From contig JAGVLJ010000001.1 of NCBI GenBank assembly GCA_020049855.1, positions 1 through 64,000 of the forward strand: a DNA stretch of 64,000 nucleotides, read 5' to 3'. The notes under the pieces were generated by a model, which had not been told where the DNA came from, ran no database searches, and was given only the letters and a program-made list of their open reading frames with translations. The position numbers were made by a program, and so were the translations under genes. Positions 1-64,000 of the stretch are shown in pieces; within the stretch, counting starts at the first letter, position 1, and every line of letters begins with the position of its first letter. This DNA is from Bacteroidia bacterium (GTDB taxonomy: Bacteria; Bacteroidota; Bacteroidia; UKL13-3).

Positions 1-1
1 G

Positions 2-172
2 GTAACAGACAACCTTAAATCAGCCGTTACCAAATCAAGTAAATACGAGCCGGTAATCAATGAAGACTTCGCAGCTTTTGCAGACCATTACAGCATAACG
101 GTACTGCCAACAAGAGCATACAAACCAAGGGATAAATCTCTGGTAGAAGGAGCTGTTAAAATCATTTATACC
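2..172 (+). mobile_element. Remnant of IS21-family transposase (IstA-like), truncated at the window edge and at about nt 172
   Basis: Frame 2 reads VTDNLKSAVTKSSKYEPVINEDFAAFADHYSITVLPTRAYKPRDKSLVEGAVKIIYT, which resembles the DDE region of Bacteroidota IS21 IstA proteins; similarity appears to stop after IIYT. Confidence 0.7.
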
Positions 173-264
173 TTCTGCCAGTCTTACCGAACTGCACCAA
201 ATATTAGACGAGGTGTTGGCATTCTATTCCGTTCAGGAGCCTGTATTATCGTAACTTCGCCCTG

Positions 265-996
265 TTGAATCCAATTAAACAACATATTCCAAATGCCGTA
301 ACCGCCCTTAACCTGATATGCGGTTGCATTGCTATCAATTACGTATTTCCCGATGTAATGGGATACGACAACTGGGTATATGCATCTTATTTTATTCTGG
401 CGGCTACAGTATGTGATTTTTTTGACGGGCTTGTTGCAAGGGCTTTACATGTGCATTCGGAACTGGGCAAGCAACTTGATTCGCTTGCAGATGTAGTAAG
501 TTTTGGTGTAGCTCCTGCATTTTTATTGATGAAAATGGTAGAGAAGGCCGACCAGTGGAGCCTTATGCCTTTCTCCATTGGAATAAGTAAGTACCTTGCT
601 TTACTGGTTGCTGTTTTTTCGGCTGTACGTTTAGCTAAGTTTAATACCGACACACGACAAAGTCACCATTTCATTGGGCTTCCCACACCGGCCAACGCCA
701 TGCTCATTGCTTCCCTGCCCCTCATCATCGAATTCGGCAACGGCCGTTACGACTTTATCATGCTTAGTCCGTGGTTTTTATTTCCCCTTATTTTTATCAG
801 CAGTTTTTTACTGGTAGCTCCCCTTCCGCTTATTGCGTTAAAGTTTAAAAACTACTCGCTGCAGGATAACAAGCCGCGCTACCTTCTTATTGCAACCGGA
901 GTGCTTTGCGCTGCTCTATTTGGGTTTTTTGCTATCCCTATTACCATTGCTGCCTACCTGCTGCTCTCGGTGTTGTTCAAAGATCTAATTACCTAA
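265..996 (+). CDS. pssA: CDP-diacylglycerol--serine O-phosphatidyltransferase
   Basis: CDP-alcohol phosphotransferase motif DFFDGLVARALHVHSELGKQLDSLADVVSFGVAPA; multi-TM; TTG start as called. Confidence 0.9.
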   Translation: MNPIKQHIPNAVTALNLICGCIAINYVFPDVMGYDNWVYASYFILAATVCDFFDGLVARALHVHSELGKQLDSLADVVSFGVAPAFLLMKMVEKADQWSLMPFSIGISKYLALLVAVFSAVRLAKFNTDTRQSHHFIGLPTPANAMLIASLPLIIEFGNGRYDFIMLSPWFLFPLIFISSFLLVAPLPLIALKFKNYSLQDNKPRYLLIATGVLCAALFGFFAIPITIAAYLLLSVLFKDLIT

Positions 997-1052
997 TACT
1001 GATTTTTTGCGGGCTGCTTCCAATACTCAGCCAAATATGTACCTTTGCTCCC

Positions 1053-1304
1053 ATGAAATTTATTGCCGAAATCAATATCATGCCTCAAAAGGCATTACTC
1101 GATCCGCAGGGAAAAGCGGTAAGCAGCAGCATGAAAAATATCGGACTTCCTGAAATCAACAATGTACGGGTAGGAAAACATATAAGCCTGGAAGTAGATG
1201 CAGAAAACGAAACCACAGCCGGAGAAAAGGTTGACATTGCCTGTAAAAAACTATTGGCCAACCTGATTATGGAAACGTACGAATTCAACCTGCACAAAGC
1301 TTAA
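1053..1304 (+). CDS. purS: Phosphoribosylformylglycinamidine synthase subunit PurS
   Basis: 83-aa PurS-like protein starting at the internal ATG (MKFIAEINIMPQKALLDPQGKAV...); the longer ORF at 906 overlaps pssA. Confidence 0.85.
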   Translation: MKFIAEINIMPQKALLDPQGKAVSSSMKNIGLPEINNVRVGKHISLEVDAENETTAGEKVDIACKKLLANLIMETYEFNLHKA

Positions 1305-1320
1305 TTTTTATCCTTAAACA

Positions 1321-2583
1321 ATGAGAAAATTAATTTGCCTCGTTGTTGTTTCTTTTTTTCTTGTTCCCGTACAGGGGCAAAATCCGGTTTATGCACGTAA
1401 AGTAGTAGATACCTTATGCTCCCCTTGGTTTGCCGGTAGGGGTTACCTAAATGGTGGTGATTTAAAAGCAGCCGAATACATTAAAGCACAGTTTACAGAG
1501 GCTGGTCTGAAACCATTTGGTACTTCGTACTTTCAACAATATGGTTTTACTGTAAATGTATTTCCTACCGACCCTGATATTTATATTGACGGAGAGCGGC
1601 TAAACCTTGGTTCAGATTTTATACCCGAAGCAGGATGCCGCACCATTGCCGGAACTTTTGAATTAGTTTGGGTAGACTCGGAGACAATTGATGACCCACG
1701 CAAATACAAAAAATTTGTAGAGGATACCCGTTTTAGAAAAAGTTTTCTGGTGCTGAATAACCTGAATAGGGTTAGCGAAAAAAACCTGTTAAACAAAATC
1801 CGTAGCAATGACTTTAAGGCTGCCGGAATAATGGAAGTAGTCACAAAACTTATGTGGTCGGTAGCTACCCGTCAGGATATGTTTCCTTCGTTGCAAATTA
1901 AGCCGGGGCTTATTTCTCAAAGGTCTAAACTGATTAAAGTTAATATTTTTTCTCAGGTTAACACACACCAAACGCAAAATGTAGTCGCATTTATAAAGGG
2001 CCTTGAAAAACCCGATTCGTTTATTGTGTTTACGGCTCATTACGACCACTTGGGGATGGTCGGTAAATCTGTATATTTTCCGGGAGCAAACGATAATGCG
2101 AGTGGGGTGGCCATGTTGCTCGATCTTGCTTCATATTATGCCACCCATAAGCCTAAGTACTCTCTGGCTTTTATTGCATTTTCGGGAGAAGAGGCAGGAC
2201 TACTTGGCTCTTATTACTTTACCCAATATCCATTGTTCAGTTTAAAATCCATTCGGTTTTTAATTAATATGGATTTGATGGGAACAGGAAGCAAAGGCAT
2301 AACAGCCGTAAATGCCACCGTTTATCCTGACTTTTTTAATAAACTGGAGATTGCCAATACTGCCGGAAATTATCTTTCGCCCCTAAATCAAAGGGGCAAA
2401 GCACAAAACAGCGATCATTATTTTTTCTCAGAAATGGGGATTCCCTGTTTTTTCTTTTACCTCATGGGCGAGTATGCTTATTATCATGACCCTGATGACC
2501 GGGCCGAAAATTTGCCAATGGAAAAATACTCGGAAGCTTTTTTGCTTATTCGAGATTTTGTATCTGAAATAGAAATTCCCTAA
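1321..2583 (+). CDS. M28 family metallopeptidase, secreted
   Basis: Signal peptide; zinc-binding motifs TAHYDHLG, GANDNASGVA, SGEEAGLLGS, NMDLMG. Confidence 0.88.
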   Translation: MRKLICLVVVSFFLVPVQGQNPVYARKVVDTLCSPWFAGRGYLNGGDLKAAEYIKAQFTEAGLKPFGTSYFQQYGFTVNVFPTDPDIYIDGERLNLGSDFIPEAGCRTIAGTFELVWVDSETIDDPRKYKKFVEDTRFRKSFLVLNNLNRVSEKNLLNKIRSNDFKAAGIMEVVTKLMWSVATRQDMFPSLQIKPGLISQRSKLIKVNIFSQVNTHQTQNVVAFIKGLEKPDSFIVFTAHYDHLGMVGKSVYFPGANDNASGVAMLLDLASYYATHKPKYSLAFIAFSGEEAGLLGSYYFTQYPLFSLKSIRFLINMDLMGTGSKGITAVNATVYPDFFNKLEIANTAGNYLSPLNQRGKAQNSDHYFFSEMGIPCFFFYLMGEYAYYHDPDDRAENLPMEKYSEAFLLIRDFVSEIEIP

Positions 2584-2640
2584 TAAAGTTGTGTAAAAAC
2601 GCTGATTGGGAGGTTAAAATTCAATCGGTATCTTTGAGTA

Positions 2641-3255
2641 ATGCTTCAAGCTTTTTTAAACGGATATGCAAGCGGCTTTGTTATGAGCCTGATGTTGGGA
2701 ACCGTATTCTTTGCCCTCATTCAGCATAGTATTGACTATGGTTTTAAAACCGGAATTTTTATTTCCCTCGGTGTAATTATCAGTGATTTTATTTTTGTAT
2801 CCATAGCTGTTTTTGGAATCAGTTTAATTCCCGCCATCAAAGAAAATGAAAATAACATTCGGGTTCTTGGAGGGATTGTGCTCCTTTTTTTAGGGCTGAA
2901 TAGCTGGAGAATAACTAAGCCTAAAGTGGTATACCCTGCATCAAAAGGCGGAACAATTTTTTATTTTATTGGGAAGGGGTTTTTGCTAAATGCGCTTAAC
3001 CCGGTAAACTTATTTACATGGGTTGCTATTTCAACTTATCTTAATGGAGTGGTGAAGTATTCGGTGCGCTTAGAATTAGTTTATTTTGTGGCCTGCCTTT
3101 TAGCCATTTTTGTTACTGAAATATTAATCTCATTTGGTGCATCCCGACTAAGGCATTTAATAACTGAAAGGATTCTAATTTTTATAAATCGTTTAGCGGG
3201 TTCGGTGTTTATAGGTGCCGGATTATACCTGTTCTGGCAAATTATACCACTATGA
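2641..3255 (+). CDS. LysE family transporter
   Basis: Six-TM LysE/RhtB pattern (GTVFFALIQHSIDYGFKTGIFISLGVIISDF...NALNPVNLFTWVAIS). Confidence 0.8.
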   Translation: MLQAFLNGYASGFVMSLMLGTVFFALIQHSIDYGFKTGIFISLGVIISDFIFVSIAVFGISLIPAIKENENNIRVLGGIVLLFLGLNSWRITKPKVVYPASKGGTIFYFIGKGFLLNALNPVNLFTWVAISTYLNGVVKYSVRLELVYFVACLLAIFVTEILISFGASRLRHLITERILIFINRLAGSVFIGAGLYLFWQIIPL

Positions 3256-3256
3256 A

Positions 3257-3297
3257 ACAAAAAATCTCCTTTTCGAAAATGTAAGGAGATTTTTTGT
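3257..3297. terminator. Bidirectional intrinsic terminator between convergent lysE-like gene and rpoD
   Basis: 15-bp perfect inverted repeat ACAAAAAATCTCCTT...AAGGAGATTTTTTGT with A/T tracts on both sides. Confidence 0.85.
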
Positions 3298-3314
3298 ATT
3301 GATTTCTTTATTGC

Positions 3315-4178
3315 TTAGCCTAAATATGCTTTTAGAATTTTGCTTTTGGACGATTTGCGTAACCTGCGTAATGCTTTTTCTTTAATCTGGCGAACCCGCT
3401 CGCGGGTAAGTCCGATTTTATCCGAAATATCTTCGAGTGTATGAGCGGGCCCCCCATCAAGGCCGTAATAATATTTTAATACGTCTTTTTCTTTTTCTGA
3501 AAGGGTGGAGATTACGCGATTAATTTCTTTTTGCAGCGATTCGTTAATCAATGTAATATCCGGACGAGGCTCATCATTGCTGTCAAGTATTCCAAGCAGG
3601 GTATTATCTTCTCCTTCGGTAAGAGGTGCATCAATAGAAAGATGGCGACCGGTAGAACGCAAGGCGTTTTCAACTTCAATTAATGGAATATCGAGTTCAG
3701 TTGCAATCTCTTCTACCGTAGGTTCGCGCTCCAACCTTTGCTCAAGCAACGCAGCAGCATTACCGATACGACCAATAGAACCCACTTTATTTAATGGCAA
3801 TCGTACAATACGAGACTGGTCGGCCAAAGCCTGAAGAATAGATTGACGAATCCACCAAACTGCATAGGAGATAAATTTAAACCCGCGGGTTTCGTCAAAT
3901 CGTTTAGCGGCTTTAATCAACCCCAAATTTCCCTCGTTAATTAAATCACCCAATGTGAGCCCCTGATTTTGGTATTGCTTAGAAACGGAAACAACAAAAC
4001 GAAGGTTGGCATTTACCAAACGCTCTAAAGCCACCTGATCTCCTTCACGAATTCTACGCGCCAACTCTACTTCTTCCTGTGCATCAATCATGGGCACTTT
4101 ACTGATTTCGTTAAGGTATTTATCGAGCGACTTGCTCTCGCGGTTGGTAAACTGTTTACTTATTTTTAGTTGTCTCAT
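3315..4178 (-). CDS. rpoD: Primary RNA polymerase sigma factor RpoD/SigA (short Bacteroidota form)
   Basis: 287 aa; region 2 ([55 protein letters not shown]) and region 4 ([26 protein letters not shown]). Confidence 0.95.
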
Positions 4179-4342
4179 CTATTATCTGTTTCTCGGCTAA
4201 TTTTTAAAGCGGTGCAAAAGTCTTAAAATAAAATTATAAAATAAATTTTATTTTGATTTTCAGGTATTTATCAATAATTATACCATTATTCCATTAATGA
4301 CAAAAGATTCTATGATGTTTATTCAATAGTCTAATTGTGAGT

Positions 4343-6448
4343 TTATTTTAAAAAATTAAACACCAATAGACTTGACAAATAAGCAAGAGCCGTAAGGTAA
4401 AAAAGTTGTAGTAATGTCCATTTTAAACTTTTTGTCTCCCGATAGGTTATGGCAAGCGTTGACATACACTGCATAGCAAAAGCGTAAAAAATCAACAAGG
4501 AGGCAATAACCGCAAGTGAGTATTGAGGTTGATGGGTGAGGGGATTTATTTCCTCTATCATTTTCAACCGAATACTACTGAAATCTGATTCATCACCCGA
4601 TGCGCTGTATATAGTGGTCATGGTACCTACAAAAACCTCACGAGCCGCGAAAGAGGTAATGAGCGCAATCCCTATTTTCCAGTTAAATCCGAGGGGGGCA
4701 ATGGCGGGCTCTATCATTTTTCCAAAATACCCCGCATACGAGGCCTCGAGTTTTTCTGATTGATATTCGGCTGCCAATACTTCGGCAGATTTTGTTGGGG
4801 CCGAAGCCAGTTCTTTGTACTTGGCATCGAGTTTTTCAAACTCTCCGGCTGGGGCAAAAGAAGATAAAGCCCATAACAAGATTGAAATGGCTACAATAAT
4901 TTTACCTGCTTCAAACACAAAGCTGCGACACTTTTCATAAATAGTTAGAAATACGTTGCGCCACATAGGAATTTTGAAAGCTGGCATTTCCATTATAAAG
5001 TAGTTGTTTCCTGCAGGCTTAAGTATTTTTTGAAAAACCCATGCACTCAATAATGAGGTAACAAATCCAAGCACATACATGCCCATTAAAATTAATCCCT
5101 GCATATTTAAAAATCCCCATAAATAGGTTTCGGGAACCAACATTGAAATAAGCAAAGTATAAACAGGCAATCGGGCAGAACAACTCATCAATGGAATCAC
5201 CATAATGGTAATGAGTTTTTCCTGCTTATTTTCAATATTTCTGGCCGACATGATTGCCGGCACAGCGCAAGCCATTCCACTTATAAGGGGAACCACTGAT
5301 TTGCCGTTAAGCCCAAAACTCCGCATAAGTTTATCCATGATAAAACTAACGCGCGCCATATATCCGATATCCTCGAGTAGAGTGATAAAGAAAAACAAAA
5401 TGGCAATTTGTGGAATAAACACAATCACCCCGCTTAATCCGGCCAAGATTCCGTGAACAATGAGGTTATTAAGTGTTCCTCCCGGAATTATATGCTCAAC
5501 CTCATTTGAAAAATAGTTCATCCCAACCTCCATCCATTCCATCGGGTAGGATGCTAAAGAGAAAATAGCTTGAAAAATGACAAATAAAACTAATAGAAAA
5601 AAAGACAACCCAAAGTACTTATGCGTAATAATCGTATCGAGCCGATTGCTTAGGGAGATTTGATTTCTGCTGGCTTTTCGCTTGCTGGTTTCCTTTAAAA
5701 TAATATCAATCATTCTATAGCGTGCAACGATTTCCTCTACCTGTTCCTTTTTTTCACAGAATAAATTTCGTGCAAGTATTTCCTTAAACTTCTTAAGTTG
5801 CTCTCCATCCTTAAAAAGAAGCATTTGATTGTGAGCCCAAAGCACTGCGCTATAGCTATTGTTTAAGCTGAGGTAAGTTTTACATTCTTCGAGCATTGAC
5901 TGATTGAGCCCCGTGGTCTCGAAAAAGGGAGCTGTTGATGAGCGGTGTGCTGAAAGAATAGCCTGTTTTATTCTATCCAGCCCTTTCATTTTGCGGGCAT
6001 TAGTTGGAATAATTTCTACTCCCAGCCTACTTTGCAACAATCCATAATTATATTCTATCCCTTTTCGGTCGGCCAAATCAATCATGTTCAAGGCAAACAC
6101 CACCGGATAACCCAAATCGGCCACCTGAGTAAACAGCAACAGGTTCCGTTTTAGGTTACTGGCATCGGCAATAAACAAAACCACATCCGGTATATCCTTG
6201 TTTTCGTGGCTGCAAAGGCCATAAAAAGTTACCGCCTCGTCATCTGATTTAGGGTACAGGCTATACGTGCCCGGTAAATCTATTATTTTAACTTTATGCT
6301 CTGCATCAATCGTAAAATGGCCTACTTTTTTATCAACGGTAGTTCCCGGAAAATTACTGACTTTCTGGTTTAATCCAGTAAGCGTATTAAACAAGGAGGT
6401 TTTCCCACAATTGGGGTTTCCAACTAATGCAACCTTAATTTCCTTCAC
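4343..6448 (-). CDS. feoB: Ferrous iron transport protein B
   Basis: N-terminal G domain (GNPNCGKTSLFN, DLPGTYSL) and C-terminal Gate/FeoB_C transmembrane region. Confidence 0.95.
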   Translation of the reverse strand: MKEIKVALVGNPNCGKTSLFNTLTGLNQKVSNFPGTTVDKKVGHFTIDAEHKVKIIDLPGTYSLYPKSDDEAVTFYGLCSHENKDIPDVVLFIADASNLKRNLLLFTQVADLGYPVVFALNMIDLADRKGIEYNYGLLQSRLGVEIIPTNARKMKGLDRIKQAILSAHRSSTAPFFETTGLNQSMLEECKTYLSLNNSYSAVLWAHNQMLLFKDGEQLKKFKEILARNLFCEKKEQVEEIVARYRMIDIILKETSKRKASRNQISLSNRLDTIITHKYFGLSFFLLVLFVIFQAIFSLASYPMEWMEVGMNYFSNEVEHIIPGGTLNNLIVHGILAGLSGVIVFIPQIAILFFFITLLEDIGYMARVSFIMDKLMRSFGLNGKSVVPLISGMACAVPAIMSARNIENKQEKLITIMVIPLMSCSARLPVYTLLISMLVPETYLWGFLNMQGLILMGMYVLGFVTSLLSAWVFQKILKPAGNNYFIMEMPAFKIPMWRNVFLTIYEKCRSFVFEAGKIIVAISILLWALSSFAPAGEFEKLDAKYKELASAPTKSAEVLAAEYQSEKLEASYAGYFGKMIEPAIAPLGFNWKIGIALITSFAAREVFVGTMTTIYSASGDESDFSSIRLKMIEEINPLTHQPQYSLAVIASLLIFYAFAMQCMSTLAITYRETKSLKWTLLQLFYLTALAYLSSLLVFNFLK

Positions 6449-6671
6449 TTATATCCAGTTTAATCAAAACGCTGGTTGCTTCCTGTTTCCTAATGCAGAG
6501 TTTATACCCCGACACCGTTATAGCGATGGGATCTCCAAAAGGGGCTATGTTTTCCACTTTCACCTTTTCTCCCGGAAGGCAGCCCATTTCATAAAGTTTT
6601 ACAGAAAGATCTTCATCCTCGATTGAAACAATAACCGCTTCGATACCCTTTGCTAATGCCGATAACTTCAT
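6435..6671 (-). CDS. feoA: Ferrous iron transport protein A
   Basis: 78-aa FeoA-like protein (LYEMGCLPGEKVKVENIAPFGDPIAITVSGYKLCIRKQEA), overlaps feoB by 14 nt. Confidence 0.9.
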   Translation of the reverse strand: MKLSALAKGIEAVIVSIEDEDLSVKLYEMGCLPGEKVKVENIAPFGDPIAITVSGYKLCIRKQEATSVLIKLDISEGN

Positions 6672-6795
6672 GATACAAGGCGCAATTTAGGCTATTTATA
6701 AAGATTGTGCAAAGGGGGGAACACATGACGAAAATAAAACAACATGGCCGAATTAAATTTTTTTAATTACTTTAGACACCTTAAATATTTTAAAA

Positions 6796-8379
6796 ATGAA
6801 AAAAATCATCGTTGTAATTTTTGTTTTCCTGAAGTGCATACAGGGCATTCATTCGCAAGATATTGACGTCAGCTGGGGACCTTTATTAAAAGAGAACAAA
6901 GGCGGAACCATTGTGGCCATTGTAGGCCATGATCAAAACGGATATTATGCAGTGAGAAATTACGTGGTGGCCTCAGCCCTTATTACCTATGCTGACAAGC
7001 TCTACTTAGAACGTTATACCAACAACCATGAGATGGAATACTCGCATGAGATAAAACTGAAGGACGAGGAACTTGGTAAACTGAAATACGAGGGGATTTT
7101 TTATGTGGGAGGAAAGCTTATTATGTTTACCTCTCACTATGACAAAAAAGGAGACAGAAACATTGCGTATGCCGAACACCTGAGTGAATCGGGTGAACCT
7201 GAAGGAGACAGAGTTGAGGTTGACAGGTTATTCTCGGATAAAGTTGCCAATAAGGGTTCTTTTCAGTTCATAGTAGCCGAAGATCACAGTAAAATTTTGG
7301 TCATACATCAGGAAATGTATAAAAAAGACAGCCGGGAAAAGTTTTTCTATAAAATGTTTGATCAAAACCTGAAAGTACTTTGGGAAAAGAAGATGGAACT
7401 TCCGTTTAAGGACAAATATTCATCGGTAGGAGGATATAAAATTGACGCTGGGGGCAAAGTATATGCACAGTGCGGAGTAACCAACGAGAAAAAAGAAAAA
7501 GGAAAGGCCAATTATACATACTATATTATCGAGTATGATCCCACCGCTGATAAAATGGAAAAATACCACGTGAATCTGGCCGGAAAATACATCAGCGAGA
7601 TAACTTATGCCGATGATCCGAAACACAACAATATTGTGTGTGCCGGTTTTTATTCCAATAAATCCGGTGCCGGCATGGCGGGTGTTTTTTACCTGCGTAT
7701 AAACAAAGAATCAAAGGAAATAACTGAAAAAGGAATTAAAGATTTCGGGAAGGAGTTTCTGGCGCAATTTATAGGAGAGAAAAAAGCTTCTAAAGGAAAA
7801 GAGGCTTATTCATTTGATATGCGTCATTTTATTTTACGAGAAGATGGCGGAGCAATATTGGTTGCCGAGCAATATTATGTTCAAGAGGTTTGCCGCTCCT
7901 CAGGAGGTACCGGTCTAACGGTTCAGCGTTGCGACCTTCATTATTATTATAAAGATATTATTTGTGCCAGCATTAATCCCGATGCCAGCATTGCCTGGGT
8001 AACACGTGTTCCTAAGTTTCAGCACTCGGTAAATGACGGGGGATTTTATTCATCATACCTGATTAGCATGAAGGGAAACCAGATTTTTTTCCTATTTAAC
8101 GACAACCCAAAAAACATGAAACTGCTCGCTACCGCAAACGCCAAAAAGGGTAAAGGGGTTCCGGTTAAGATGATGACGAATCCAAAAAAATCTGTTGCTC
8201 TGCTTTATACAGTAGATATGGCGACCGGAGAAATAGACTCAAAGCCATTATTTAATGCCAAGTCAGACAAGGCAACCATACTACGGCCAAAACTTTATCG
8301 GCAAATCAACGATAAGGATATCGTTATTTACGGAGAACGCGGTAAGAATTACAAATTCGGAACCATGTCGCTCAACTGA
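6796..8379 (+). CDS. Secreted hypothetical protein
   Basis: Signal peptide and 527-aa intact ORF; no confident family from reading. Confidence 0.6.
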   Translation: MKKIIVVIFVFLKCIQGIHSQDIDVSWGPLLKENKGGTIVAIVGHDQNGYYAVRNYVVASALITYADKLYLERYTNNHEMEYSHEIKLKDEELGKLKYEGIFYVGGKLIMFTSHYDKKGDRNIAYAEHLSESGEPEGDRVEVDRLFSDKVANKGSFQFIVAEDHSKILVIHQEMYKKDSREKFFYKMFDQNLKVLWEKKMELPFKDKYSSVGGYKIDAGGKVYAQCGVTNEKKEKGKANYTYYIIEYDPTADKMEKYHVNLAGKYISEITYADDPKHNNIVCAGFYSNKSGAGMAGVFYLRINKESKEITEKGIKDFGKEFLAQFIGEKKASKGKEAYSFDMRHFILREDGGAILVAEQYYVQEVCRSSGGTGLTVQRCDLHYYYKDIICASINPDASIAWVTRVPKFQHSVNDGGFYSSYLISMKGNQIFFLFNDNPKNMKLLATANAKKGKGVPVKMMTNPKKSVALLYTVDMATGEIDSKPLFNAKSDKATILRPKLYRQINDKDIVIYGERGKNYKFGTMSLN

Positions 8380-8385
8380 TAACCT

Positions 8386-9900
8386 ATGAGCACAAAACAT
8401 TTTGCTTTTCTGTTAAGCACTGTTTTTTTTCTACTTTCTTCCTGTGCAACCTTGTTAAATCATTCAAGTGGGAGATCAACAGTAGAAATCAATTCCAATC
8501 CCGAAGGAGCCGAAGTGTACGATGAGGTTGGAAATTTTTTGGGTAAAACCCCGCTCAATATTCAGATTCCCAAAGTAAGCGCTTATAAAATTACCCTGAA
8601 GAAAGAGGGGTATCAACCCTATATGCATACCTTTCAAACGGGCAACAAAAAAGGGTTACTTTTTTTGGATGCGATGTTGCTGTGTATTCCCTGCATTGTA
8701 GATATTCCTCTTCATTCATTTGAACAATTACTGGATCCGAAGCTTAATTCCTATTTGAAAAAAGAAGCCAAAGCCCATTCCGACACCCTGTTCTTTTCAT
8801 TGTGGGAGCCTGAATTTAGCCTAGAGAAGGAAGAGCTTATTGGGACGTACCGGGGAGAGAAAATGTATTTTAAGCTTAATGATTATGTATTGGGATCGCG
8901 CAAAACAATTCAAAACATGCTTTGCCAGCATTCTCAAGACCAACCCATACGCTTCCGTTCTTGTGCGCAAAACAATTCTTCCTCGGTAATTGATTTTATG
9001 GGTAGCCCTTTATACGCATTAAAGCCTGTTGTAAAAAAACTTCATGCCGACATTAAACAAATAAGAGGGAAAGATTATGGCAAAGGGCAGATGGAAGTAG
9101 ATTGGCAGGTAATTGACATGCGCTCGGGGCAGCCAATGACAAAAGCGTTTCCCGTTAACTGTGAATTTGCCGGTACATTAAAAGTTACCCGATCCTTAGT
9201 TGATTCTCTCTTTATGGAATCTTACAGGTTGCTGCTTAATGACGAATCGGTTTTCGAATACCTTTCTACCCTATCCACACCCAAAACGCCAGTATTAAAA
9301 AACAATAACTTAATACTATCTAAACCTACTTTGCCGATATTTGACAAAACAAAAGATTTAGTAAAACATGTATCACAAGCGGTGGTTACCGTTTCTCACA
9401 ATGAAGGCTTTGGTAGCGGATTTATCATTTCGTCCGATGGGTTTTTGATAACCAACTACCATGTGGTAAAAGAGCGAAAACAGGTAACGGTAAAGTTGAA
9501 TAGCGGGGTAAGTCTTACGGCCAATGTTTTAAAAACAGATCAACAGGCCGATCTCGCCCTTTTAAAACTTGCCGGAAATGATTTTGTAGCAATGGTAGTT
9601 GGCAACTCCGATTCGGTTGAACTTGGTGAAGACGTGCTGGCAATAGGTACACCTACCAGCATGCAGCTTGGGCAAACCATTACTAAAGGAATTGTGAGTG
9701 GAAAACGCATGGCAAATGATATTGTCTATATTCAAACAGACGTAAGTATTAATGAAGGAAATAGCGGGGGGCCGCTCATCAATGAGAAAGGAGAAGTAAT
9801 TGGTATAATCACCATGAAAATAATTGGAGAGGGAATTGAGGGATTAGGCTTTTGTATTCCGGCAAATAAAATTTTTGAACGATTTGAAATTAGCTATTAA
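8386..9900 (+). CDS. PEGA-domain lipoprotein fused to trypsin-like (HtrA/DegP-type) serine protease
   Basis: Lipobox-like LLSSCATLL; PEGA (VEINSNPEGAEVYDEVGNFLGKTPL); protease motifs TNYHVV, ADLALLKL, INEGNSGGPL. Confidence 0.85.
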   Translation: MSTKHFAFLLSTVFFLLSSCATLLNHSSGRSTVEINSNPEGAEVYDEVGNFLGKTPLNIQIPKVSAYKITLKKEGYQPYMHTFQTGNKKGLLFLDAMLLCIPCIVDIPLHSFEQLLDPKLNSYLKKEAKAHSDTLFFSLWEPEFSLEKEELIGTYRGEKMYFKLNDYVLGSRKTIQNMLCQHSQDQPIRFRSCAQNNSSSVIDFMGSPLYALKPVVKKLHADIKQIRGKDYGKGQMEVDWQVIDMRSGQPMTKAFPVNCEFAGTLKVTRSLVDSLFMESYRLLLNDESVFEYLSTLSTPKTPVLKNNNLILSKPTLPIFDKTKDLVKHVSQAVVTVSHNEGFGSGFIISSDGFLITNYHVVKERKQVTVKLNSGVSLTANVLKTDQQADLALLKLAGNDFVAMVVGNSDSVELGEDVLAIGTPTSMQLGQTITKGIVSGKRMANDIVYIQTDVSINEGNSGGPLINEKGEVIGIITMKIIGEGIEGLGFCIPANKIFERFEISY

Positions 9901-9909
9901 TAATACAAA

Positions 9910-10539
9910 ATGAAACTAGCTAGATTTTTTTTCCTGTTTATTTTACCTGCACTCAAAACGGTGGATTTAAAAGCGCAGCATATAATCAAAAATAGTTTGT
10001 GCTATAATTCCATTTTACAGAACAATTCGAATAGCTATTTTTCTGTCGCCCGCAACCTGATATATGAAATCGGTTACGAACAGTTTATTAACTCACGGGT
10101 TTCCTTATCTCTTACGGGTTCTATTTCTGCCGCGGCTAATAACGAGTCAATTTCGCTCTACCCAACTTCAACATCGCTTAGTTACGGACGCGTAATCGGT
10201 TTGAATTACGAGGTTAAATATTTCTTTGCTGAAGAAGATGGCTTGTATAATGAAGGGGGGTATATAGCATCTAATCTTTCCTGGCGAACCATTAAGGAAC
10301 GCATTGATGGACAGTATGGGGTAATGAATACAAAAATTACCGTCTTTCCCTATACGCTTAAAATCGGGCATCGGGCAATAAGTAATTTTATTGGTTTGTT
10401 TATTGACTATTATGCCGGACTTGGAGTAAATTTATCTACTCAAACAAATCGGGGGGCTTACAGTGGCAGTAATATTCCGTTCGGCAAACCGGCATCCCTA
10501 CCTTTCACAGCCGGGTTTACAATGGGTTATGTTTTTTAG
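9910..10539 (+). CDS. Secreted or outer-membrane beta-barrel hypothetical protein
   Basis: N-terminal signal-like sequence, alternating beta pattern, ends TAGFTMGYVF (terminal aromatic). Confidence 0.55.
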   Translation: MKLARFFFLFILPALKTVDLKAQHIIKNSLCYNSILQNNSNSYFSVARNLIYEIGYEQFINSRVSLSLTGSISAAANNESISLYPTSTSLSYGRVIGLNYEVKYFFAEEDGLYNEGGYIASNLSWRTIKERIDGQYGVMNTKITVFPYTLKIGHRAISNFIGLFIDYYAGLGVNLSTQTNRGAYSGSNIPFGKPASLPFTAGFTMGYVF

Positions 10540-10645
10540 GCCGAAAGCATCGGTATCAAGTATTACCCATTTTTGTTATCTTTATAAAACGCTGCAACCA
10601 AAAGCATAAGCATAGTCTATTCACTCAGTAAGAAGCATCAGGTCG

Positions 10646-11230
10646 GTGACAGAAAGCGAACTCATTCAGAAGTGTAAGGAGAAGCATCGCGGTGCACAAC
10701 AGGAACTATTTAAACGATACGCTCCTGATATGTTGGGTATTTGCCTCAGGTACACTCATCATCGCGAAGAAGCTAAAGATGTAATGCACGATGGGTTTGT
10801 AAAGGTTTTTACCCGTATTTGGTCTTTTCGCGAGGAATCGTCACTAAAAACCTGGCTTAGCCATATTATGGTAAACACGGCTATTGATCATATTAAAAAA
10901 CACAACCGCAAGTACAATTATTTACGGCTTGACGATGAAGAGCACTTGCAGCAGGTGCAGGAAGAAGATGCAATGGATAATACAGATATCCCTTCGCAAA
11001 TAAGCGGGGAGGATGCTTTAAATTTAATGCAACAACTACCCGACAAATACCGGATTGCATTGAACCTTTATGCCGTTGATGGCTTTACTCACCGGCAAAT
11101 TGCAGAGCAATTGGGTGTAAAAGAAGGAACTTCCAAATCGCTTATAGCCAGAGCCAGAGGAATGATGATGAAATTACTAAACGGAAAAATTTTAACCCCC
11201 AGACAGTATGAAAAGTCAAAAACTGGATGA
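10646..11230 (+). CDS. ECF-type sigma-70 family RNA polymerase sigma factor
   Basis: Region 2 (AKDVMHDGFVKVFTRIWSFREESSLKTWLSHIMVNTAIDHIKKH) and region 4 (LPDKYRIALNLYAVDGFTHRQIAEQLGVKEGTSKSLIARAR). Confidence 0.92.
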   Translation: MTESELIQKCKEKHRGAQQELFKRYAPDMLGICLRYTHHREEAKDVMHDGFVKVFTRIWSFREESSLKTWLSHIMVNTAIDHIKKHNRKYNYLRLDDEEHLQQVQEEDAMDNTDIPSQISGEDALNLMQQLPDKYRIALNLYAVDGFTHRQIAEQLGVKEGTSKSLIARARGMMMKLLNGKILTPRQYEKSKTG

Positions 11231-12665
11231 ATTGCTGAGAGAGGCGTTGCAGTCGCTCAGGCCATCCGTTGAGGACGATGACTGGAACCGACTTGCCAAT
11301 ACTCTTGACGGAAAGCCCGATAAAAAACGGGGACTTGGATGGATGTTTACCACAACGTTGATTGTGGCAGCCTCGCTCCTTTGGCTTATGCCGTCACTGA
11401 ATACCGATACAAGAAAAATAAGCTTACCTAAACAGGAAGCAAAAGAGGTGACATCTTCATCAAAAATAAAAAATACGGTTGGGGAATCGCAGAACCAAAA
11501 AATAATTGGATCTGTTGAATACAGCCAACGGATGGAGGCACAATCGATGCCTCCATCTCCGGTGTCTGAAAAAAATCAGCAGGAGCACTCTTCGGTTATA
11601 CGAAGTAAGGAAACCTCTCCATCTGTTTCAAAGCCTGCCATAGCCAAAAACCGGAAAAAATCCATTCTCTCTCCTTCATTCGTTGAGTTAAGACCCACAA
11701 AAGAAACGGTAAGAAAAACCAGTGAACCTCGTTCAGAAAATAATTTTGTTTCAAAAAAGGTGATCACTGAAAATAAAACAGCAACGGATTTAATTAATCA
11801 AGACAGTTTGAAGAAAAACGAAGAAATAGCCAAAGCCGCCCCCATTGCAAATACCGATGTTCGGGATTCCTTGCAAAATGAAAAATTAACTACTGCAATA
11901 GAAGTGGCGGACAGCAGCCCTGTTAACCCAACCATTAAAAAAATAGCAGCCGATACCAATTTTAGCAAAGGCTGGCTGGTGGGTATCAGTATTACCCCCC
12001 AGTTTGCTTTCAGAAATTTTGCTATGAATAGTTCGAAAACTTCTATTGCACACAAAAATTACCAGAGTATCCGAAACGGCCAGGACAAACCAATGCCTTC
12101 CTTTGCCGTTAATTTATATGCCGAATGTAAAATAAGCGCTTCACTTGGATTCCAAACGGGGGTTTCCTATACGCAGGGTGGTTATCTTGCCGATTACAAT
12201 TACAAGGTAAATGAAATTCCGGTACGCGATTCGGCAACACATGCGATTTTAGGATATGTACAAGTTAATGATTCTACCGGAATACGATTAAGCAGCCGTC
12301 AATCTTTTTCATACTTAGAGATTCCGTTTTTAGTTGGCTACTCCTTTCAAGCTGCCCCGAAATATCGTGTGGGAATTAGATTAGGCGGAAGTATTCAAAA
12401 ACTTCAACTGGTAAATGCAACCATTATTGACCCGGAAGCACTCTCGCTCACAAAAATATCTACAAAAAATCAAGCAGTTCGCAGCATTAATTACAGCTAT
12501 CAATTGGCACTGGGTTTATATTATGCAGTAAAACCAAAGTTTTATATTATGGCAGAACCTGTGTTTAAGAGAAGCATCAAACCCCTAATGAATAACAATT
12601 CACTTAGCAGGGAAACACTACTTTCTTATGGAATTAATTTAGGTATTATGTACAAACTGTTTTAA
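11208..12665 (+). CDS. Putative dual-membrane-spanning anti-sigma-like protein (cytoplasmic N-terminus, single TM, long linker, outer-membrane beta-barrel)
   Basis: Overlaps the sigma gene by 23 nt; TM WMFTTTLIVAASLLWLM near residue 45-60; ~180-aa low-complexity linker; C-terminal barrel-like domain ending in Phe. Confidence 0.7.
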   Translation: MKSQKLDELLREALQSLRPSVEDDDWNRLANTLDGKPDKKRGLGWMFTTTLIVAASLLWLMPSLNTDTRKISLPKQEAKEVTSSSKIKNTVGESQNQKIIGSVEYSQRMEAQSMPPSPVSEKNQQEHSSVIRSKETSPSVSKPAIAKNRKKSILSPSFVELRPTKETVRKTSEPRSENNFVSKKVITENKTATDLINQDSLKKNEEIAKAAPIANTDVRDSLQNEKLTTAIEVADSSPVNPTIKKIAADTNFSKGWLVGISITPQFAFRNFAMNSSKTSIAHKNYQSIRNGQDKPMPSFAVNLYAECKISASLGFQTGVSYTQGGYLADYNYKVNEIPVRDSATHAILGYVQVNDSTGIRLSSRQSFSYLEIPFLVGYSFQAAPKYRVGIRLGGSIQKLQLVNATIIDPEALSLTKISTKNQAVRSINYSYQLALGLYYAVKPKFYIMAEPVFKRSIKPLMNNNSLSRETLLSYGINLGIMYKLF

Positions 12666-12677
12666 GCAATTAACATT

Positions 12678-15254
12678 ATGAAGAAGTATATATTTTTATC
12701 TTTCATCAATACCTTCCTGTTTCAATCAGGTTACGGGCAATTGATACGTCCTCTTGACAAAGGATTACAGCAATACAACTCCAACATTCAAGCTATTTAC
12801 AGTTATGAAAATGACGCCTATGTGGCAACCAACACAGGTAGTATAAGTGTTGGGAGTAATTTTGAATACTCCATAAAAATTGCCAAATGGAACGGAATAA
12901 GTTGGAGCTATCTGCCTACACTTCGTGCCATTTCATCACTTGATATTCCGACAACCAATTATTTTATTAAAAATATGTGCGTATATAAAGAAGAGCTTTA
13001 TATATCCGGTATGTTTGATAGCATATCAGGGTTGGTCGGCTCATGTGGAATTATAAAATGGAATGGTTCTGCATATCAAAGTGTAGGGGGTGGGCTTGTA
13101 TTCTCAGATGTAATGAAACAAAATCCAATTAATGCTTCCGAAGGATTTTGGGGAATGGTGGTATGGAGAGAGAACCTCGTTATAGCCGCAGAAATTAAAC
13201 AGGCCGGCACAAAACAAGTAAGCAATATGGCCATGTGGAATGGAGGCGACTGGAGTTTTGTTGGAAAATCGGCCATTACTCAGGGTTTTATAAATACCAC
13301 TCCCGGATTAACTTTTAACAACTATTTTAAGGGAATAGGCGTGGACAATGTGCTTATCCTGCACGGAACGTTTACCTCAGTAGGTGGCAACCCATCTATC
13401 ACTGGTCTATCTTATTGCAGCGGTAATGATTCTTTGATCTGGAACAAAATAAATCCACAAACAAGTAACGATCAACTTTTCTATAACAACGTTTCTCATC
13501 TGATTTCTTATCCGAAGAATATAAATACTGGTGGAGTATTGTTATATTCTTCTGCGTTAAATAAATATGGTGAATTTAATTCCATTACAGGGTGGAGAAC
13601 AGTCTCGGAATTGCCATTTACACCACCTTTTCAGCCTAAAACGTACGGGTACGGTACAACCTCGCAACCACTTGTTTTTTGGCATAAAGGCACTTTCTGG
13701 GCTCTAGGATCAGATAACTACTTTTACAAAGATTTGAATAGTAAAAAATCTTTCTGCAAATCAACCGGATTTATTCCATCAAACTCTATGTATGTTCTAT
13801 CAAACTCATACCTGCCATCAAACATAATTCTTGGTGGCATATCAGTTTATGGAAATGACACGCTCAACAATGCCGGAGCATTTTTAACTGATAACGGAAT
13901 TCTATCCGGAAGAGTTTATATAGACCAAAACAACAATTGTTTACTTGATAACGGAGAGCCTTTAGTTAAAAATGCCCTTATAAGCAACGGAAGCGGATTT
14001 GTATCCAGTAACCAATCGGGCGTTTATTCAACTACCCTTCCAAAAGGAAAATACACGTTACAATTTATTAAGGCCGGCAAACACGTAACTCAGGTTTGTC
14101 CAGTAAGTTTTGGAACATACACCGATTCAAGTTACGTTGACAGTATCGTGAGCGGCTACGATTTTGCGTTGAAACCAAACCAAAGTGTAACCGACTTACA
14201 ACTTACCTTAATTGGTGAAACAGGATGGCGTGCACGTAGAGGCTTTACTGAAAATTATCTGCTCAAAGTACAAAATTTAGGCACTCTTCCGCTAAGTAAC
14301 TTTTCGGTTTACCTGCAATTAAGTGCGAAAACCGCAGCAAAACGATTTAATCCCCAACCCACGTTGGCGAGTGGAACAGTTTATAGATTTGATATCCCCA
14401 ATTTGACAACAGATGAGGTAAAAGACTATTCCTTTTCGTTACAAATTCCGGGATCGGATAGTGTTAATATTGGAGATAGTATTTTGCTGCTTGCCTATTT
14501 CTCCTCAAACATTAATGAGGCAGATTCAGACCTGACCAATAATTCGGATACTTTGGTTCAAACCATCACATCGGCATACGATCCAAACGACAAGCAATCC
14601 AACCCATTTATTTACGTATTTCCCAATGTAAAAAAGATAGACTATCAGATACGTTTTCAAAATTTAGGAACCGATACCGCCTATGGTGTAACTGTTTTGG
14701 ATACCGTTGATATGCGTTTACCGCTTAAGGAAATTACCATCAATGCAGCAAGTCATCCATATCGTTTCGCAGTAATAAATAATGTACTCTTTTGGCGATT
14801 TGATTTGATTATGCTTCCGCCAATAAAAACTGATGAACCACGCAGTAAGGGGTGGATTCGCTATTCTTCAAAATTAGCCCAAGGCCTGCCAATAGGAACC
14901 GAAATTTTGAACAAAGCATATATTTATTTTGATTATGAAAAAGCCGTAATCACCAACGAAGCCTTAATTCGATTGGTACAAGATACTTTAGCAACCGGAA
15001 TACCCGCAAAACCAAAAGCCCTTAATGAAACTATTCGTCTGTTCCCTAATCCTGCCGGAAGCTTTTTTGTATTGGAAAACACTGGTAGAGAAACTGAACC
15101 AATAGAAGTATATTCGCTTATTGGAGAAAAAATTCAGGTAATGTACTTAAAAGGCGAAACGCAACTCATCGTAAATACTATTGATTGGAAAAACGGAGTA
15201 TATTTTATAAAAAGTTCCGCAGCTAAGGCAGCAATACTGGTGATTCAACACTAA
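12678..15254 (+). CDS. T9SS type A sorting-domain secreted protein
   Basis: Signal peptide, DPNDKQSNP conserved-repeat motif, C-terminal domain (IRLFPNPAGSFFVLENTGRETEPIEVYSLIGEKI...NGVYFIKSSAAKAAILVIQH). Confidence 0.8.
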   Translation: MKKYIFLSFINTFLFQSGYGQLIRPLDKGLQQYNSNIQAIYSYENDAYVATNTGSISVGSNFEYSIKIAKWNGISWSYLPTLRAISSLDIPTTNYFIKNMCVYKEELYISGMFDSISGLVGSCGIIKWNGSAYQSVGGGLVFSDVMKQNPINASEGFWGMVVWRENLVIAAEIKQAGTKQVSNMAMWNGGDWSFVGKSAITQGFINTTPGLTFNNYFKGIGVDNVLILHGTFTSVGGNPSITGLSYCSGNDSLIWNKINPQTSNDQLFYNNVSHLISYPKNINTGGVLLYSSALNKYGEFNSITGWRTVSELPFTPPFQPKTYGYGTTSQPLVFWHKGTFWALGSDNYFYKDLNSKKSFCKSTGFIPSNSMYVLSNSYLPSNIILGGISVYGNDTLNNAGAFLTDNGILSGRVYIDQNNNCLLDNGEPLVKNALISNGSGFVSSNQSGVYSTTLPKGKYTLQFIKAGKHVTQVCPVSFGTYTDSSYVDSIVSGYDFALKPNQSVTDLQLTLIGETGWRARRGFTENYLLKVQNLGTLPLSNFSVYLQLSAKTAAKRFNPQPTLASGTVYRFDIPNLTTDEVKDYSFSLQIPGSDSVNIGDSILLLAYFSSNINEADSDLTNNSDTLVQTITSAYDPNDKQSNPFIYVFPNVKKIDYQIRFQNLGTDTAYGVTVLDTVDMRLPLKEITINAASHPYRFAVINNVLFWRFDLIMLPPIKTDEPRSKGWIRYSSKLAQGLPIGTEILNKAYIYFDYEKAVITNEALIRLVQDTLATGIPAKPKALNETIRLFPNPAGSFFVLENTGRETEPIEVYSLIGEKIQVMYLKGETQLIVNTIDWKNGVYFIKSSAAKAAILVIQH

Positions 15255-16150
15255 GCTCGGGGATGAAACTGTATTAATGTTTCGCGCAGGTACTCCCGGT
15301 CAAGGTGAGTATAAATTTCCGTTGTGGTGATACTCTCATGGCCCAGCATTTGTTGCACGGCACGCAAATCTGCGCCCCCCTCTACCAATGCGGTGGCAAA
15401 AGAATGGCGAAACGTGTGGGGACTTACACTCTTTTTCAAGCCAATGGCCTTTGCCAGTTGTTTAATGATTAAAAAAATCATTATCCGGCTCATTTTGCTT
15501 CCTCTACGGTTTAAAAATAAAATATCGGTATTGCCCGATTTAATTTTGAGGTGAATCCGCACAGTATCCATATACAAACGTATTGCATTAATTGCTGCGG
15601 CTCCAATGGGAACAAGACGTTCTTTATCGCCTTTGCCGGTTACCTTCACAAATTCTTCATTGAAAAAAATATGGCTTATTTGCAAACCTACCACCTCTGA
15701 TACGCGTAATCCACAACTGAACATTGTTTCCAGAATTGCCTTGTTACGCATGCCTTCGGGTTTGCTTAGGTCAATAGCCAATATGAGCTTATCTATTTCC
15801 TGTACACCTAGCACATCGGGCAGTTGCCTTTTTAGCTTTGGCGATTCTATTAAATCGGTGGGGGCTGTACTCACCATATCTTCCATCAACAGGTATTTGT
15901 AAAATGATTTTAATCCACTTATAATACGTGCCTGACTGCTTGCAGTCATTCCAAGTTCACTTATCCAACGCACAAATTCTTTAAGGTCTTCGTATGAAAT
16001 AGTTTCGGGAGTTCTATGCAGCTTTTTATAATCAATAAATTGCAGGAGTTTTTCGATATCCTGAATATATGCCTGCACACTATTTGGCGAAAGCGACCGT
16101 TCAAGCCTTAGCCACGATTGAAATCCTTTGAGGTATGAATTCCAGTTCAA
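15251..16150 (-). CDS. xerD: Site-specific tyrosine recombinase XerD
   Basis: Catalytic residues in SCGLRVSEVVGL, SPHTFRHSFATALVEGGADLRAVQQMLGHESITTTEIYTHL. Confidence 0.92.
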   Translation of the reverse strand: MNWNSYLKGFQSWLRLERSLSPNSVQAYIQDIEKLLQFIDYKKLHRTPETISYEDLKEFVRWISELGMTASSQARIISGLKSFYKYLLMEDMVSTAPTDLIESPKLKRQLPDVLGVQEIDKLILAIDLSKPEGMRNKAILETMFSCGLRVSEVVGLQISHIFFNEEFVKVTGKGDKERLVPIGAAAINAIRLYMDTVRIHLKIKSGNTDILFLNRRGSKMSRIMIFLIIKQLAKAIGLKKSVSPHTFRHSFATALVEGGADLRAVQQMLGHESITTTEIYTHLDREYLRETLIQFHPRA

Positions 16151-16211
16151 AATGTTTTTGACTTACCATGCGCGAATTACGGACTTTTTGCACTACTATT
16201 GTTTCCCTTTT

Positions 16212-16631
16212 ATGAAGATAATTATCATTAACGGGCCTAATTTAAATCTGCTTGGTAAACGGGAACCTGAAATTTACGGAAACCAACCCTTTGAATCTTA
16301 TTTTGAAGGGTTAAAGTCTGCCTTTCCCAAAGATCAACTCCAATACTACCAAAGTAATGTAGAGGGGGAGCTCATAAACAAACTGCACGAAGTGGGATTT
16401 GACTACGATGGCATTATTTTAAATGCAGGTGGGTACACCCATTCATCAGTAGCCTTATCCGATGCAGTAGCTGCCATTAAAACTCCGGTAATAGAGGTGC
16501 ATATAAGTAATATTTTTGCGAGGGAAGAGTTTCGTCATGTTTCGCTATTATCAAAACATTGTAAAGGAATCATCAGCGGACTTGGATTAAAGGGTTATGA
16601 AATGGCTGTAAGGTATTTTACGGGTCAGTAA
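16212..16631 (+). CDS. aroQ: Type II 3-dehydroquinate dehydratase
   Basis: MKIIIINGPNLNLLGKREPEIYG, YQSNVEGELINKLHEVG, ILNAGGYTHSSVALSDA, EVHISNIFAREEFRHVS. Confidence 0.95.
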   Translation: MKIIIINGPNLNLLGKREPEIYGNQPFESYFEGLKSAFPKDQLQYYQSNVEGELINKLHEVGFDYDGIILNAGGYTHSSVALSDAVAAIKTPVIEVHISNIFAREEFRHVSLLSKHCKGIISGLGLKGYEMAVRYFTGQ

Positions 16632-17694
16632 CTTCGTTGTAGGTTCGCCTTCCCCGCACAAAATACTTCCATACTACCGAATAAGAAACCATTCCGGATA
16701 CATTGCCATGATTCGCCATTAATTGCGTTTTTTTTCGCGCCTTGTGCCATTTACCCAGTTTAAAAAAGAAATGTGCATGAGCCCGGTGTATGGCCGCACT
16801 GTGGGTGTACTTTCCCTCAATTAAAAACCGGATTGACGCAATGAGATCAAGAACTGAGCGCACAAAAATAATCCACCATAATTTTCGGCTCTCCAAATTT
16901 TTGTAAAGCATCACCAGCGAATTGCGAAAGTTAAGGTAAGTTTTCTGCGAATTCAATCTACTTAAGGTTCCCCCGCCCACATGGTAAACTTTTGATTGAG
17001 GAATTACTTTAAGGATATAACCACGCAGGTGCAGTCGCCAGCACAAGTCAATTTCCTCCATATGAGCAAAAAAGTTTTCATCAAACCCGCCAACTTCATG
17101 AAAAAGTTTGGCTTTAATAAATAAACAGGCTCCCGTTGCCCAAAAAACAGATACGGGGTTATCGAACTGGCCATAGTCGTGCTCAAGCGTATCAAACAAA
17201 CGTCCTCTACAAAACGGGAATCCGTATTTATCTATAAACCCTCCACATGCACCGGCATATTCAAACAAGGCTTTATCATGATAATCGAGCATTTTTGGCT
17301 GGCACGCACCAATAGTATTATCGGCCTCCATCGCCTCAACTACGGGCTCTATCCACCCCGAAGGAACTTCAATGTCATTATTAAGCAAAACATAATAATC
17401 GGCCTCTATCTGTTTTAGTGCGCTATTATAACCGCCTGCATAGCCATAATTATGTGCATTGATAACAATTTTTATCTGAGGAAAATGACTCCTAACGTAG
17501 TCAACCGAACCATCGTCCGAGGCGTTGTCGGCCAGCACCACTTTCAGATTTGGATAAGTAGAGGCTATAACTGCCGGAAGAAATTTTTCTAACAGGTATT
17601 TTCTGTTCCAGTGAACGATAACAACAGCAACTTTAGGATACTTCACCTTCGTGCTTTTTCGTACGGTATGGAATAAATACAAAACTGGCTCCAT
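16618..17694 (-). CDS. Glycosyltransferase family 2
   Basis: VAVVIVHWNRKYLLEKFLPAV, LADNASDDGSVDYV, YYVLLNNDIEVPSGWIEP, HMEEIDLCWRLHLRGY. Confidence 0.9.
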   Translation of the reverse strand: MEPVLYLFHTVRKSTKVKYPKVAVVIVHWNRKYLLEKFLPAVIASTYPNLKVVLADNASDDGSVDYVRSHFPQIKIVINAHNYGYAGGYNSALKQIEADYYVLLNNDIEVPSGWIEPVVEAMEADNTIGACQPKMLDYHDKALFEYAGACGGFIDKYGFPFCRGRLFDTLEHDYGQFDNPVSVFWATGACLFIKAKLFHEVGGFDENFFAHMEEIDLCWRLHLRGYILKVIPQSKVYHVGGGTLSRLNSQKTYLNFRNSLVMLYKNLESRKLWWIIFVRSVLDLIASIRFLIEGKYTHSAAIHRAHAHFFFKLGKWHKARKKTQLMANHGNVSGMVSYSVVWKYFVRGRRTYNEVTDP

Positions 17695-18016
17695 CCAAGG
17701 TTACCCAAAATATGCAAGCATATTTGCGAGGGTCTTTAAATGCCTTCTCAAAAGTTTCTCTTTTGTACTCGTGAACTACCTTTTTCTCGATTAGCTCCTC
17801 GAGTACTGTGGCATTAAAAGTCCAGGTGCAATTATATAGTTCGCGATCAAAAATTACCTCTCCCAGTTTTACTTCGTGCTGATGAGCCACAAATACCGGA
17901 AATTTAGAAAACCCTTCTGCAATTACATCGGCAGCAACTTCTTTCAGTTGTGCACTAAAATGAGTTACATCGGCCTTCAGGCTTTCTAGTTCTTTTTCAA
18001 AAGGGTCGTTATTCAT
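17633..18016 (-). CDS. Conserved hypothetical protein
   Basis: 127-aa ORF in an apparent operon, overlapping neighbours at both ends. Confidence 0.6.
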   Translation of the reverse strand: MNNDPFEKELESLKADVTHFSAQLKEVAADVIAEGFSKFPVFVAHQHEVKLGEVIFDRELYNCTWTFNATVLEELIEKKVVHEYKRETFEKAFKDPRKYACIFWVTLDGASFVFIPYRTKKHEGEVS

Positions 18017-19419
18017 TTCCTTTCCAATAAAGCTATATTTTCTACATGGTGTGTATGAGGGAACATATCCACCGGCTGCACCTGTTTAATTTGGTATTGC
18101 TCCTGCATCAGGGCAATATCTCTGGCTTGTGTAGCCGGATTGCAACTTACATATACCACACGTTTTGGCGCAATTTCCATTATCTTTTTCACTACCTCTT
18201 CATGCATCCCAGCGCGGGGCGGGTCGCTTATAATCACTTCGGGTTTGCCGTGTTGTGAAATGAAACCATCATTCAAAACGTCTTTCATATCGCCTGCAAA
18301 AAAATCAATATTTTCTATGTGGTTAAGGATGGCATTTACTTTTGCATCTGCAATGGCTTGTTCAATATATTCTATTCCAATTACTTTTTTTGCCTTTCCA
18401 GCCACAAAAGCCGCAATGGTTCCAACTCCGGTATATAAATCATAGACCAATTCGTTGCCCGTAAGCTGAGCCATCTCCCTTGTTTTACTGTAAAGGTTTA
18501 ATGTTTGCTGTGAATTAGTTTGAAAAAATGATTTAGGGCCAATTTTGAATTTGAGGTTTTCCAGTTTCTCAATGATATGGTCTTTACCGGCAAACAACAG
18601 GATTTCCAAATCACTGATGCTATCATTCTTTTTGTTATTGACTACATACATAAGCGAGGTAATTTGTGGAAACTGGTGGTGTATATGCCTCAAAAGGGCT
18701 ATTCGCTTTTCTTCGTCTTCTTTTGCAAAAGATACAATCACCATTAATTCTCCGCTCAAGGTGTTGCGCACAAAAAGTTGCCGTAGTAGGCCCTCCTGAC
18801 TACGCAGATTAAAAAATGACATTCCGTTTTTTACGGCAAAACTTTTTACGGCAAGCCTGACAGCGTTACTGGGATTGGCCTGCAGATAACAGTGGTTTAT
18901 GTCTATTACTTTATCCCATCGTCCCGGAATATGAAATCCAAGCCCGGCATGCTCTGTTTGGCTTAGTTCATCTTTAGTATCAAGGGAGGTGAGCCATTTA
19001 CGGTTGGTAAAAGTAAACTCCAGTTTATTCCTATAGTATTCGGTTTGCTCAGAACCAAGAATAGGAGACAGTTGTGGAAAGGGAAATTTGCCTATTCGTT
19101 GAAAAGCATCAAGCACTTGTTGTTGTTTATATGTTAATTGAGTGACATAGCTCATGTGTTGCCACTTGCAGCCGCCACAGGTTCCAAAGTGAGCACATAG
19201 GGGCTCGATTCGTTGCGGTGATGGCTCAACGAGGCGTTCAATAGTACCTGTATAATAACTTTTTTTTAATTGTGTGATTTTAATATCGGCTATATCGCCC
19301 GGCACGGCAAAATCAACCAAAATGACCTTGTTATTGTAGCGTGCTATACTTTTCCCTTCTGAACCTGCATTTTCTATTTTAAGCGATGGGATAATCTCGT
19401 TGTAATTCTTTCTTCTCAT
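18013..19419 (-). CDS. rlmD: 23S rRNA (uracil-5-)-methyltransferase, RumA/RlmD family
   Basis: TRAM domain, Fe-S cysteines (CAHFGTCGGCKWQHM), FFQTNSQQ, DLYTGVGTIAAFVA, SDPPRAGMHEEV, YVSCNPATQARD. Confidence 0.93.
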   Translation of the reverse strand: MRRKNYNEIIPSLKIENAGSEGKSIARYNNKVILVDFAVPGDIADIKITQLKKSYYTGTIERLVEPSPQRIEPLCAHFGTCGGCKWQHMSYVTQLTYKQQQVLDAFQRIGKFPFPQLSPILGSEQTEYYRNKLEFTFTNRKWLTSLDTKDELSQTEHAGLGFHIPGRWDKVIDINHCYLQANPSNAVRLAVKSFAVKNGMSFFNLRSQEGLLRQLFVRNTLSGELMVIVSFAKEDEEKRIALLRHIHHQFPQITSLMYVVNNKKNDSISDLEILLFAGKDHIIEKLENLKFKIGPKSFFQTNSQQTLNLYSKTREMAQLTGNELVYDLYTGVGTIAAFVAGKAKKVIGIEYIEQAIADAKVNAILNHIENIDFFAGDMKDVLNDGFISQHGKPEVIISDPPRAGMHEEVVKKIMEIAPKRVVYVSCNPATQARDIALMQEQYQIKQVQPVDMFPHTHHVENIALLERK

Positions 19420-19468
19420 AAATCAAGGGTTCGAAAATAGATAAATTCCGGCATTTGCTTTAATTCGC

Positions 19469-20119
19469 ATGGTGGTGCGTTGTATAGTATGTTTATTTTT
19501 TACCCTTTGGGTGCTGAATGTGTACGCGCAAAATATATCCCCTGTTTTTGTATTGCCAAACTATGCTGACACCATACTTGAAGCCGACAGGGATACATGT
19601 ATTGATATCAGCATAAACGCTCCCGAAACGGGAGATTCCGTCATTCTTTGGGGCGAGTCAGAACTATTTATTGATCGCGATACCACCGCTTATTTTCTTG
19701 AGAAAACCGGAATAGGCTCCTTACAGACACGTTTATGTTTTCGAAAGGCGTGCCGAAAGGTACAGGGTGACCCTTATTTTATTACCTTGTACGCACGCGA
19801 CAGTTCCTTTGATACAACAATTCATTATGTACGGGTAAGGTTCAAAAATAGTTTGCAGGAAGAACTGAGCAAGCTGCCCAATGTATTTACCCCCAACGGA
19901 GATAATCTAAATGATACATTTTCGCTCTCGGAAGCTAAGGCTCAATGCGAAAACTTATTTAATGTATACATCTACAACCGCTGGGGACAAGTGGTGTACT
20001 CCAATAATCGCATTTCGTTTAAGTGGGACGGGGGTAATTGTCCGGCAGGAGTTTATTATTACATCATCACCTCGTCAGGAGGAATTAATGCACAGGGAAT
20101 AATTACATTAATTCGTTGA
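19469..20119 (+). CDS. Gliding-motility-associated C-terminal domain protein (T9SS type B)
   Basis: LPNVFTPNGDNLNDTFSL...FNVYIYNRWGQVVYSNNRISFKWDGGNCPAGVYYYIITSSGG. Confidence 0.88.
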   Translation: MVVRCIVCLFFTLWVLNVYAQNISPVFVLPNYADTILEADRDTCIDISINAPETGDSVILWGESELFIDRDTTAYFLEKTGIGSLQTRLCFRKACRKVQGDPYFITLYARDSSFDTTIHYVRVRFKNSLQEELSKLPNVFTPNGDNLNDTFSLSEAKAQCENLFNVYIYNRWGQVVYSNNRISFKWDGGNCPAGVYYYIITSSGGINAQGIITLIR

Positions 20120-20599
20120 AGTGGCTTCGTTTACAATTGAATTGAGCAATTGATTAAAATCTACCGGCTTCATGTAGCCCGGTTGAATAACCAATCTATT
20201 TTTAGTAGTGAGAATAAAATACGTGGTAGGGTATCCAAGTCGTTGATTATTAGATAGCATCATTAATAACTCGGCTCCGCTATACGTTTGTCCATTCAAC
20301 TCATACCGGATATCAGATATCTCAGGATTAAATTTTACAGGAACAAAATACTTGTTGATGGTTTTGATCACTTCAGGGTCTGTGTAGGTATCGGCATCCA
20401 TTTTTTTGCACCAGCCACACCAAGTTGTATAGGCATCTACCAACACTATTTTTTTTTCTTTAGTTGCCTTGGGGTATCCTGAGTTCCAGCTTTCCCACTT
20501 AATTCCTTCTTCGGCAGGATGCACTACAAATCCCATAAGCGGGAGAAGTAAGAGCGGAAGAAAAAATAGTAAAATACGCATAGAGTCCCTTATGGTCAA
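20108..20599 (-). CDS. Thioredoxin-fold protein
   Basis: Signal peptide; VDAYTTWCGWCKKMDADTYTDPEV active-site CGWC. Confidence 0.88.
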   Translation of the reverse strand: MTIRDSMRILLFFLPLLLLPLMGFVVHPAEEGIKWESWNSGYPKATKEKKIVLVDAYTTWCGWCKKMDADTYTDPEVIKTINKYFVPVKFNPEISDIRYELNGQTYSGAELLMMLSNNQRLGYPTTYFILTTKNRLVIQPGYMKPVDFNQLLNSIVNEATSTN

Positions 20600-20701
20600 A
20601 AATTATTCCAAACCGCAATATATAAAACTGTACGAACTCAGCGGCAAAAAATACCTGCTTAACGGAAAAATACTTACTTACAGGTAAATGTAGTTGCAAA
20701 G

Positions 20702-21085
20702 ATGCACAAGGTTCTTGAATTTGTGGGCATGAAAACAATACTTGTGGTAGATGACGAAGTTATATTGCGTGAATACGTAACCGAATTGCTGGAACTGGAA
20801 GATTTTAAAGCTATAGGAGTTTCATCGGGAACCGAGGCACTTGCCGAAATAAGTCGTCAAAAACCCGACTTGGTTATTTGCGATATGTTTTTGAGAGAAG
20901 AAACCGCACTTGATTTACTTCATAAAATAAATACAACGGCAGGAGGAAATATTCCGTTCGTTCTTATATCAGGCGAAATTACCAATGAACTTTTGGAAAA
21001 AGGAAAGCAGCAGGGAGTAAAGGCTTTTATTAAAAAACCGTATGAAAGCGATATATTTCTAAACACTATTCGTAAGGTTCTTTAA
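20702..21085 (+). CDS. Single-domain response regulator (REC); start could also be the ATG at 20729
   Basis: TILVVDDEVILREYV, DLVICDMFLREETALDLL, FVLISGE, KAFIKKPY. Confidence 0.92.
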   Translation: MHKVLEFVGMKTILVVDDEVILREYVTELLELEDFKAIGVSSGTEALAEISRQKPDLVICDMFLREETALDLLHKINTTAGGNIPFVLISGEITNELLEKGKQQGVKAFIKKPYESDIFLNTIRKVL

Positions 21086-21162
21086 TCATTTTTTAGCCCC
21101 GATAGGCACATTGAGTTCTAAATAGTATATTAGCCTTGTAAATGCGATAGTAGCTAAGTGGT

Positions 21163-23157
21163 ATGAACCAACTTATAAAAATACACTTTTTTTTAATTCT
21201 GCTTTCTGTTACGCTAAGCACAATGGCCACTGTTACCGATAGCCTCGAAAAAGTTTTGCAATTTTCAATGCCTGATTCAACGCGCATTCAGGTAATGGGC
21301 GATTTGTGTTTTGCCTACCGCGCGAGCAATGCCGACAAGGCAAAATATTTTGGAAAGGAGGCACTGAAACTTTCATTAAAAACAAACAATCTGAAAGGAA
21401 TTGCTCAGTCATATAACGATTTGGGTATTCTGTTTTTCGATGAGGGGAATTATCCAAAAGCAATAGAATACTATAATGAATCCTTAAAGATAAGACAAAA
21501 ACTTGGAGATGAGAAAGGAATTGCAGCTATATATAACAAACTGGGGATTTTGCATCAAACAAAAGGGGAGTTTAAAGAGGCTCTTGGTTTTCAGTTTAAG
21601 GCTTTAAAAATTTACGAAGCCATTTCATTTGACTATGGAACGTCCTATTGCCTTAACAATATTGCCATCATTTATTACAACCTGAATAAATATGATGAGT
21701 CGCTTAAATTTCACAAGCAGTCTCTTTCCATTAAAGAGAAAATTAACGATCAATCGGGTATCAGTGGCTCGCTAAGCAATATCGGAAACATCTATTTCTC
21801 TCAGAAAAACTATTCTGAAGCGATTTCTCATTTTAAAAAGGCAGAGAAAATACAAAGAGAAAGAGAGGAGATTTATTATCTGGCAAGTACGCTCAACAAT
21901 TTAGGATCGTGCTACAAAAATTTAGAGAACTATAAAGAAGCCCTGAAGTATATTACCGAGTCGTATACCATCAGACTAAAACTGAATGATAAAGTTGGCC
22001 AAACCTCATGCCTCTTAAATACTGCACAAATTCAAATGCTCCGCAATCAATTTGGCTCTGCCATTGAGATGCTGCACAAAGGCCTTTCCATTGCACATGA
22101 ACTTGGGGCGAAAGATGAACTGGAAAACTATTATGAAAACCTGTCGGAAGCATACAAAGCAACAGGAGAACACAAAAAAGCACTCAGCTATTTTAAGTTA
22201 AGAAACGCTTATCGCGATTCGATTTACAGCGAGGAAAACAATAAGCAGATTGCCGAAATGCAAACCAAGTACGATACAGAGAAAAAAGAACAGCAAATTG
22301 AGTTGCTTACCCGCGAAAAGAAAATTAACGAAATAGTAAACGAACGAAAACAAAATACGCTTTTGTTAAGTTCAGCCGGATTGGGCTTAGCGGTGGTGCT
22401 GGTGCTTATAATTCTGTTCATGTACAGGCAAAAGGAAACGGCCAATAAAAGACTCATTCTACTTGATAAAGAAAAAAACGAGTTCCTTGGTATTGCCGCC
22501 CACGATCTGAAAAACCCCCTGCAAACCATTATAGGATTTTGCCAAATGCAGGCAGACTATTTTGACAAGCTCTCGAAAGAAAAAATTCTTAAATACTCTC
22601 AAAACATTGAGATTTCTGCCCGTAGAATGATTGAGTTAATAAATAATCTTCTTGACATTAACGCCATAGAGCAAGGGCGAATAAAAGGCAATCCCGAATT
22701 TTTTGATATGTATGAACAGGTATCCAAAACCCTGTCGAATTTCGATTATGCCGCTAAACAAAAAAATATTCAGTTTGTGCTTACCCGTAAAAATTCATTA
22801 ACGATTACCACCGATCGCTATATGTTTGCTCAGGTGTTTGAAAACTTAATGAGTAATGCCCTCAAATATTCTCCTACAAATAAGAAAATTTTCGTTGACC
22901 TGTTCTCTGACCAAATGACGGCCGGTTTTAGTATAAAGGATGAAGGACCTGGAATGAATACCGAAGACAAGAAAAAAATGTTTGGTAAGTTCACCCGATT
23001 AAGTGCCCGGCCTACCGGGGGCGAAACCAGCAATGGTCTTGGTCTTTCCATTGTGAAAAAACTTACTGATTTAATGGGAGGAAATATAATCTGCCAATCA
23101 GAGCTCGGTGACGGATGCTGTTTTATTGTGCGCTTTCCAATAACAACAGCCGTATGA
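21163..23157 (+). CDS. TPR-containing sensor histidine kinase
   Basis: TPR array, TM segment, H-box FLGIAAHDLKNPLQTI, N-box FENLMSNALKYSP, G1 DEGPGMN, G2 GLGLSIVKKL. Confidence 0.93.
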   Translation: MNQLIKIHFFLILLSVTLSTMATVTDSLEKVLQFSMPDSTRIQVMGDLCFAYRASNADKAKYFGKEALKLSLKTNNLKGIAQSYNDLGILFFDEGNYPKAIEYYNESLKIRQKLGDEKGIAAIYNKLGILHQTKGEFKEALGFQFKALKIYEAISFDYGTSYCLNNIAIIYYNLNKYDESLKFHKQSLSIKEKINDQSGISGSLSNIGNIYFSQKNYSEAISHFKKAEKIQREREEIYYLASTLNNLGSCYKNLENYKEALKYITESYTIRLKLNDKVGQTSCLLNTAQIQMLRNQFGSAIEMLHKGLSIAHELGAKDELENYYENLSEAYKATGEHKKALSYFKLRNAYRDSIYSEENNKQIAEMQTKYDTEKKEQQIELLTREKKINEIVNERKQNTLLLSSAGLGLAVVLVLIILFMYRQKETANKRLILLDKEKNEFLGIAAHDLKNPLQTIIGFCQMQADYFDKLSKEKILKYSQNIEISARRMIELINNLLDINAIEQGRIKGNPEFFDMYEQVSKTLSNFDYAAKQKNIQFVLTRKNSLTITTDRYMFAQVFENLMSNALKYSPTNKKIFVDLFSDQMTAGFSIKDEGPGMNTEDKKKMFGKFTRLSARPTGGETSNGLGLSIVKKLTDLMGGNIICQSELGDGCCFIVRFPITTAV

Positions 23158-24965
23158 AAAAAACGCTCCTTTTATTTTTGCATGCTGTTGCAATTTTTGC
23201 AGCTGGTGCTGTGAGCAGGGAACAACAACGAATTGACAGCCTCGAGGCTTTGCTTTCGACCACAACCGACACCACCCGAATGAGCATTTTACTCATTCTT
23301 TGTGGTGACTATATGAAAGCGGATCCCAAAAAGTTACTTTCCTATGGTACAGAGTTGGAGCATTTAGCTAACGCATCGGGTAACTGGGACTATAAAGCAC
23401 AGGGATTGCGCTATAAAGGAATTGGATTAAAGGCTACTGGCAAGTATAAGGAATCGGGGGATGCTTATCTTAAAGCACTCAAAATTTTCGAATCGCACCA
23501 AGATATTTTTGGTTCAGCCTCGTGCAATAATAGTTTAGGGGCACTTTATTTTAGCCTTAACGAATTAAGCAAAGCCGAATACTACTACCTTAAAACTATT
23601 GAACAATCAAAAAAGGCCGGTATTGACCGATTCCTTCCGTCAGCCTACAACAACTTAGGTGCCGTATATGCCATGCAAAAAAAGTATAATCAGGCATTGA
23701 TGTATTTTAACGAAGGGCTGAAACTGCGATTAAAGCAAAAAGACGAGTATGGTATTGCTTCGAGCTACGGAAACCTTGGACGCATTTACACGATTTTGGG
23801 TAGGTTTAAAAAAGCACTCGAGTTTCAGAAAAAAAGTCTTTCAATAAGAGAAACACTGAAAGACGAAGAAGGAGTTGCCAATACGCTGAACAATATCGGA
23901 GAAATATTTCTGGATGAGAAAAATTTTAACGAAGCCATAATCTGGTTTAATAAAGGGCTGGCGATTGCCAAACTGTTCGGGTATCAGGAATTAATCCGGT
24001 CGAGCTACGAGGCACTTTCCGAATGCCATGAAGGGTTGAAAAATTATGCGGCAGCGCATGAATATTTGAGTTTGAGTGTGGCCATAAAAGACAGCATGAT
24101 GAATATTGAGAACCGGAATCAGCTGGAGGAACTGACTACTCAATACGAAACCGAAAAGAAAGAACAGCAAATAAAAATACTTGCTAAAAACAACGAAATA
24201 AAAGAAGCAGAAAACAGCCGGAAACAACTATACATTTACCTTATTCTATCCGGTTCGGCTGTGGTGGTGGTGTTGCTTTTTGTTTTAATGCGCCTGTATA
24301 AACAAAAGGAACTGGCAAACAAAAAACTTAAAAAACTTGATGAGGAAAAAAACGAATTTTTAGGTTTGGCTGCGACCGATTTAAAAAAACCGCTCACCAC
24401 CATAATAGATTATTGCCGCATGCAGGCCGATTATTTTGATAAGCTCAATAAGGAAAAAATTCTTAAACACTCGGCCAATATCAAATTAGCTGCCTCCAAA
24501 ATGGTAGACCTCATCAGCAATTTGCTTGATGTAAATGCCATTGAGCAGGGAAGAATAAAAAACAATCCGGAGCGTATTGATTTGAATAAATTTTTTGACG
24601 ACTTGTTTAAAGAGTTTGAACAACATGCCAGAGAAAAAAATATTACCTTTAAAATAGACAACTCAGGCGGAAGCTACCATGTACATGCCGACCACCGCCT
24701 GCTGACACATGTAACCGAAAATCTGCTGGCAAATTCATTGAAAAATACAGACTCAAACACCCATATTTTTATAAAGTTACTTAAAAAAGAAGGCAAAGCG
24801 GGATACGAATTAACGGATTCAAAAAATCAGAAAACAAACAGCCAAGATGTCATTTTAGCAATGGGCATTATTAAGCGGATGCTGAACATAATGCAAGCCG
24901 AAATTGAAGTGAAAAACGACTCCTTCAGGGGCTCAGTGGTCACCATTTTATTAAGCGAAGGATGA
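23154..24965 (+). CDS. TPR-containing histidine-kinase-like pseudokinase
   Basis: Paralogous to the preceding ORF; H-box reads FLGLAATDLKKPLTTI (His to Thr); no G1 or G2 motifs; ATG overlaps the previous stop (ATGA). Confidence 0.85.
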   Translation: MKKTLLLFLHAVAIFAAGAVSREQQRIDSLEALLSTTTDTTRMSILLILCGDYMKADPKKLLSYGTELEHLANASGNWDYKAQGLRYKGIGLKATGKYKESGDAYLKALKIFESHQDIFGSASCNNSLGALYFSLNELSKAEYYYLKTIEQSKKAGIDRFLPSAYNNLGAVYAMQKKYNQALMYFNEGLKLRLKQKDEYGIASSYGNLGRIYTILGRFKKALEFQKKSLSIRETLKDEEGVANTLNNIGEIFLDEKNFNEAIIWFNKGLAIAKLFGYQELIRSSYEALSECHEGLKNYAAAHEYLSLSVAIKDSMMNIENRNQLEELTTQYETEKKEQQIKILAKNNEIKEAENSRKQLYIYLILSGSAVVVVLLFVLMRLYKQKELANKKLKKLDEEKNEFLGLAATDLKKPLTTIIDYCRMQADYFDKLNKEKILKHSANIKLAASKMVDLISNLLDVNAIEQGRIKNNPERIDLNKFFDDLFKEFEQHAREKNITFKIDNSGGSYHVHADHRLLTHVTENLLANSLKNTDSNTHIFIKLLKKEGKAGYELTDSKNQKTNSQDVILAMGIIKRMLNIMQAEIEVKNDSFRGSVVTILLSEG

Positions 24966-25576
24966 TGATGAATAAAAACAAACTTCACCTACAAGGGTTA
25001 AAATATCAGCTTAGTTCACATTTTTTATTTAACGTATTGAACACCGTGAGGGCACTCACGCGAAAAAACACCGAAAAGGCTGCAAGTATAATAACCCTTA
25101 CCAGCGAATACCTGCGGTATGCCCTGCATAAACTCGATCATTTTGAAACCACATTGGGCGAAGAAAAAAACGGTATTGAACTTTTCCTGCATTTACAGTC
25201 ATATCGTTTTCATGATCCCATCGTTATGAGATGGAATATTCCCGAAAATCTTCTGCTTGCCAAAATTCCTTCCTTTCTATTGCAGCCACTAATAGAGTCG
25301 CTTTATAAAAAAGCAGATAAAGATGCCGAAGGAAGACAACAAATAGCTCTTGAAGCACTCGTAAAAAATAAAAATCTGATTCTGTCCATTTACTGCCCAA
25401 AATGCCTTCCCGACAAAGAAGCAGCAGGTATCTTTGTTCCTAAAAGTGACGTAGAACAAGGGGTGGAACAAGTTTATGTTCTATTGCGAGAGTTATATGA
25501 AGGAAAGGCTGAAATAGAAATCATTGAAAAAGGGAACTCAAAAAAAATTCGGCTCCAAATTCCATATAAAACATGA
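24962..25576 (+). CDS. Degenerate LytS-type (His_kinase/YehU-like) protein
   Basis: LKYQLSSHFLFNVLNTVRALTRKNTEKAASIITLTSEYLRYAL matches the His_kinase core; the N-box position reads LLQPLIESLYKKADKD; no GxGL motif. Confidence 0.75.
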   Translation: MMMNKNKLHLQGLKYQLSSHFLFNVLNTVRALTRKNTEKAASIITLTSEYLRYALHKLDHFETTLGEEKNGIELFLHLQSYRFHDPIVMRWNIPENLLLAKIPSFLLQPLIESLYKKADKDAEGRQQIALEALVKNKNLILSIYCPKCLPDKEAAGIFVPKSDVEQGVEQVYVLLRELYEGKAEIEIIEKGNSKKIRLQIPYKT

Positions 25577-26310
25577 AAACAAAATTAAAAGCAATAATTG
25601 TAGATGACGAACCCTATGCACGTGCAGAGCTGGCAGAGTTGCTGGTGTCCTACAATAGGGTTGAACTAATTGGAGAAGCAGGCTCTCTCACAGAGGCTGT
25701 AGAAATGATTGAAACAAATAAGCCCGATGTGGTTTTTTTGGATATTGAGATGAATGGAGAAAATGGCTTTGAATTACTCAACCTGTGCGATATTGAATTT
25801 AAAACCGTTTTTGTAACCGCCTATAATCAATATGCCATACGAGCTTTTGAGGTAAACGCCATTGACTACCTTCTTAAACCCGTGAATACACAACGACTTG
25901 CACAAACATTAAAAAAATTAGGAGACCTGACAAGTGCTGAGCAGGAAGCCTCAAGCGGCTTACCAAAGCTTACTGCCAATGACCGCCTGTTAGTTACCCT
26001 TAGCCGAAAAATGAACTTTATAAAAATCTGTGATATTAAATACATAGTAGCAGCCGGAGATTATTCAGAACTGGTTACCGTGAATAACGAGCATGCTTTG
26101 GTACAACGTAAAATGCGTGAGTGGGAAGTTCAGTTGCCCGAAAAAAACTTTCAGCGTATTCACCGCACCACCATTATCAACCTTGATTTTGTTGACAAAA
26201 TTGAACGATACGGAAAAGAAAATGCCCTCGTGTTTATGAAAGGGGTTGAAAAGCACCTTGACATTAGTAAAAACTACCTCTCCGAATTAAAAAGCCGGTT
26301 TAAAGTATAG
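25573..26310 (+). CDS. LytTR-family response regulator
   Basis: REC domain (IIVDDEPYARAELAELL, DVVFLDIEMNGENGFELL, VTAYNQYAIRAFEVNAIDYLLKPV) and LytTR domain (YIVAAGDYSELVTVN...FQRIHRTTIINLDFVDKIERYG). Confidence 0.93.
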   Translation: MKTKLKAIIVDDEPYARAELAELLVSYNRVELIGEAGSLTEAVEMIETNKPDVVFLDIEMNGENGFELLNLCDIEFKTVFVTAYNQYAIRAFEVNAIDYLLKPVNTQRLAQTLKKLGDLTSAEQEASSGLPKLTANDRLLVTLSRKMNFIKICDIKYIVAAGDYSELVTVNNEHALVQRKMREWEVQLPEKNFQRIHRTTIINLDFVDKIERYGKENALVFMKGVEKHLDISKNYLSELKSRFKV

Positions 26311-26392
26311 GCATTACCCCTTGCTTTCGCTGTATTCACCGATTCATTTCGCCATTGGGCGAAAATGGTGCATAGTTGCTGTTTTCGTTAAA

Positions 26393-26400
26393 TACTTTTG
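26393..26400 (+). promoter_or_regulatory. Candidate Bacteroidota -7 box (TACTTTTG) upstream of the giant repeat gene
   Basis: Matches TAnnTTTG about 36 nt upstream of the ATG at 26437; no TTG at ideal -33 spacing seen. Confidence 0.4.
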
Positions 26401-26436
26401 ATTGCTATTATTTTCCCAAAATTAAAACCCTACAAT

Positions 26437-29400
26437 ATGAAACAAACAATTACCTACTTTTATACCTTGCTCGGGTTAGCTCTGGGTATGGTTGTAAATC
26501 CGGTGAATTTGCAGGCTCAGTGCGGAATTGCCTCACAGGTTAAACCCGTTGTATCCGCGTCAACCGTGTGCTCGGGAAATTCTGTTACGATGTCAGTATT
26601 TGGCCTTCCGGTAAACACCTGGATTTACCGTGACAATGCCGGAGTATGGCAAAACATGTTCACCGGATCAACAACCACATATACACACTACAGCACATCA
26701 GTAAGTTTTGCCACCACCCGTGAATATCGCGCAGTAGTATCGGCTACGGGTTGTACTATCGACACCACATTGGCAGCCATAGTAACACTTGTTCCGGTCA
26801 CCTACGGAAACAGCAGTGTGTTACCTGCCACTTCCACAAACACGATTTGTTCGAATTCCAATATCATGTTTAGCGTTCGCAACGACCTTCAGGTAAGCGG
26901 TTGGTATTATCGCGATAATGGAGTTGGTTCTTTTAACTATTTTGCGGGCTCTAATCAATTCAGCACCTCTTTTTCTGTGGGTACCACTACTAACCGGGAA
27001 ATAAAAGTGCTTACCCGTCAGCCCAACTCTTGTCAGGTGGATAGTTCACAAAGCATCACCATTACTGTTCAGCCACGTACCGGGATAATAAATCCTGCTA
27101 TCGGAATTTCTACCAGCACCCCTGTGGTTTGCGCGGGGAGCTCGGTTAGCCTTCAGTTAAATTCTTCCTATTCCGGAAGCATTAACTGGCTGTATCGTAA
27201 CAGCGGCACCACCAGTTGGACTTATTTTTCGGCTTCTCCCAACGCTACTGATGCCAACACAACGGTTACCGCCAATACCACCCGTGAATACCGCATTGTT
27301 TTGCAATCAACCACCGGATGTACTTATGACTCTTCGTCCATTATTACAGCGCTCATTAACGCCCCTGTGCCGGGCAACCTGCGCAGTTTAAAACCTTCAA
27401 CCTCAACTCCGGTTATTTGTACCGGAAGTTCCTCTTCCGTTTCAGTTTCTACCGGTTATTCAGGCTCAGTAATTCGCTGGTTATATCGCGACAATAATGC
27501 CGGGAGCTGGAATATATTATCAAGCACATCTACTTCGGTTACGCAATCAATTAATGTTACTTCGGTTACTACAAGAGCTTATCGTGTATTGCTAAGAAAT
27601 GTTGCCTTGTGCAGGCAGGATACTTCGGAAGAAATAACTGTTTTGGTGAACCCTTTTACATATGGAAACACTACAAAAGTTTCTCCTTTGATACAACATC
27701 AAACTATCTGCTCAGGATATAATGCGCTGCTTTCGGTTCCTTCGGGGGTAAACGTGCAAAACTGGCTATACCGAACCAATGGCGGCATCTGGCAATATTT
27801 TTCAAGCGGACAAACAGTTTATGATTATAACACCAGCGTTACAACTTCCACCAACCGCGACTACGTGGTACTGGTGCGCGATAATTCATCTTGCAGCATT
27901 GACACAAGTACTGTGGCAAGTGTTACCATTAAACCTACCGTTTACGGAAGTTTACCATACCAGATTACACCGAATGTAACTACACCGATGGTTTGCTACG
28001 GAAACGCCTCACAAGTTGGTTTTACGCTTAACGGAAACTACCAGATATTAAAATGGATTTATAAAGACAATGCCGGAACATGGGCCGATAACAGCAGTAC
28101 GGGTTCAACCCTGTATGATTACAACACTTCAGTAAGCACAAACACCAATCGTACATACCGGGCTATTATTCGCAATAACGAAAGCTGTATTGCCGACTCA
28201 ACACAACCTGCTTCGGTAGTTATAAATACAAGGGCATATGGAAATCTTACCTCGGTTGCGCCCACAGCAGGGGCGACAAGTGTTTGTAGTGGAACTTCGG
28301 TTTCGCTTAGTACCACTTTGCCTACAAACTATTCTTCGGTTCAGGCATGGTACAGGCGCGACAGTGTTACCGGTTTTTGGACAAACTTTGGTTCGGGAAC
28401 AAGCGTTAACGATAATGGTACCACTATCACCGCATCGGTAAACCGTGAGTATCGCTCCTTGTTTTACAGCAGCTCCCAATGTCGTTTTGATACCTCTGAT
28501 GCCTCGTATGTAACCATAAATATAAGAACAAGAACTGCCAACAACAGCGTGGCTCCGCAACTTAGCACAACAGGGTTGGTATGCAGCGGAAAAAATATTT
28601 CTTCATATATTAATTTGCCATCGGGAACATCGGTGCAAAAGTGGATTTACCGAGACGGAAGCACCGGTAACTGGCTGGATGTTTCGGGCTCCAGTGCCTC
28701 TACCAGCTATACTGATACGAAAACAGGGGTATTGGTAAACACCCAACGTTTTTACCGCGTAATTTTTACCAATAACAATACCTGTTCTATTGATACTTCT
28801 GCTTCGCTTGGCGTTTCCATTCAAGCCGTGAGCGGAGGAACTACCAGCAGCTATGTACCAACTGCATCGGTCGGCAATATTTGTTCGGGAACATCGGTAT
28901 TCATCAATGCATCTACGGGTGTTAGTTCAATCGATGCCATAAGATGGATATACAAAGACAATAGCGGCTCATGGCTCGATGCCATCAGCGGAAGCAATAG
29001 TTTTTCAGACCCAAGTTCCAACACCTTAACTTCTTCAAATATCCTAAGAAGTTACCGCCTGATTCATTACCGCAGCGGAGCATGTGTGATTGATACCACT
29101 TCATCTGTTTCAGTTAATATTAATGCCCGTACCTTCGGAATCAAAATGGTAGCTCCATCTGTTAGCCCTACTGCTGCCTGTGCCACAACTAATATAAATA
29201 TTGTTGTTTCGCTAGCTTCGGGTGACCAGATTCAAAAATATATTTCGCGCGACAATGCCGGAGCCTGGAGAGATATGATGTACACCTCCGCTTCCAGTAT
29301 AACAGACCAGAATACAAACGTAAGTGTAAACACCACCCGCGACTACCGTGTAATATTATATAATAACAACAGCTGCTCTTACGATACATCATTAGCGGCA

Positions 29401-32400
29401 ACCGTCACCATCAATCCAATGCAAAACGGGGTAAATACATCGGTAACTCCGGTTGCAACAACTACCAGTATGTGTGCAGGTGCAACTGCATCGGTAAACG
29501 TGAGCAGTACCATTGGTTCGCTTACCGTAAAAGGATGGATATACCGGGACAATAACGGTGCGTGGATGCCGGGACAAACGGGTACTTCCACTAGCTTTAA
29601 CCAAACCACCTACACGGGTATTGCTTCCAATATTAATCGTGAGTACCGCGCTTTGGTAACACGTGGCAGTGGTTGCGGAATTGATACATCGGCCGGAGTT
29701 ACTGTGGTTATTAATAAACAAACCAACGGATACATAACAAATGCCCCCAACATCCTGGTCAATCCATTTTGCGTAGCATCTGGAACTGCGGTTGGTATAA
29801 ATATAACAGCACCTTCTGGGTACTCTGTTTTACGCTGGCAGACAAGAGACAATAATGGTAGTTGGGATGAATTCTCTTACTCTACATCGGCAACATTAAT
29901 TAACGATTATAATATTAATGTTTCGGCTGCAGTCAGTCGCCAATACCGCGTAATTGCAAGCAGCAGCACCAATTGCAGCATTGACACCTCGGCCACGACT
30001 ACCATTACCATCAATCCGCTTACTGGGGGAACCATAAACACGGTTACCCCAACCATCTCTTCCACTACGGTTTGTTATGGGCAGAATGCGACCGTGAGTG
30101 TAAGTCTTCCATCGGGTTATTCTATGGTGAAATGGGTGTATTCAGATAACAACGGGCCATTAAAAGACTTTTATACTTCGGCAACCGGAACTTCATTCTC
30201 TGACAACAATACACAAGTGCAAACTACCGTGGCAAGAACCTATTATGCCATTATACAAAGCAGCACTAACTGCCGCAAAGATACTTCGCTGGGACTTGGA
30301 GTAACCATTTTGCCCTGGAGCATCAATACAGGAGCGCTTAGTTCGGTTACGCCAACATCAAATCCAACAGGCGGAATTTGTTCGGGAAACAGTGTTTCGC
30401 TAAATGTAAATCCTGGAGCCAACAACTCAGTTTACAAATGGATTTATACGCAATACCCAACGGGTTCGTTCAGCGGGCCAACTTACGATATATTAAACAG
30501 CGCAAGCACATCGGTAACACACAGTAACACATTTATCAGTTCTGCGGCAACAAGGCTTTACCGCGCAGTAGTAAGAAATAATGCAGCCTGCCGGTTAGAT
30601 ACCACCAACTCGGTTTGGGTTAATATCAACCTGCAATCATTCGGATCGGATACTAATTTGGTTATTTCGGCTGTTGATACCGTTTGTTCTTCTGCTTCAC
30701 TCAATCTTTCTATCTCTACCACCGGAAGTATTATCAACTGGCTTTACCGGGATAACAACGGACCATTAAATATTATTCCATCAAGTGCAGGTGTAAGTTC
30801 AATAACCGACAATAACACAACAGCAAGCACCGGAGTAAACAGAAAATACTATGTTTTGGTTTTCAGAAGTGTGAATTGCAAAACCGATACTTCAAAAGTA
30901 AAATCGGTTTACCTCAAAGCAAGGACAGCCGGAAACAGCTCCACCAAAGCCGTTATTTCGGTTGATACGGTTTGTATAGGAACTTCTTCGGTAAGCACGA
31001 GTATTTCCGCATCCAATGTGCTGAAATGGATATACCGCGATAACTTTAGCGGCAACTGGAATGTGATTCCTTCGAGTGCATCAAGTTTCCTTTCACACAA
31101 TATCAGCAATGTTACCAGCATAACAAGCCGTGAATACAGAGCTATTTTCGTAAGCACCTCGTGCAGCGAAGACACTTCTGTTGCCGATACCGTTGTTATC
31201 AAAACCCTTGCTTACGGGAATTTTACCGGCCTAACCCCAACCAGCTTAAACAACGTAAGCTGTAACGGAAACAGTGCAACCATAAGTATAATTCCCGGAA
31301 GCGGAAACACTGTAGTAAAATGGATTTACAGAAACAACAACACCGGCTCGTGGCTCGACTTTTCAACTACTACCAGCACCTCCATTACCGACTACAACAC
31401 CTATGTAAGCACTCCGCAAACACGTGTGTACCGGGTTATCATTCGCAGGGCATGCAGCAACGATACCACTGACGGGTACACCTTGTCGCTGTTGCCAAGG
31501 GGAAAAGGAAATGACAACACGCTTACCCCTACCGTGAACAACAGTACTGTTTGTACAGGAAGTTCGGTAACAGCATCTCTCACTCCCGGCAGCGGAAAAA
31601 TCATTACCATGTGGTTATACCGCAACGGCAACAGCGGTGCATGGAGTATACTAAGCTACACTTCATTAACCAGCGTAACGGACAACTATACCGTAATTGC
31701 ATCAACCACTACCCGCCAGTACTGCGCGATAGTGTATAACACCACTTTGTGCAGCGATGATACTACCAATAGTGTAAGTGTAACCATTAACCCGGTAACC
31801 GTAGGCACTACCAACATTAATCCTATGGTAGCTAATTCTACCGTATGTGTTGGTAATTTTTCTTCGGTAAGTATCAATCCGGGTACAGGTGCTTCGGTGG
31901 TAGGCTGGTTGTACAATGTAAGCGGAGGTGCATGGATGCCTTTTGGCTACACTACAAGCACCAGCATCAATGATTACAATACCAATTTCGGCAGCATCAC
32001 TACTAAAGCATACCGTGCGTTAATTTATACCTCCTCACCTTGCCGTATTGATACATCTAACTCAGTAAGCGTAACAATTACCCCGCGCACTTTTGGCAAC
32101 GATAACAGTTTTACCTTTACCGCACCAAGTCCGGTTTGCTCTGGTAGCAGCGCAAGCGTAAGCATTAGCGCCCTCGGGTCGGGCAACACCATTCAACGCT
32201 GGTTGTACAGAGATAACAGTACCGGAGCATGGAATTCCATTTATTCAACCTCTTCGGCTATCTCTGACAATAACACTTATGTATCCGCTGTAACCACGCG
32301 CACATACCGTACATTAATTGTGAAAGGAAATACCTGCACCATTGATACATCAAATGGGGTAAATGTTACCATCAATCCGGTGGGGGCAGGAAACGACAAC

Positions 32401-34884
32401 ACCATTACACCCACAGGAACCAACTCATATTGTACCGGAGCAGCAGTAAGTGTATCCGTTTCTCCGGGCAGTGGCAACAGCGTTTCTGGCTGGATTTACC
32501 GACTTAACAACTCCGGAGCATGGCAAACATATATTTCATATAACACCAACTCGTTTGTTGATTATAACACCTCGGTTTCTTCAACCACCATCAAATCCTA
32601 TCGTGCCCTGATTTATAAACCTGGTGTGTGCCGCATTGATACTTCGGCTGAGGCAACAGCTACCATCAACCCGCGCACCTATGGAAATCTGGGTACCTCC
32701 CCAACAGCATCAAGTACCAATGTGTGTTCAGGTTCTTCGGTTGCCATAAGCATTTCAACCAGCGGAACAGTAAACTACTGGCTCTATAAAGACAATAGCG
32801 GAAGCTGGACAACCTACAACTATCCATACACAAGCTTCTATGATTATAATACTAACGTAGGAAATACTACCACGCGTCAATATCGGGCCATTATCAATTC
32901 CTCAACCGGATGTACCATTGATACCTCGGCTGTATTATCTATTACCATCAGCCCACGTACCTATGGAAACAGCAGCACTACACCAACCGTAAATAACAGT
33001 ACCGTCTGCTCAGGAACACAAGTGGTGGCTCAGGTTGCCATTGGTGCAGGAAGTTCAGTAATAAAATGGATGTACCGCGATAACAATACCGGAATCTGGA
33101 TTGACGGATCGTATAGCAGCTCGGCCACGTATTACGATTACAACACAACTGTTGCAAGCAATATATCCAGAAGTTATCGCGCTTTGATTTTAAGCGGAAC
33201 CGGGTGCAGCATTGATACCACAAATGCAGTAAATGTAGCCATTAACCCAATAGGAAAAGGAAACTCAAGCAGTACCCCTACAGCAGCCAACTCAACCGTG
33301 TGTGCAGGTAATACCGTTAGTGTAATTTTTAACACAGGCAATGTGATGCAGTGGTTGTATCGCGATGGAGCCACAGGTGCATGGATTTCACTTGGCACGT
33401 CCGGATCAACCATGTATGACTATAATACCAATGTGGGCAATAACACCGCGCGTAATTACCGCGCCATTGTGTATAATACCGCAGCTTGCAGCTACGATAC
33501 CACCAATGCTGTTACAGTTAACATCAACCTACTTACCCTTGGAAATAGCACACAGGCTCCAATTATCTCAAATGGTACGATTTGTTCTGGTAACCTATCG
33601 TCTGTTTCATTAACCCCGGCAAACGGATATGTACAAAACTGGATGTATCGAGATGGAGGAACAGGTGCATGGACTGTTCTCACAAGCTTTGCTTCTAATA
33701 GCTATAATGATTACAATACCACCGTGACTTCCCAGATGAACAGAGAATACCGCGCAATTATTCGCAATCAGAGTACTTGTAGTCTAGATACATCGGCCGG
33801 CACTACCGTAATCATTAAGCCTATTGGAAAAAACACCGACCTTAGCTTTAAACCTCAGGTATCACAGAGCATGATTTGTTCCGGAGCAGGAATTACCCTT
33901 TCGTTCAGCAGCAACCCTACGGTTCAGGTTTGGATGTATCGCGACTCGGTAGTTGATAACTGGAGCCAGTTAAGCAGTGGAAATTACTTTACACATTATG
34001 GCACATACACCTCAACCGTAAAACACCGTACCTACGTGGCGCTGCTGTACAATACCTCTACCTGCTCTATTGACACTTCTGATATTGTATCGGTAACCAT
34101 CAACCCGAATACAAGCGGCAACGTGAACATTGTTCCCGTTACAGCCAATGCAGCCATTTGCAGTGGTAACTTTACCTCGGCAAAAATTGCAGGTTATATT
34201 GGGCAAATTCAATACTGGATATTTCGCAACAATAACGAGCCATGGAATATTCTAAGCTCAACAGCCGACAGCATTTCACAATCTAATGCCGGCACCACAG
34301 TAACCTCACTTACCAACCGTCAGTATCGGGCAATTATTTATACCGGTTGTAATACCGACTCTACACAGGTCCTTTCCGTTTCCATTGATATTGCCCCTGC
34401 CATTCCAATTGTAACAAAAACGGCAGGAGATACACTGGTATGTTCAACTTCCATCGGTGTAACTTACAAGTGGATTCGAAACGGAGTGGATATTCCCGGG
34501 GCTACCTCACAAAAATTTAAACCAACACAAAGCGGAAGTTATGTGGTAGAAATCTCAAATGCCAATGGCTGTAAGGCTGCTTCTGTACCGTATAACTTTA
34601 TTCCTACTTCATCAGGAGCTTCAATCTCAGCTAAAATAGCAGCCAAAGTATATCCGAACCCAACCGAAAACGGAGAAGTAACCGTACTGATTAACGGAAT
34701 AAATGCTGAAACGGTGAATTTCACGGTAATGAATGCTATGGGTCAGGTGGTGATTGGAAAACAACAAACCAACTTAATCAACTCGCAGTTTACCGTTCAT
34801 CTGGAGAATATGATGCATGGCTTGTATTTTATTCTGATTGAAGCCGAAGGAAAAACAAGCACTTTACCGCTTATTCGAAAATAA
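26437..34884 (+). CDS. Giant (~2815 aa) secreted repeat protein with T9SS type A sorting domain
   Basis: Signal peptide; 27 modules with the pattern CSGxxVxxx...W-[ILM]-YRDNxxGxW...YNTxVSxxTxRxYRA...CxxDTSxxVxVTINPxxxGN, then an Ig-like module, then CTD AAKVYPNPTENGEVTVLINGINAETVNFTVMNAMGQVV...LIRK. Confidence 0.9.
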   Translation: MKQTITYFYTLLGLALGMVVNPVNLQAQCGIASQVKPVVSASTVCSGNSVTMSVFGLPVNTWIYRDNAGVWQNMFTGSTTTYTHYSTSVSFATTREYRAVVSATGCTIDTTLAAIVTLVPVTYGNSSVLPATSTNTICSNSNIMFSVRNDLQVSGWYYRDNGVGSFNYFAGSNQFSTSFSVGTTTNREIKVLTRQPNSCQVDSSQSITITVQPRTGIINPAIGISTSTPVVCAGSSVSLQLNSSYSGSINWLYRNSGTTSWTYFSASPNATDANTTVTANTTREYRIVLQSTTGCTYDSSSIITALINAPVPGNLRSLKPSTSTPVICTGSSSSVSVSTGYSGSVIRWLYRDNNAGSWNILSSTSTSVTQSINVTSVTTRAYRVLLRNVALCRQDTSEEITVLVNPFTYGNTTKVSPLIQHQTICSGYNALLSVPSGVNVQNWLYRTNGGIWQYFSSGQTVYDYNTSVTTSTNRDYVVLVRDNSSCSIDTSTVASVTIKPTVYGSLPYQITPNVTTPMVCYGNASQVGFTLNGNYQILKWIYKDNAGTWADNSSTGSTLYDYNTSVSTNTNRTYRAIIRNNESCIADSTQPASVVINTRAYGNLTSVAPTAGATSVCSGTSVSLSTTLPTNYSSVQAWYRRDSVTGFWTNFGSGTSVNDNGTTITASVNREYRSLFYSSSQCRFDTSDASYVTINIRTRTANNSVAPQLSTTGLVCSGKNISSYINLPSGTSVQKWIYRDGSTGNWLDVSGSSASTSYTDTKTGVLVNTQRFYRVIFTNNNTCSIDTSASLGVSIQAVSGGTTSSYVPTASVGNICSGTSVFINASTGVSSIDAIRWIYKDNSGSWLDAISGSNSFSDPSSNTLTSSNILRSYRLIHYRSGACVIDTTSSVSVNINARTFGIKMVAPSVSPTAACATTNINIVVSLASGDQIQKYISRDNAGAWRDMMYTSASSITDQNTNVSVNTTRDYRVILYNNNSCSYDTSLAATVTINPMQNGVNTSVTPVATTTSMCAGATASVNVSSTIGSLTVKGWIYRDNNGAWMPGQTGTSTSFNQTTYTGIASNINREYRALVTRGSGCGIDTSAGVTVVINKQTNGYITNAPNILVNPFCVASGTAVGINITAPSGYSVLRWQTRDNNGSWDEFSYSTSATLINDYNINVSAAVSRQYRVIASSSTNCSIDTSATTTITINPLTGGTINTVTPTISSTTVCYGQNATVSVSLPSGYSMVKWVYSDNNGPLKDFYTSATGTSFSDNNTQVQTTVARTYYAIIQSSTNCRKDTSLGLGVTILPWSINTGALSSVTPTSNPTGGICSGNSVSLNVNPGANNSVYKWIYTQYPTGSFSGPTYDILNSASTSVTHSNTFISSAATRLYRAVVRNNAACRLDTTNSVWVNINLQSFGSDTNLVISAVDTVCSSASLNLSISTTGSIINWLYRDNNGPLNIIPSSAGVSSITDNNTTASTGVNRKYYVLVFRSVNCKTDTSKVKSVYLKARTAGNSSTKAVISVDTVCIGTSSVSTSISASNVLKWIYRDNFSGNWNVIPSSASSFLSHNISNVTSITSREYRAIFVSTSCSEDTSVADTVVIKTLAYGNFTGLTPTSLNNVSCNGNSATISIIPGSGNTVVKWIYRNNNTGSWLDFSTTTSTSITDYNTYVSTPQTRVYRVIIRRACSNDTTDGYTLSLLPRGKGNDNTLTPTVNNSTVCTGSSVTASLTPGSGKIITMWLYRNGNSGAWSILSYTSLTSVTDNYTVIASTTTRQYCAIVYNTTLCSDDTTNSVSVTINPVTVGTTNINPMVANSTVCVGNFSSVSINPGTGASVVGWLYNVSGGAWMPFGYTTSTSINDYNTNFGSITTKAYRALIYTSSPCRIDTSNSVSVTITPRTFGNDNSFTFTAPSPVCSGSSASVSISALGSGNTIQRWLYRDNSTGAWNSIYSTSSAISDNNTYVSAVTTRTYRTLIVKGNTCTIDTSNGVNVTINPVGAGNDNTITPTGTNSYCTGAAVSVSVSPGSGNSVSGWIYRLNNSGAWQTYISYNTNSFVDYNTSVSSTTIKSYRALIYKPGVCRIDTSAEATATINPRTYGNLGTSPTASSTNVCSGSSVAISISTSGTVNYWLYKDNSGSWTTYNYPYTSFYDYNTNVGNTTTRQYRAIINSSTGCTIDTSAVLSITISPRTYGNSSTTPTVNNSTVCSGTQVVAQVAIGAGSSVIKWMYRDNNTGIWIDGSYSSSATYYDYNTTVASNISRSYRALILSGTGCSIDTTNAVNVAINPIGKGNSSSTPTAANSTVCAGNTVSVIFNTGNVMQWLYRDGATGAWISLGTSGSTMYDYNTNVGNNTARNYRAIVYNTAACSYDTTNAVTVNINLLTLGNSTQAPIISNGTICSGNLSSVSLTPANGYVQNWMYRDGGTGAWTVLTSFASNSYNDYNTTVTSQMNREYRAIIRNQSTCSLDTSAGTTVIIKPIGKNTDLSFKPQVSQSMICSGAGITLSFSSNPTVQVWMYRDSVVDNWSQLSSGNYFTHYGTYTSTVKHRTYVALLYNTSTCSIDTSDIVSVTINPNTSGNVNIVPVTANAAICSGNFTSAKIAGYIGQIQYWIFRNNNEPWNILSSTADSISQSNAGTTVTSLTNRQYRAIIYTGCNTDSTQVLSVSIDIAPAIPIVTKTAGDTLVCSTSIGVTYKWIRNGVDIPGATSQKFKPTQSGSYVVEISNANGCKAASVPYNFIPTSSGASISAKIAAKVYPNPTENGEVTVLINGINAETVNFTVMNAMGQVVIGKQQTNLINSQFTVHLENMMHGLYFILIEAEGKTSTLPLIRK

Positions 34885-34918
34885 GCAACTCTCTTCCCGA
34901 CCCAACCAAAACCCTTAT

Positions 34919-34953
34919 AGCCCGTTCCGCCTTCAAAGGTGGGCGGGCTTTTT
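34919..34953 (+). terminator. Intrinsic terminator downstream of the giant repeat gene
   Basis: AGCCCGttCCGCC ttcaaa GGTGGgCGGGCT followed by TTTTT. Confidence 0.75.
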
Positions 34954-35036
34954 CCAGCAACAAATAGCTGATTTATATCAGGGAACTTTTACCTTTATTT
35001 TCTCAGCTTTGAAACAAATAACATAAACCCTTTACC

Positions 35037-35441
35037 ATGCAGCTAATCCCCTATTTAACATTTAACGGCAACTGCGAAGAAGCCCTTCGTTTTTATGAAA
35101 CGGTTTTTAACGGAGAGATCACCTCGCTCAATCGATATGAAGGCGCACCAATGCCGCTGCCACCCGGTTATGAAAATAAAATTTTGCACGCCTCGCTTCA
35201 GTTTGAGGGCAATACCATTATGCTGTGTGACGCCATGCCGGGCTCTACCTACACTCCCGGAAACAATTACTCCCTCTCGGTAAATATCCCGCAGGTAATA
35301 ACCATGGATGCGCTGTTTGATAAACTGTCACAGGGAGGTACTATCACTATGCCCTTGCAGGATACATTTTGGGGGGCACGCTTTGGTATGATTAAAGATA
35401 AATTCGGGATGAACTGGATGTTCAACTGTGATTTAAACTAA
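35037..35441 (+). CDS. VOC family protein (PhnB-like)
   Basis: MQLIPYLTFNGNCEEALRFYETVFNGEI...LSQGGTITMPLQDTFWGARFGMIKDKFGMNWMFNC. Confidence 0.85.
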   Translation: MQLIPYLTFNGNCEEALRFYETVFNGEITSLNRYEGAPMPLPPGYENKILHASLQFEGNTIMLCDAMPGSTYTPGNNYSLSVNIPQVITMDALFDKLSQGGTITMPLQDTFWGARFGMIKDKFGMNWMFNCDLN

Positions 35442-35464
35442 TCCTGCGGTAGTATTACGGGTGC

Positions 35465-36280
35465 TTATCCTTTACGTACAGCCGTTATCGAATACACCAG
35501 AGGTAGTTTATTCTCCATATGCTTTATCCGGTACCTTTCCGGAGCATATTCTTCTACACAGTTAAAACAGGCGTAGGGCGAATAATCATACTCCTCAAGT
35601 GATGTTATTTCCATTTGATGGTTGAGTAAATTAGTTACCACTTCACCCACGCCATGATTCCATCCTACGTACTCCATATTCACTACTGCACCCCTATCGG
35701 CATACGTGCTTGTTTCGGTTTCTATAATGGGGCCGGTATTTAAATAACTGTACGCTACTTTCTCAAATTTGTCATCAAACATCCACACCACCGGATGAAA
35801 ATCAACAAACACCAGTCTGCCTCCGGGTTTTAAATACGCAGCAATAAGTTTTGCCCATTTATTCATATCGGGCAACCAGCCAATAGTACCATAGCTGGTA
35901 AATACCATATCAAATTTTTTATCGAGGTGATTGGGTAAATCATATACATCGCAACAAATAAAGGTGGCATCCGATTTTGTTTTTTCTGCCAGTTCCACCG
36001 CGCGTTCAATGGCCTTGTCTGATAAGTCAACTCCGGTAACCAATGCGCCCATACGGGCCAGCGAAATGGTATCCTGACCAAAATGACATTGCAGGTGCAA
36101 GATGGTTTTCCCTTTTACATCGCCTAAAAGTTTCAGTTCAATTTCTTTAAGCGAGGTGTGGCCTTTTAAAAAACCAGTTACATCATAAAAATCCGATTTC
36201 ATGTGAATATCGGTGCGGTGATTCCACAACTGCCTGTTTATTTCTATGTAATTTTTTTCTGTCATGCTACGTATTCGCAA
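35465..36280 (-). CDS. Class I SAM-dependent methyltransferase
   Basis: KTILHLQCHFGQDTISLARMGALVTGVDLSDKAIERA; start may be the internal Met (MTEKNYIE). Confidence 0.85.
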   Translation of the reverse strand: MRIRSMTEKNYIEINRQLWNHRTDIHMKSDFYDVTGFLKGHTSLKEIELKLLGDVKGKTILHLQCHFGQDTISLARMGALVTGVDLSDKAIERAVELAEKTKSDATFICCDVYDLPNHLDKKFDMVFTSYGTIGWLPDMNKWAKLIAAYLKPGGRLVFVDFHPVVWMFDDKFEKVAYSYLNTGPIIETETSTYADRGAVVNMEYVGWNHGVGEVVTNLLNHQMEITSLEEYDYSPYACFNCVEEYAPERYRIKHMENKLPLVYSITAVRKG

Positions 36281-36295
36281 AACTGAACCGGGAAA

Positions 36296-36727
36296 CTACC
36301 CTCTTTTTATGGCCGCAAAAAAACTTTTAGCCGCAGTAAATTGCAAAGTGCCCTCATCCAGTTTTTCCAGTGCAATTTTAGTTTCGTCAGATACCAACAG
36401 GTATTTTTCGCCATATACCCATATTTTCAATCCGGTTGCATCCACCTTGTCGTAGGTTTTTGCTTCCAGCCGGTTGGTTATTTTTATATCCATAAAATTC
36501 TCCCAGATAATTTGCCGCAAGGGTTCGTGTATCACGGCCTCTTTCCAGCTTACCTGCCCCTGCATTTCTTTCAGTACGGGTTCAAACTTTTTATCCAGTA
36601 AAATATAACTAGGACTGCTCAGCAAAGGAGCGGCTGCATCAAAACGGGTTACCCTGAATTCGGTTTCGTTGATGCGCCACAAGGTGAGTTTGCTTGCTAC
36701 TTTGGGATTGACCTGCCAGATACTCAT
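36296..36727 (-). CDS. Hypothetical protein
   Basis: Intact 143-aa ORF in an otherwise unexplained region. Confidence 0.5.
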   Translation of the reverse strand: MSIWQVNPKVASKLTLWRINETEFRVTRFDAAAPLLSSPSYILLDKKFEPVLKEMQGQVSWKEAVIHEPLRQIIWENFMDIKITNRLEAKTYDKVDATGLKIWVYGEKYLLVSDETKIALEKLDEGTLQFTAAKSFFAAIKRG

Positions 36728-36896
36728 GCGTGATTTTTATTTTTACAAGGTAAGAGAAATATTAATTTTTTTCTTGAAATTGTTCCCTATATCTAGGTGT
36801 CATAATCCGAGATAATTTTTATCAAAACAATTAACACCAACTCACAAAAAAATATCTTACCGTTGTATAGTGAACCTAAACTATAATGGACTAAAC

Positions 36897-37307
36897 TTAA
36901 AGAAAACTGTTTAAATCAGATATTCTATATGTCATAGCTGGGACACTTACGACAAATCGTTTTGCTAAGAATTCTATAAGTTCATTTTCGGTTAGTCCTT
37001 GTTCCCTATATAGTTCTTTAAACACAAGCTCCTTGGGCATGAGCAACGCTGCGGCAAATGCATTTGCCTCCTTTTCCTGCTTTACTTCTGTCAAAGAATA
37101 TTTCTTGTTGCTTCGAAATTTTACAATATAATCTTTGTCAACGAATAACTCTTTCTTCGTTTTTCCGTGCATTACATAATGCCCTAGCTCATGAGCCACT
37201 GTAAACCTTTGACGCCCTTTTGAATGTTGTAGATTGTACCCAATTGTTCCTTTTCCATCATTAATTGCTAAAATTCCCGAAACCTCATCTCCAAGATTGT
37301 AAGGCAT
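36897..37307 (-). CDS. ImmA/IrrE-family metallo-endopeptidase, N-terminus possibly disrupted
   Basis: HExxH-type motif RFTVAHELGHYVMH. In-frame sequence upstream of the Met (LLLQEGIESAPIPVEKIASALGVDV) looks like the missing N-terminus but has no ATG before a stop. Confidence 0.8.
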   Translation of the reverse strand: MPYNLGDEVSGILAINDGKGTIGYNLQHSKGRQRFTVAHELGHYVMHGKTKKELFVDKDYIVKFRSNKKYSLTEVKQEKEANAFAAALLMPKELVFKELYREQGLTENELIEFLAKRFVVSVPAMTYRISDLNSFL

Positions 37308-37465
37308 AACATCAACCCCAAGAGCTGAAGCAATTTTTTCAACCGGAATGGGAGCAGATTCAATTCCTTCTTGAAGTAACAGTTTAGTATGGAGGAAAAC
37401 AGGATGTAAAAGTCATTTCTTTATTAGAAAAGGAAAAACTGTCTGGTGCGATTAATAAAAGAGGC

Positions 37466-39115
37466 TTACTTAGATAACTGTTTTATTATAAAATGATAGT
37501 AATTATTGCTGTTTTGATGAGGAAATAACCTCTCAAAATTATCTTTGTTGTTTTTTAAAAATTGAAGAAGAGAAGATTTGATATCACTTGGCAAGTAATT
37601 AATCAAGTGTGTGCCCATCATCCCGTTGCTTACATTTGTAGCATCAAAAGTAAAATCAAGCACCTTGTAGGTGGAAATGTAGCATGAAGCAACCCATAAA
37701 TATTTAGGCATGCTATGAGTTAAATAGGCGATCTTTTCCTCCTGATCCAAACTAGATTTTTTTATTTGGCCTTTGACATTTTCAGAAAATTCGACTTTAA
37801 TATCCCATGAAAGGTCTGCAATAATTTTATTGTCAAAAAACGAACTTAGTATTCTGTCCAGACCTAATACTATAGCTTCAATATCTTCGTATGATATCCT
37901 TATTTTGGGATAAACCGGAACAATTACATCAGTTACATAAGTGTAATGAAGGTCTTTGTCCTTTAGAGTCCATTCTGTTATTATTCCAGCATCATCATCC
38001 GCAAATTCAACTCTGGCGAAAGGCCCCCACTGATCATCATGAGCATAGAATTTGGTAATATTGTCAGAAAGCCAACTTATTTCTTCCCTAGGCTCCAATA
38101 TAACTGGGGTATTCTGCTTGAACCCCGATACAGTGATCGCATGCAGGCCGTGACTACCACCATTTGGCACACTGATAACTAAGATAATTGGGATACCTAT
38201 TGGGGAATAGGCGTTCAACAGTTTTTTTAGATACCTATGAGAAACAAATCTTGCTATAATTTCTTCTTGATCATTTTCAACTATATAATCAGGATGCTTT
38301 ATCTCTGAAACGAGGCCTGAATTTAGAATTGCTTGGCTTATTTGAATAATGTCAAGCCCCTTATTTGGAAACAACCGGCTACCATCAGTCGAGGCATTAC
38401 CTGCGTCTTTCGTTATTTGATTAGGTGATTTTAAAATAGTATGAAAATCTGCTGCTGCTTTATTTAACATCGACCAAATCGAAGTAGTTGCGCAAGCAGC
38501 TAAAACACTATCCTGTTCTTGAAACGCTAATGACTTTATTGTTATTTCGTTACCATACAGATGAATTGTATAATCTCTAACGCCCCAGAAACTTCTATTA
38601 TCTGAGTCTTGACTGTTAGGGTAAATTTTTAGTATTGTATACCCTAACACTGTAACAGGAATTGGCTTAACGACAATAAATCCAAGGTAATGTTTCCAAA
38701 AGCTGGAGTTATCCTCTGTGCTTAAAACAATGTTTTTAAAATCCTGCTCCGTGAATTCAGAATCAAAGAAGTGGACTCTTTTGCAAAACTTGGGATACTC
38801 TTCAAAACAAAAAGCATAATATGATGCATAATCATGAAGATAGTCTTTGTTAATATAACTATCTTCAATAACTATGGTCTTAGCCGCGATTTCTTCGCTA
38901 CTCAAATAGGCTTTTAGGTATGAAAAGTGGTTTTTTGCAGCGATTACCTCTTTGGATGTATAATCATTAGATAAGGATACCGCCAGATTTTCTTCTGAGT
39001 AGGATAGGATTTGCACGGTGAAAACATTATTAGAGTTGAACAACCACTCTAAGACGATCCTGGTCCACTTCTTTAAGTTTAAGAACCTCCATTTGCTTTT
39101 TCTTAGTTTCATCAA
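37466..39115 (-). CDS. Candidate papain-like/C39-like cysteine peptidase domain protein
   Basis: Putative Cys/His/Asp motifs: QEQDSVLAACATTSIW, GGSHGLHAITVSGF, YAHDDQWGPFARV. A GTG near 39018 would be an alternative start with less overlap. Confidence 0.5.
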   Translation of the reverse strand: MMKLRKSKWRFLNLKKWTRIVLEWLFNSNNVFTVQILSYSEENLAVSLSNDYTSKEVIAAKNHFSYLKAYLSSEEIAAKTIVIEDSYINKDYLHDYASYYAFCFEEYPKFCKRVHFFDSEFTEQDFKNIVLSTEDNSSFWKHYLGFIVVKPIPVTVLGYTILKIYPNSQDSDNRSFWGVRDYTIHLYGNEITIKSLAFQEQDSVLAACATTSIWSMLNKAAADFHTILKSPNQITKDAGNASTDGSRLFPNKGLDIIQISQAILNSGLVSEIKHPDYIVENDQEEIIARFVSHRYLKKLLNAYSPIGIPIILVISVPNGGSHGLHAITVSGFKQNTPVILEPREEISWLSDNITKFYAHDDQWGPFARVEFADDDAGIITEWTLKDKDLHYTYVTDVIVPVYPKIRISYEDIEAIVLGLDRILSSFFDNKIIADLSWDIKVEFSENVKGQIKKSSLDQEEKIAYLTHSMPKYLWVASCYISTYKVLDFTFDATNVSNGMMGTHLINYLPSDIKSSLLQFLKNNKDNFERLFPHQNSNNYYHFIIKQLSK

Positions 39116-39212
39116 CTTGCTTCACGACTGTTGTACCACTAAGCTTATCCGTAGATAACTTTGCATCTTTTATTAAGATGTTTGACGCCTGTAGTTTGTC
39201 CATATTAATCAT
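39030..39212 (-). CDS. Small hypothetical ORF (MINMDKLQASNILIKDAKLS...)
   Basis: 60-aa charged ORF directly upstream of and overlapping the peptidase ORF; TATCTTTG -7-like box about 45 nt upstream. Confidence 0.4.
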   Translation of the reverse strand: MINMDKLQASNILIKDAKLSTDKLSGTTVVKQVDETKKKQMEVLKLKEVDQDRLRVVVQL

Positions 39213-39256
39213 TGTTTTGTACACAAGTATAAGAATCAATTTTAAATAAAGGACGG

Positions 39257-39264
39257 CAAAGATA
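39257..39264 (-). promoter_or_regulatory. Candidate -7 box (TATCTTTG) for the small ORF/peptidase unit
   Basis: Matches TAnnTTTG on the minus strand; no well-spaced -33 TTG seen. Confidence 0.35.
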
Positions 39265-39431
39265 CAAACTTTATGTGTATAGAACTTATTATTCCTTACA
39301 ATCATCGCGCAATTACGCTTAAATATGCCTCATTTATATGAAAATCAATTTGTAACTTGACTTACAAGATCTTGTATACACTAGGCTACACGTGTTATTA
39401 AAAGTGGATAGCCTCGCGACAACTCATTCCC

Positions 39432-40946
39432 TTACGGCAACAATCTTCCCATCATTCTCGGGAACGGAATGCTCTCCCGCACGTGAGGCAGTTTGCATAT
39501 CCAGGTCACTAACCGCTCCAAGCCTAAGCCAAACCCTGCATGCGGTACCGAGCCATACTTGCGCAAATCCAGGTACCACTCAAAAGCATCCATAGGCAAT
39601 TCGTGTTCGGTAATTTTTTTGCGCAACATCATTTCATCGGTTTCACGCTCTCCTCCTCCCACAATCTCTCCGTAACCTTCGGGTGCCAGCACATCTACTC
39701 CTCGTGCAAAACGGTCATCGTTCGGGTCGCGTTTCAGGTAAAATGCTTTTACGGCATGCGGCCAGTTGTACACCATAATGGGTACATCAAACAGGCGGGT
39801 GATTACCGTTTCGTCACTGCCCCCTAAATCATTTCCGTATTGAAAATTACGGGCACTGTTAAGCCACTGCGGAATATTGCGTGCCTGTTCTTCCAAATCG
39901 GCCAGCTCCTGTTTCAGTTTATCAATTTTAGCCTGATTAAATCCAATCTCCCCTTTTTTCATTCCGGGCACTTTAATTTTTTCCTCGCGCTCGGCTATTT
40001 CTTTTTTGGCTGCTTCAATACCGGCAAGCACGGAAGCCAATTCTGTTTCCAGTTCTTTAATGGAATTTTTGCCGTTCACATCCTGTTCGCCCTTAATGAT
40101 ACGTACTGCTTCATCATAGGTGAGCCGTGGAAATGGTTTGGTAATATTTTGCAAAACGCTTGTATCGCGCCCTATGATGTCGAGTTCGCTTTGGCAATCG
40201 CGCAATACATCACTCACCACCCTTCGCAGAAAATTTTCAATCAGATCCATGTTATCAAAGATGTCGAAGAAAGCCATCTCCGGTTCTATCATCCAGAACT
40301 CGGTAAGGTGCCTGCGTGTTTTTGATTTTTCGGCACGAAACGTAGGGCCAAAAGTATAAATACGTCCCATAGCCATGGCCATAGCTTCTCCGTATAATTG
40401 TCCGCTTTGCGACAAATAGGCCACCTCGTCAAAATAGTTTGTCTCAAACAAATTGGTAGTGCCTTCACAGGCATTGCCGGTAAATATGGGTGCATCCATT
40501 TCTACAAACTCATTCTCCTGAAAAAACTGGTGAATAGAGTAAATAATGCGGTTTCGTATTTTCATAATGGCCCATTGTCTTGAAGAGCGCAGCCACAAGT
40601 GTCGGTTGTCAGTCAAAAAATCAACCCCATGTTCTTTTTTGGCAATAGGATACTCTTGTGCTATCTGGTAAATTTCCAGTTCGCTCACATGCACCTCAAA
40701 GCCCCCAACCTGGCGTTCATCTTTTACCACTTTGCCTTTCAGTGAGAAAGAACTTTCCAACTTTAATTTTCCGGCTTTTTCAAATACCTCGGGGATTACC
40801 CGGTTCGCATCCACTATGCATTGGCAAAAGCCTGTACCATCGCGCACTATCACAAACTCAAGCCCTTTACTACTTCGCCTGTTAGAAGCCCAACCCTTAA
40901 GGGTTACTTCCTGTCCTTCGTATTTAGATAAATCTTTAATATACAT
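39432..40946 (-). CDS. asnS: Asparagine--tRNA ligase
   Basis: OB-fold N-terminus (GQEVTLKGWASNRRSSKGLEFVIVRDGTG) and class II motifs (TFRAEKSKTRRHLTEFWMIEPE; GFGLGLERLVTWICKLPHVRESIPFPR). Confidence 0.95.
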   Translation of the reverse strand: MYIKDLSKYEGQEVTLKGWASNRRSSKGLEFVIVRDGTGFCQCIVDANRVIPEVFEKAGKLKLESSFSLKGKVVKDERQVGGFEVHVSELEIYQIAQEYPIAKKEHGVDFLTDNRHLWLRSSRQWAIMKIRNRIIYSIHQFFQENEFVEMDAPIFTGNACEGTTNLFETNYFDEVAYLSQSGQLYGEAMAMAMGRIYTFGPTFRAEKSKTRRHLTEFWMIEPEMAFFDIFDNMDLIENFLRRVVSDVLRDCQSELDIIGRDTSVLQNITKPFPRLTYDEAVRIIKGEQDVNGKNSIKELETELASVLAGIEAAKKEIAEREEKIKVPGMKKGEIGFNQAKIDKLKQELADLEEQARNIPQWLNSARNFQYGNDLGGSDETVITRLFDVPIMVYNWPHAVKAFYLKRDPNDDRFARGVDVLAPEGYGEIVGGGERETDEMMLRKKITEHELPMDAFEWYLDLRKYGSVPHAGFGLGLERLVTWICKLPHVRESIPFPRMMGRLLP

Positions 40947-41050
40947 TTTGTAACTTTGTTTCGGTTTTAAACGGCTTGCAAAAATAAGGCTTTCCCCCTA
41001 TTTATGTAAGGGTTAAAACAAATGGAACATTATTTGACTAGCAAGGCATC

Positions 41051-42544
41051 ATGCTTAAACAAGGTTTACAACAAAAGCTGCTTCAAAAGCTTTCCCCTCA
41101 ACAAATTCAGTTTATTAAACTGCTGCAACTTAACACTACCGACTTAGAACAACGGGTAGAGCAGGAGCTGATTGAAAATCCCGCACTTGAAAACTCGAAA
41201 GAAGACGAATTCAGTTCAGATATTTCGGAAGATGTTAAAGTAAATACAGCCGAAGATGAAGCTCCTGCTGCCGAGGCCGAGCGCGAAGAAGAGTTGCCCG
41301 ATGTGATGGATGACGAGGTATTTGATATTTCGGAATACACCAGCAACGATGATTATGACAACGACAGCTTCCAAATGTCGGATGACGGGGAAGAGGAAGA
41401 CCGTAAAGAAATGCCCATTGCGGGTGGCTCTACTTTTTATGATTCCCTGATTGAACAATACACGGCCATTTCCAACTCCGATCACGAAACGGCATTGGGA
41501 AAACAAATTATAGGCACCCTTGATGAAGACGGTTATTTGCGCAGGCCATTAGAGGCCATCATCAACGATTTGTTGTTTACCGCCAATATTGAAACCACGG
41601 TTGACGAACTGGAAAAAGTACTTCATAAGGTACAGGGGCTTGACCCTGCCGGAATAGCCGCGCGCACCCTGCAGGAGTGTTTGTTATTGCAACTAAGCCG
41701 TAAAGACCACCACCATCCCGAAGTAAAAATTGCGCAGGAAATTATTGAGCATCACTTTGAGGATTTTACTAAGAAGCATTATGAAAAACTGATGCGGCAA
41801 CTGAAACTCACCGATGAACAGCTGAAGGAAGCCATTACCCTTATTACACACCTTAATCCCAAGCCGGGAGAAACCGATACCGACAGCAAAATTCAGTATG
41901 TGATTCCTGATTTTATTTTGGTTGAAAATAACGGAAAACTGGGCGTGGTGCTCAACTCACGCAACGCCCCCGATTTGCGCATAAGCCGGTCGTACATGGA
42001 TACGATGAAGAGTTATGAAAAAAATCCGAAAGGCAACAAACACCTCAAGGATACGGTACAATTCATCAAACAAAAACTTGACAGCGCCAAATGGTTTATT
42101 GACTCCATTAAGCAACGGCAAAATACATTGCTCATGACCATGAACGCCATTTTACAGTACCAATATGAGTACTTCGTTGATGGAGACGAAACCAAACTTC
42201 GCCCAATGATCTTAAAAGACATTGCTGATAAAGTAGGCATGGACGTTTCCACCATTTCACGGGTAGCAAACAGTAAATATGTTCAAACCGACTTTGGAGT
42301 AATTCCGTTAAAATTCTTTTTTTCCGAAGGGATTCAAACCGATGAGGGCGAAGAAGTGTCGAGCCGGGAAGTGAAACGCATTTTGCAGGATGCTATTGGC
42401 AGCGAAGACAAGAAAAAGCCTTTGCCTGATGAAAAGCTCATGGAAATTCTGAAAGAAAAAGGATACAATATTGCCCGAAGAACGGTAGCCAAATACCGCG
42501 AGCAATTGAATATTCCGGTAGCGCGTTTAAGAAAAGAAATGTAA
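41051..42544 (+). CDS. rpoN: RNA polymerase sigma-54 factor
   Basis: Region I QQIQFIKLLQLNTTDLEQRVEQELIENPAL and RpoN-box-like ARRTVAKYREQLNIPVARLRK. Confidence 0.95.
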   Translation: MLKQGLQQKLLQKLSPQQIQFIKLLQLNTTDLEQRVEQELIENPALENSKEDEFSSDISEDVKVNTAEDEAPAAEAEREEELPDVMDDEVFDISEYTSNDDYDNDSFQMSDDGEEEDRKEMPIAGGSTFYDSLIEQYTAISNSDHETALGKQIIGTLDEDGYLRRPLEAIINDLLFTANIETTVDELEKVLHKVQGLDPAGIAARTLQECLLLQLSRKDHHHPEVKIAQEIIEHHFEDFTKKHYEKLMRQLKLTDEQLKEAITLITHLNPKPGETDTDSKIQYVIPDFILVENNGKLGVVLNSRNAPDLRISRSYMDTMKSYEKNPKGNKHLKDTVQFIKQKLDSAKWFIDSIKQRQNTLLMTMNAILQYQYEYFVDGDETKLRPMILKDIADKVGMDVSTISRVANSKYVQTDFGVIPLKFFFSEGIQTDEGEEVSSREVKRILQDAIGSEDKKKPLPDEKLMEILKEKGYNIARRTVAKYREQLNIPVARLRKEM

Positions 42545-43146
42545 TGGGTTTCCGTTGGGCCAGGCTTTTTTCGGCTATTACACACCCCCTGTTTTTAAAC
42601 TACCTTGGTTTTGCGCTGCTGTTTTTGTGTATTCCTGCGCTACGCATCATGTACACCCCAACCGGATTAACCTATATTTTGGGACTCTATTTTCTGAATG
42701 TGGTAGTGCTTCCGCTTATTCTGCTGAGCATGATGAAACACAAAGGGGTAATTGAAAGCTATGACCTGCCTGATAAACAACAGCGCAAACTGCCGCTTAT
42801 TCTCATATCCCTGCTTTACATCATGTCGTATTACCTGTTTCAAAAACTTGATGTGCACCGCGTGCTGCTTAGTTACCTGCTATCGGCCGCCACTATTCTC
42901 ATTTTTACTTCGCTGCTCAATAATTTTTATAAAGTAAGTTTACATGCAGTGGGAGCCGGGGCTTTACTTGGATTAATTTGCTCCCTTCAGTTTTTTACCT
43001 CCACCGATTTGCGACCACTGCTGATACTGACCCTGCTAATATGCGGCTTTATTCTTACTGCGCGCAATATTGCCGGAAACCACACCAAAGCAGAATACCT
43101 TACCGGGCTGGCTGTTGGTTTTTTACCCATGTGGTGGATGTTGTAA
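42544..43146 (+). CDS. PAP2-like integral membrane protein
   Basis: Multi-TM; KVSLHAVGAGALLG...ARNIAGNHTKAEYLTGLAVGF; TAATG overlap with rpoN stop. Confidence 0.55.
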   Translation: MGFRWARLFSAITHPLFLNYLGFALLFLCIPALRIMYTPTGLTYILGLYFLNVVVLPLILLSMMKHKGVIESYDLPDKQQRKLPLILISLLYIMSYYLFQKLDVHRVLLSYLLSAATILIFTSLLNNFYKVSLHAVGAGALLGLICSLQFFTSTDLRPLLILTLLICGFILTARNIAGNHTKAEYLTGLAVGFLPMWWML

Positions 43147-43165
43147 TTTTTTCGTTAAATATATT

Positions 43166-43212
43166 CCCTGACAGGGTTCTATTCACCAGCAAAAAACCCT
43201 GTCAGGGTTTAA
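43166..43212 (+). terminator. Hairpin/terminator with internally palindromic arms
   Basis: 13-bp perfect inverted repeat CCCTGACAGGGTT (43166-43178) / AACCCTGTCAGGG (43195-43207), followed by TTTAAT. Confidence 0.6.
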
Positions 43213-43256
43213 TAAAAAGGAATTTGTATTTTTGACCCCTGACAATACACTGACAC

Positions 43257-44039
43257 ATGAGTTGCGAAACCATTTTATTCGAAGTAAAAGATAAGGTGTG
43301 CACCATCACCCTTAACCGCCCCGATTCATTTAATGCATTCAACGACCAGCAGAGTTATGATTTGCAGGATGCGTTGAAAAAAGCCGATAAAGACAAAAGT
43401 GTGCGTGTGGTGGTACTTACCGGTGCAGGAAAAGCCTTTTGCTCGGGGCAGGATTTAAAAGCCATTGCCGGAGCTGAAAAACGCTCCCTTGCTGATTCAC
43501 TCCTGAAACGATATAATCCCATAATACGCGCCATGCGAAACATGCCTAAACCCATTATTTGCCGGTTAAATGGAGTGGCTGCAGGAGCAGGCTGTTCCCT
43601 GGCGCTGGCTTCTGATTTTATTGTGGCTGCCGAAAACGCCTCCCTGATTGAGGTTTTTATTAATGTAGGATTGGTACTCGATTCGGGCTCTTCGTATTTC
43701 CTTCCCCGTTTGGTAGGCTCGGCCCGCGCTTTTGAAATGTCCACCATGGGAACAAAAGTAAGTGCCAAACAAGCTTACGACTGGGGCATGGTAAACCGGG
43801 TGGTAGCCGCAGAGGAATTAGACAAAACCGTAGCCGAGGTGGCAGCCTATTACGCTGACGCACCTACCAAAGCCATTGCACTGATGAAAAAGATGCTGAA
43901 TAAATCATTTCAAAGTGATTTGGATACCATGTTGGAATATGAAATGTACTGCCAGGGCATTGCAGGCAATACAGCCGATTACAAAGAAGGGGTAGCCTCG
44001 TTCAATGAAAAACGCAAGCCGGTTTTTAAAGGCGAGTAA
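43257..44039 (+). CDS. Enoyl-CoA hydratase/isomerase family protein
   Basis: Crotonase fold: NRPDSFNAFN, GAGKAFCSGQDLKAIAG, LNGVAAGAGCSLALASDFIVAAENA. Confidence 0.9.
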   Translation: MSCETILFEVKDKVCTITLNRPDSFNAFNDQQSYDLQDALKKADKDKSVRVVVLTGAGKAFCSGQDLKAIAGAEKRSLADSLLKRYNPIIRAMRNMPKPIICRLNGVAAGAGCSLALASDFIVAAENASLIEVFINVGLVLDSGSSYFLPRLVGSARAFEMSTMGTKVSAKQAYDWGMVNRVVAAEELDKTVAEVAAYYADAPTKAIALMKKMLNKSFQSDLDTMLEYEMYCQGIAGNTADYKEGVASFNEKRKPVFKGE

Positions 44040-44592
44040 CTTCGCCTTATGGTGTGTGGTAGTTTTACTGGCAGCTTGCCAAAAAACACCTGCCCTTTTT
44101 TCCATTACTGTTAACGACAGTAACGGTAATGCGGCTCCGCTAAGCGAGTGGCAACACAACAAAACCAGTGTCGTGTTTTTTATTTCGCCCGAGTGCCCGC
44201 TATGTCAAAGTTATTCGCTCACCATACGGCAACTTCAACAGCAATTTGAAAATGATGCGGTAAAGTTTTACGCCATTGTACCCGATAGCCTTTTTAGCAA
44301 CCAACAGGTGAATGATTTTAAAAAAACCTACCTCCTCTCCATTCCGGTATTGCGTGATGACCGGAAACAGCTTACTACGCTACTTCACGCCAAAGTGACT
44401 CCCGAGGTTTTTGTACTGAACGAAAAAGGAGCGGTTTTATACAATGGCCGCATTGATAACTGGGCCTATGCCGTGGGACAAAAACGGCAGGTAATTACCG
44501 AACATGAATTGCTGGATGCGCTTACCGCTATTCAAAAAGGAGAAACAATAAAAATAAAAACTACACGGGCAGTAGGATGTTTTATTGAGTAA
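44005..44592 (+). CDS. Redoxin/thioredoxin-like lipoprotein
   Basis: Lipobox LLAAC; VVFFISPECPLCQSYS motif; VTPEVFVLNEKGAVLYNGRIDNWA. Confidence 0.8.
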   Translation: MKNASRFLKASNFALWCVVVLLAACQKTPALFSITVNDSNGNAAPLSEWQHNKTSVVFFISPECPLCQSYSLTIRQLQQQFENDAVKFYAIVPDSLFSNQQVNDFKKTYLLSIPVLRDDRKQLTTLLHAKVTPEVFVLNEKGAVLYNGRIDNWAYAVGQKRQVITEHELLDALTAIQKGETIKIKTTRAVGCFIE

Positions 44593-44670
44593 CGGTGTTG
44601 TATTTAAATAGTAAATTTTAGCAGCAATATGTTTGTGTGACCGAACAATAACAGAAACGGTATTTGTTTC

Positions 44671-45399
44671 TTAACCTTTTCTCTTACAAAAATTATATTG
44701 AATGCCGATTCCATAGTTCCACAGATTATGATAAAAAGTTGGAGGGCGGGGGTCAGCTCCACTTTTAATAAATTCAAGATATGTGTCTATTGCTTGATAT
44801 TTTCTGTAATAAATATTTGCCTGCACACTAACCCATGGAGAAATATTGTATGCAAGTTTTCCTCGAAATAAAATACTATTAACCGAAGAGTTAAATTGCG
44901 GGTCATTTCCACTCACCCAAGGAATTGATACCGTATAACCACCTCGAATATAGCTCTTGCCCTTAATTAAAGTGCCTTTGGTAAGTCCAACACTGATACC
45001 CGCTGACCACTTACCTTCACAAAAAGGGATGTCTTTTCCAATTACAAAAACTTTGTCCAAGTAGGCAAACTTTTTTTCTATCGCGAGAGGTGCAAGAAAC
45101 GTAGCACCGGGAGGAAATGCTCCTGTGGTATCCCACGTAAATGATGATTGGCTATAAAAAGTTCCCAAGGCAATGTAAAAATTCCTTTTAAACTTAAGTT
45201 GTAGCATACCCCCATAGGATAATCCCGGGTTATTCCTTTTATATACACGATCTGTTGTTGAAATATCATAGAAACGTGAAGACCCTAATACTTCCACAGC
45301 GAGACGATAACGCTTTTCGGTTGAGTCACTTGGTTCAGCTTTACTTAATAAGGGAGCTAACCAAATAATGAACACGTACAAAGAGGAATATTTTTTCAT
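44671..45399 (-). CDS. Outer-membrane or secreted beta-rich hypothetical protein
   Basis: Signal peptide, beta-barrel-like alternation; ATGA overlap with upstream GH16 gene. Confidence 0.55.
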   Translation of the reverse strand: MKKYSSLYVFIIWLAPLLSKAEPSDSTEKRYRLAVEVLGSSRFYDISTTDRVYKRNNPGLSYGGMLQLKFKRNFYIALGTFYSQSSFTWDTTGAFPPGATFLAPLAIEKKFAYLDKVFVIGKDIPFCEGKWSAGISVGLTKGTLIKGKSYIRGGYTVSIPWVSGNDPQFNSSVNSILFRGKLAYNISPWVSVQANIYYRKYQAIDTYLEFIKSGADPRPPTFYHNLWNYGIGIQYNFCKRKG

Positions 45400-46931
45400 T
45401 TTACTAAGTATATTTTACTTACAGTAGTTCTTGACGGAGTGATCGTTTTTAGCAAATAGTATCCTTCCTGCAAGTTAATTAAATTAAATTGACATTCTTC
45501 ACCAGAAGACAGTCCCTTTTTAATCAAAATATTACCTTGCCAATCCTGAATTTGTATCTCACAAGGTTCAACACTTCTATTTTGCATACTAAAAAATGGA
45601 CTCGTTGGAAAAGGTTTATCCATATCTGGTGGTCCACTCGTATAAAGAAGATTCGAGTCATGTACTGAATCATGTAGACCCTGCATTGACTCTCCACCTC
45701 CTCCATTACCTTCTTCAATTGAGTCAATAGGAAACAAACCCGTTGTATCAGTACTAGTATAAATTTGTTCGCTACAAGGTGAAATTCGGGCAGTAAAGTC
45801 GCTCCCATAAAGAATACTCATATTAGGATTAATAACAACTCTTTCTGAAGCAATAAGGTCTCGGTGAGTAACATCATTGGCGGCAAAATAAGGAGGGTCA
45901 GGATATACTATGGCACCAATAACCGGCATAATTACATTTGTACAAATTCCGTCACCCATTGTAATTACGCGACCAGTGTTAACAGTTGGGTCAGGAAGAT
46001 TTTGAAGCTGATTACAAATAAGGACATTCTGATTGCAGTCCATGGGAGCCCAAATTCGAATATAATCAATATCAAAATAAGCGGGAAATTGGGTGGTTTG
46101 ATCCGGTCCTGGTTCAAATGGTCCCATATCATTTGCAACAGCCATATTAGCTATTAAACGCATAACTCCAACAAACTCGTGTAGCACATATTTTTGCCCT
46201 ATGCCGTTTACAGCCCACATTATAATTCCTGGCAATCGATATCCTGTAACTGTAGTATAAGAAGAGCTAGTAAAATTGAAATTGGGTGAAATAATCCATC
46301 CGCCACAAGGCTGTAATTTCCAAACTTTTGGAAATGATGCCCCTTGTAATGTCCAACATTTATTAGCACTGCTACCAGGCCCATGCATAGCCCAGTGATA
46401 ACATACAGGGCACTCTCCTTTTAGCTCCATAATGTCAATTTCTTCGTCATAAGCACGCAGCCAGAAAGCGGGCCAAAGGCCTTTTCCAAATGGCGCTTTA
46501 AATCGTATTTCAAAGCAACCATACTTGTAAGGCTGACGCGTTACAATTGCACCTGAAGTGTAATTAAAATTTCTAAGATTGAGGTTATACGGTGGTTCAC
46601 GATCTGGGGCAATTTCAGCCAATGAATCCTCCCATGGTATAACAAGAACATTGTTTAACGTTTCGCGCTTTGTGATAATACTCAAGTAATGGGCGTACGC
46701 ATCCTGCCCAAAGGCGAAATTTCCGCTGTCAGTGTAATATTGCAGCTCCCGGTTTTTTGCAAGGGAATGAACATCCATTGGTCTCCAAAGCTTATCTAGA
46801 TCAAGCACTGTCCCATTAAACTCATCTCCATCCAAGTAAACCCATCCGTTAGACACAAACTGGCCATTAACGCTCTGAGTAAAATAGCCAAAGAGCAGTA
46901 CGAAAAAGTAGCTGAATATGCGCTTTTTCAT
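45396..46931 (-). CDS. Glycoside hydrolase family 16 protein with T9SS type A sorting domain
   Basis: GH16 catalytic motif EEIDIMELKG within GKGLWPAFWLRAYDEEIDIMELKG; CTD-like C-terminus ending LLKTITPSRTTVSKIYLVK. Confidence 0.85.
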   Translation of the reverse strand: MKKRIFSYFFVLLFGYFTQSVNGQFVSNGWVYLDGDEFNGTVLDLDKLWRPMDVHSLAKNRELQYYTDSGNFAFGQDAYAHYLSIITKRETLNNVLVIPWEDSLAEIAPDREPPYNLNLRNFNYTSGAIVTRQPYKYGCFEIRFKAPFGKGLWPAFWLRAYDEEIDIMELKGECPVCYHWAMHGPGSSANKCWTLQGASFPKVWKLQPCGGWIISPNFNFTSSSYTTVTGYRLPGIIMWAVNGIGQKYVLHEFVGVMRLIANMAVANDMGPFEPGPDQTTQFPAYFDIDYIRIWAPMDCNQNVLICNQLQNLPDPTVNTGRVITMGDGICTNVIMPVIGAIVYPDPPYFAANDVTHRDLIASERVVINPNMSILYGSDFTARISPCSEQIYTSTDTTGLFPIDSIEEGNGGGGESMQGLHDSVHDSNLLYTSGPPDMDKPFPTSPFFSMQNRSVEPCEIQIQDWQGNILIKKGLSSGEECQFNLINLQEGYYLLKTITPSRTTVSKIYLVK

Positions 46932-46933
46932 GA

Positions 46934-47957
46934 TTAATGAGTTAGGGTACTTAATCGATTTTGCAAGAATAAAATCTGGCTGCTTTGTGCCTGATTTTCT
47001 TTCTTCAGTTCAAGTATATATAATGTCAATTCCTCAATCTTCTCAAGCATTTTAATTTGTAGTTGTGTTATATCAATTTCCCCTTTTGCTTCATACTCCG
47101 AAGCCGATGGTACGTTGGGTAAGTGCCTGTTTTGTTCAATGTATTTTTCCAAATCGGCCAATGTCATTAATTTATATTCGTTAGAAAAAACGTAATCTGG
47201 TATGGTTACCAAATCAACTACTACCTGTCTTGCCCTAACATATCCATTCGCTGTAATTTTAAAATTATTATTTCCCCCAGAACCTTTTAAGGTTAACGCC
47301 CCTCCATAAATTATCAATTCTCCCTGATTTATTTCAATATCATTATTCTCCACTCTAAGACTGCCGGAACTAACCTGTAGTTTAACAGAAGAATTCGAGA
47401 AAATCGTTGTACCAATTCCAATTTGTCCCGAAGAATTCATATAGAAGTCTGGTCTGGTAGCCGCGTACCTACTTATAAAAAAATCATGGTCGGTGTTTTT
47501 GTTCCAACTCATTCCAATATAAAACCACGGATTGCCATTGTGAGCAAATGTTAACAAACTGTTGGCACTGGTTTCTGAGATTCTGTCAATGGTAAGCCCT
47601 CTAGCATCATCTGAGTGTGTAAGGTGTAGCCAGTCAATAGGGGCATCGGTTCCAATACCAACCAGACCTGTAGTTAACACATTAAAATACTCAAAATTGG
47701 TGTAAGAGGGGTCGAGGTACGAAATCTTAAATATGGGGTCGGGGTTTCCAGGAAAAACCGTCCACCCTCCATAATCTAATTTTACATGAAAATTAGCTGC
47801 CGGGGTAGTGGTGCCCACGCCAACAAAAGTGTTAAAAGTGTAAAGTTGGTTTCCGGTTAGGGTCCAGTTGGTTTGTGCAAATAAATGAGAGGAGCACAGC
47901 ATAACAAAGCTAATGAGAAGAATTCCTAATTGGGGGGGGGGTAAATAATGGTTTCAT
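46934..47957 (-). pseudogene. Tail-fibre-like secreted protein, frame-disrupted in this sequence by a 10-nt poly-C tract (candidate phase-variable gene)
   Basis: ATG at 47957 reads ATG AAA CCA TTA TTT A + C10 and stops at TAG; with C9 it reads MKPLFTPPQLGILLISFVMLCSSHLFAQTNW, joining the 322-aa ORF. C-terminus LADLEKYIEQNRHLPNVPSASEYEAKGEIDITQLQIKMLEKIEELTLYILELKKENQ is typical of Bacteroidota tail-fibre/endosialidase-chaperone-like proteins. Confidence 0.8.
47932..47941 (-). repeat. Homopolymeric C10 tract (G10 on + strand), candidate slipped-strand mispairing site
   Basis: Ten consecutive G on the + strand, 16 nt inside the coding start of the gene. Confidence 0.9.
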
Positions 47958-47980
47958 GATTTTAACAAAATTAGTTTACC

Positions 47981-48010
47981 CAAAGTTAGGGGTATTTTTT
48001 GTAAAAGCAA
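47981..48010 (-). promoter_or_regulatory. Bacteroidota-type promoter (TTG-N19-TAACTTTG) for the phase-variable gene
   Basis: Minus strand: TTG at 48008-48010, 19-nt spacer, TAACTTTG at 47981-47988; start codon at 47957. Confidence 0.6.
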
Positions 48011-48013
48011 GCG

Positions 48014-48032
48014 ATATTCCAAATTGGAATAT
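48014..48032. promoter_or_regulatory. Palindromic operator, copy A (ATATTCCAA-A-TTGGAATAT)
   Basis: Perfect 9-bp arms around one central base, between divergent XRE gene and phase-variable gene, close to the latter's -33 element. Confidence 0.75.
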
Positions 48033-48073
48033 TTACCAATGAAATATTAGAAATGTTTTTTACATTTGAGTGT

Positions 48074-48274
48074 ATGAAAAAACTCACTATTGGCGAAAAA
48101 ATAGCCCGGATGCGGATTCAGAAAGGTGTTTCGCAAAAAGAAATGGCTGACTGCATAGGTATGGAGCAATCGGGCTACAGCAAATTAGAACACAAAGGTG
48201 ATGATATTGCTTTTAGTCCTGTAAAAAAGATTTGTAGCGTGTTAGAAATAGACCCCTTTTCAATTCCTCAATAA
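48074..48274 (+). CDS. XRE-family HTH regulator (short form)
   Basis: IARMRIQKGVSQKEMADCIGMEQSGYSKLEHKGDDIAFSPVKKICSVLEIDPFSI; TACATTTG -7-like box at 48061-48068. Confidence 0.9.
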   Translation: MKKLTIGEKIARMRIQKGVSQKEMADCIGMEQSGYSKLEHKGDDIAFSPVKKICSVLEIDPFSIPQ

Positions 48275-48771
48275 ATTTTAGTGGCAATATGCTTATGAAA
48301 GGCAAAATGATAAGGCACCCCTTCTACACTCCACCAGGGCATGTTTTGCAGGCGGTAGTATAATACAATTTGTTTTCCTACTAAAGTGTTTTCCCTCTCA
48401 ACCGTAGTTGTATCATCATACCCAACACCTATATCCCAAGTGCGATTGTATTTATCCCTGACACCAAAATGTCCACCAAGAGTAAACATATTTAATGGAG
48501 TCTGAAAGACGTTTTTTTGATACCCCGTAGTATACAGGTTAGTAAACATATTGGCCACATTTTCCGCTTTCAGATACCAAGTTTCACCAGAGTCAATTTT
48601 AGATATTATCATCTTATAGTAATATCCGCTATCATGTTTTACCATATAAGTGCCCACAAACTGGTCGCGCTGGTCGTAGGGTTTAATAGGCTTCGGTTCT
48701 TCTGGCCCCTCCTTACACCTTAAAGAGCAAAACAGCCCAACGACAAGTAAATAAAAGATTATTTTTTTCAT
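48268..48771 (-). CDS. Hypothetical lipoprotein-like protein
   Basis: N-terminal signal MKKIIFYLLVVGLFCSLRCKEG, intact 167-aa ORF. Confidence 0.55.
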   Translation of the reverse strand: MKKIIFYLLVVGLFCSLRCKEGPEEPKPIKPYDQRDQFVGTYMVKHDSGYYYKMIISKIDSGETWYLKAENVANMFTNLYTTGYQKNVFQTPLNMFTLGGHFGVRDKYNRTWDIGVGYDDTTTVERENTLVGKQIVLYYRLQNMPWWSVEGVPYHFAFHKHIATKIY

Positions 48772-48774
48772 ACC

Positions 48775-50275
48775 TTATTTTGTTAGAATTATTTTTCTGA
48801 CTAAACATTGTCCTGAGTACTCAGCCTTTAGGTAATAAACCCCGGCAGGCATTTGCTGCATAGCTACCTGTTGCTTCTGGTTTGCAGTTGCCGTAAGGGT
48901 TTTTATGGGTTTTCCCATCATATCAAGCAGGGTGAGCTGGTAACTTCCCTTCTTGCCACTCAAATATACAAAAATTTCAGACTTGGCCGGATTGGGAAAA
49001 ACCATCATTTCATACTTTCCGTTTACCGGAATATTTGAAAAGGATATACTATCAGCACCCTGCATGGGTAGCGCTGGTTTCATATCGTCCTCCGGTAAAA
49101 TGGGTTCCTCCAACAACTCTATCGTGAAAAGCTATATTACTGGCTATGTTACAACTGCCATTAGTTTCCAAATATACTCTACACAATAAAACGTTTGCAG
49201 TTGTTAGGTGCTCTAAGGATGATGTATTGGTTGGATCGTAATCAATTCCAACTCCAACAACATTATTACTACCTCCAGATATATCCATAACAGAGGGCTC
49301 GTAGTTGTCCCAAGAAATATTTGGTTCTACAAAAATTTTGCTGTTTGTAGAGACGTTTGTTCCAAATAACGCAGTATTGTACTGTATGAAAAAAGTTGCA
49401 CGTGATAGATATGTTCCGACTTGGTCACATTTAACATACACATCAAATTCAACATACTCCTTACTTGTTCCGGTGTTGCTAACACTCCCGTAATCAAACT
49501 CTATGAGATAAGGTGAGGCATTTGTTTTGCCCTTATATTGAACTTCAACTCCCGAGTGCGACATCCAATATTCTTCCTCGGTAACTCGATTTATTTTGAG
49601 TGATTCAAGCTTACTTCTTTTTTCGCTTTTTTTTTGCTGTGGGATTGACTGTTGCAAGGGGGTAGAATCGAAAGGCCCTGGAGCACATATTTTAGGGTTT
49701 GCCATTCCTTTTATCTTATCAAAATATGTTCGAAAATCATTGTAAGAATTGAACGTTCTCCCTTGAGATAATTTCAGTATACCAACTTCTTTAATAAAGA
49801 CTTCGTTTGTTATCATGCAGATGAAGCCATAATCTGCTCTTGTCCGAAATGGTACTGTAGCCTTTACAGGTTCTGTCTGTGGATTGTAATAATTCCTCAA
49901 ATTCTTTTTTAAAAAAAGAACCGAATATTTGAATGCTTCTCCGAATACAAGATCACTATCATCACCGTTTCTTGTAACCATGAATCGGTCAAATCCACCA
50001 GATCCTGTTTGCCGTGTAAGAACCTCAATTGTTCCACAATCAATAAGACCTTTGAATACTTTGAGTATTTTATATGTCCGTATTTGATATCGGTATTTCC
50101 ACGGATTATCCTTATCAGGATAGTACCTTTCTGAAAGCAGTTCCCCTTCAATAATGAAATCTGAAGACTGTTGCTGTTGATAAAGTAAGTAATTAGGGTC
50201 GGGATAGGATTGGCCAAGCACTTTGGCGCATACCGCTACGCTCAACAATAAGAAAGAAATTAATTTGGTTTTCAT
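48775..50275 (-). pseudogene. Secreted T9SS type A protein split by a frameshift (407-aa N-part 49052-50275; C-terminal sorting domain in ORF 48775-49116)
   Basis: N-part has signal peptide and cohesin-like region but ends without a sorting domain (THAGC*); the overlapping +1-frame ORF carries MMVFPNPAKSEIFVYLSGKKGSYQLTLLDMMGKPIKTL...GVYYLKAEYSGQCLVRKIILTK. Confidence 0.7.
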
Positions 50276-50329
50276 GTTTTTTATAAATTAATACCATCAA
50301 AGATGGGGCGGATTTTTTATAAAAACAAG

Positions 50330-50352
50330 CAATATTCCAAATTGGAATATTG
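50330..50352. promoter_or_regulatory. Palindromic operator, copy B (CAATATTCCAA-A-TTGGAATATTG)
   Basis: Perfect 11-bp arms around one central base, between divergent XRE gene and T9SS gene; core 19 bp identical to copy A. Confidence 0.8.
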
Positions 50353-50379
50353 AACAAAAAGCAGAACTTTGTGATATCT

Positions 50380-50760
50380 ATGATAACAACGATTGCACAA
50401 AAAATTATGGAATTGCGCCTTAAAAAAGGAATCTCCCAAAAAGACATGGCCGATAAAATAGGTATGGAGCAGTCGGGCTACTGCAAACTAGAACACAAAG
50501 GAGATAAAATTGCTTTTTGCACCGTAAAAAAGATATGCAGCGTATTAGAAATAGACCCCGTTTCGCTGATGATAGAACACAACCCTGAGCAACTCCGAAA
50601 CGATACGGATTTTAATGAGATACTACTTCATATTGCCTCTATAACTAATGCAGCCATTACCAACTACAGGGCATTGGTTGAAAACTATCGGCTACAGCAT
50701 TTGGCCGAGCGAAATTTATTAATTGAAAAAATAAGAGAGCTGCACGGGCTGCCGCACTAA
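50380..50760 (+). CDS. XRE-family HTH regulator with C-terminal extension
   Basis: MELRLKKGISQKDMADKIGMEQSGYCKLEHKGDKIAFCTVKKICSVLEIDPVSL, close paralogue of the 48074 ORF; ATG at 50380 preferred over the TTG at 50350. Confidence 0.9.
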   Translation: MITTIAQKIMELRLKKGISQKDMADKIGMEQSGYCKLEHKGDKIAFCTVKKICSVLEIDPVSLMIEHNPEQLRNDTDFNEILLHIASITNAAITNYRALVENYRLQHLAERNLLIEKIRELHGLPH

Positions 50761-50773
50761 AACCTCTTTCCGG

Positions 50774-51766
50774 TTACTTCTCCATAAACACCACCTCAAG
50801 CAATGTTTGTCCCACTGCCTTTAACGTGTTGCGGTCTATTACATCCATATTGTCGGCATGCGTGTGCCAGGCCGGATGAAACGTTCCAGAAGGGGCGCCC
50901 ATATTAAATTCTATAATATCAATGGTGGGGATTCCGGTAAGTTGATTCACATACAGGTGATCATCGGTAAGCCCGCTTTTGCGGAAATAATTAAAATAAC
51001 TTCCGTAACCAATTTCGTTGGCCACTCCCCATACTTTGCTTAAAATGCGCTCGGCAAAATTTACCGAAGTGTTTTCCCATACAAAACGGGCATCTTTTCC
51101 GCCAACCATATCGAGCAGAATGCCAAATTCAGCATGGTAGTCTTTTTTATGTTTGTTTTTACCCCAGTACTGCGACCCTAAACAGTAAGTATCTTCCTGC
51201 GGGGCAAAGGCACTTTCTTCGGGTTGTCCGTAGTCTTCGGCATCAAATAAAACAATATCTACTCCCACCTGCGGATGGTGTATTTTTAACTGGCGTGCTA
51301 TTTCAAGCAACACCCCCACTCCGCTTCCTCCGTCATTGGCACCCAGTATGGGTTCGTTTTTTCGCGAGGTATCCTGGTCGGCAAAGGGGCGGGTGTCCCA
51401 ATGAGCACACAATAAAATGCGTTTAGCTGCCTGCGGATTAAACTCGGCAATAAAATTTACCGAGTTGAGCATTTTGCCGTCAAAAGCCCTGAGGGCGGCT
51501 GTTTGTTCAATTACGTTATCGGCATATTTTTTTAACTCGGTTGCCAGCCAGCGGGCGCATTCGGTATGTCCTTTGCTATTGGGGTTTCGCGGACCAAACT
51601 GCACTTGCTTTGCTACAAACCAATAAGCCGAATCGGCATTAAACGCGGGGGCCGAAAGTTTGGGTGCTTCGGCTTGCTGCACCACTGGCGGAGGTGCTTT
51701 TTTTTCTTTTTCGCAAGCGGAAAAAACCAGTGCCAGCACAAAAAATAATACCCGACTTTTACTCAT
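50774..51766 (-). CDS. M28 family peptidase (glutaminyl-cyclase-like), lipoprotein
   Basis: Lipobox LVFSAC; LLCAHWDTRPFADQD, GANDGGSGVGVLLEIARQL, VLFDAEDYG, GIPTIDIIEF. Confidence 0.88.
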   Translation of the reverse strand: MSKSRVLFFVLALVFSACEKEKKAPPPVVQQAEAPKLSAPAFNADSAYWFVAKQVQFGPRNPNSKGHTECARWLATELKKYADNVIEQTAALRAFDGKMLNSVNFIAEFNPQAAKRILLCAHWDTRPFADQDTSRKNEPILGANDGGSGVGVLLEIARQLKIHHPQVGVDIVLFDAEDYGQPEESAFAPQEDTYCLGSQYWGKNKHKKDYHAEFGILLDMVGGKDARFVWENTSVNFAERILSKVWGVANEIGYGSYFNYFRKSGLTDDHLYVNQLTGIPTIDIIEFNMGAPSGTFHPAWHTHADNMDVIDRNTLKAVGQTLLEVVFMEK

Positions 51767-51794
51767 CTTTATAGAGGTAGTTGATAAACGCTGA

Positions 51795-53288
51795 TTAATT
51801 GGTGATGGTATAGGATGCTCCGTCTTTTCCGTCTTTTATTTCAAACCCCGCACGCTTCAATTCATCCCGTATATGGTCGCTGGTTTTAAAATCTTTGTTT
51901 GCCTTGGCCGCACTGCGCATGTCAAAAATCAGTTGCATCAGTCCATCTATTTTATCGTTATTCACTGCTTTTTCTTCGGCTAAACCCAGCACCCCAAACA
52001 CCATTTCGTTCATCAGTTTGCTCAGTTCTTCTTTATCGGCTGCGGTGATGCTTTCTTTCCCATCGTTTATGCTGTTAATCATGCGCACCGCTTCAAACAA
52101 ATGAGCCAGCGCAATGGGTGTATTGAAGTCATCGTTCATGGCCTCATACATGTTTTTGCCGAGTTCCGCGCAGTTAACCGTTGATTGCTTGCTTACTTTT
52201 AAATCCGGTATAAGTTTCATGGCATTCATCAGCCGGGCGAAACCTTTCTCTGCTGCCTGCAATGCTTCATTGCTAAAATCAAGGGTACTGCGGTAGTGAG
52301 CCTGCAACATAAAAAAACGAACCGTCATAGGGCTGTAACCTTTATCAAGCAACTTGTGGTTTCCGCTAAACAACTCATTTGGCAAAAACGAATTACCAAG
52401 TGACTTACTCATTTTTTGTCCATTTACCGTTAGCATATTGGTGTGAATCCAAACCCTTGCCGGAGACTTATGGTGGCAGGCAATATTCTGTGCTATTTCA
52501 TTGGTGTGGTGGGTGGGCACAAGGTCCATTCCTCCTCCGTGAATATCGAATTCCTCGCCAAGGTATTTTGAACTCATGGCCGAACATTCCAGGTGCCATC
52601 CGGGAAAACCTTCCCCCCACGGACTGGGCCAGCGCATAATATGTTCGGGTTTGGCTTTAATCCACAGGGCAAAATCCAGGCGGCCTTTTTTCTCCTCCTG
52701 TCCGTCAAGTTCGCGGGTATTGTTCAGCAACTCTTCCAGGTTTCGGTTAGACAGGGCGGTATATGAAAACTCCTTTGCAAATTTTTCGACATCAAAATAA
52801 ACCGACCCGTTACTTTCGTAAGCATATCCGTTGGCCAGAATTTTTTTGGTCATTTCAATCTGCTCAATAATATGGGCGGTAGCGGTAGGCTCAATGCTTG
52901 GCGGAAGTGTATTGAACAACCGCATTACTTCATGAAAATCGTAGGTATAACGTTGCACAATTTCCATGGGTTCCAATTGTTCCAAACGGGCCTTTTTGCT
53001 TACCTTATCTTCCCCTTCATCGGCATCACTTTCCAGGTGACCGGCATCGGTAATATTGCGCACATACCTGACTTTGTACCCCAAATGAGTGAGGTACCTG
53101 AACATTACATCGAACGAAATAAAGGTGCGTGCATTGCCTAAGTGGGCATTGCTGTAAACGGTAGGGCCGCATACATACATTCCTACAAAAGGAGCGTGAA
53201 TGGGTTTAAAGGTTTCCGTTTGGCGGGAAAGTGTATTGTAAATTTTAAGAGCTGTATGGGTCAAAATTCTTCGTTTTAAGAAGCGCAA
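51795..53288 (-). CDS. cysS: Cysteine--tRNA ligase
   Basis: [74 protein letters not shown]. Confidence 0.95.
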
Positions 53289-53309
53289 ATCTACACAATA
53301 AACCCTGTT

Positions 53310-54071
53310 TTACCTGATTACTTTATGGGTAATTCTATACCCCACCGAAAGGTTTAGGCCAATGTTTTTTAGCCTCGAATTGGTTGCTCCTGCATTTGCT
53401 ACAAACACTTTGGTAAAATAGTACTTGTAGTAAGGGATAATACGCAGTTGTATTTTTTTACTCAACTGGCGTTCGTAGCCTGCCCCCAGGTATCCGCCTA
53501 CTGCAAACGAGGCAAGGGAGCCCCTCTGTGCAATGCTTATTTTTCCTTTGGCTACCGTTGTTCCGCTGCCGGCTTCCTTGGTATATATTTTTTCGGTGGC
53601 ATCGTAATATTTTTCGGCATAAAGTCCTCCGGTAATACAAAACAACCATGTTTTTTTCCACGGAGGGGTAAATGTGTAGGTAAGCAAAAACGGTGCACCA
53701 AAATATTTGTACAACCTTACTTTTTTTGTGGTAACAAATGGAACGGAAGACGTGTCGGCAATTGCGGAATTGGTTCGAATATCTTTTTCTCCGGGATTGG
53801 TATAATACCCTCCTACCGTGAATTTAAAATTTTTAGAAACAAGATATGAAACAGTAAGCCCAATAGCTGTGGCAATTTTTGCTTTTTCATGCTTATCTCT
53901 GTCTGTTTTTACAGCCTCTCCTCCGGGGTTAGCAAACACCTTACTATTAGAATAGATTGGATCGAAGTGCAGTGCAAACTGAAGATGATCGGTTAGTCTT
54001 AACTGAGAAAAGCTCTGAAAAACAGTCAGCAGGAAAACAGTAAGCAGGAAAAATTTTTTGCCGGGGTTCAT
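53310..54071 (-). CDS. Outer-membrane beta-barrel hypothetical protein
   Basis: Signal peptide MNPGKKFFLLTVFLLTVFQSFSQ from the internal ATG; barrel-like beta pattern. Confidence 0.6.
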   Translation of the reverse strand: MNPGKKFFLLTVFLLTVFQSFSQLRLTDHLQFALHFDPIYSNSKVFANPGGEAVKTDRDKHEKAKIATAIGLTVSYLVSKNFKFTVGGYYTNPGEKDIRTNSAIADTSSVPFVTTKKVRLYKYFGAPFLLTYTFTPPWKKTWLFCITGGLYAEKYYDATEKIYTKEAGSGTTVAKGKISIAQRGSLASFAVGGYLGAGYERQLSKKIQLRIIPYYKYYFTKVFVANAGATNSRLKNIGLNLSVGYRITHKVIR

Positions 54072-54183
54072 TTTTGTACTCTTCAAAATTAGCATTTGTC
54101 GGTGGTTTTTGCTCAATCGCTTTTTTGCCCGCAATATGGCCGAAATCCCTTAAACTTGCGGTTCTCTTTTTAAAATTATTGAA

Positions 54184-56340
54184 ATGAAAAAAATAAGTAC
54201 CGCGCTCTTTGCTTTGCTCATGGCTATAAACACATTGAAGGCCGATGAGGGTATGTGGATTCCTATGTTATTGAAAGGGTATCCGGCCGACCAAATGGCC
54301 AAAATGGGGTTAAAACTTACGCCCGAACAAATTTATGACATCAACCACTCGAGTATGAAAGATGCCATTGCTTGGTTCAACAACGGGTGTACTTCCGAAA
54401 TTATCTCCGACCAAGGTTTATTACTCACTAACCACCACTGCGGATACGGAGCAATTCAAAGCCTAAGTACGGACAATAATAATATTCTGAAATATGGTTT
54501 CTGGGCCAAAAACACCAAACAGGAGTTGTTTAATACCGGGGTTTCCATTTCTATTTTAGTACGTATGGAAGATATATCGGCACAGATAAACACGGCATTG
54601 GCCGGAGTAAGCCCTGATAAGTACAACGCCAAATTTGCCGAAGTAGTAAAACCCATCATTGAGAAAGCCAAAAAAGAAGGCGTGGGTTATGATGCCACTG
54701 TTCGTAGTTTTTATAAAGGAAATGAGTTCTATTTATTCGTGTTTGAAAAATTTACCGATGTGCGTTTAGTTGGAACTCCACCTGAGGCTATTGGAAAATT
54801 TGGGGGCGATACCGACAACTGGATGTGGCCCCGTCACACCGGAGATTTTTCGATGTTTCGCATTTATGCCAACAAAGATAATAAGCCTGCCGCCTATAGT
54901 CCCGATAATATACCCTACAAGCCACGTCATTCACTGCCCGTTTCCATTAAAGGAGTAAAAGATGGAGACTTTGCTATGGTTTACGGATTTCCGGGTCGAA
55001 CCAACCGCTACGAAACCTCGTATGGAGTAAAATTGGCAATTGACGAAAACAATCCGGCAATTGTAAAATTACGTACCAAGCGACTTGAACTGATGAAAGA
55101 ACAAATGGATGCCGACTCCAGTGTTGACCTTCAACTTTCTTCGCGCTATGCACAAATTGCCAATTACTGGAAATACTATATTGGCCAAACCGAACAACTG
55201 AAACGGCTAAAAGTGTATGAGCAAAAAGCTGCCGAAGAAGCGGAATTTCAAAAATGGGCAACCGACAAAACCGAATACAAAAATGTACTTGCCAACATTA
55301 AAACGGCTACCGAGGCATTTCGTCCGTACAGCTTGCACGGCACTTACCTGAACGAAGGTATTTACGCCTCTACCCTTGTAAATGTAGCTTCTATGTTTAT
55401 GAGTTGGGAAAAAGCGGCAACCGATACCTCCATGAAACGATTGGGAACCGACACTTCGGCTATGCATAAAGCTATCGAAAGCATAAGCGCTTCGCTTGTT
55501 GCTTCCTATAAACTGATGAATAAGGCATCGGATAAAAAAATTTTTGCCGCTATGCTTTGGTATTTTTATAAAGACATTCCTAAAGAGCAACACCCGGCAC
55601 TTTTAAAAACTATATTCAAAAAAGGAGACAAGGAAGAGGCTAAAGCATTTGCCAAAATGATTTTTGAAAAATCTATGTTCAGCGATTCGGCAAAAGTGCG
55701 TACCTTCTTAGCTAAACCATCATTGAGAAAATTGCAGAAAGACCCCGCCTTTCGCTATATCAAAGCCTTTACTGATAACTATAATAACAACTACCTGAAG
55801 TATGCTAAAGACTACATTCAGGTAATTACTGCCGAGGGGAAAGCCTACATGAAAGCCCTGAGGGAAATGCAACCCAATAAAGTGTTTTACCCCGATGCCA
55901 ATAGCACCCTACGCCTTACCTACGGAACCGTAAAAAGCTACGATGGTAAAGATGCGGTACACTACGAGTACATGACCCACCTGAGTGGGGTAATGGAAAA
56001 AGAACAGCCGGGTGATGATGAATTTGAAGTGCCCGCCAAACTAAAACAACTATATCAGAAAAAAGATTTTGGCCGCTATGCCGAAAACGGGGATGTACCG
56101 GTAGCATTTATTACTACCACCGATATTACCGGAGGAAACTCAGGCAGTCCAGTGATTAATGGTAACGGGGAACTTATCGGATTGGCATTTGATGGTAACT
56201 GGGAGGCCATGAGTGGCGATATTGCCTTCGACCCTAAATATAAACGTACCATCAGCGTAGATATTCGTTACGTGCTTTTTATTGTTGAAAAATATGGAGA
56301 AGCGGCAAACCTGATTGACGAAATTAAACTCGTAAATTAA
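54184..56340 (+). CDS. S46 family dipeptidyl-peptidase
   Basis: GCTSEIISDQGLLLTNHHCGYGAIQSLS (His) and ITGGNSGSPVINGNGELIGLAFDGNWEAMSGD (Ser); DTDNWMWPRHTGDFSMFRIY. Confidence 0.93.
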   Translation: MKKISTALFALLMAINTLKADEGMWIPMLLKGYPADQMAKMGLKLTPEQIYDINHSSMKDAIAWFNNGCTSEIISDQGLLLTNHHCGYGAIQSLSTDNNNILKYGFWAKNTKQELFNTGVSISILVRMEDISAQINTALAGVSPDKYNAKFAEVVKPIIEKAKKEGVGYDATVRSFYKGNEFYLFVFEKFTDVRLVGTPPEAIGKFGGDTDNWMWPRHTGDFSMFRIYANKDNKPAAYSPDNIPYKPRHSLPVSIKGVKDGDFAMVYGFPGRTNRYETSYGVKLAIDENNPAIVKLRTKRLELMKEQMDADSSVDLQLSSRYAQIANYWKYYIGQTEQLKRLKVYEQKAAEEAEFQKWATDKTEYKNVLANIKTATEAFRPYSLHGTYLNEGIYASTLVNVASMFMSWEKAATDTSMKRLGTDTSAMHKAIESISASLVASYKLMNKASDKKIFAAMLWYFYKDIPKEQHPALLKTIFKKGDKEEAKAFAKMIFEKSMFSDSAKVRTFLAKPSLRKLQKDPAFRYIKAFTDNYNNNYLKYAKDYIQVITAEGKAYMKALREMQPNKVFYPDANSTLRLTYGTVKSYDGKDAVHYEYMTHLSGVMEKEQPGDDEFEVPAKLKQLYQKKDFGRYAENGDVPVAFITTTDITGGNSGSPVINGNGELIGLAFDGNWEAMSGDIAFDPKYKRTISVDIRYVLFIVEKYGEAANLIDEIKLVN

Positions 56341-56360
56341 TTTTTGCCTAACCCTTAACA

Positions 56361-56394
56361 AAAAACTCCGACCGTTTAATGGTCGGAGTTTTTT
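56361..56394. terminator. Bidirectional intrinsic terminator after the S46 peptidase gene
   Basis: AAAAACTCCGACC gtttaat GGTCGGAGTTTTTT. Confidence 0.88.
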
Positions 56395-56419
56395 GTTTTA
56401 CTAATAAGCATGTCATCAC

Positions 56420-56737
56420 CTATCGGCAATCTCTAGCTTCGGTTTTACACGCTGCAATAATTACAGTGTCCTGATTACTCATGCTTCCTCCGGTTAAACT
56501 CACCGATTGCAAAGTATGGACACCTGCCGGTAAAGAGTAGCTTACCGTTTTACTAGGATCAAGCGAACCATAATTTGTTCCATCAATCAAAATCTTTTGA
56601 GCGGTGTTAGCCGAAGTATTAGAAACCTTAAGAACTCCATAACCCGGACGAGGGCAATTGTCATCTTTTTTGTCCATTGTACAGGAGTCTCCAAAAATAA
56701 TAAACAGCCCCAATGTCATTAGTGTAATCGCCTTCAT
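56420..56737 (-). CDS. Small PEGA-like lipoprotein
   Basis: Lipobox IFGDSC; LKVSNTSANTAQKILIDGTNYGSLDPSKTVSYSLPAGVHTLQ. Confidence 0.6.
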   Translation of the reverse strand: MKAITLMTLGLFIIFGDSCTMDKKDDNCPRPGYGVLKVSNTSANTAQKILIDGTNYGSLDPSKTVSYSLPAGVHTLQSVSLTGGSMSNQDTVIIAACKTEARDCR

Positions 56738-56840
56738 TTTTATTTAAAATTATGTTGTAGTTCAAAAAACAAAGCTACTACTGCCTGCTAGGGTATCTTA
56801 TGACTTTATTTAGTTTTCGGATTGATTAATATCAGTTATC

Positions 56841-56876
56841 CCGATCCAATACAAGGGTTGTATTGGATCGGTTTTT
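56841..56876 (+). terminator. Strong hairpin with T-tract on + strand
   Basis: 14-bp perfect arms CCGATCCAATACAA-GGG-TTGTATTGGATCGG followed by TTTTT. Confidence 0.6.
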
Positions 56877-56902
56877 GACAGCAGATCTTCTGCCCATCGG
56901 TT

Positions 56903-59488
56903 TTATTTCGTATCAGACTTTACTACCAAACGTCTTATGTAGGCTTGCCCGTTGGTATCGGCTTTAATAAAATAAATTCCCGAGGTCATTCCATCAATAG
57001 TCATCCCGGTTTTCTTTTCGTTAGTTTGCCTGTCCGCAACCTGTTCCCCGTTTACGTTAAAAAGGGTTATTCGTTTAATAGTTTCCTCACATTCAACAGT
57101 AAACATAGTAGCTGCGGGATTGGGATAAACCAGAAACGTTTGTTGCGTGGCTCCCGGCATAGTGGCCACACCTGTACTGAACGTGACATTGAGGTACACA
57201 TCGGCCGGCTCCGAGAGGCTCATGCCATCATACACGCAATATTGAAAACTGTCCTGTCCCATAAATCCGGCATCGGCTGTATAGGTAAACGATCCATTTT
57301 TATTCAGCGTAAGGTTGCCATGTGCGGGAGTTGTAATCATCACAGCTTCGAGTACGTTGCCATCCATGTCAAAATCATTTTTCATTACCCCGTTGGCCGC
57401 GTTTATCTGCACGGGTGTTAGTGTATTCAACACTGCGTATTGATCGCATACTGCATTCGCTTTACTGTTGAACAACGGCAGCTGATTTTTCATAACATAA
57501 TACGAAGTTTTTAATACTTCCTGCACATCAAGAGCCGTGTTCCACAATGGCCAACTGAAGCGGGCAGATGGTGTTAGGGAAAATCCATGATAAAATACCG
57601 TTATCGAAATCCCGTCAGATGTGGTGTCTTTGGCTCCAGCTATATCTTTATAATCATGAAACACCTTCATTTTATCGGGGGCGGTAAATTGCAGGTAATT
57701 CCAAGGAAGTTTGATGTCTATATAGCCATCGTAAATAGTTATCGCATCTTTTGATGAGGCTAATAATCCTCCTTTATTTACTTGCAGACTGCCTATATAC
57801 TGCACATCAGAGTACACATAGTTATTGCGCATACGCACCAGATTCCATTTACCCCCGTTGCTTACTATTGAGTGGAATAACTGAGCAGGAGTGGTTAAAT
57901 TATGCCATATACCAAACAAATCATAGGCTTCGGTTACAAAAAGATCGGCCGAATAATTGGTAATTCGCAGGGCAAACTCAGCACGGTTGCTTACTGTTTG
58001 TCCTTCAGGAAGAATTGATTCGCCCAGAGATGCGGCATAGGTATCGAACGTAATCCAGATCGTATCGGGCAACGCCATGGCTTGCGCCAAATCCAGGCGT
58101 AACTTAAAAAAATCATAATCAGCCCCGGCCTTAATTGTTGTAACCGATGAGCCGGGAGAAAAACTTTGCCAGTTTTGCAGGTTGTTTTGTTTTTGAAAAC
58201 TTACCAACCCAAAGTTCTGTTCGGCCGAAGATAGGTTATGCCATAGGATGCGGCTGTCGGCATCATAATCCAAAGGGTCGGCTATCCAGGTACGTTTAAA
58301 CCATTCATCAATCCAGGAAAAAACTATCCCTCCACCGCATCCGGCTGTTTGTAAATTGTGCAGCATTCGCATATTGTTTTCTCCCTGTTGCCGTTCATCA
58401 AAACCACCATGGTGCATACCACTTTGTGCAAAACGAGCCACTACCCAACTGGATGGCACACCGTACTCACCAATAATAAGCGGAAATTTTTTGTATGCTT
58501 GTTTTAAAAAGGTCAGGTATCCTAGGTAACTGTTTTGACCAATATCATCAGTAAAATTTGCATATCTGGGGTCGTTGCTCACAAAATCGGGATAATAGGG
58601 ATAGGCGTGATAGCTGGCAAAATAACCTGCGGGAGCCAGGCTTATATCAAGATTAGATACATTTATCGAAACGGTATCTTCGCCTCGGCTCGGCTCTTCG
58701 GGGTGGGCAATAGGATCAAGCGTAGGCCAGCTTGAAAAACTTACAGGCCGCATGGTTTGATAATATTGATACTCGTAAGTAACCAAATGGTTTAGTCGCT
58801 CGGCAATCCAGGCCTCGGCAGGGGTGGCTCCGGCAATAGAGATACGTGGCCCTGTAAAAGCACTGATGCCTGCATGATTCCTGTTGGCGTTTAAAACCTC
58901 AATCGGAAAAACCTCACGACCGGCAATATATCCCATCACCCATTTCGACACATCGGTGGCATAAGTTCCCCAGGCTTTTCCAACCCGTTGTGCAATAAAT
59001 TTATTTCCGTGTATGCAGTCAATATTGTCATTTATTTCCTGATCAAAAACAGAAGTAAGCTCATATACGTCCTGTTGGTAATTGGGAACATCTTCATCAA
59101 GCCATACCTCTTGAAAAATATACATTGGATTTTGCGGGTTGGCGTCATTAATTGAATCAAGTACCTGATAAAAATGTGGCATATGCAGCGTGTACAACCG
59201 TATCACATTAAACCCGGCAGCTTTCATCTTCACAATCCAGTTTACATATTGCTGCCTTGGTACATCCATTTCTCCAGGGAACTTTCCGGGAACCGATGCC
59301 CCTAAATTAATTCCTTTTACAAAAAAAGGAACATACTTGCTGCCATTCCACACCGTCAGGTGAAGAGAGTCGACACTAAACGGAACCGAATCATTAGGAT
59401 TGCATCCCGTGGCCGAAACGCGCAGGGCAGCCAATAACAAAACAAATAATGTGTTAATTTTTTTCATGTGGTGTGTTAAGTTTTTCAA
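56903..59488 (-). CDS. Secreted TIM-barrel glycosidase-like protein with cadherin/Ig-like module and T9SS sorting domain
   Basis: FFVKGINLGASVPGKFPGEMDVPRQQYVNWIVKMKAAGFNVIRLYTLH...LIIGEYGVPSSW; DSFQYCVYDGMSLSEPADVYLNV; CTD FLVYPNPAATMFTVECEETIKRITLFNVNGEQV...RRLVVK. Confidence 0.7.
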   Translation of the reverse strand: MKNLTHHMKKINTLFVLLLAALRVSATGCNPNDSVPFSVDSLHLTVWNGSKYVPFFVKGINLGASVPGKFPGEMDVPRQQYVNWIVKMKAAGFNVIRLYTLHMPHFYQVLDSINDANPQNPMYIFQEVWLDEDVPNYQQDVYELTSVFDQEINDNIDCIHGNKFIAQRVGKAWGTYATDVSKWVMGYIAGREVFPIEVLNANRNHAGISAFTGPRISIAGATPAEAWIAERLNHLVTYEYQYYQTMRPVSFSSWPTLDPIAHPEEPSRGEDTVSINVSNLDISLAPAGYFASYHAYPYYPDFVSNDPRYANFTDDIGQNSYLGYLTFLKQAYKKFPLIIGEYGVPSSWVVARFAQSGMHHGGFDERQQGENNMRMLHNLQTAGCGGGIVFSWIDEWFKRTWIADPLDYDADSRILWHNLSSAEQNFGLVSFQKQNNLQNWQSFSPGSSVTTIKAGADYDFFKLRLDLAQAMALPDTIWITFDTYAASLGESILPEGQTVSNRAEFALRITNYSADLFVTEAYDLFGIWHNLTTPAQLFHSIVSNGGKWNLVRMRNNYVYSDVQYIGSLQVNKGGLLASSKDAITIYDGYIDIKLPWNYLQFTAPDKMKVFHDYKDIAGAKDTTSDGISITVFYHGFSLTPSARFSWPLWNTALDVQEVLKTSYYVMKNQLPLFNSKANAVCDQYAVLNTLTPVQINAANGVMKNDFDMDGNVLEAVMITTPAHGNLTLNKNGSFTYTADAGFMGQDSFQYCVYDGMSLSEPADVYLNVTFSTGVATMPGATQQTFLVYPNPAATMFTVECEETIKRITLFNVNGEQVADRQTNEKKTGMTIDGMTSGIYFIKADTNGQAYIRRLVVKSDTK

Positions 59489-59556
59489 AATACCCCAATC
59501 TAATGCAAGTGTAGTGTGTTATTCGGTAAAACCCGATTTTTGCGTGTTAAGTATTT

Positions 59557-61584
59557 TCATTTCAGGAGTATTGGTCCGCAAAGGTTATGTTCTACCATCC
59601 ACTTGCTGCATTGTATCATGCTCATGGCATAGGTTTTCATGCTGTCGGCTTTTGCTTTTTCGGTCTTCAGCTTATTCACCGGATCGTTTTTCACGTAATC
59701 ATACAATGATTCTTCACCATGTTGCCGCCATTCATAAAAACGGTGGTGGTCAATACAGCCTATTTTATCATCGGCCGAAAACATGATGTATGGCCGCTTT
59801 TCCCTGAGTAAATCTATTCCAAACGTGTTGTTTACATAACTGAATTTTAACAGCCCCATCAACGTTGGAAAAACATCCAGCTGCCCGCCTATCATGGTAT
59901 AAGCTGTTGGTTTTATAAACGAGGTGTCAGGCGAAAAAATAATGAACGGAACATGGTGGTAACTCAGGGGCATATCATAAGGGGTGCTTCCTACTACTGC
60001 GCCATGGTCGGCAATAAAAATAAAAACGGTATTGGCGTACCAATTTTCTTTTTTTGCCAGTTCAAGAAAATAGCCGATAGACCAATCGGCATACTCCACA
60101 ATTTGCGTTTGAATAGCACCAGGCCCGGGTTTAAACGGAATATTATCGGGCAGTACATAGGGCCCATGATCGCTGGTAGTTAGCATGGTTGCAAAAAACG
60201 GTTTTCCCTGTTCTGCTATTTTCCGTATTTGGGGAATAGAAAACTCAAACATAAAATGATCGGGCACCCCAAAAATAGAATGTACCCTGCTTTTGGGATA
60301 GTCCTTTTGTGCTATAATGCGGTCAAAATTATTTTGGCCAAGAAACCCTCCTGCATTGTCAAATGTTTCAAAGTGAGTAGTGAAATAGGTAGTGCTGTAC
60401 CCATATTGTTTCATCACCCACGGAAAACCGCTGTAGTATGGAACTTTTAATACACTCATAGAATGCTCGCGCATAAATGGCGGGTATGAAAACAGCGTTC
60501 CGTAAATGCCATTATAGGTATGTTTACCGGCCGAGTAAATGTGGTCAAAGCTCAGCGATATTTTTGCCAAACTGTCAAGTATGGGTGTAAGGTTTTGTTT
60601 GTTTCCATATCGCCCCATTTTGCTGGCCGACATACTTTCCATTAACACCAACACCACGTTTTTTTTTATCGGTTCTACATCGTACACCATGTTGCGGGCC
60701 AAGGGCGACTCATAGCCCGAAAGGGTGGTGCCTAAATAACTGCGTACATTGGTTATGGCCTGCTGTTCGTTTATCAAAACAACCTTGTCAAAATAACTTA
60801 CCATTAAGGTGAACACCGGATTTAATCCAAGTTGATTGGAAACAGCATAGTTGCACACAAAAGCATTTTCAATGCGTATGGGAGCCTGCTTTCTTCCTCT
60901 GATGCCTAAAAACAACACAAATAAAAACAACAATGCTATTGAAATTCGTTTTGCATAAAATTGTGCCGGACGGGTAATAACCGACCGGTCTGGATCATCA
61001 GCAAAAAAAGAGTGCAGCCTTATTTTTGTAAACCGAACAAATAACCATAACAGTATGAGAAAAAGAAAAAAGTAGCTAAAATAGCTAGACTCCTGAACAA
61101 TCATGCTTGCCACAAAACCCGGTGTACTCATCCAGTTAAACACCGCTGCCGTAAGGCGCGAAACGTTGTAATGAAAATAGGGAATATCGGCTGCACAAAT
61201 AAAAAATGCCAGCGTGTACATAATAATTATATAGTACCAAAAAACCCTGTACAGCCTACCAATATTTTTGGTTTCAAACAGCCATGCTATGGTTAACACC
61301 AAAGCGGGAAGTGCAAGTAAATAACAACTCACTACCGAATCGAACAACACGCCCTTTTCAAATCCCCACCAGTTAAATAATATTTTGGCGTTAAGCGGCA
61401 TTTCCTCCATCAGGTTTAATGATGTAACAAACAATACCACTCTGAAAATCGAGAATAATACAAGACCCCTCAGGTAAACAATCAATATAAACTGAATATG
61501 TCTGGGAAGTAACTGAAACGCTTTTCGGATATATTTTCTCAAAAATGGTGCTTTATTCGAAAGCAATATTACTAAATCAAGCAC
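59557..61584 (-). CDS. LTA synthase/sulfatase-family membrane protein
   Basis: Multi-TM N-terminus; NVVLVLMESMSASKMGRYG, ADHGAVVG, MSLSYHHVPFIIFSP. Confidence 0.85.
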   Translation of the reverse strand: MLDLVILLSNKAPFLRKYIRKAFQLLPRHIQFILIVYLRGLVLFSIFRVVLFVTSLNLMEEMPLNAKILFNWWGFEKGVLFDSVVSCYLLALPALVLTIAWLFETKNIGRLYRVFWYYIIIMYTLAFFICAADIPYFHYNVSRLTAAVFNWMSTPGFVASMIVQESSYFSYFFLFLILLWLFVRFTKIRLHSFFADDPDRSVITRPAQFYAKRISIALLFLFVLFLGIRGRKQAPIRIENAFVCNYAVSNQLGLNPVFTLMVSYFDKVVLINEQQAITNVRSYLGTTLSGYESPLARNMVYDVEPIKKNVVLVLMESMSASKMGRYGNKQNLTPILDSLAKISLSFDHIYSAGKHTYNGIYGTLFSYPPFMREHSMSVLKVPYYSGFPWVMKQYGYSTTYFTTHFETFDNAGGFLGQNNFDRIIAQKDYPKSRVHSIFGVPDHFMFEFSIPQIRKIAEQGKPFFATMLTTSDHGPYVLPDNIPFKPGPGAIQTQIVEYADWSIGYFLELAKKENWYANTVFIFIADHGAVVGSTPYDMPLSYHHVPFIIFSPDTSFIKPTAYTMIGGQLDVFPTLMGLLKFSYVNNTFGIDLLREKRPYIMFSADDKIGCIDHHRFYEWRQHGEESLYDYVKNDPVNKLKTEKAKADSMKTYAMSMIQCSKWMVEHNLCGPILLK

Positions 61585-61633
61585 ACAAGTTTAAGCTCGG
61601 TTCACTTTATTTCCTGTATAATTTTTTTTAATT

Positions 61634-62209
61634 TTGACGGTGCATAACATTGAACCGCATTTTAACTGGAGAGATTTGTACAAGGCCGAGGAAGACCCCG
61701 CCTCCCCGTTTTTTGAACGGGAGTACAGTGAATTTGAGTACACCAATCAGGTATATAACTACCTGCTGCACCCGCAGTGGGACGATATTGGCTCCAACAC
61801 CTTGTACCTGAAAATTTTGTTTACCGACTACGAGGAGGGCTTTACCATTTTTGAATTAATTGGCGAATGGAACGATGCTATTAACAACGATGTGATGCTG
61901 CTGAAGCGCGATATAGCCGAGCTGCTGATGGAAGACGGAATAAATAAATTTATTTTAATTGGTGAAAACGTGCTCAACTTTCACAGCTCTGACGACAGCT
62001 ACTACGAAGAGTGGTTTCAGGACGTGGATAACGGCTGGATTGCAGCCATCAATTTTCAGGAACATGTACTGCACGAATTTAGACACAGCCATATAGATTA
62101 TTACCTGAATTTTGGCGGAGAGCTGGATAATTTGCCCTGGAGAAAATTCTCGCCACAGCAGTTTTATCAAAAAGTAAAAGAGGTATTGAGCCGCAGGTTG
62201 CCCGCTTAA
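61634..62209 (+). CDS. Conserved hypothetical protein
   Basis: Intact 191-aa acidic, aromatic-rich ORF between well-defined genes. Confidence 0.6.
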   Translation: MTVHNIEPHFNWRDLYKAEEDPASPFFEREYSEFEYTNQVYNYLLHPQWDDIGSNTLYLKILFTDYEEGFTIFELIGEWNDAINNDVMLLKRDIAELLMEDGINKFILIGENVLNFHSSDDSYYEEWFQDVDNGWIAAINFQEHVLHEFRHSHIDYYLNFGGELDNLPWRKFSPQQFYQKVKEVLSRRLPA

Positions 62210-62215
62210 CCGGTG

Positions 62216-62542
62216 TTAAACCGCAAAGCTCTCGCCACAACTGCAGGTACGGCTGGCATTGGGGTTGTTGAAAGCAAATCCTTTTCCATTAAGTCCGTCA
62301 GAAAAATCGAGCTCGGTGCCAAACAGGTACAACATGCTGCGCATATCTACTACTACTTTCACCCCCTCGGTATTAAACTCCTGGTCTCCGGCTTTTAACT
62401 CCTTATCAAAATCCAAATCGTAGGATAACCCCGAGCAGCCCCCGCTTTTCACGGAAACACGCAGAAAATACTGCTCATCGTAATTCGACTCGCTGCGAAG
62501 GTTTACTAAACGGCTTTTTGCTTTTTCTGTTACTGTAATCAT
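62216..62542 (-). CDS. Iron-sulfur cluster assembly accessory protein (IscA/HesB family)
   Basis: LRVSVKSGGCSGLSYDLDFD... and C-terminal NASRTCSCGESFAV. Confidence 0.92.
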   Translation of the reverse strand: MITVTEKAKSRLVNLRSESNYDEQYFLRVSVKSGGCSGLSYDLDFDKELKAGDQEFNTEGVKVVVDMRSMLYLFGTELDFSDGLNGKGFAFNNPNASRTCSCGESFAV

Positions 62543-62639
62543 GGCTTGTTGCCTGTTGAACTAGGGCACAAAGGTAGAATAATTCTAAATAACATGCGCT
62601 ATATTCCCTCATTTTCTCTTTTTACCCTTACTTTGCCTT

Positions 62640-63047
62640 ATGAACCTGCGTAAAATTGAACATTTGGGCATAGCCGTAAAAGACCTGGAGGCTTCTAAAA
62701 AACTGTTTGCCGCCCTGCTGGGCACCACCTGTTACAAAGAAGAAGAAGTTGCTTCAGAACACGTTAAAACGGCTTTTTTCGGTACGGGAGAGAGTAAGGT
62801 GGAACTGCTGCAGGCTACCTCGCCCCAAAGCCCCATTGGCAAATTTATTGAGAAAAAAGGAGAGGGCATTCACCATATTGCGTTTGATGTAGCAGATATT
62901 GATGCCGAAATAACTCGGCTGAAAGCCGAAGGGTTCCAGTTTATCAGCGAAACCCCCAAAGACGGGGCCGACAATAAACGGATTGTTTTTTTACACCCCA
63001 AAAGCACCAACGGAATATTGGTAGAGTTGTGCCAGGAGCGCAAATAA
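62640..63047 (+). CDS. mce: Methylmalonyl-CoA epimerase
   Basis: MNLRKIEHLGIAVKDLEASKKLFAALLGTTCY...GIHHIAFDVADIDAEITRLKAEGFQFISETPKDGADNKRIVFLHPKSTNGILVELCQ. Confidence 0.92.
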   Translation: MNLRKIEHLGIAVKDLEASKKLFAALLGTTCYKEEEVASEHVKTAFFGTGESKVELLQATSPQSPIGKFIEKKGEGIHHIAFDVADIDAEITRLKAEGFQFISETPKDGADNKRIVFLHPKSTNGILVELCQERK

Positions 63048-63067
63048 TGTTTGAGTGCCGGTGCCGG

Positions 63068-63925
63068 CTATTCAACGTGATATTCTTTTCTCAAGGTATT
63101 TATTAAGATCTCTGCATCTTTATCCATTTGTTTCAAGCGTTCATTATAAAAGATAACAACTGCACCGTAAAAAACGACCTTATTCCCAAATACAATTAGC
63201 TTTGACTTATCATTGTTTAACAGTTTAGGATCAGCAGCAGGCTCGTTGTATTTACCCAGATTATAATTTTTAAAATTGAAAAGCTCAAACGCTAACTTTC
63301 CTAATTCAAACTGTGACATCTCATAGAATTCCTGTTGTTCCTTTATTTTTTTTCCGGCATCATCATACTTTATAATTCTGTCCACAGCCCCTTTTTTTCT
63401 TATTAGCCTCATACCACCCGAATTTTTTAATTGTGACAAAGTCCTTTCTGTAGGGCTCACTACAGATGGATGTGTAAGCGCTGCCCTATAGAGCCTGTAT
63501 ATCGCTGAATCCTGGTTTTTCGCAGCATCATAATTAAAACAAAGTTGTGCAAGTGAATCCATCTTAAGCGCCCTTTGTTTATTAAGGGATATAGCAGCGT
63601 GAATACTTACCATATCTGTTTCTGCATCTTCAATCATGGATATAATGAATTCCTTTTCCCGATTATGTTCGATGGTATGTTCCAGTTGATACTCTGCTAA
63701 AAAGCCACAGAATACAGCAAGAAAAAGCATTAAAAATTCCCATAAATAAGATTTCCAATTTTTCTTACCATGAGCATGTGAGTGGTGATGTACTTCCATA
63801 TTTTCAGTTTCCCGGATGGGGTTAATGGTTCCTGTGTCAGTAGCCGGAATAAATTCGCCTGAAGGATTTTCCGGTTCCATATTCTTCGGGTTGTCTAAAG
63901 GTTCTTCCTCTGTAGGGTCTGCCAT
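63068..63925 (-). CDS. Single-TM hypothetical protein
   Basis: HHHSHAHGKKNWKSYLWEFLMLFLAVFCGFLAEYQLEHTIEHNREKEFI; no confident function. Confidence 0.6.
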   Translation of the reverse strand: MADPTEEEPLDNPKNMEPENPSGEFIPATDTGTINPIRETENMEVHHHSHAHGKKNWKSYLWEFLMLFLAVFCGFLAEYQLEHTIEHNREKEFIISMIEDAETDMVSIHAAISLNKQRALKMDSLAQLCFNYDAAKNQDSAIYRLYRAALTHPSVVSPTERTLSQLKNSGGMRLIRKKGAVDRIIKYDDAGKKIKEQQEFYEMSQFELGKLAFELFNFKNYNLGKYNEPAADPKLLNNDKSKLIVFGNKVVFYGAVVIFYNERLKQMDKDAEILINTLRKEYHVE

Positions 63926-64000
63926 TTACTTTAAATTATTTCTGCATGACGCACAACGTCAGCATCCGCAAGGGCGGGATAAGATGTGATAAACTCATTC

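Follow-up and report, generated by a model that had tools for sequence, protein, structure and literature searches.

A conserved cluster of five genes from an uncultured genus of Bacteroidia may encode a phosphorelay with a LytS-type phosphotransferase and a pseudokinase

The window analysed here is a stretch of 64,000 nucleotides, and at positions 20702-26310 of its forward strand we found a five-gene cluster belonging to an uncultured genus of Bacteroidia. With moderate confidence we read this cluster as a compact four-step phosphorelay of the Spo0/ChpT/PhyT type, in which the signal would pass from an active histidine kinase (HK1) to a single-domain receiver, from there to the short LytS-like product of gene 3 and finally to a LytTR regulator, with the pseudokinase HK2 as a partner. 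The four ORFs at 21163-26310 (HK1, HK2, the short LytS-like protein and the LytTR regulator) had been described in a sequence-only reading and lie where that reading placed them, neighbours sharing three 4-bp stop/start overlaps (23154-23157, 24962-24965 and 25573-25576). Two further neighbours were absent from it: a single-domain response regulator (RR), encoded 5' of the kinases, and, 3' of the LytTR gene, a giant repeat protein with T9SS sorting.

Three genomes are available for the genus, namely G000 (which contains the window), G001 (the most diverged relative) and G002, and all of them have the order single-domain RR, HK1, HK2, short LytS-like protein, LytTR regulator, giant protein. The earlier view of a conserved unit, made up of an active kinase, two kinase-like proteins of non-canonical type and a LytTR regulator, stands. 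Outside the genus, the five-gene block was absent in all other genomes searched. Two related genomes repeat the gene order and the motif losses, save that gene 2 is intact in one of them (G001), and we therefore consider the cluster and the losses to be beyond chance. The phosphosites of the proposed His-Asp-His-Asp chain were all invariant across the three genomes.

HK1 (P0001, 21163-23157) has a TPR - TM - HisKA - HATPase_c architecture, with His447 at 22501-22503. It retains the H-, N-, G1-, F- and G2-boxes, all intact in the three genomes, in agreement with the active kinase that it had been taken for. The P. gingivalis FimS-type TPR kinase (NF053520) was not matched: HK1 scored 245 bits and HK2 136 bits, with an equivalog cut-off of 600. 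HK1 would sense through its TPR region and, judging by its intact motifs, autophosphorylate His447; Asp61 of the RR would then receive the phosphoryl group.

This RR (P0005, 20702-21085) is CheY/Spo0F-like, with the acceptor Asp61 at 20882-20884 and a PF00072 match at an E-value of 1e-18; Spo0F chains were among its 16 PDB sequence matches at E <= 1e-8. The ATG at 20729 is the likelier start, because the N-terminal extension at 20702-20728 is missing from the ORF listed for G002. As in a Spo0F-like RR, the protein is a lone receiver domain with the Asp, DD, S/T and Lys residues all intact, and DDE, Asp61, Ser90 and Lys112 were invariant across the three genomes, which carry the gene at the same position. 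We also observed that the receiver helix alpha1 was identical at 14 of 15 positions (G002/G001), compared to about 31% elsewhere (Fisher p = 1.5e-5, for a region picked only after the alignment had been viewed and with three genomes in existence).

The presence of the RR could reflect neighbourhood alone, because the whole block is syntenic and a gap of 77 bp separates the RR from HK1. Identity in this spacer was 61%, while the DNA 5' of the RR was 84% and the DNA 5' of the giant gene 86% identical to that of G002. The first of these two conserved stretches (20600-20701) is a probable promoter region shared with a divergent thioredoxin-like gene; the second (26311-26436), which separates the LytTR and giant-protein genes, is a candidate promoter or LytTR site. 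Third codon positions were about 70% identical, and the p-values were 7e-4 (binomial) and 1.5e-5, respectively. Conserved DNA 5' of the RR and of the giant gene, with none between the RR and HK1, fits a single transcript that covers the RR as well. In promoter scans the signal was no greater than in shuffles.

The third kinase-like protein (P0003, 24962-25576) is short and soluble, with His20 at 25019-25021. Its profile match was to PF06580 alone (E-value 2e-17, residues 9-85, cutoff passed), and the profile search gave no HATPase match. P0003 thus has the DHp of the LytS family, with the H-box HFLFN and an invariant His20, and lacks the N-box Asn and the GxGL box of a catalytic LytS kinase, as the sequence-only reading had it. 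The H-box His and the flanking HFxFNxxN are kept in all three orthologues. Position 113, which is Asn in 104 of 104 canonical LytS homologues, is Ser in P0003 and S, L or Q among the orthologues. We found further changes that the earlier reading did not include: Pro19 to Ser, Gly165 to Glu and Arg174 to Leu. The Glu at 165 is common to all three orthologues (Gly in 94 of 104 canonical homologues), while the Pro before the active His, replaced here, is present in 104 of 104; its loss could impair the active His. The orthologues were 40-79% identical (about 40% to G001), with a dN/dS of 0.14 between G000 and G002, so we regard P0003 as a maintained protein.

The structure prediction that had been proposed was run on HK2 and P0003 singly. 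The P0003 model (pLDDT 88) retained a DHp hairpin and a Bergerat-like domain, and its PDB matches included the bacterial phosphotransferase 4QPK (E-value 5e-6). On the other hand, an active LytS-type kinase (GanS) ranked first in Foldseek, so that the fold by itself does not single out a phosphotransferase. Taken together, sequence and model give P0003 the anatomy of a degenerate-kinase phosphotransferase, that is, a DHp hairpin with a conserved His and a Bergerat-like domain without ATP-site motifs. The Spo0B and ChpT Pfam families had no match in the three orthologues (E-values up to 1 for P0003 and up to 10 for the other two). We prefer a phosphotransferase to a scaffold as the reading of gene 3, since the three genomes agree in retaining the His and in losing nothing but ATP binding. 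Such a protein would use no ATP; as a dimeric histidine phosphotransferase like Spo0B, ChpT and PhyT, it would be phosphorylated at His20 by the single-domain RR and would in turn phosphorylate Asp57 of the LytTR regulator.

Besides P0003, the genome encodes two LytS proteins, both intact kinases with LytTR partners that overlap them by 4 bp; P0003 therefore occupies a kinase's usual place. Like the LytS/BtsS-type PF06580 kinases that act with LytTR proteins, it derives from that family and overlaps its LytTR gene, but it lacks the transmembrane sensor, the N-box and G-boxes and the Pro before the His, and has 204 rather than about 350 aa. Among the matches listed from 84,980 species, further short LytS-like proteins were found in genus members only; there were none outside the genus in 64 genomes of the order or in 396 of the phylum. 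The next-best phylum match in the P0003 search reached 112 bits versus 396, and no listed phylum match had an open frame under 290 aa. Frames of 242 and 250 aa do occur in the family, in G018 and G050. In the literature searched, we found no paper describing a LytS-type phosphotransferase.

The LytTR regulator (25573-26310) combines a receiver (PF00072, acceptor Asp57 at 25741-25743) with a LytTR DNA-binding domain (PF04397) and was 71-90% identical to its relatives. The gene that follows (26437-34884) encodes a protein of about 2,800 aa with Ig-like repeats (Ig_7) and a type IX secretion C-terminal sorting domain (Por_Secre_tail); G001 and G002 carry a giant protein of the same family at the same place. 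From its position and the conserved intergenic DNA, the regulator may control its own operon, the adjacent gene for this secreted surface protein, or both, and the giant gene is the likely output.

HK2 (P0002, 23154-24965; TPR - TM - DHp - degenerate CA) is a paralogue of HK1 with 34% identity. Its H-box reads AATDLKKPL, Thr408 (24375-24377) replacing the His; G1 is absent, G2 reads LAMGIIKRM, and a 20-column deletion affects the F-box/lid region. The sequence-only reading of a paralogue with a His-to-Thr change and without G1 and G2 was thus borne out, with the N-box degraded only in part, as ENLLANSLK retains both Asn residues. This dead form (His to Thr, loss of G1, F and lid) was shared with G002, while the most diverged relative, G001, has an intact kinase; the death of HK2 is therefore lineage-specific. 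Conservation of the Thr, which had been put forward for checking along with that of the gene order, thus held for G002 but not for G001, the order holding in all three genomes. An intact His and G-boxes in orthologues had been named as what would count against the earlier reading. That objection carries half way: G001 has such a gene, but in G000 and G002 the dead form is kept by selection, with a dN/dS of 0.11 between them (95% interval 0.08-0.15; CA remnant 0.09), which indicates purifying selection that maintains it.

The HK2 model (pLDDT 81) had DivL (4Q20) and RetS among its top PDB matches. As in HisKA pseudokinases of the DivL/RetS kind, a DHp-CA fold persists, the His and catalytic motifs are lost and the protein is maintained by selection, so that a DivL/RetS-like pseudokinase partner is the best reading of HK2. 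A role as phosphatase was rejected, since the H+4 Asn is Lys in G000 and Asn in G002 and its loss or retention is no shared feature. HK2 would still present the shared DHp surface and most likely tunes HK1, either by forming a heterodimer with it, in the manner of RetS and GacS, or through contact with the single-domain RR, in the manner of DivL and DivK.

We found the DHp domains of HK1 and HK2 to be 66-93% identical between paralogues or lineages, compared to 24-32% for the TPR and 21-46% for the CA regions; the nearest other DHp among 117 genomes was 37% identical. Concerted evolution was not supported, as HK1-HK2 identity within a genome (68-73%) was not above that between genomes (66-78%). 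The six genus sequences formed a single clade in the kinase tree (support 100/99), its inner forks open and the dead HK2 form on a long branch of 1.34 changes per column. The conservation of the DHp and of receiver helix alpha1 supports a phosphorelay with HK2 as partner.

The sequence-only reading had envisaged a heteromeric sensor, with the active kinase phosphorylating a partner or the pseudokinases serving as scaffolds. Pairing of the active kinase with the pseudokinase in a heteromer is plausible, given that within one genome their DHp domains have remained about 70% identical; gene 3 as scaffold is less favoured. A relay-free version, which we consider unlikely, would have HK1 and HK2 (possibly with P0003) form mixed dimers or complexes in which the LytTR protein is phosphorylated directly, powered by the active CA domain of HK1, P0003 being scaffold or phosphoacceptor and the RR a bystander or sink. 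HK1 could also phosphorylate either the LytTR protein or the RR without any relay. Translational coupling favours stoichiometric complexes. Streptococcal FasBCA is a precedent, with two kinase-like proteins, one a proposed pseudokinase, and a ComE-like regulator in one operon: FasB forms heterodimers with FasC, whose kinase domain is dispensable, and the regulator is FasA (PMC12675982). Its pseudokinase, however, retains a phosphorylated His, and the description of the system includes neither a single-domain receiver nor a phosphotransferase step (PMC12675982). Moreover, P0003 is of the PF06580 type and HK1 and HK2 of the PF00512 type, so DHp mixing between them is unlikely; in G001 both kinases look active, yet the P0003 orthologue is equally degenerate; and the conserved RR, with its intact active site and near-invariant alpha1, is left unexplained. 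Because the single-domain receiver for a His-Asp-His-Asp relay adjoins the kinases upstream, the phosphorelay is more economical than direct partner phosphorylation.

Histidine-kinase cores without autokinase activity can keep phosphatase activity, and P0003 might be a dedicated phosphatase or sequestering factor of the LytTR protein, a negative regulator, with HK1 signalling via the RR to another output. The first description of PhyT was indeed as a phosphatase of PhyR, a protein that it also sequesters (PMC5898713). We find this improbable: a pure sequestering protein would not need the His that is kept with HFxFNxxN in three genomes, nearby genes encode no alternative kinase for the LytTR protein, and each of the two remaining LytS kinases is paired with a LytTR partner of its own. 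That HK2 and P0003 are functionless, decaying remnants of two paired ancestral systems, as the intact HK2 of G001 and the long branch might suggest, is very improbable and largely refuted by the selection test, the frames being open, the overlaps unbroken and P0003 conserved genus-wide.

Phosphotransferases derived from dead histidine kinases are known in a few systems. Spo0F-Spo0B-Spo0A of Bacillus sporulation likewise pairs a single-domain receiver with a kinase-derived dimeric DHp phosphotransferase, but P0003 has no Spo0B Pfam match and the output here is LytTR, not a Spo0A-type domain. HK1 and HK2 can be likened to GacS and RetS, where a non-canonical kinase tunes an active one via DHp contact. 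RetS is a hybrid protein with receivers, which HK2 lacks, and its gene is no operon neighbour of GacS. The Caulobacter cell-cycle genes for CckA, ChpT, CtrA, DivL and DivK also do not, to our knowledge, lie in one operon. That circuit shares an active kinase, a His-replaced pseudokinase, a single-domain receiver and a DNA-binding regulator with our cluster (PMC3433190, PMC4211667, PMC9430884), and ChpT, a dimer made from a degenerate kinase whose ATP site is closed, corresponds to the proposed phosphotransferase P0003 (PMC3433190). Conversely, P0003 has no ChpT Pfam match, CckA is a hybrid kinase, and DivL has Tyr where HK2 has Thr. In the general stress response of Sphingomonas, Pak-SdrG-PhyT-PhyR comprises a kinase, a single-domain RR, a degenerate kinase with a kept His acting as phosphotransferase and an output regulator, as proposed here (PMC5898713). 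PhyT, however, sits in the membrane and its DHp is of the HRxxN type (HWE/HisKA_2-like), compared to the soluble LytS-type candidate P0003; the PhyR output controls a sigma factor, and the Pak and SdrG genes are scattered rather than in a single cluster with a LytTR output.

We stop just short of calling it probable that the cluster holds a phosphotransferase derived from the LytS family (PF06580), of separate origin from Spo0B, ChpT and PhyT, in one operon with its kinase, receiver and LytTR regulator and with a pseudokinase that died only after the genus had diversified. If true, the cluster would be a convergent, self-contained Bacteroidota counterpart of the Caulobacter CckA/DivL/DivK/ChpT/CtrA circuit, and the conversion of dead kinases would be seen to recur from different kinase families. 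With the same kinase position alive in G001 and dead in G000 and G002, the change from kinase to pseudokinase and what the operon gained by it could be compared side by side, and the adjoining giant secreted protein offers a concrete candidate for the output.

The four open reading frames that the sequence-only reading described as a stop/start-overlapping series were all recovered on the plus strand, with a 4-bp overlap at each junction. They code for the kinase HK1 (P0001, 664 aa, 21163-23157; TPR repeats, a transmembrane segment, HisKA and HATPase_c), its degenerate paralogue HK2 (P0002, 603 aa, 23154-24965), a short protein with PF06580 as the only match (P0003, 204 aa, 24962-25576) and a regulator with receiver and LytTR domains (25573-26310). 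Two further genes had been overlooked: directly upstream of the kinases, a single-domain response regulator (RR) with all catalytic residues present (20702-21085, probable start 20729) and, directly downstream of the LytTR gene, a giant secreted protein of ~2,800 aa with Ig-like repeats and a type IX secretion sorting domain (26437-34884). We found this gene order, including the four-gene order proposed for checking, to be identical in the other two available genomes of the genus, Bacteroidia bacterium SSF48 (G002) and the most diverged, bin Gw_SlAct_bin_253 (G001). In G001, two extra genes (small minus-strand ORFs, L021 5613-6715, seen in this genome only) separate the thioredoxin-like neighbour from the RR, which still adjoins HK1.

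Applied to 64 genomes from the order and 396 from the phylum, a three-sequence profile of the short protein scored near 350-400 bits for members of the genus only; the next matches were ordinary LytS kinases, at no more than 112 bits. Across 84,980 species, the matches listed from a pattern scan held just the two known relatives above the ordinary-LytS background. LytS-like open frames of 242 aa (G018:C143:10757-11209) and 250 aa (G050:C106:1093-1500), which may be contig-truncated or sensorless, were observed in other genera. The giant protein (G002 C38, G001 C102) was 68-91% identical over a 207-aa segment within the genus, and the other genera searched yielded no match that came close in both similarity and length. 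Two other T9SS-sorted proteins lie near the cluster, at 19469-20119 and 12678-15254 (CHU_C; Por_Secre_tail with DUF7619).

Third codon positions, about 70% identical between this genome and G002, served as the baseline for intergenic DNA. Identity reached 84% upstream of the RR (p 7e-4) and 86% before the giant gene (p 1.5e-5), and was just 61% in the RR-HK1 gap. The simplest reading of these alignments would be one promoter ahead of the RR and a second, perhaps LytTR-controlled, ahead of the giant gene; the first is weakened because that region also serves a divergent gene. A 13-pair stem-loop followed by T-rich DNA (26358-26389), mostly conserved in G002, was detected by a terminator scan between the LytTR and giant genes.

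As the sequence-only reading had it, every kinase motif is intact in HK1, while the paralogous HK2 has Thr in place of His and no G1 box. The two are 34% identical, the Thr is residue 408 and the G2 stretch of HK2 reads LAMGIIKRM. A deletion of about 20 residues has also removed the F box and ATP lid, the N box (ENLLANSLK) is only partly degraded, and the HisKA (20 bits) and HATPase_c (17 bits) matches both fell under gathering scores. HK1 and HK2 matched FimS-type TPR kinases, but only with scores under the cut-off of that family. The gene in HK2's place in G001 still encodes a fully intact kinase (AAHDLKNPL, GLGLSIVKKL), and the loss of activity is therefore lineage-specific. Such decay, which the sequence-only reading had set against its own interpretation, thus describes the origin of gene 2 and not its function. 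Between this genome and G002 (dS about 0.7-0.9), dN/dS was 0.11 for HK2 (bootstrap 0.08-0.15; 0.09 in the remnant of the catalytic domain, CA), which makes it a maintained pseudokinase and no wreck; the corresponding values were 0.09 (HK1), 0.14 (short protein), 0.07 (LytTR) and 0.12 (RR). No firm order of the HK1/HK2 duplication emerged from the kinase tree, and identities in the His-phosphotransfer domain (DHp) showed no within-genome homogenisation in the three genomes.

The short protein has no transmembrane sensor. A set of 104 canonical LytS homologues was drawn from the retrieved loci; all of them (104/104) have Pro19, His20 and, in the N box, Asn113, whereas Arg174 occurs in 102/104 and Gly165 in 94/104. 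The three short orthologues retained His20 and had S/S/Q for Pro19, S/L/Q for Asn113, Glu for Gly165 and Leu for Arg174, which bears out the kept H box and the missing N-box Asn and GxGL noted earlier; their lid/G2 region is replaced by a new conserved stretch, PKSDxExGVE. Since this state is genus-wide despite mere 40% identity to the G001 orthologue, the degeneration is old and constrained. Elsewhere the genome encodes two more LytS proteins, both of them intact membrane kinases whose genes each overlap a LytTR gene of their own by 4 bp, and so the short protein holds a kinase's place. A confident AlphaFold2 model (61-row alignment, pLDDT 88, pTM 0.85) predicted a DHp hairpin plus a Bergerat-like domain. 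Foldseek against the PDB ranked the LytS-type kinase GanS first and also matched the bacterial phosphotransferase 4QPK (E 5e-6). By descent P0003 belongs to PF06580, but it is not a LytS kinase; we propose that it may work like Spo0B or ChpT, being by sequence a member of neither.

The DHp domains of HK1 and HK2 were 66-93% identical across the three genomes, the next-best DHp among 117 genomes being 37% identical; paralogous or inter-lineage HK1/HK2 comparisons gave 24-32% for TPR and 21-46% for CA. In the RR, the kinase-docking helix alpha1 was identical at 14/15 positions between G002 and G001, compared to about 31% for the rest (Fisher p 1.5e-5, the alpha1 region being chosen post hoc). 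This pattern is suggestive of one DHp surface, common to both kinases, with the RR as its fixed partner.

A FasBC-like heterodimer (PMC12675982) is the main rival, and could equally describe the HK1-HK2 step inside a relay. In its model, HK2 resembles DivL and RetS (DivL 4Q20 and RetS were among the best PDB matches); DivL itself, according to PMC4211667 and PMC9430884, is a pseudokinase that belongs to the CckA circuit and senses response-regulator state through its catalytic region. The analysis establishes the sequences with their gene order and motif states, their selection and conservation, and the predicted folds; we infer the HK1-HK2 contact, the direction of phosphoryl flow and the LytTR target.

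The Spo0F-Spo0B, CckA-ChpT and SdrG-PhyT steps have this same anatomy: a lone receiver next to a protein that derives from a kinase, retains its His and has lost a working ATP site. Although its ATPase domain is degenerate, PhyT is phosphorylated by SdrG, a single-domain regulator, and uses a conserved His to hand the phosphoryl group on to PhyR (PMC5898713); ChpT, likewise a two-domain dimer, has its ATP pocket closed and does not autophosphorylate (PMC3433190). Because the anatomy matches, we propose a relay in which HK1 would pass phosphoryl to the RR, the RR to P0003, and P0003 to LytTR. The cluster is a real, conserved and well-constrained system, for which such a relay is a plausible mechanism.

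Follow-up and report, generated by a model that had tools for sequence, protein, structure and literature searches.

A giant open frame and its genomic surroundings

The window (the whole 64,000-nucleotide stretch of DNA analyzed) harbors a gene for a giant protein consisting of a signal-peptide-like leader, 27 tandem modules of one type, a further divergent Ig-like module, and a type A C-terminal sorting domain (CTD) of the type IX secretion system (T9SS) (Table 1). The CTD scored over the cut-offs of both models applied (PF18962 and TIGR04183), which bore out the giant T9SS protein claimed in the initial annotation. Cleavage is predicted to occur directly in front of the QCG tripeptide, and this would place Cys29, a conserved extra Cys outside the Cys pairs of the modules, at the mature N-terminus. 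Serine, threonine, and asparagine account for 38% of the residues, and the protein has a net charge of +39 with few acidic residues. Weak Pfam matches to an amine-dehydrogenase domain and to RlmN_N were put down to composition effects. A phage origin was rejected, as no PHROGs match to the protein was obtained and a three-module stretch (32965 to 33834) had no match in phage records. Promoter-like sites were no more numerous in the scan than in shuffled sequences.

Table 1. Features at the locus of the giant gene (positions in the window).
Feature	Position	Strand	Details
Sensory cluster directly upstream	21163–26310	+	Two TPR histidine-kinase-like genes, His_kinase-family gene, LytTR response regulator (Pfam)
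Giant tandem-Ig T9SS protein	26437–34884	+	2815 aa; open frame and translation; start ATG at 26437
Signal-peptide-like leader, residues 1–27	26437–26517	+	Hydrophobic; ends xxA before QCG in 6/6 related N-termini; judged by eye
Mature N-terminus QCG with Cys29 (predicted)	26518–26526	+	6/6 related N-termini
27 tandem Ig_7-family modules	26527–34416	+	93–102 aa each; one Cys pair and one CxxD[ST][ST] each
Module 12, local outlier between G000 and G002	29728–30030	+	68% identity; synonymous sites saturated
Divergent Ig-like module, residues about 2655–2729	34399–34623	+	Own Cys pair
T9SS type A CTD, residues 2738–2808	34648–34860	+	PF18962 39.9 bits, TIGR04183 37.7 bits, both over cut-off
Terminator-like hairpin 3' of the gene	34926–34947	+	Consensus scan only

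The genome encodes SprA and five PorV-family proteins over cut-off, so that a leader (judged by eye), a type A CTD, and a T9SS in the genome, the three marks of type A cargo, were found together. About 95 type A CTDs over cut-off were counted in the 2.9-Mb genome, and the gene described here is the longest open frame among them. The sensory cluster precedes the gene in the same order in both other genomes of the genus, and no match to it was detected in the compared stretches from two further genomes (G010 and G083); regulation of the giant gene by this cluster is plausible.

Other genes in the window also encode proteins with T9SS sorting domains. One (56903 to 59488) is a type A protein in which a tandem-95-type repeat and a weak match of the Bap/LapF type were found, and represents another candidate large surface protein. 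A GH16-type glycoside hydrolase (45396 to 46931) carries a weak type A sorting domain, and a small protein of 216 aa (19469 to 20119) has a type B (CHU_C) sorting domain with little room for a passenger.

Module pattern, family, and predicted fold

Module borders were set at the first Cys of each repeat, which gave 27 modules of the W-x-YRDN type. This count, the Cys pair present in every module, and the single divergent Ig-like module that follows the array all agreed with the initial annotation. In the module alignment, both Cys and the Asp of CxxD[TS][ST] were invariant (27/27), and the core W (26/27), the Y (26/27) and R (25/27) of TxRxYR, and the G of CSG (24/27) were also widely retained; module 18 carries an additional Cys. 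All 27 modules were recovered at 80–114 bits by the module HMM, as they must be by construction, and the same HMM detected 27 modules in each of two orthologues at 67–115 bits, far beyond chance.

Pairwise identity between modules was low at the protein level (19–51%, median 34%) and at the DNA level (32–58%, median 44%), so the copies are old and are not products of recent slippage, in line with the old expansion proposed earlier. Higher-order block duplication was also rejected, since comparison of the array with itself gave no strong offset. Neighboring modules were mildly alike (z about 2 at offsets 1 and 2 in G000, the genome of the window, and 3–4 in G001, a genome of the same genus).

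The module is a member of a described family, Ig_7 (PF19081), with an Ig/FnIII-like beta-sandwich fold. The whole protein scored 66.5 bits against the Pfam model (gathering cut-off, 27.3), and 13 of the 27 isolated modules matched it at E <= 0.01, single modules scoring under the Pfam cut-off or merely near it. Profile-profile comparison of the modules with 63 Ig_7-type modules from relatives and from the same genome gave an E-value of 2e-15 (0.26 for a column-shuffled control); because this set was gathered using the module HMM itself, it is Pfam's own model that provides the independent evidence for Ig_7. The modules share with Ig_7, a CHU_C-associated family, the pattern CSG...W...W...TTxYRAxV...C...[DS]...V-T-V-x-P and the tandem arrangement seen in large T9SS proteins of relatives, but their W-x-YRDN core, DYNT stretch, and invariant CxxD[TS][ST] set them apart as a narrow subfamily.

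A discrete repeating fold was predicted by AlphaFold for three consecutive modules (modules 21–23; pLDDT 92.4), a modeling check that the initial annotation had proposed, and module 23 alone was modeled with eight strands at a pLDDT of 92.3. The single-module model matched Fc-receptor, titin, and FnIII domains with Z of 9–10 over 82–93 residues. Among solved structures, no sequence relatives of the modules were found, and the sorting domain alone gave a weak match. The Pfam assignment and the fold searches together rule out an unknown repeat or an unknown fold. The earlier description as an apparently uncharacterised repeat, which was to fall if the HMM landed in a family both known and functionally characterised, is thus unfair as to the family, which is known and named, and fair as to Ig_7 function, which is unstudied; no paper naming PF19081 was found in the literature searched.

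The invariance of the Cys residues suggests one disulfide per module. The Asp that follows the second Cys lies in a possible O-glycosylation site. The Bacteroidota O-glycosylation motif, D(S/T)(A/I/L/V/M/T/S/G/F/C), is present on all confirmed glycopeptides of P. gingivalis, although T9SS cargo of that species tends to be without it (PMC8729774). A D[ST] followed by a permitted residue occupied the CxxD site in 27/27 modules of each of the three complete arrays (G000, G001, and G002, the last also from the same genus), and the whole protein contained 34 such motifs versus 19.0 ± 3.7 in shuffles. In the generic Ig_7 set, Asp was present in 33/63 modules, and S/T came next in 30/33 of these but in 11/30 of the modules without Asp (Fisher p 1e-5, a test weakened by shared ancestry). 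An O-glycan may be attached at the CxxD-[ST]-[ST] of each module; a structural role for Asp-Thr is also possible.

Conservation of module number and order among relatives

Of 64 genomes from the same family, five had strong matches to the module profile (E <= 1e-12), namely that of the window, two of its genus, and one each from two other genera. The 394 further genomes sampled from the class, each scored for its 12 best candidates, gave no match at E <= 1e-13. The YRDN form is accordingly a lineage-specific branch of Ig_7, and weaker generic Ig_7 matches were common among relatives. A scan with the single protein pointed to one named relative, JAIBAK010000004.1 (MAG Bacteroidia bacterium isolate SSF48), which was taken to be the same record as a G002 contig.

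Full orthologues (2814 and 2793 aa) are encoded by the two same-genus species. All three complete arrays contain exactly 27 modules in the same order, a register that is documented in full by these three arrays only, two of which are close relatives. Between G000 and G002, every module (27/27) found its best partner at its own position, with a mean identity of 89%, and dN/dS versus this nearer orthologue was 0.085, indicating purifying selection. Between G000 and G001, the mean module identity was 47%; own position was ranked first by 21/27 modules, and in the corrected score matrix offset 0 stood out with z 15 (next best, 1.6). Mean identity in this comparison was 39% in the N-terminal half and 55% in the C-terminal half, and the divergent Ig-like module shared 59% identity with its G001 counterpart versus 48% for the whole protein.

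A corresponding register was detected in G083, a genome of a different genus, where the gene is split over two contigs and was treated as one gene. Its 13 N-terminal modules aligned at offset 0 (z 5.1–5.9, reached in at most 1 of 500 permutations). Its 10 C-terminal modules aligned at offset +17 versus G000 and G002 (z 3.8 and 4.7; p 0.006 and < 0.002), and at the same offset versus G001 with z 3.0 and p 0.09. The two fragments fit positions 1–13 and 18–27, as expected of a 27-module array whose modules 14–17 were lost in the contig gap. The G010 fragment was in register with G083 (z 4.4), and a register with G000 or G001 was not detectable for it.

Several local observations were made on these and similar arrays. 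Module 12 is flanked by modules with 87–94% identity between G000 and G002, and its own much lower value (Table 1) makes module replacement possible. At a contig end (L042, positions 1–990), G001 has one more gene of this type, which is truncated; its three modules follow an AQCG N-terminus and are in register with the beginning of the main copy. Further, another tandem Ig_7 giant, found in two species that share a genus, has open frames of 2501 aa (G006) and 2498 aa (G018), so its length may be stable too.

Possible functions of the array

The gene encodes a giant T9SS-exported tandem-Ig surface protein of a kind that is already known, and the initial annotation's suggestion of discrete two-Cys domains was supported, with a rod-like surface protein as the likely role. 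The reading that we favor, with odds slightly on its side, is that of a fixed-length, disulfide-stiffened, possibly glycosylated extracellular rod, which would be exported by SprA/PorV, anchored statically or released, and would act as an adhesin stalk. In this mechanism the protein would be exported by Sec and carried through the outer membrane by the SprA translocon and the PorV shuttle, whereupon the sorting domain would be cleaved and the rod statically anchored or released. Type A CTDs are known to use PorV, with static anchoring or release as the result in F. johnsoniae (PMC12618676). Each module would be locked by one disulfide and may bear an O-glycan at its CxxD-[ST]-[ST]. An Ig domain is about 4 nm long, and 28 domains would thus give a contour length of roughly 110 nm. 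The C-terminal modules would adjoin the cell, and the N-terminal ones, which are more variable between species, would point outwards, where Cys29 may cross-link rods. Expression may be controlled by the adjoining kinase/LytTR cluster. Adhesion itself remains putative, since no ligand-binding head domain was found in the protein.

Long arrays of Ig-like modules at the cell surface are also typical of SiiE, MpAFP, and the giant Mobiluncus adhesins. The modules of SiiE and MpAFP, however, are calcium-dependent and are not T9SS cargo, and the protein described here has few acidic residues, reflected in the net charge, and a Cys pair in every module.

The lack of a head domain would suit a structural coat, in which many side-by-side copies form a glycosylated brush around the cell that holds the surroundings at a set distance and protects against phages, enzymes, or grazers. 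The abundance of S, T, and N, the possible glycan site in each module, and the fixed module number point the same way, and nothing speaks directly against a coat; it would require high expression, a property that sequence cannot show, and we regard it as rather unlikely. Less probable still is a grappling hook or filament like GhpA of Aureispira sp. (PDB 9g8b, 9flw, 9flx), whose chains would assemble via their Ig modules into a fibre catching prey or neighbors (ixotrophy). GhpA is likewise a giant T9SS-exported tandem Ig-like protein from the same phylum, and Cys29 could link chains here. In Foldseek, GhpA fragments took the top three places for the three-module model (E 1e-12 to 2e-11), and in VIA-align one fragment ranked top, with Z 11.3 and an rmsd of 11.7 over 241 residues, but unrelated Ig and FnIII arrays followed close behind (Z 11.0 and 10.8). 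In the single-module fold searches the best rows did not include GhpA, and the sequence profile found no GhpA chain. Kinship is therefore suggestive for the three-module model and not sustained for one module, which makes GhpA a lead rather than a family to which the protein can be assigned. The Aureispira hook protein is a heptameric T9SS product (PMC11205867). The protein described here has no detectable sequence relation to GhpA.

A moving gliding adhesin of the SprB type was judged highly improbable. Both proteins are large T9SS surface proteins of similar size with repeats, and PorP/SprF-family genes occur elsewhere in the genome. SprB of Flavobacterium johnsoniae, however, combines a type B CTD with a linked SprF, whereas the CTD here is of type A and no PorP/SprF gene is present on this contig. 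Type B CTDs with SprF lead to the gliding machinery, and SprB given a type A CTD was immobile or released; RemA, a type A protein, is still able to take part in gliding (PMC12618676). RemA of F. johnsoniae shares with the present protein the type A CTD and the PorV route, but it has a lectin domain that is absent here.

Beyond the adhesin stalk, the array might be a molecular ruler, with exactly 27 position-specific modules, one O-glycan at a fixed place in each, and this arrangement kept across genera of one family because rod length and surface order are under selection. We put this forward tentatively, as the less probable way of accounting for the conserved register. If true, it would set the array apart from the repeats of many giant adhesins, which expand and contract freely.

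Of these features, the fixed 27-module register most deserves follow-up. The gene offers a clean test case, with a single module type, a fixed count, and a retained order, each module having one predicted disulfide and one possible O-glycan. In these Bacteroidota genomes, tandem Ig_7-type proteins rank with the largest of all that are secreted. If length is not selected, the gene encodes an ordinary giant surface protein, and one unknown repeat has been taken off the list; if length is selected, array size would be tied to function at a distance of about 100 nm from the cell.

Follow-up and report, generated by a model that had tools for sequence, protein, structure and literature searches.

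The phage lambda CI protein activates its target and limits itself, at PRM and PR, and SinR is the biofilm-matrix regulator of Bacillus. The controller (C) proteins of restriction-modification (R-M) systems, such as C.BclI, C.AhdI and C.Esp1396I, have the solved helix-turn-helix (HTH) domains that are closest, by sequence and fold, to the XRE regulators considered below; PMC3115060 describes C proteins as small XRE proteins on palindromic operators, both activating and repressing. The DNA analysed here, a stretch of 64,000 nucleotides from a Bacteroidia bacterium (the window), contains two loci, A and B, each of which places a palindrome between an XRE gene and a divergent gene for a surface protein.

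Unlike the C proteins, the XRE regulators of these loci have no adjoining restriction or methylase gene, and their target is a divergent surface gene; the ORFs around them encode secreted proteins, an M28-type peptidase and a CysRS-like protein, none resembling R-M as judged by ORF reading. In full-length form they also carry a C-terminal helix, which the C proteins (about 75-80 aa) do not have. The likeness to lambda CI and Cro lies in the HTH fold and in a single site placed suitably for activating one promoter while repressing its divergent partner. In contrast to lambda, there is one operator per locus, phage genes are absent nearby, and several target sites are scattered. The SinR likeness comprises an XRE HTH joined to a C-terminal helical part and surface or matrix genes as targets (putative targets here), but no SinI-like antagonist is seen, the sequence relation ends at the HTH, and the phylum is a different one. 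The surface genes resemble the contingency loci of Neisseria, Campylobacter and Helicobacter in having poly-C/G tracts of 8-10 within surface ORFs, mixed frames and intact downstream sequence; they differ in belonging to uncultured Bacteroidota and in that switching is a prediction from sequence.

Literature searches of a scope that left most subscription journals outside returned nothing relevant on an XRE-palindrome-surface-protein system in Bacteroidetes and nothing on slipped-strand homopolymer loci in this group. Each component taken singly, whether XRE protein, palindromic operator or contingency tract, is of a known kind. New are their combination, its lineage restriction and the exchange of alleles at the operator edge.

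Genomes compared

The window belongs to a genome of 2.9 Mb in 84 contigs (G000). G002 is a same-genus genome of a sister species, matched by the XRE scan to MAG SSF48, contig JAIBAK010000004.1. A third same-genus genome, G001, is 84% complete, so that absences there are weak evidence. Genome-wide site counts were obtained by pattern search, and the chance level for the palindrome was gauged by a reversed-pattern control and by shuffles.

Palindromes and promoters at the two loci

The 19-bp palindrome ATATTCCAAATTGGAATAT is exact at 48014-48032 (putative operator copy A) and at 50332-50350 (copy B), the latter within an extended 23-bp form, CAATATTCCAAATTGGAATATTG, at 50330-50352. At up to three mismatches, 0.05 matches are expected per window; there is no further window site beyond these two, and no shuffle of the window gave two matches. 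The initial annotation had reported identical-core palindromes at both loci, and its coordinates hold save for a 2-base shift of copy B. It had also placed each of them between an XRE ORF (from 48074 and 50380, plus strand) and a divergent surface-protein gene, had quoted minus-strand promoter strings next to both, and had described an element, TTG-N19-GAACTTTG, overlapping copy B upstream of the XRE gene. All of these are present as quoted, and the divergent genes encode signal peptides and start at 47957 and 50275 (minus strand). The initial annotation had overlooked the frame loss of gene A and the shortening of both XRE A and gene B, described below.

The -7 box of Flavobacterium promoters has the consensus TAnnTTTG and lies at -12 to -5 (PMC9723704). 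With this consensus, the surface-gene promoter at locus A is TTG-N19-TAACTTTG (47981-48010, minus strand); its counterpart at locus B is TTG-N20-CATCTTTG (50298-50328, minus strand). The palindrome adjoins the -33 box of the surface gene without overlapping it. The putative operator also adjoins the promoter of the regulator itself at three places, namely at B, at A and at the G002 locus C38. At B the XRE promoter spans 50342-50371 (plus strand) and its -33 TTG lies inside the palindrome; at A the operator centre is about -50 from the probable -7 box of the XRE gene, TACATTTG (48061-48068, plus strand).

As assembled, the divergent gene at locus A (46934-47957, minus strand, ATG at 47957) is out of frame, with 331 open codons after a C tract. 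Its protein would be secreted and is tail-fibre-like, the match to phage tail fibres being weak (E 2e-4), and a search of it for a Por_Secre_tail domain found none. Gene B (49052-50275, minus strand, 407 aa) encodes a secreted protein and is a cut-down form of an intact 1198-aa G002 orthologue, which has a matrixin domain and a Por_Secre_tail (T9SS) score of 26.1 bits, borderline against the cut-off of 27. The cut end of gene B is overlapped in another frame by an ORF at 48775-49116 with a Por_Secre_tail score of 45.7 bits, and the overlap has the look of a scar left by recombination or deletion. A block at 44671-49062, which contains gene A and XRE A together with genes for a GH16-like secreted protein and a lipoprotein-like product, is missing from the orthologous place in G002.

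Recurrence of the cassette

Two more palindrome sites occur in G000, exact at C20:17224 and with one mismatch at C76:29380. At up to two mismatches, the palindrome and the reversed-pattern control give 5 versus 0 matches in G000 and 4 versus 0 in G002. A two-mismatch site at G000:C83:24877 lies inside a TonB-receptor-like ORF and was taken as chance. The total is eight cassettes, four in G000 (A, B, C20 and C76) and four in G002 (C38, C40, C11 and C52, the last at a contig end). All eight have the same layout: the palindrome, 2-3 nt, TTG, N19-22, nnnCTTTG, a leader of ~20 nt and an ATG that belongs to a secreted-protein gene or to a short ORF ahead of one. When the -7 box is placed as in Flavobacterium (PMC9723704), the palindrome centre falls at -47 to -49 in every cassette. 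The -7 boxes of most cassettes are weak (CAnCTTTG).

An XRE gene accompanies three of the cassettes (A, B and G002-C38, the last with an exact palindrome upstream of an XRE gene whose product is 67% identical to XRE B), and a decayed remnant accompanies two more (C76 and G002-C11). Two, C20 and G002-C40, have no XRE nearby, which counts against an operator regulon; each follows a HutH-like gene. Leader sequences are also common to several cassettes. The cassette similarity may partly reflect common descent of duplicated promoters, yet between A and B the operator is identical at 19/19 positions and the leader at 10/20.

A sequence-only model of the cassette gives E values of 2.7e-22 to 5e-14 for the eight cassettes only. 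Its next matches, at G000:C5 (7e-8) and G000:C40 (2e-6), share the promoter and leader and lack the palindrome, and in the 95 genomes outside G000 and G002 none falls below E 2.7e-4. Outside G001 and G002, the palindrome at up to two mismatches is about as rare as the control in the 94 remaining relatives. The pattern search of G001, in the 84% of that genome available, gave zero palindrome matches, and the sole XRE match there is 37% identical. Palindrome matches in other genera, being near control frequency, were set aside; several of those inspected look coding, their protein contexts recurring in G008/G021/G057 and in G025/G047. L091, with an XRE match of 51%, is without the palindrome upstream; in a collection of 84,980 species the G002 record is the only relative above 51%. 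A phage origin was rejected (the best relative in viral contigs is 42% identical over 59 aa, with zero palindrome-plus-promoter matches), as was a plasmid origin (best match 38% over half of the query).

Within the genus the palindrome is rare and accompanies the XRE family; it is not common and unlinked to XRE genes, as the initial annotation had allowed in naming what would speak against its proposal. The recurrence of operator and surface gene that it anticipated is borne out by the fixed promoter position and by secreted-protein genes in 8/8 cassettes; the regulator is missing at two sites. Its description of a duplicated module is right, while a position between an XRE and a secreted-protein gene is true for part of the set only.

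XRE regulators

XRE B (50380-50760, plus strand) is full length, with 126 aa comprising an HTH_3 domain and a long C-terminal helix at residues 76-122; the XRE of G002-C38, with 127 aa, is also full length. XRE A (48074-48274, plus strand) has 66 aa and the HTH_3 domain only, keeping about residues 1-62 of about 126 before its C-terminal half is lost after EIDP. Against PF01381 (HTH_3; cut-off 23 bits), XRE B scores 32.8, XRE A 31.8 and the G002 protein 42.2 bits, and the three proteins share an almost unchanged helix-turn-helix segment (MEQSGY[SC]KLEHKGD), which agrees with one shared operator. The structure model of XRE B consists of the HTH and the single C-terminal helix, with a mean pLDDT of 93; among solved structures it comes closest to C.BclI, SinR and C.AhdI.

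The intact copy of this genome is XRE B; the local XREs at A, C76 and G002-C11 have suffered truncation or decay. XRE A may be inactive without its C-terminal helix, and its truncation counts against an operator regulon. It also qualifies the control module with two XREs that the initial annotation had proposed, of which the association of the operator with the XRE family stands. A third decayed copy, at G000:C15:23044-23220, is a fragment of the XRE C-terminal half with an in-frame stop and no HTH.

Allele exchange at the operator edge

Positions 49500-50349 of the window are 94-100% identical to G002, compared with 81-84% for the flanking genes. Just beyond the palindrome at locus B, the identity drops to 28-38%, and the XRE of G002 on that side is nearer to XRE A (84% protein identity over 64 residues) than to XRE B (67%). 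As the surface side is shared and the XRE sides differ past the palindrome, the same operator and promoter face different XRE alleles in the two species. This exchange suggests that both XRE alleles read the same operator and is the best indirect support for it.

Proposed mechanism and its alternatives

Operator recurrence, fixed spacing, the tie to the XRE family, copy decay and the exchange of alleles at the operator edge are seen directly. We consider that the palindromes are probably operators of a lineage-restricted XRE/HTH_3 regulator, which would control a small regulon by activating surface genes and, in the case of XRE B, by repressing itself. The regulon would include four or more promoters of surface or secreted proteins in this genome, and four in G002. 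Dimer formation, operator binding, the sign of regulation and cross-talk are what we infer.

With its site next to the -33 box and centred at -47 to -49, an XRE dimer would most likely activate the surface gene. A site that abuts the -33 box is the usual position of an activator touching RNA polymerase, and activation is favoured over repression because the palindrome abuts this box and does not overlap it. At locus B, binding to the same site should block the XRE promoter because the -33 TTG of the latter is inside the palindrome; the regulator would thus cover its own -33 box and repress itself. The geometry of the autoregulation proposed in the initial annotation is clear at B and is not clear at A. 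The same putative operator is present at unlinked target promoters, those of C20 and C76 in G000 and of C40, C11 and C52 in G002. As the operators are identical and the recognition segments nearly so, one regulator could serve all sites in trans. Cross-talk between the modules is supported indirectly by the near-identical recognition segments, by the allele exchange and by the operators that have no local XRE.

The main rival to activation, although a less likely one, is that the same XRE, at the same operator, acts as a repressor of the surface genes and of its own gene; the surface genes would then come on after loss, titration or inactivation of the regulator. The NCBIfam relatives of the HTH are mostly repressors (the RstR, HipB and DicA types) and the fold matches SinR, which speaks for repression and against the activator part of the proposed mechanism; loss or truncation of XRE would then de-repress the surface genes. 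Activation is nevertheless preferred, in view of the operator position, always at -47 to -49, and of the weak -7 boxes, which would gain from it.

It is also conceivable, although improbable, that an unrelated regulator binds the palindrome, or that the palindrome is part of a duplicated promoter, and that the XREs are passengers. Palindromes without an XRE at C20 and G002-C40 would agree with this, as would the leaders shared among cassettes. However, G000 and G002 have the operator together with the XRE and G001 (84% complete) has neither, the promoter-only relatives C5 and C40 of G000 also lack both, and the operator was retained while the adjoining XRE alleles were exchanged.

The sharp homology breakpoint located exactly at the palindrome, with a surface side far more alike than the flanking genes, could point to a recombination hot spot, or a site of site-specific recombination, at which surface genes and regulators are shuffled. 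This is very unlikely: ordinary homologous recombination within conserved sequence could also leave a lone breakpoint, the sites have no adjoining recombinase gene, and the constant promoter distance would need a separate explanation. Finally, an RNA hairpin or terminator is rejected, for although the palindromes can fold as RNA (-5.8 and -9.3 kcal/mol), they are A/T-rich and lie upstream of the surface promoter in 8/8 cassettes and of the probable XRE A promoter, outside those transcripts.

Homopolymer tracts in the secreted-protein genes

Gene A starts with ATGAAACCATTATTTA-C10 and meets a stop after 15 codons. The C10 tract (47932-47941, minus strand) lies in the signal-peptide region, and 9 C would restore the frame, giving a signal peptide and the 331 open codons. 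Poly-C tracts of 8-10 in the signal-peptide region are also found at G000:C20:17316, C5:20103, C40:23977 and C78:655 and at G002:C49:17725. The genes of C20 (9 C, a paralogue of gene A), C78 and G002-C49 are in frame. Four genes of G000 are out of frame, those of A, C5, C40 and C76, in which the tract is followed by 331, 1299, 963 and 170 open codons, respectively. Both C5 and C40 have 9 C, and their downstream frames end in T9SS-tail-like sequence; in the C76 cassette, a G10 tract within the ORF (G000:C76:28812-28821, minus strand) shifts the frame of the secreted-protein gene. Most other C/G tracts of at least 8 inside long frames are in frame.

By hand count, there are about 40 C/G tracts of at least 8 in G000, 21 in G002 and 3 in G001. 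A G9 tract at G000:C76:54926 shifts another signal-peptide ORF (MRTFILCLLSLSGFAQ...) with 179 codons open downstream, and a degenerate copy of the poly-C leader without an ATG is present at G000:C20:26851.

The mixed frames and the long open sequence downstream would fit slipped-strand phase variation, the evidence on tract length being differences between paralogues and species. Homopolymer assembly error may also be the source of the frameshifts.

Implications

Few operators in uncultured Bacteroidota have been predicted testably; here the prediction covers the site, its spacing, the regulator and the targets. The position of the breakpoint, at the edge of the operator, hints at how one regulator allele may give way to another with the target promoter left in place. 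Bacteroidota are better known for DNA inversion. If the tracts switch, they would add homopolymer phase variation of secreted proteins to this phylum, on top of a shared transcription switch. We tentatively put forward a two-layer system in Bacteroidota, in which scattered, exchangeable operator-promoter cassettes might respond in trans to one XRE regulator, poly-C/G slippage might turn single cassette genes on or off, and regulator alleles might be swapped at the operator edge with the operator itself retained.
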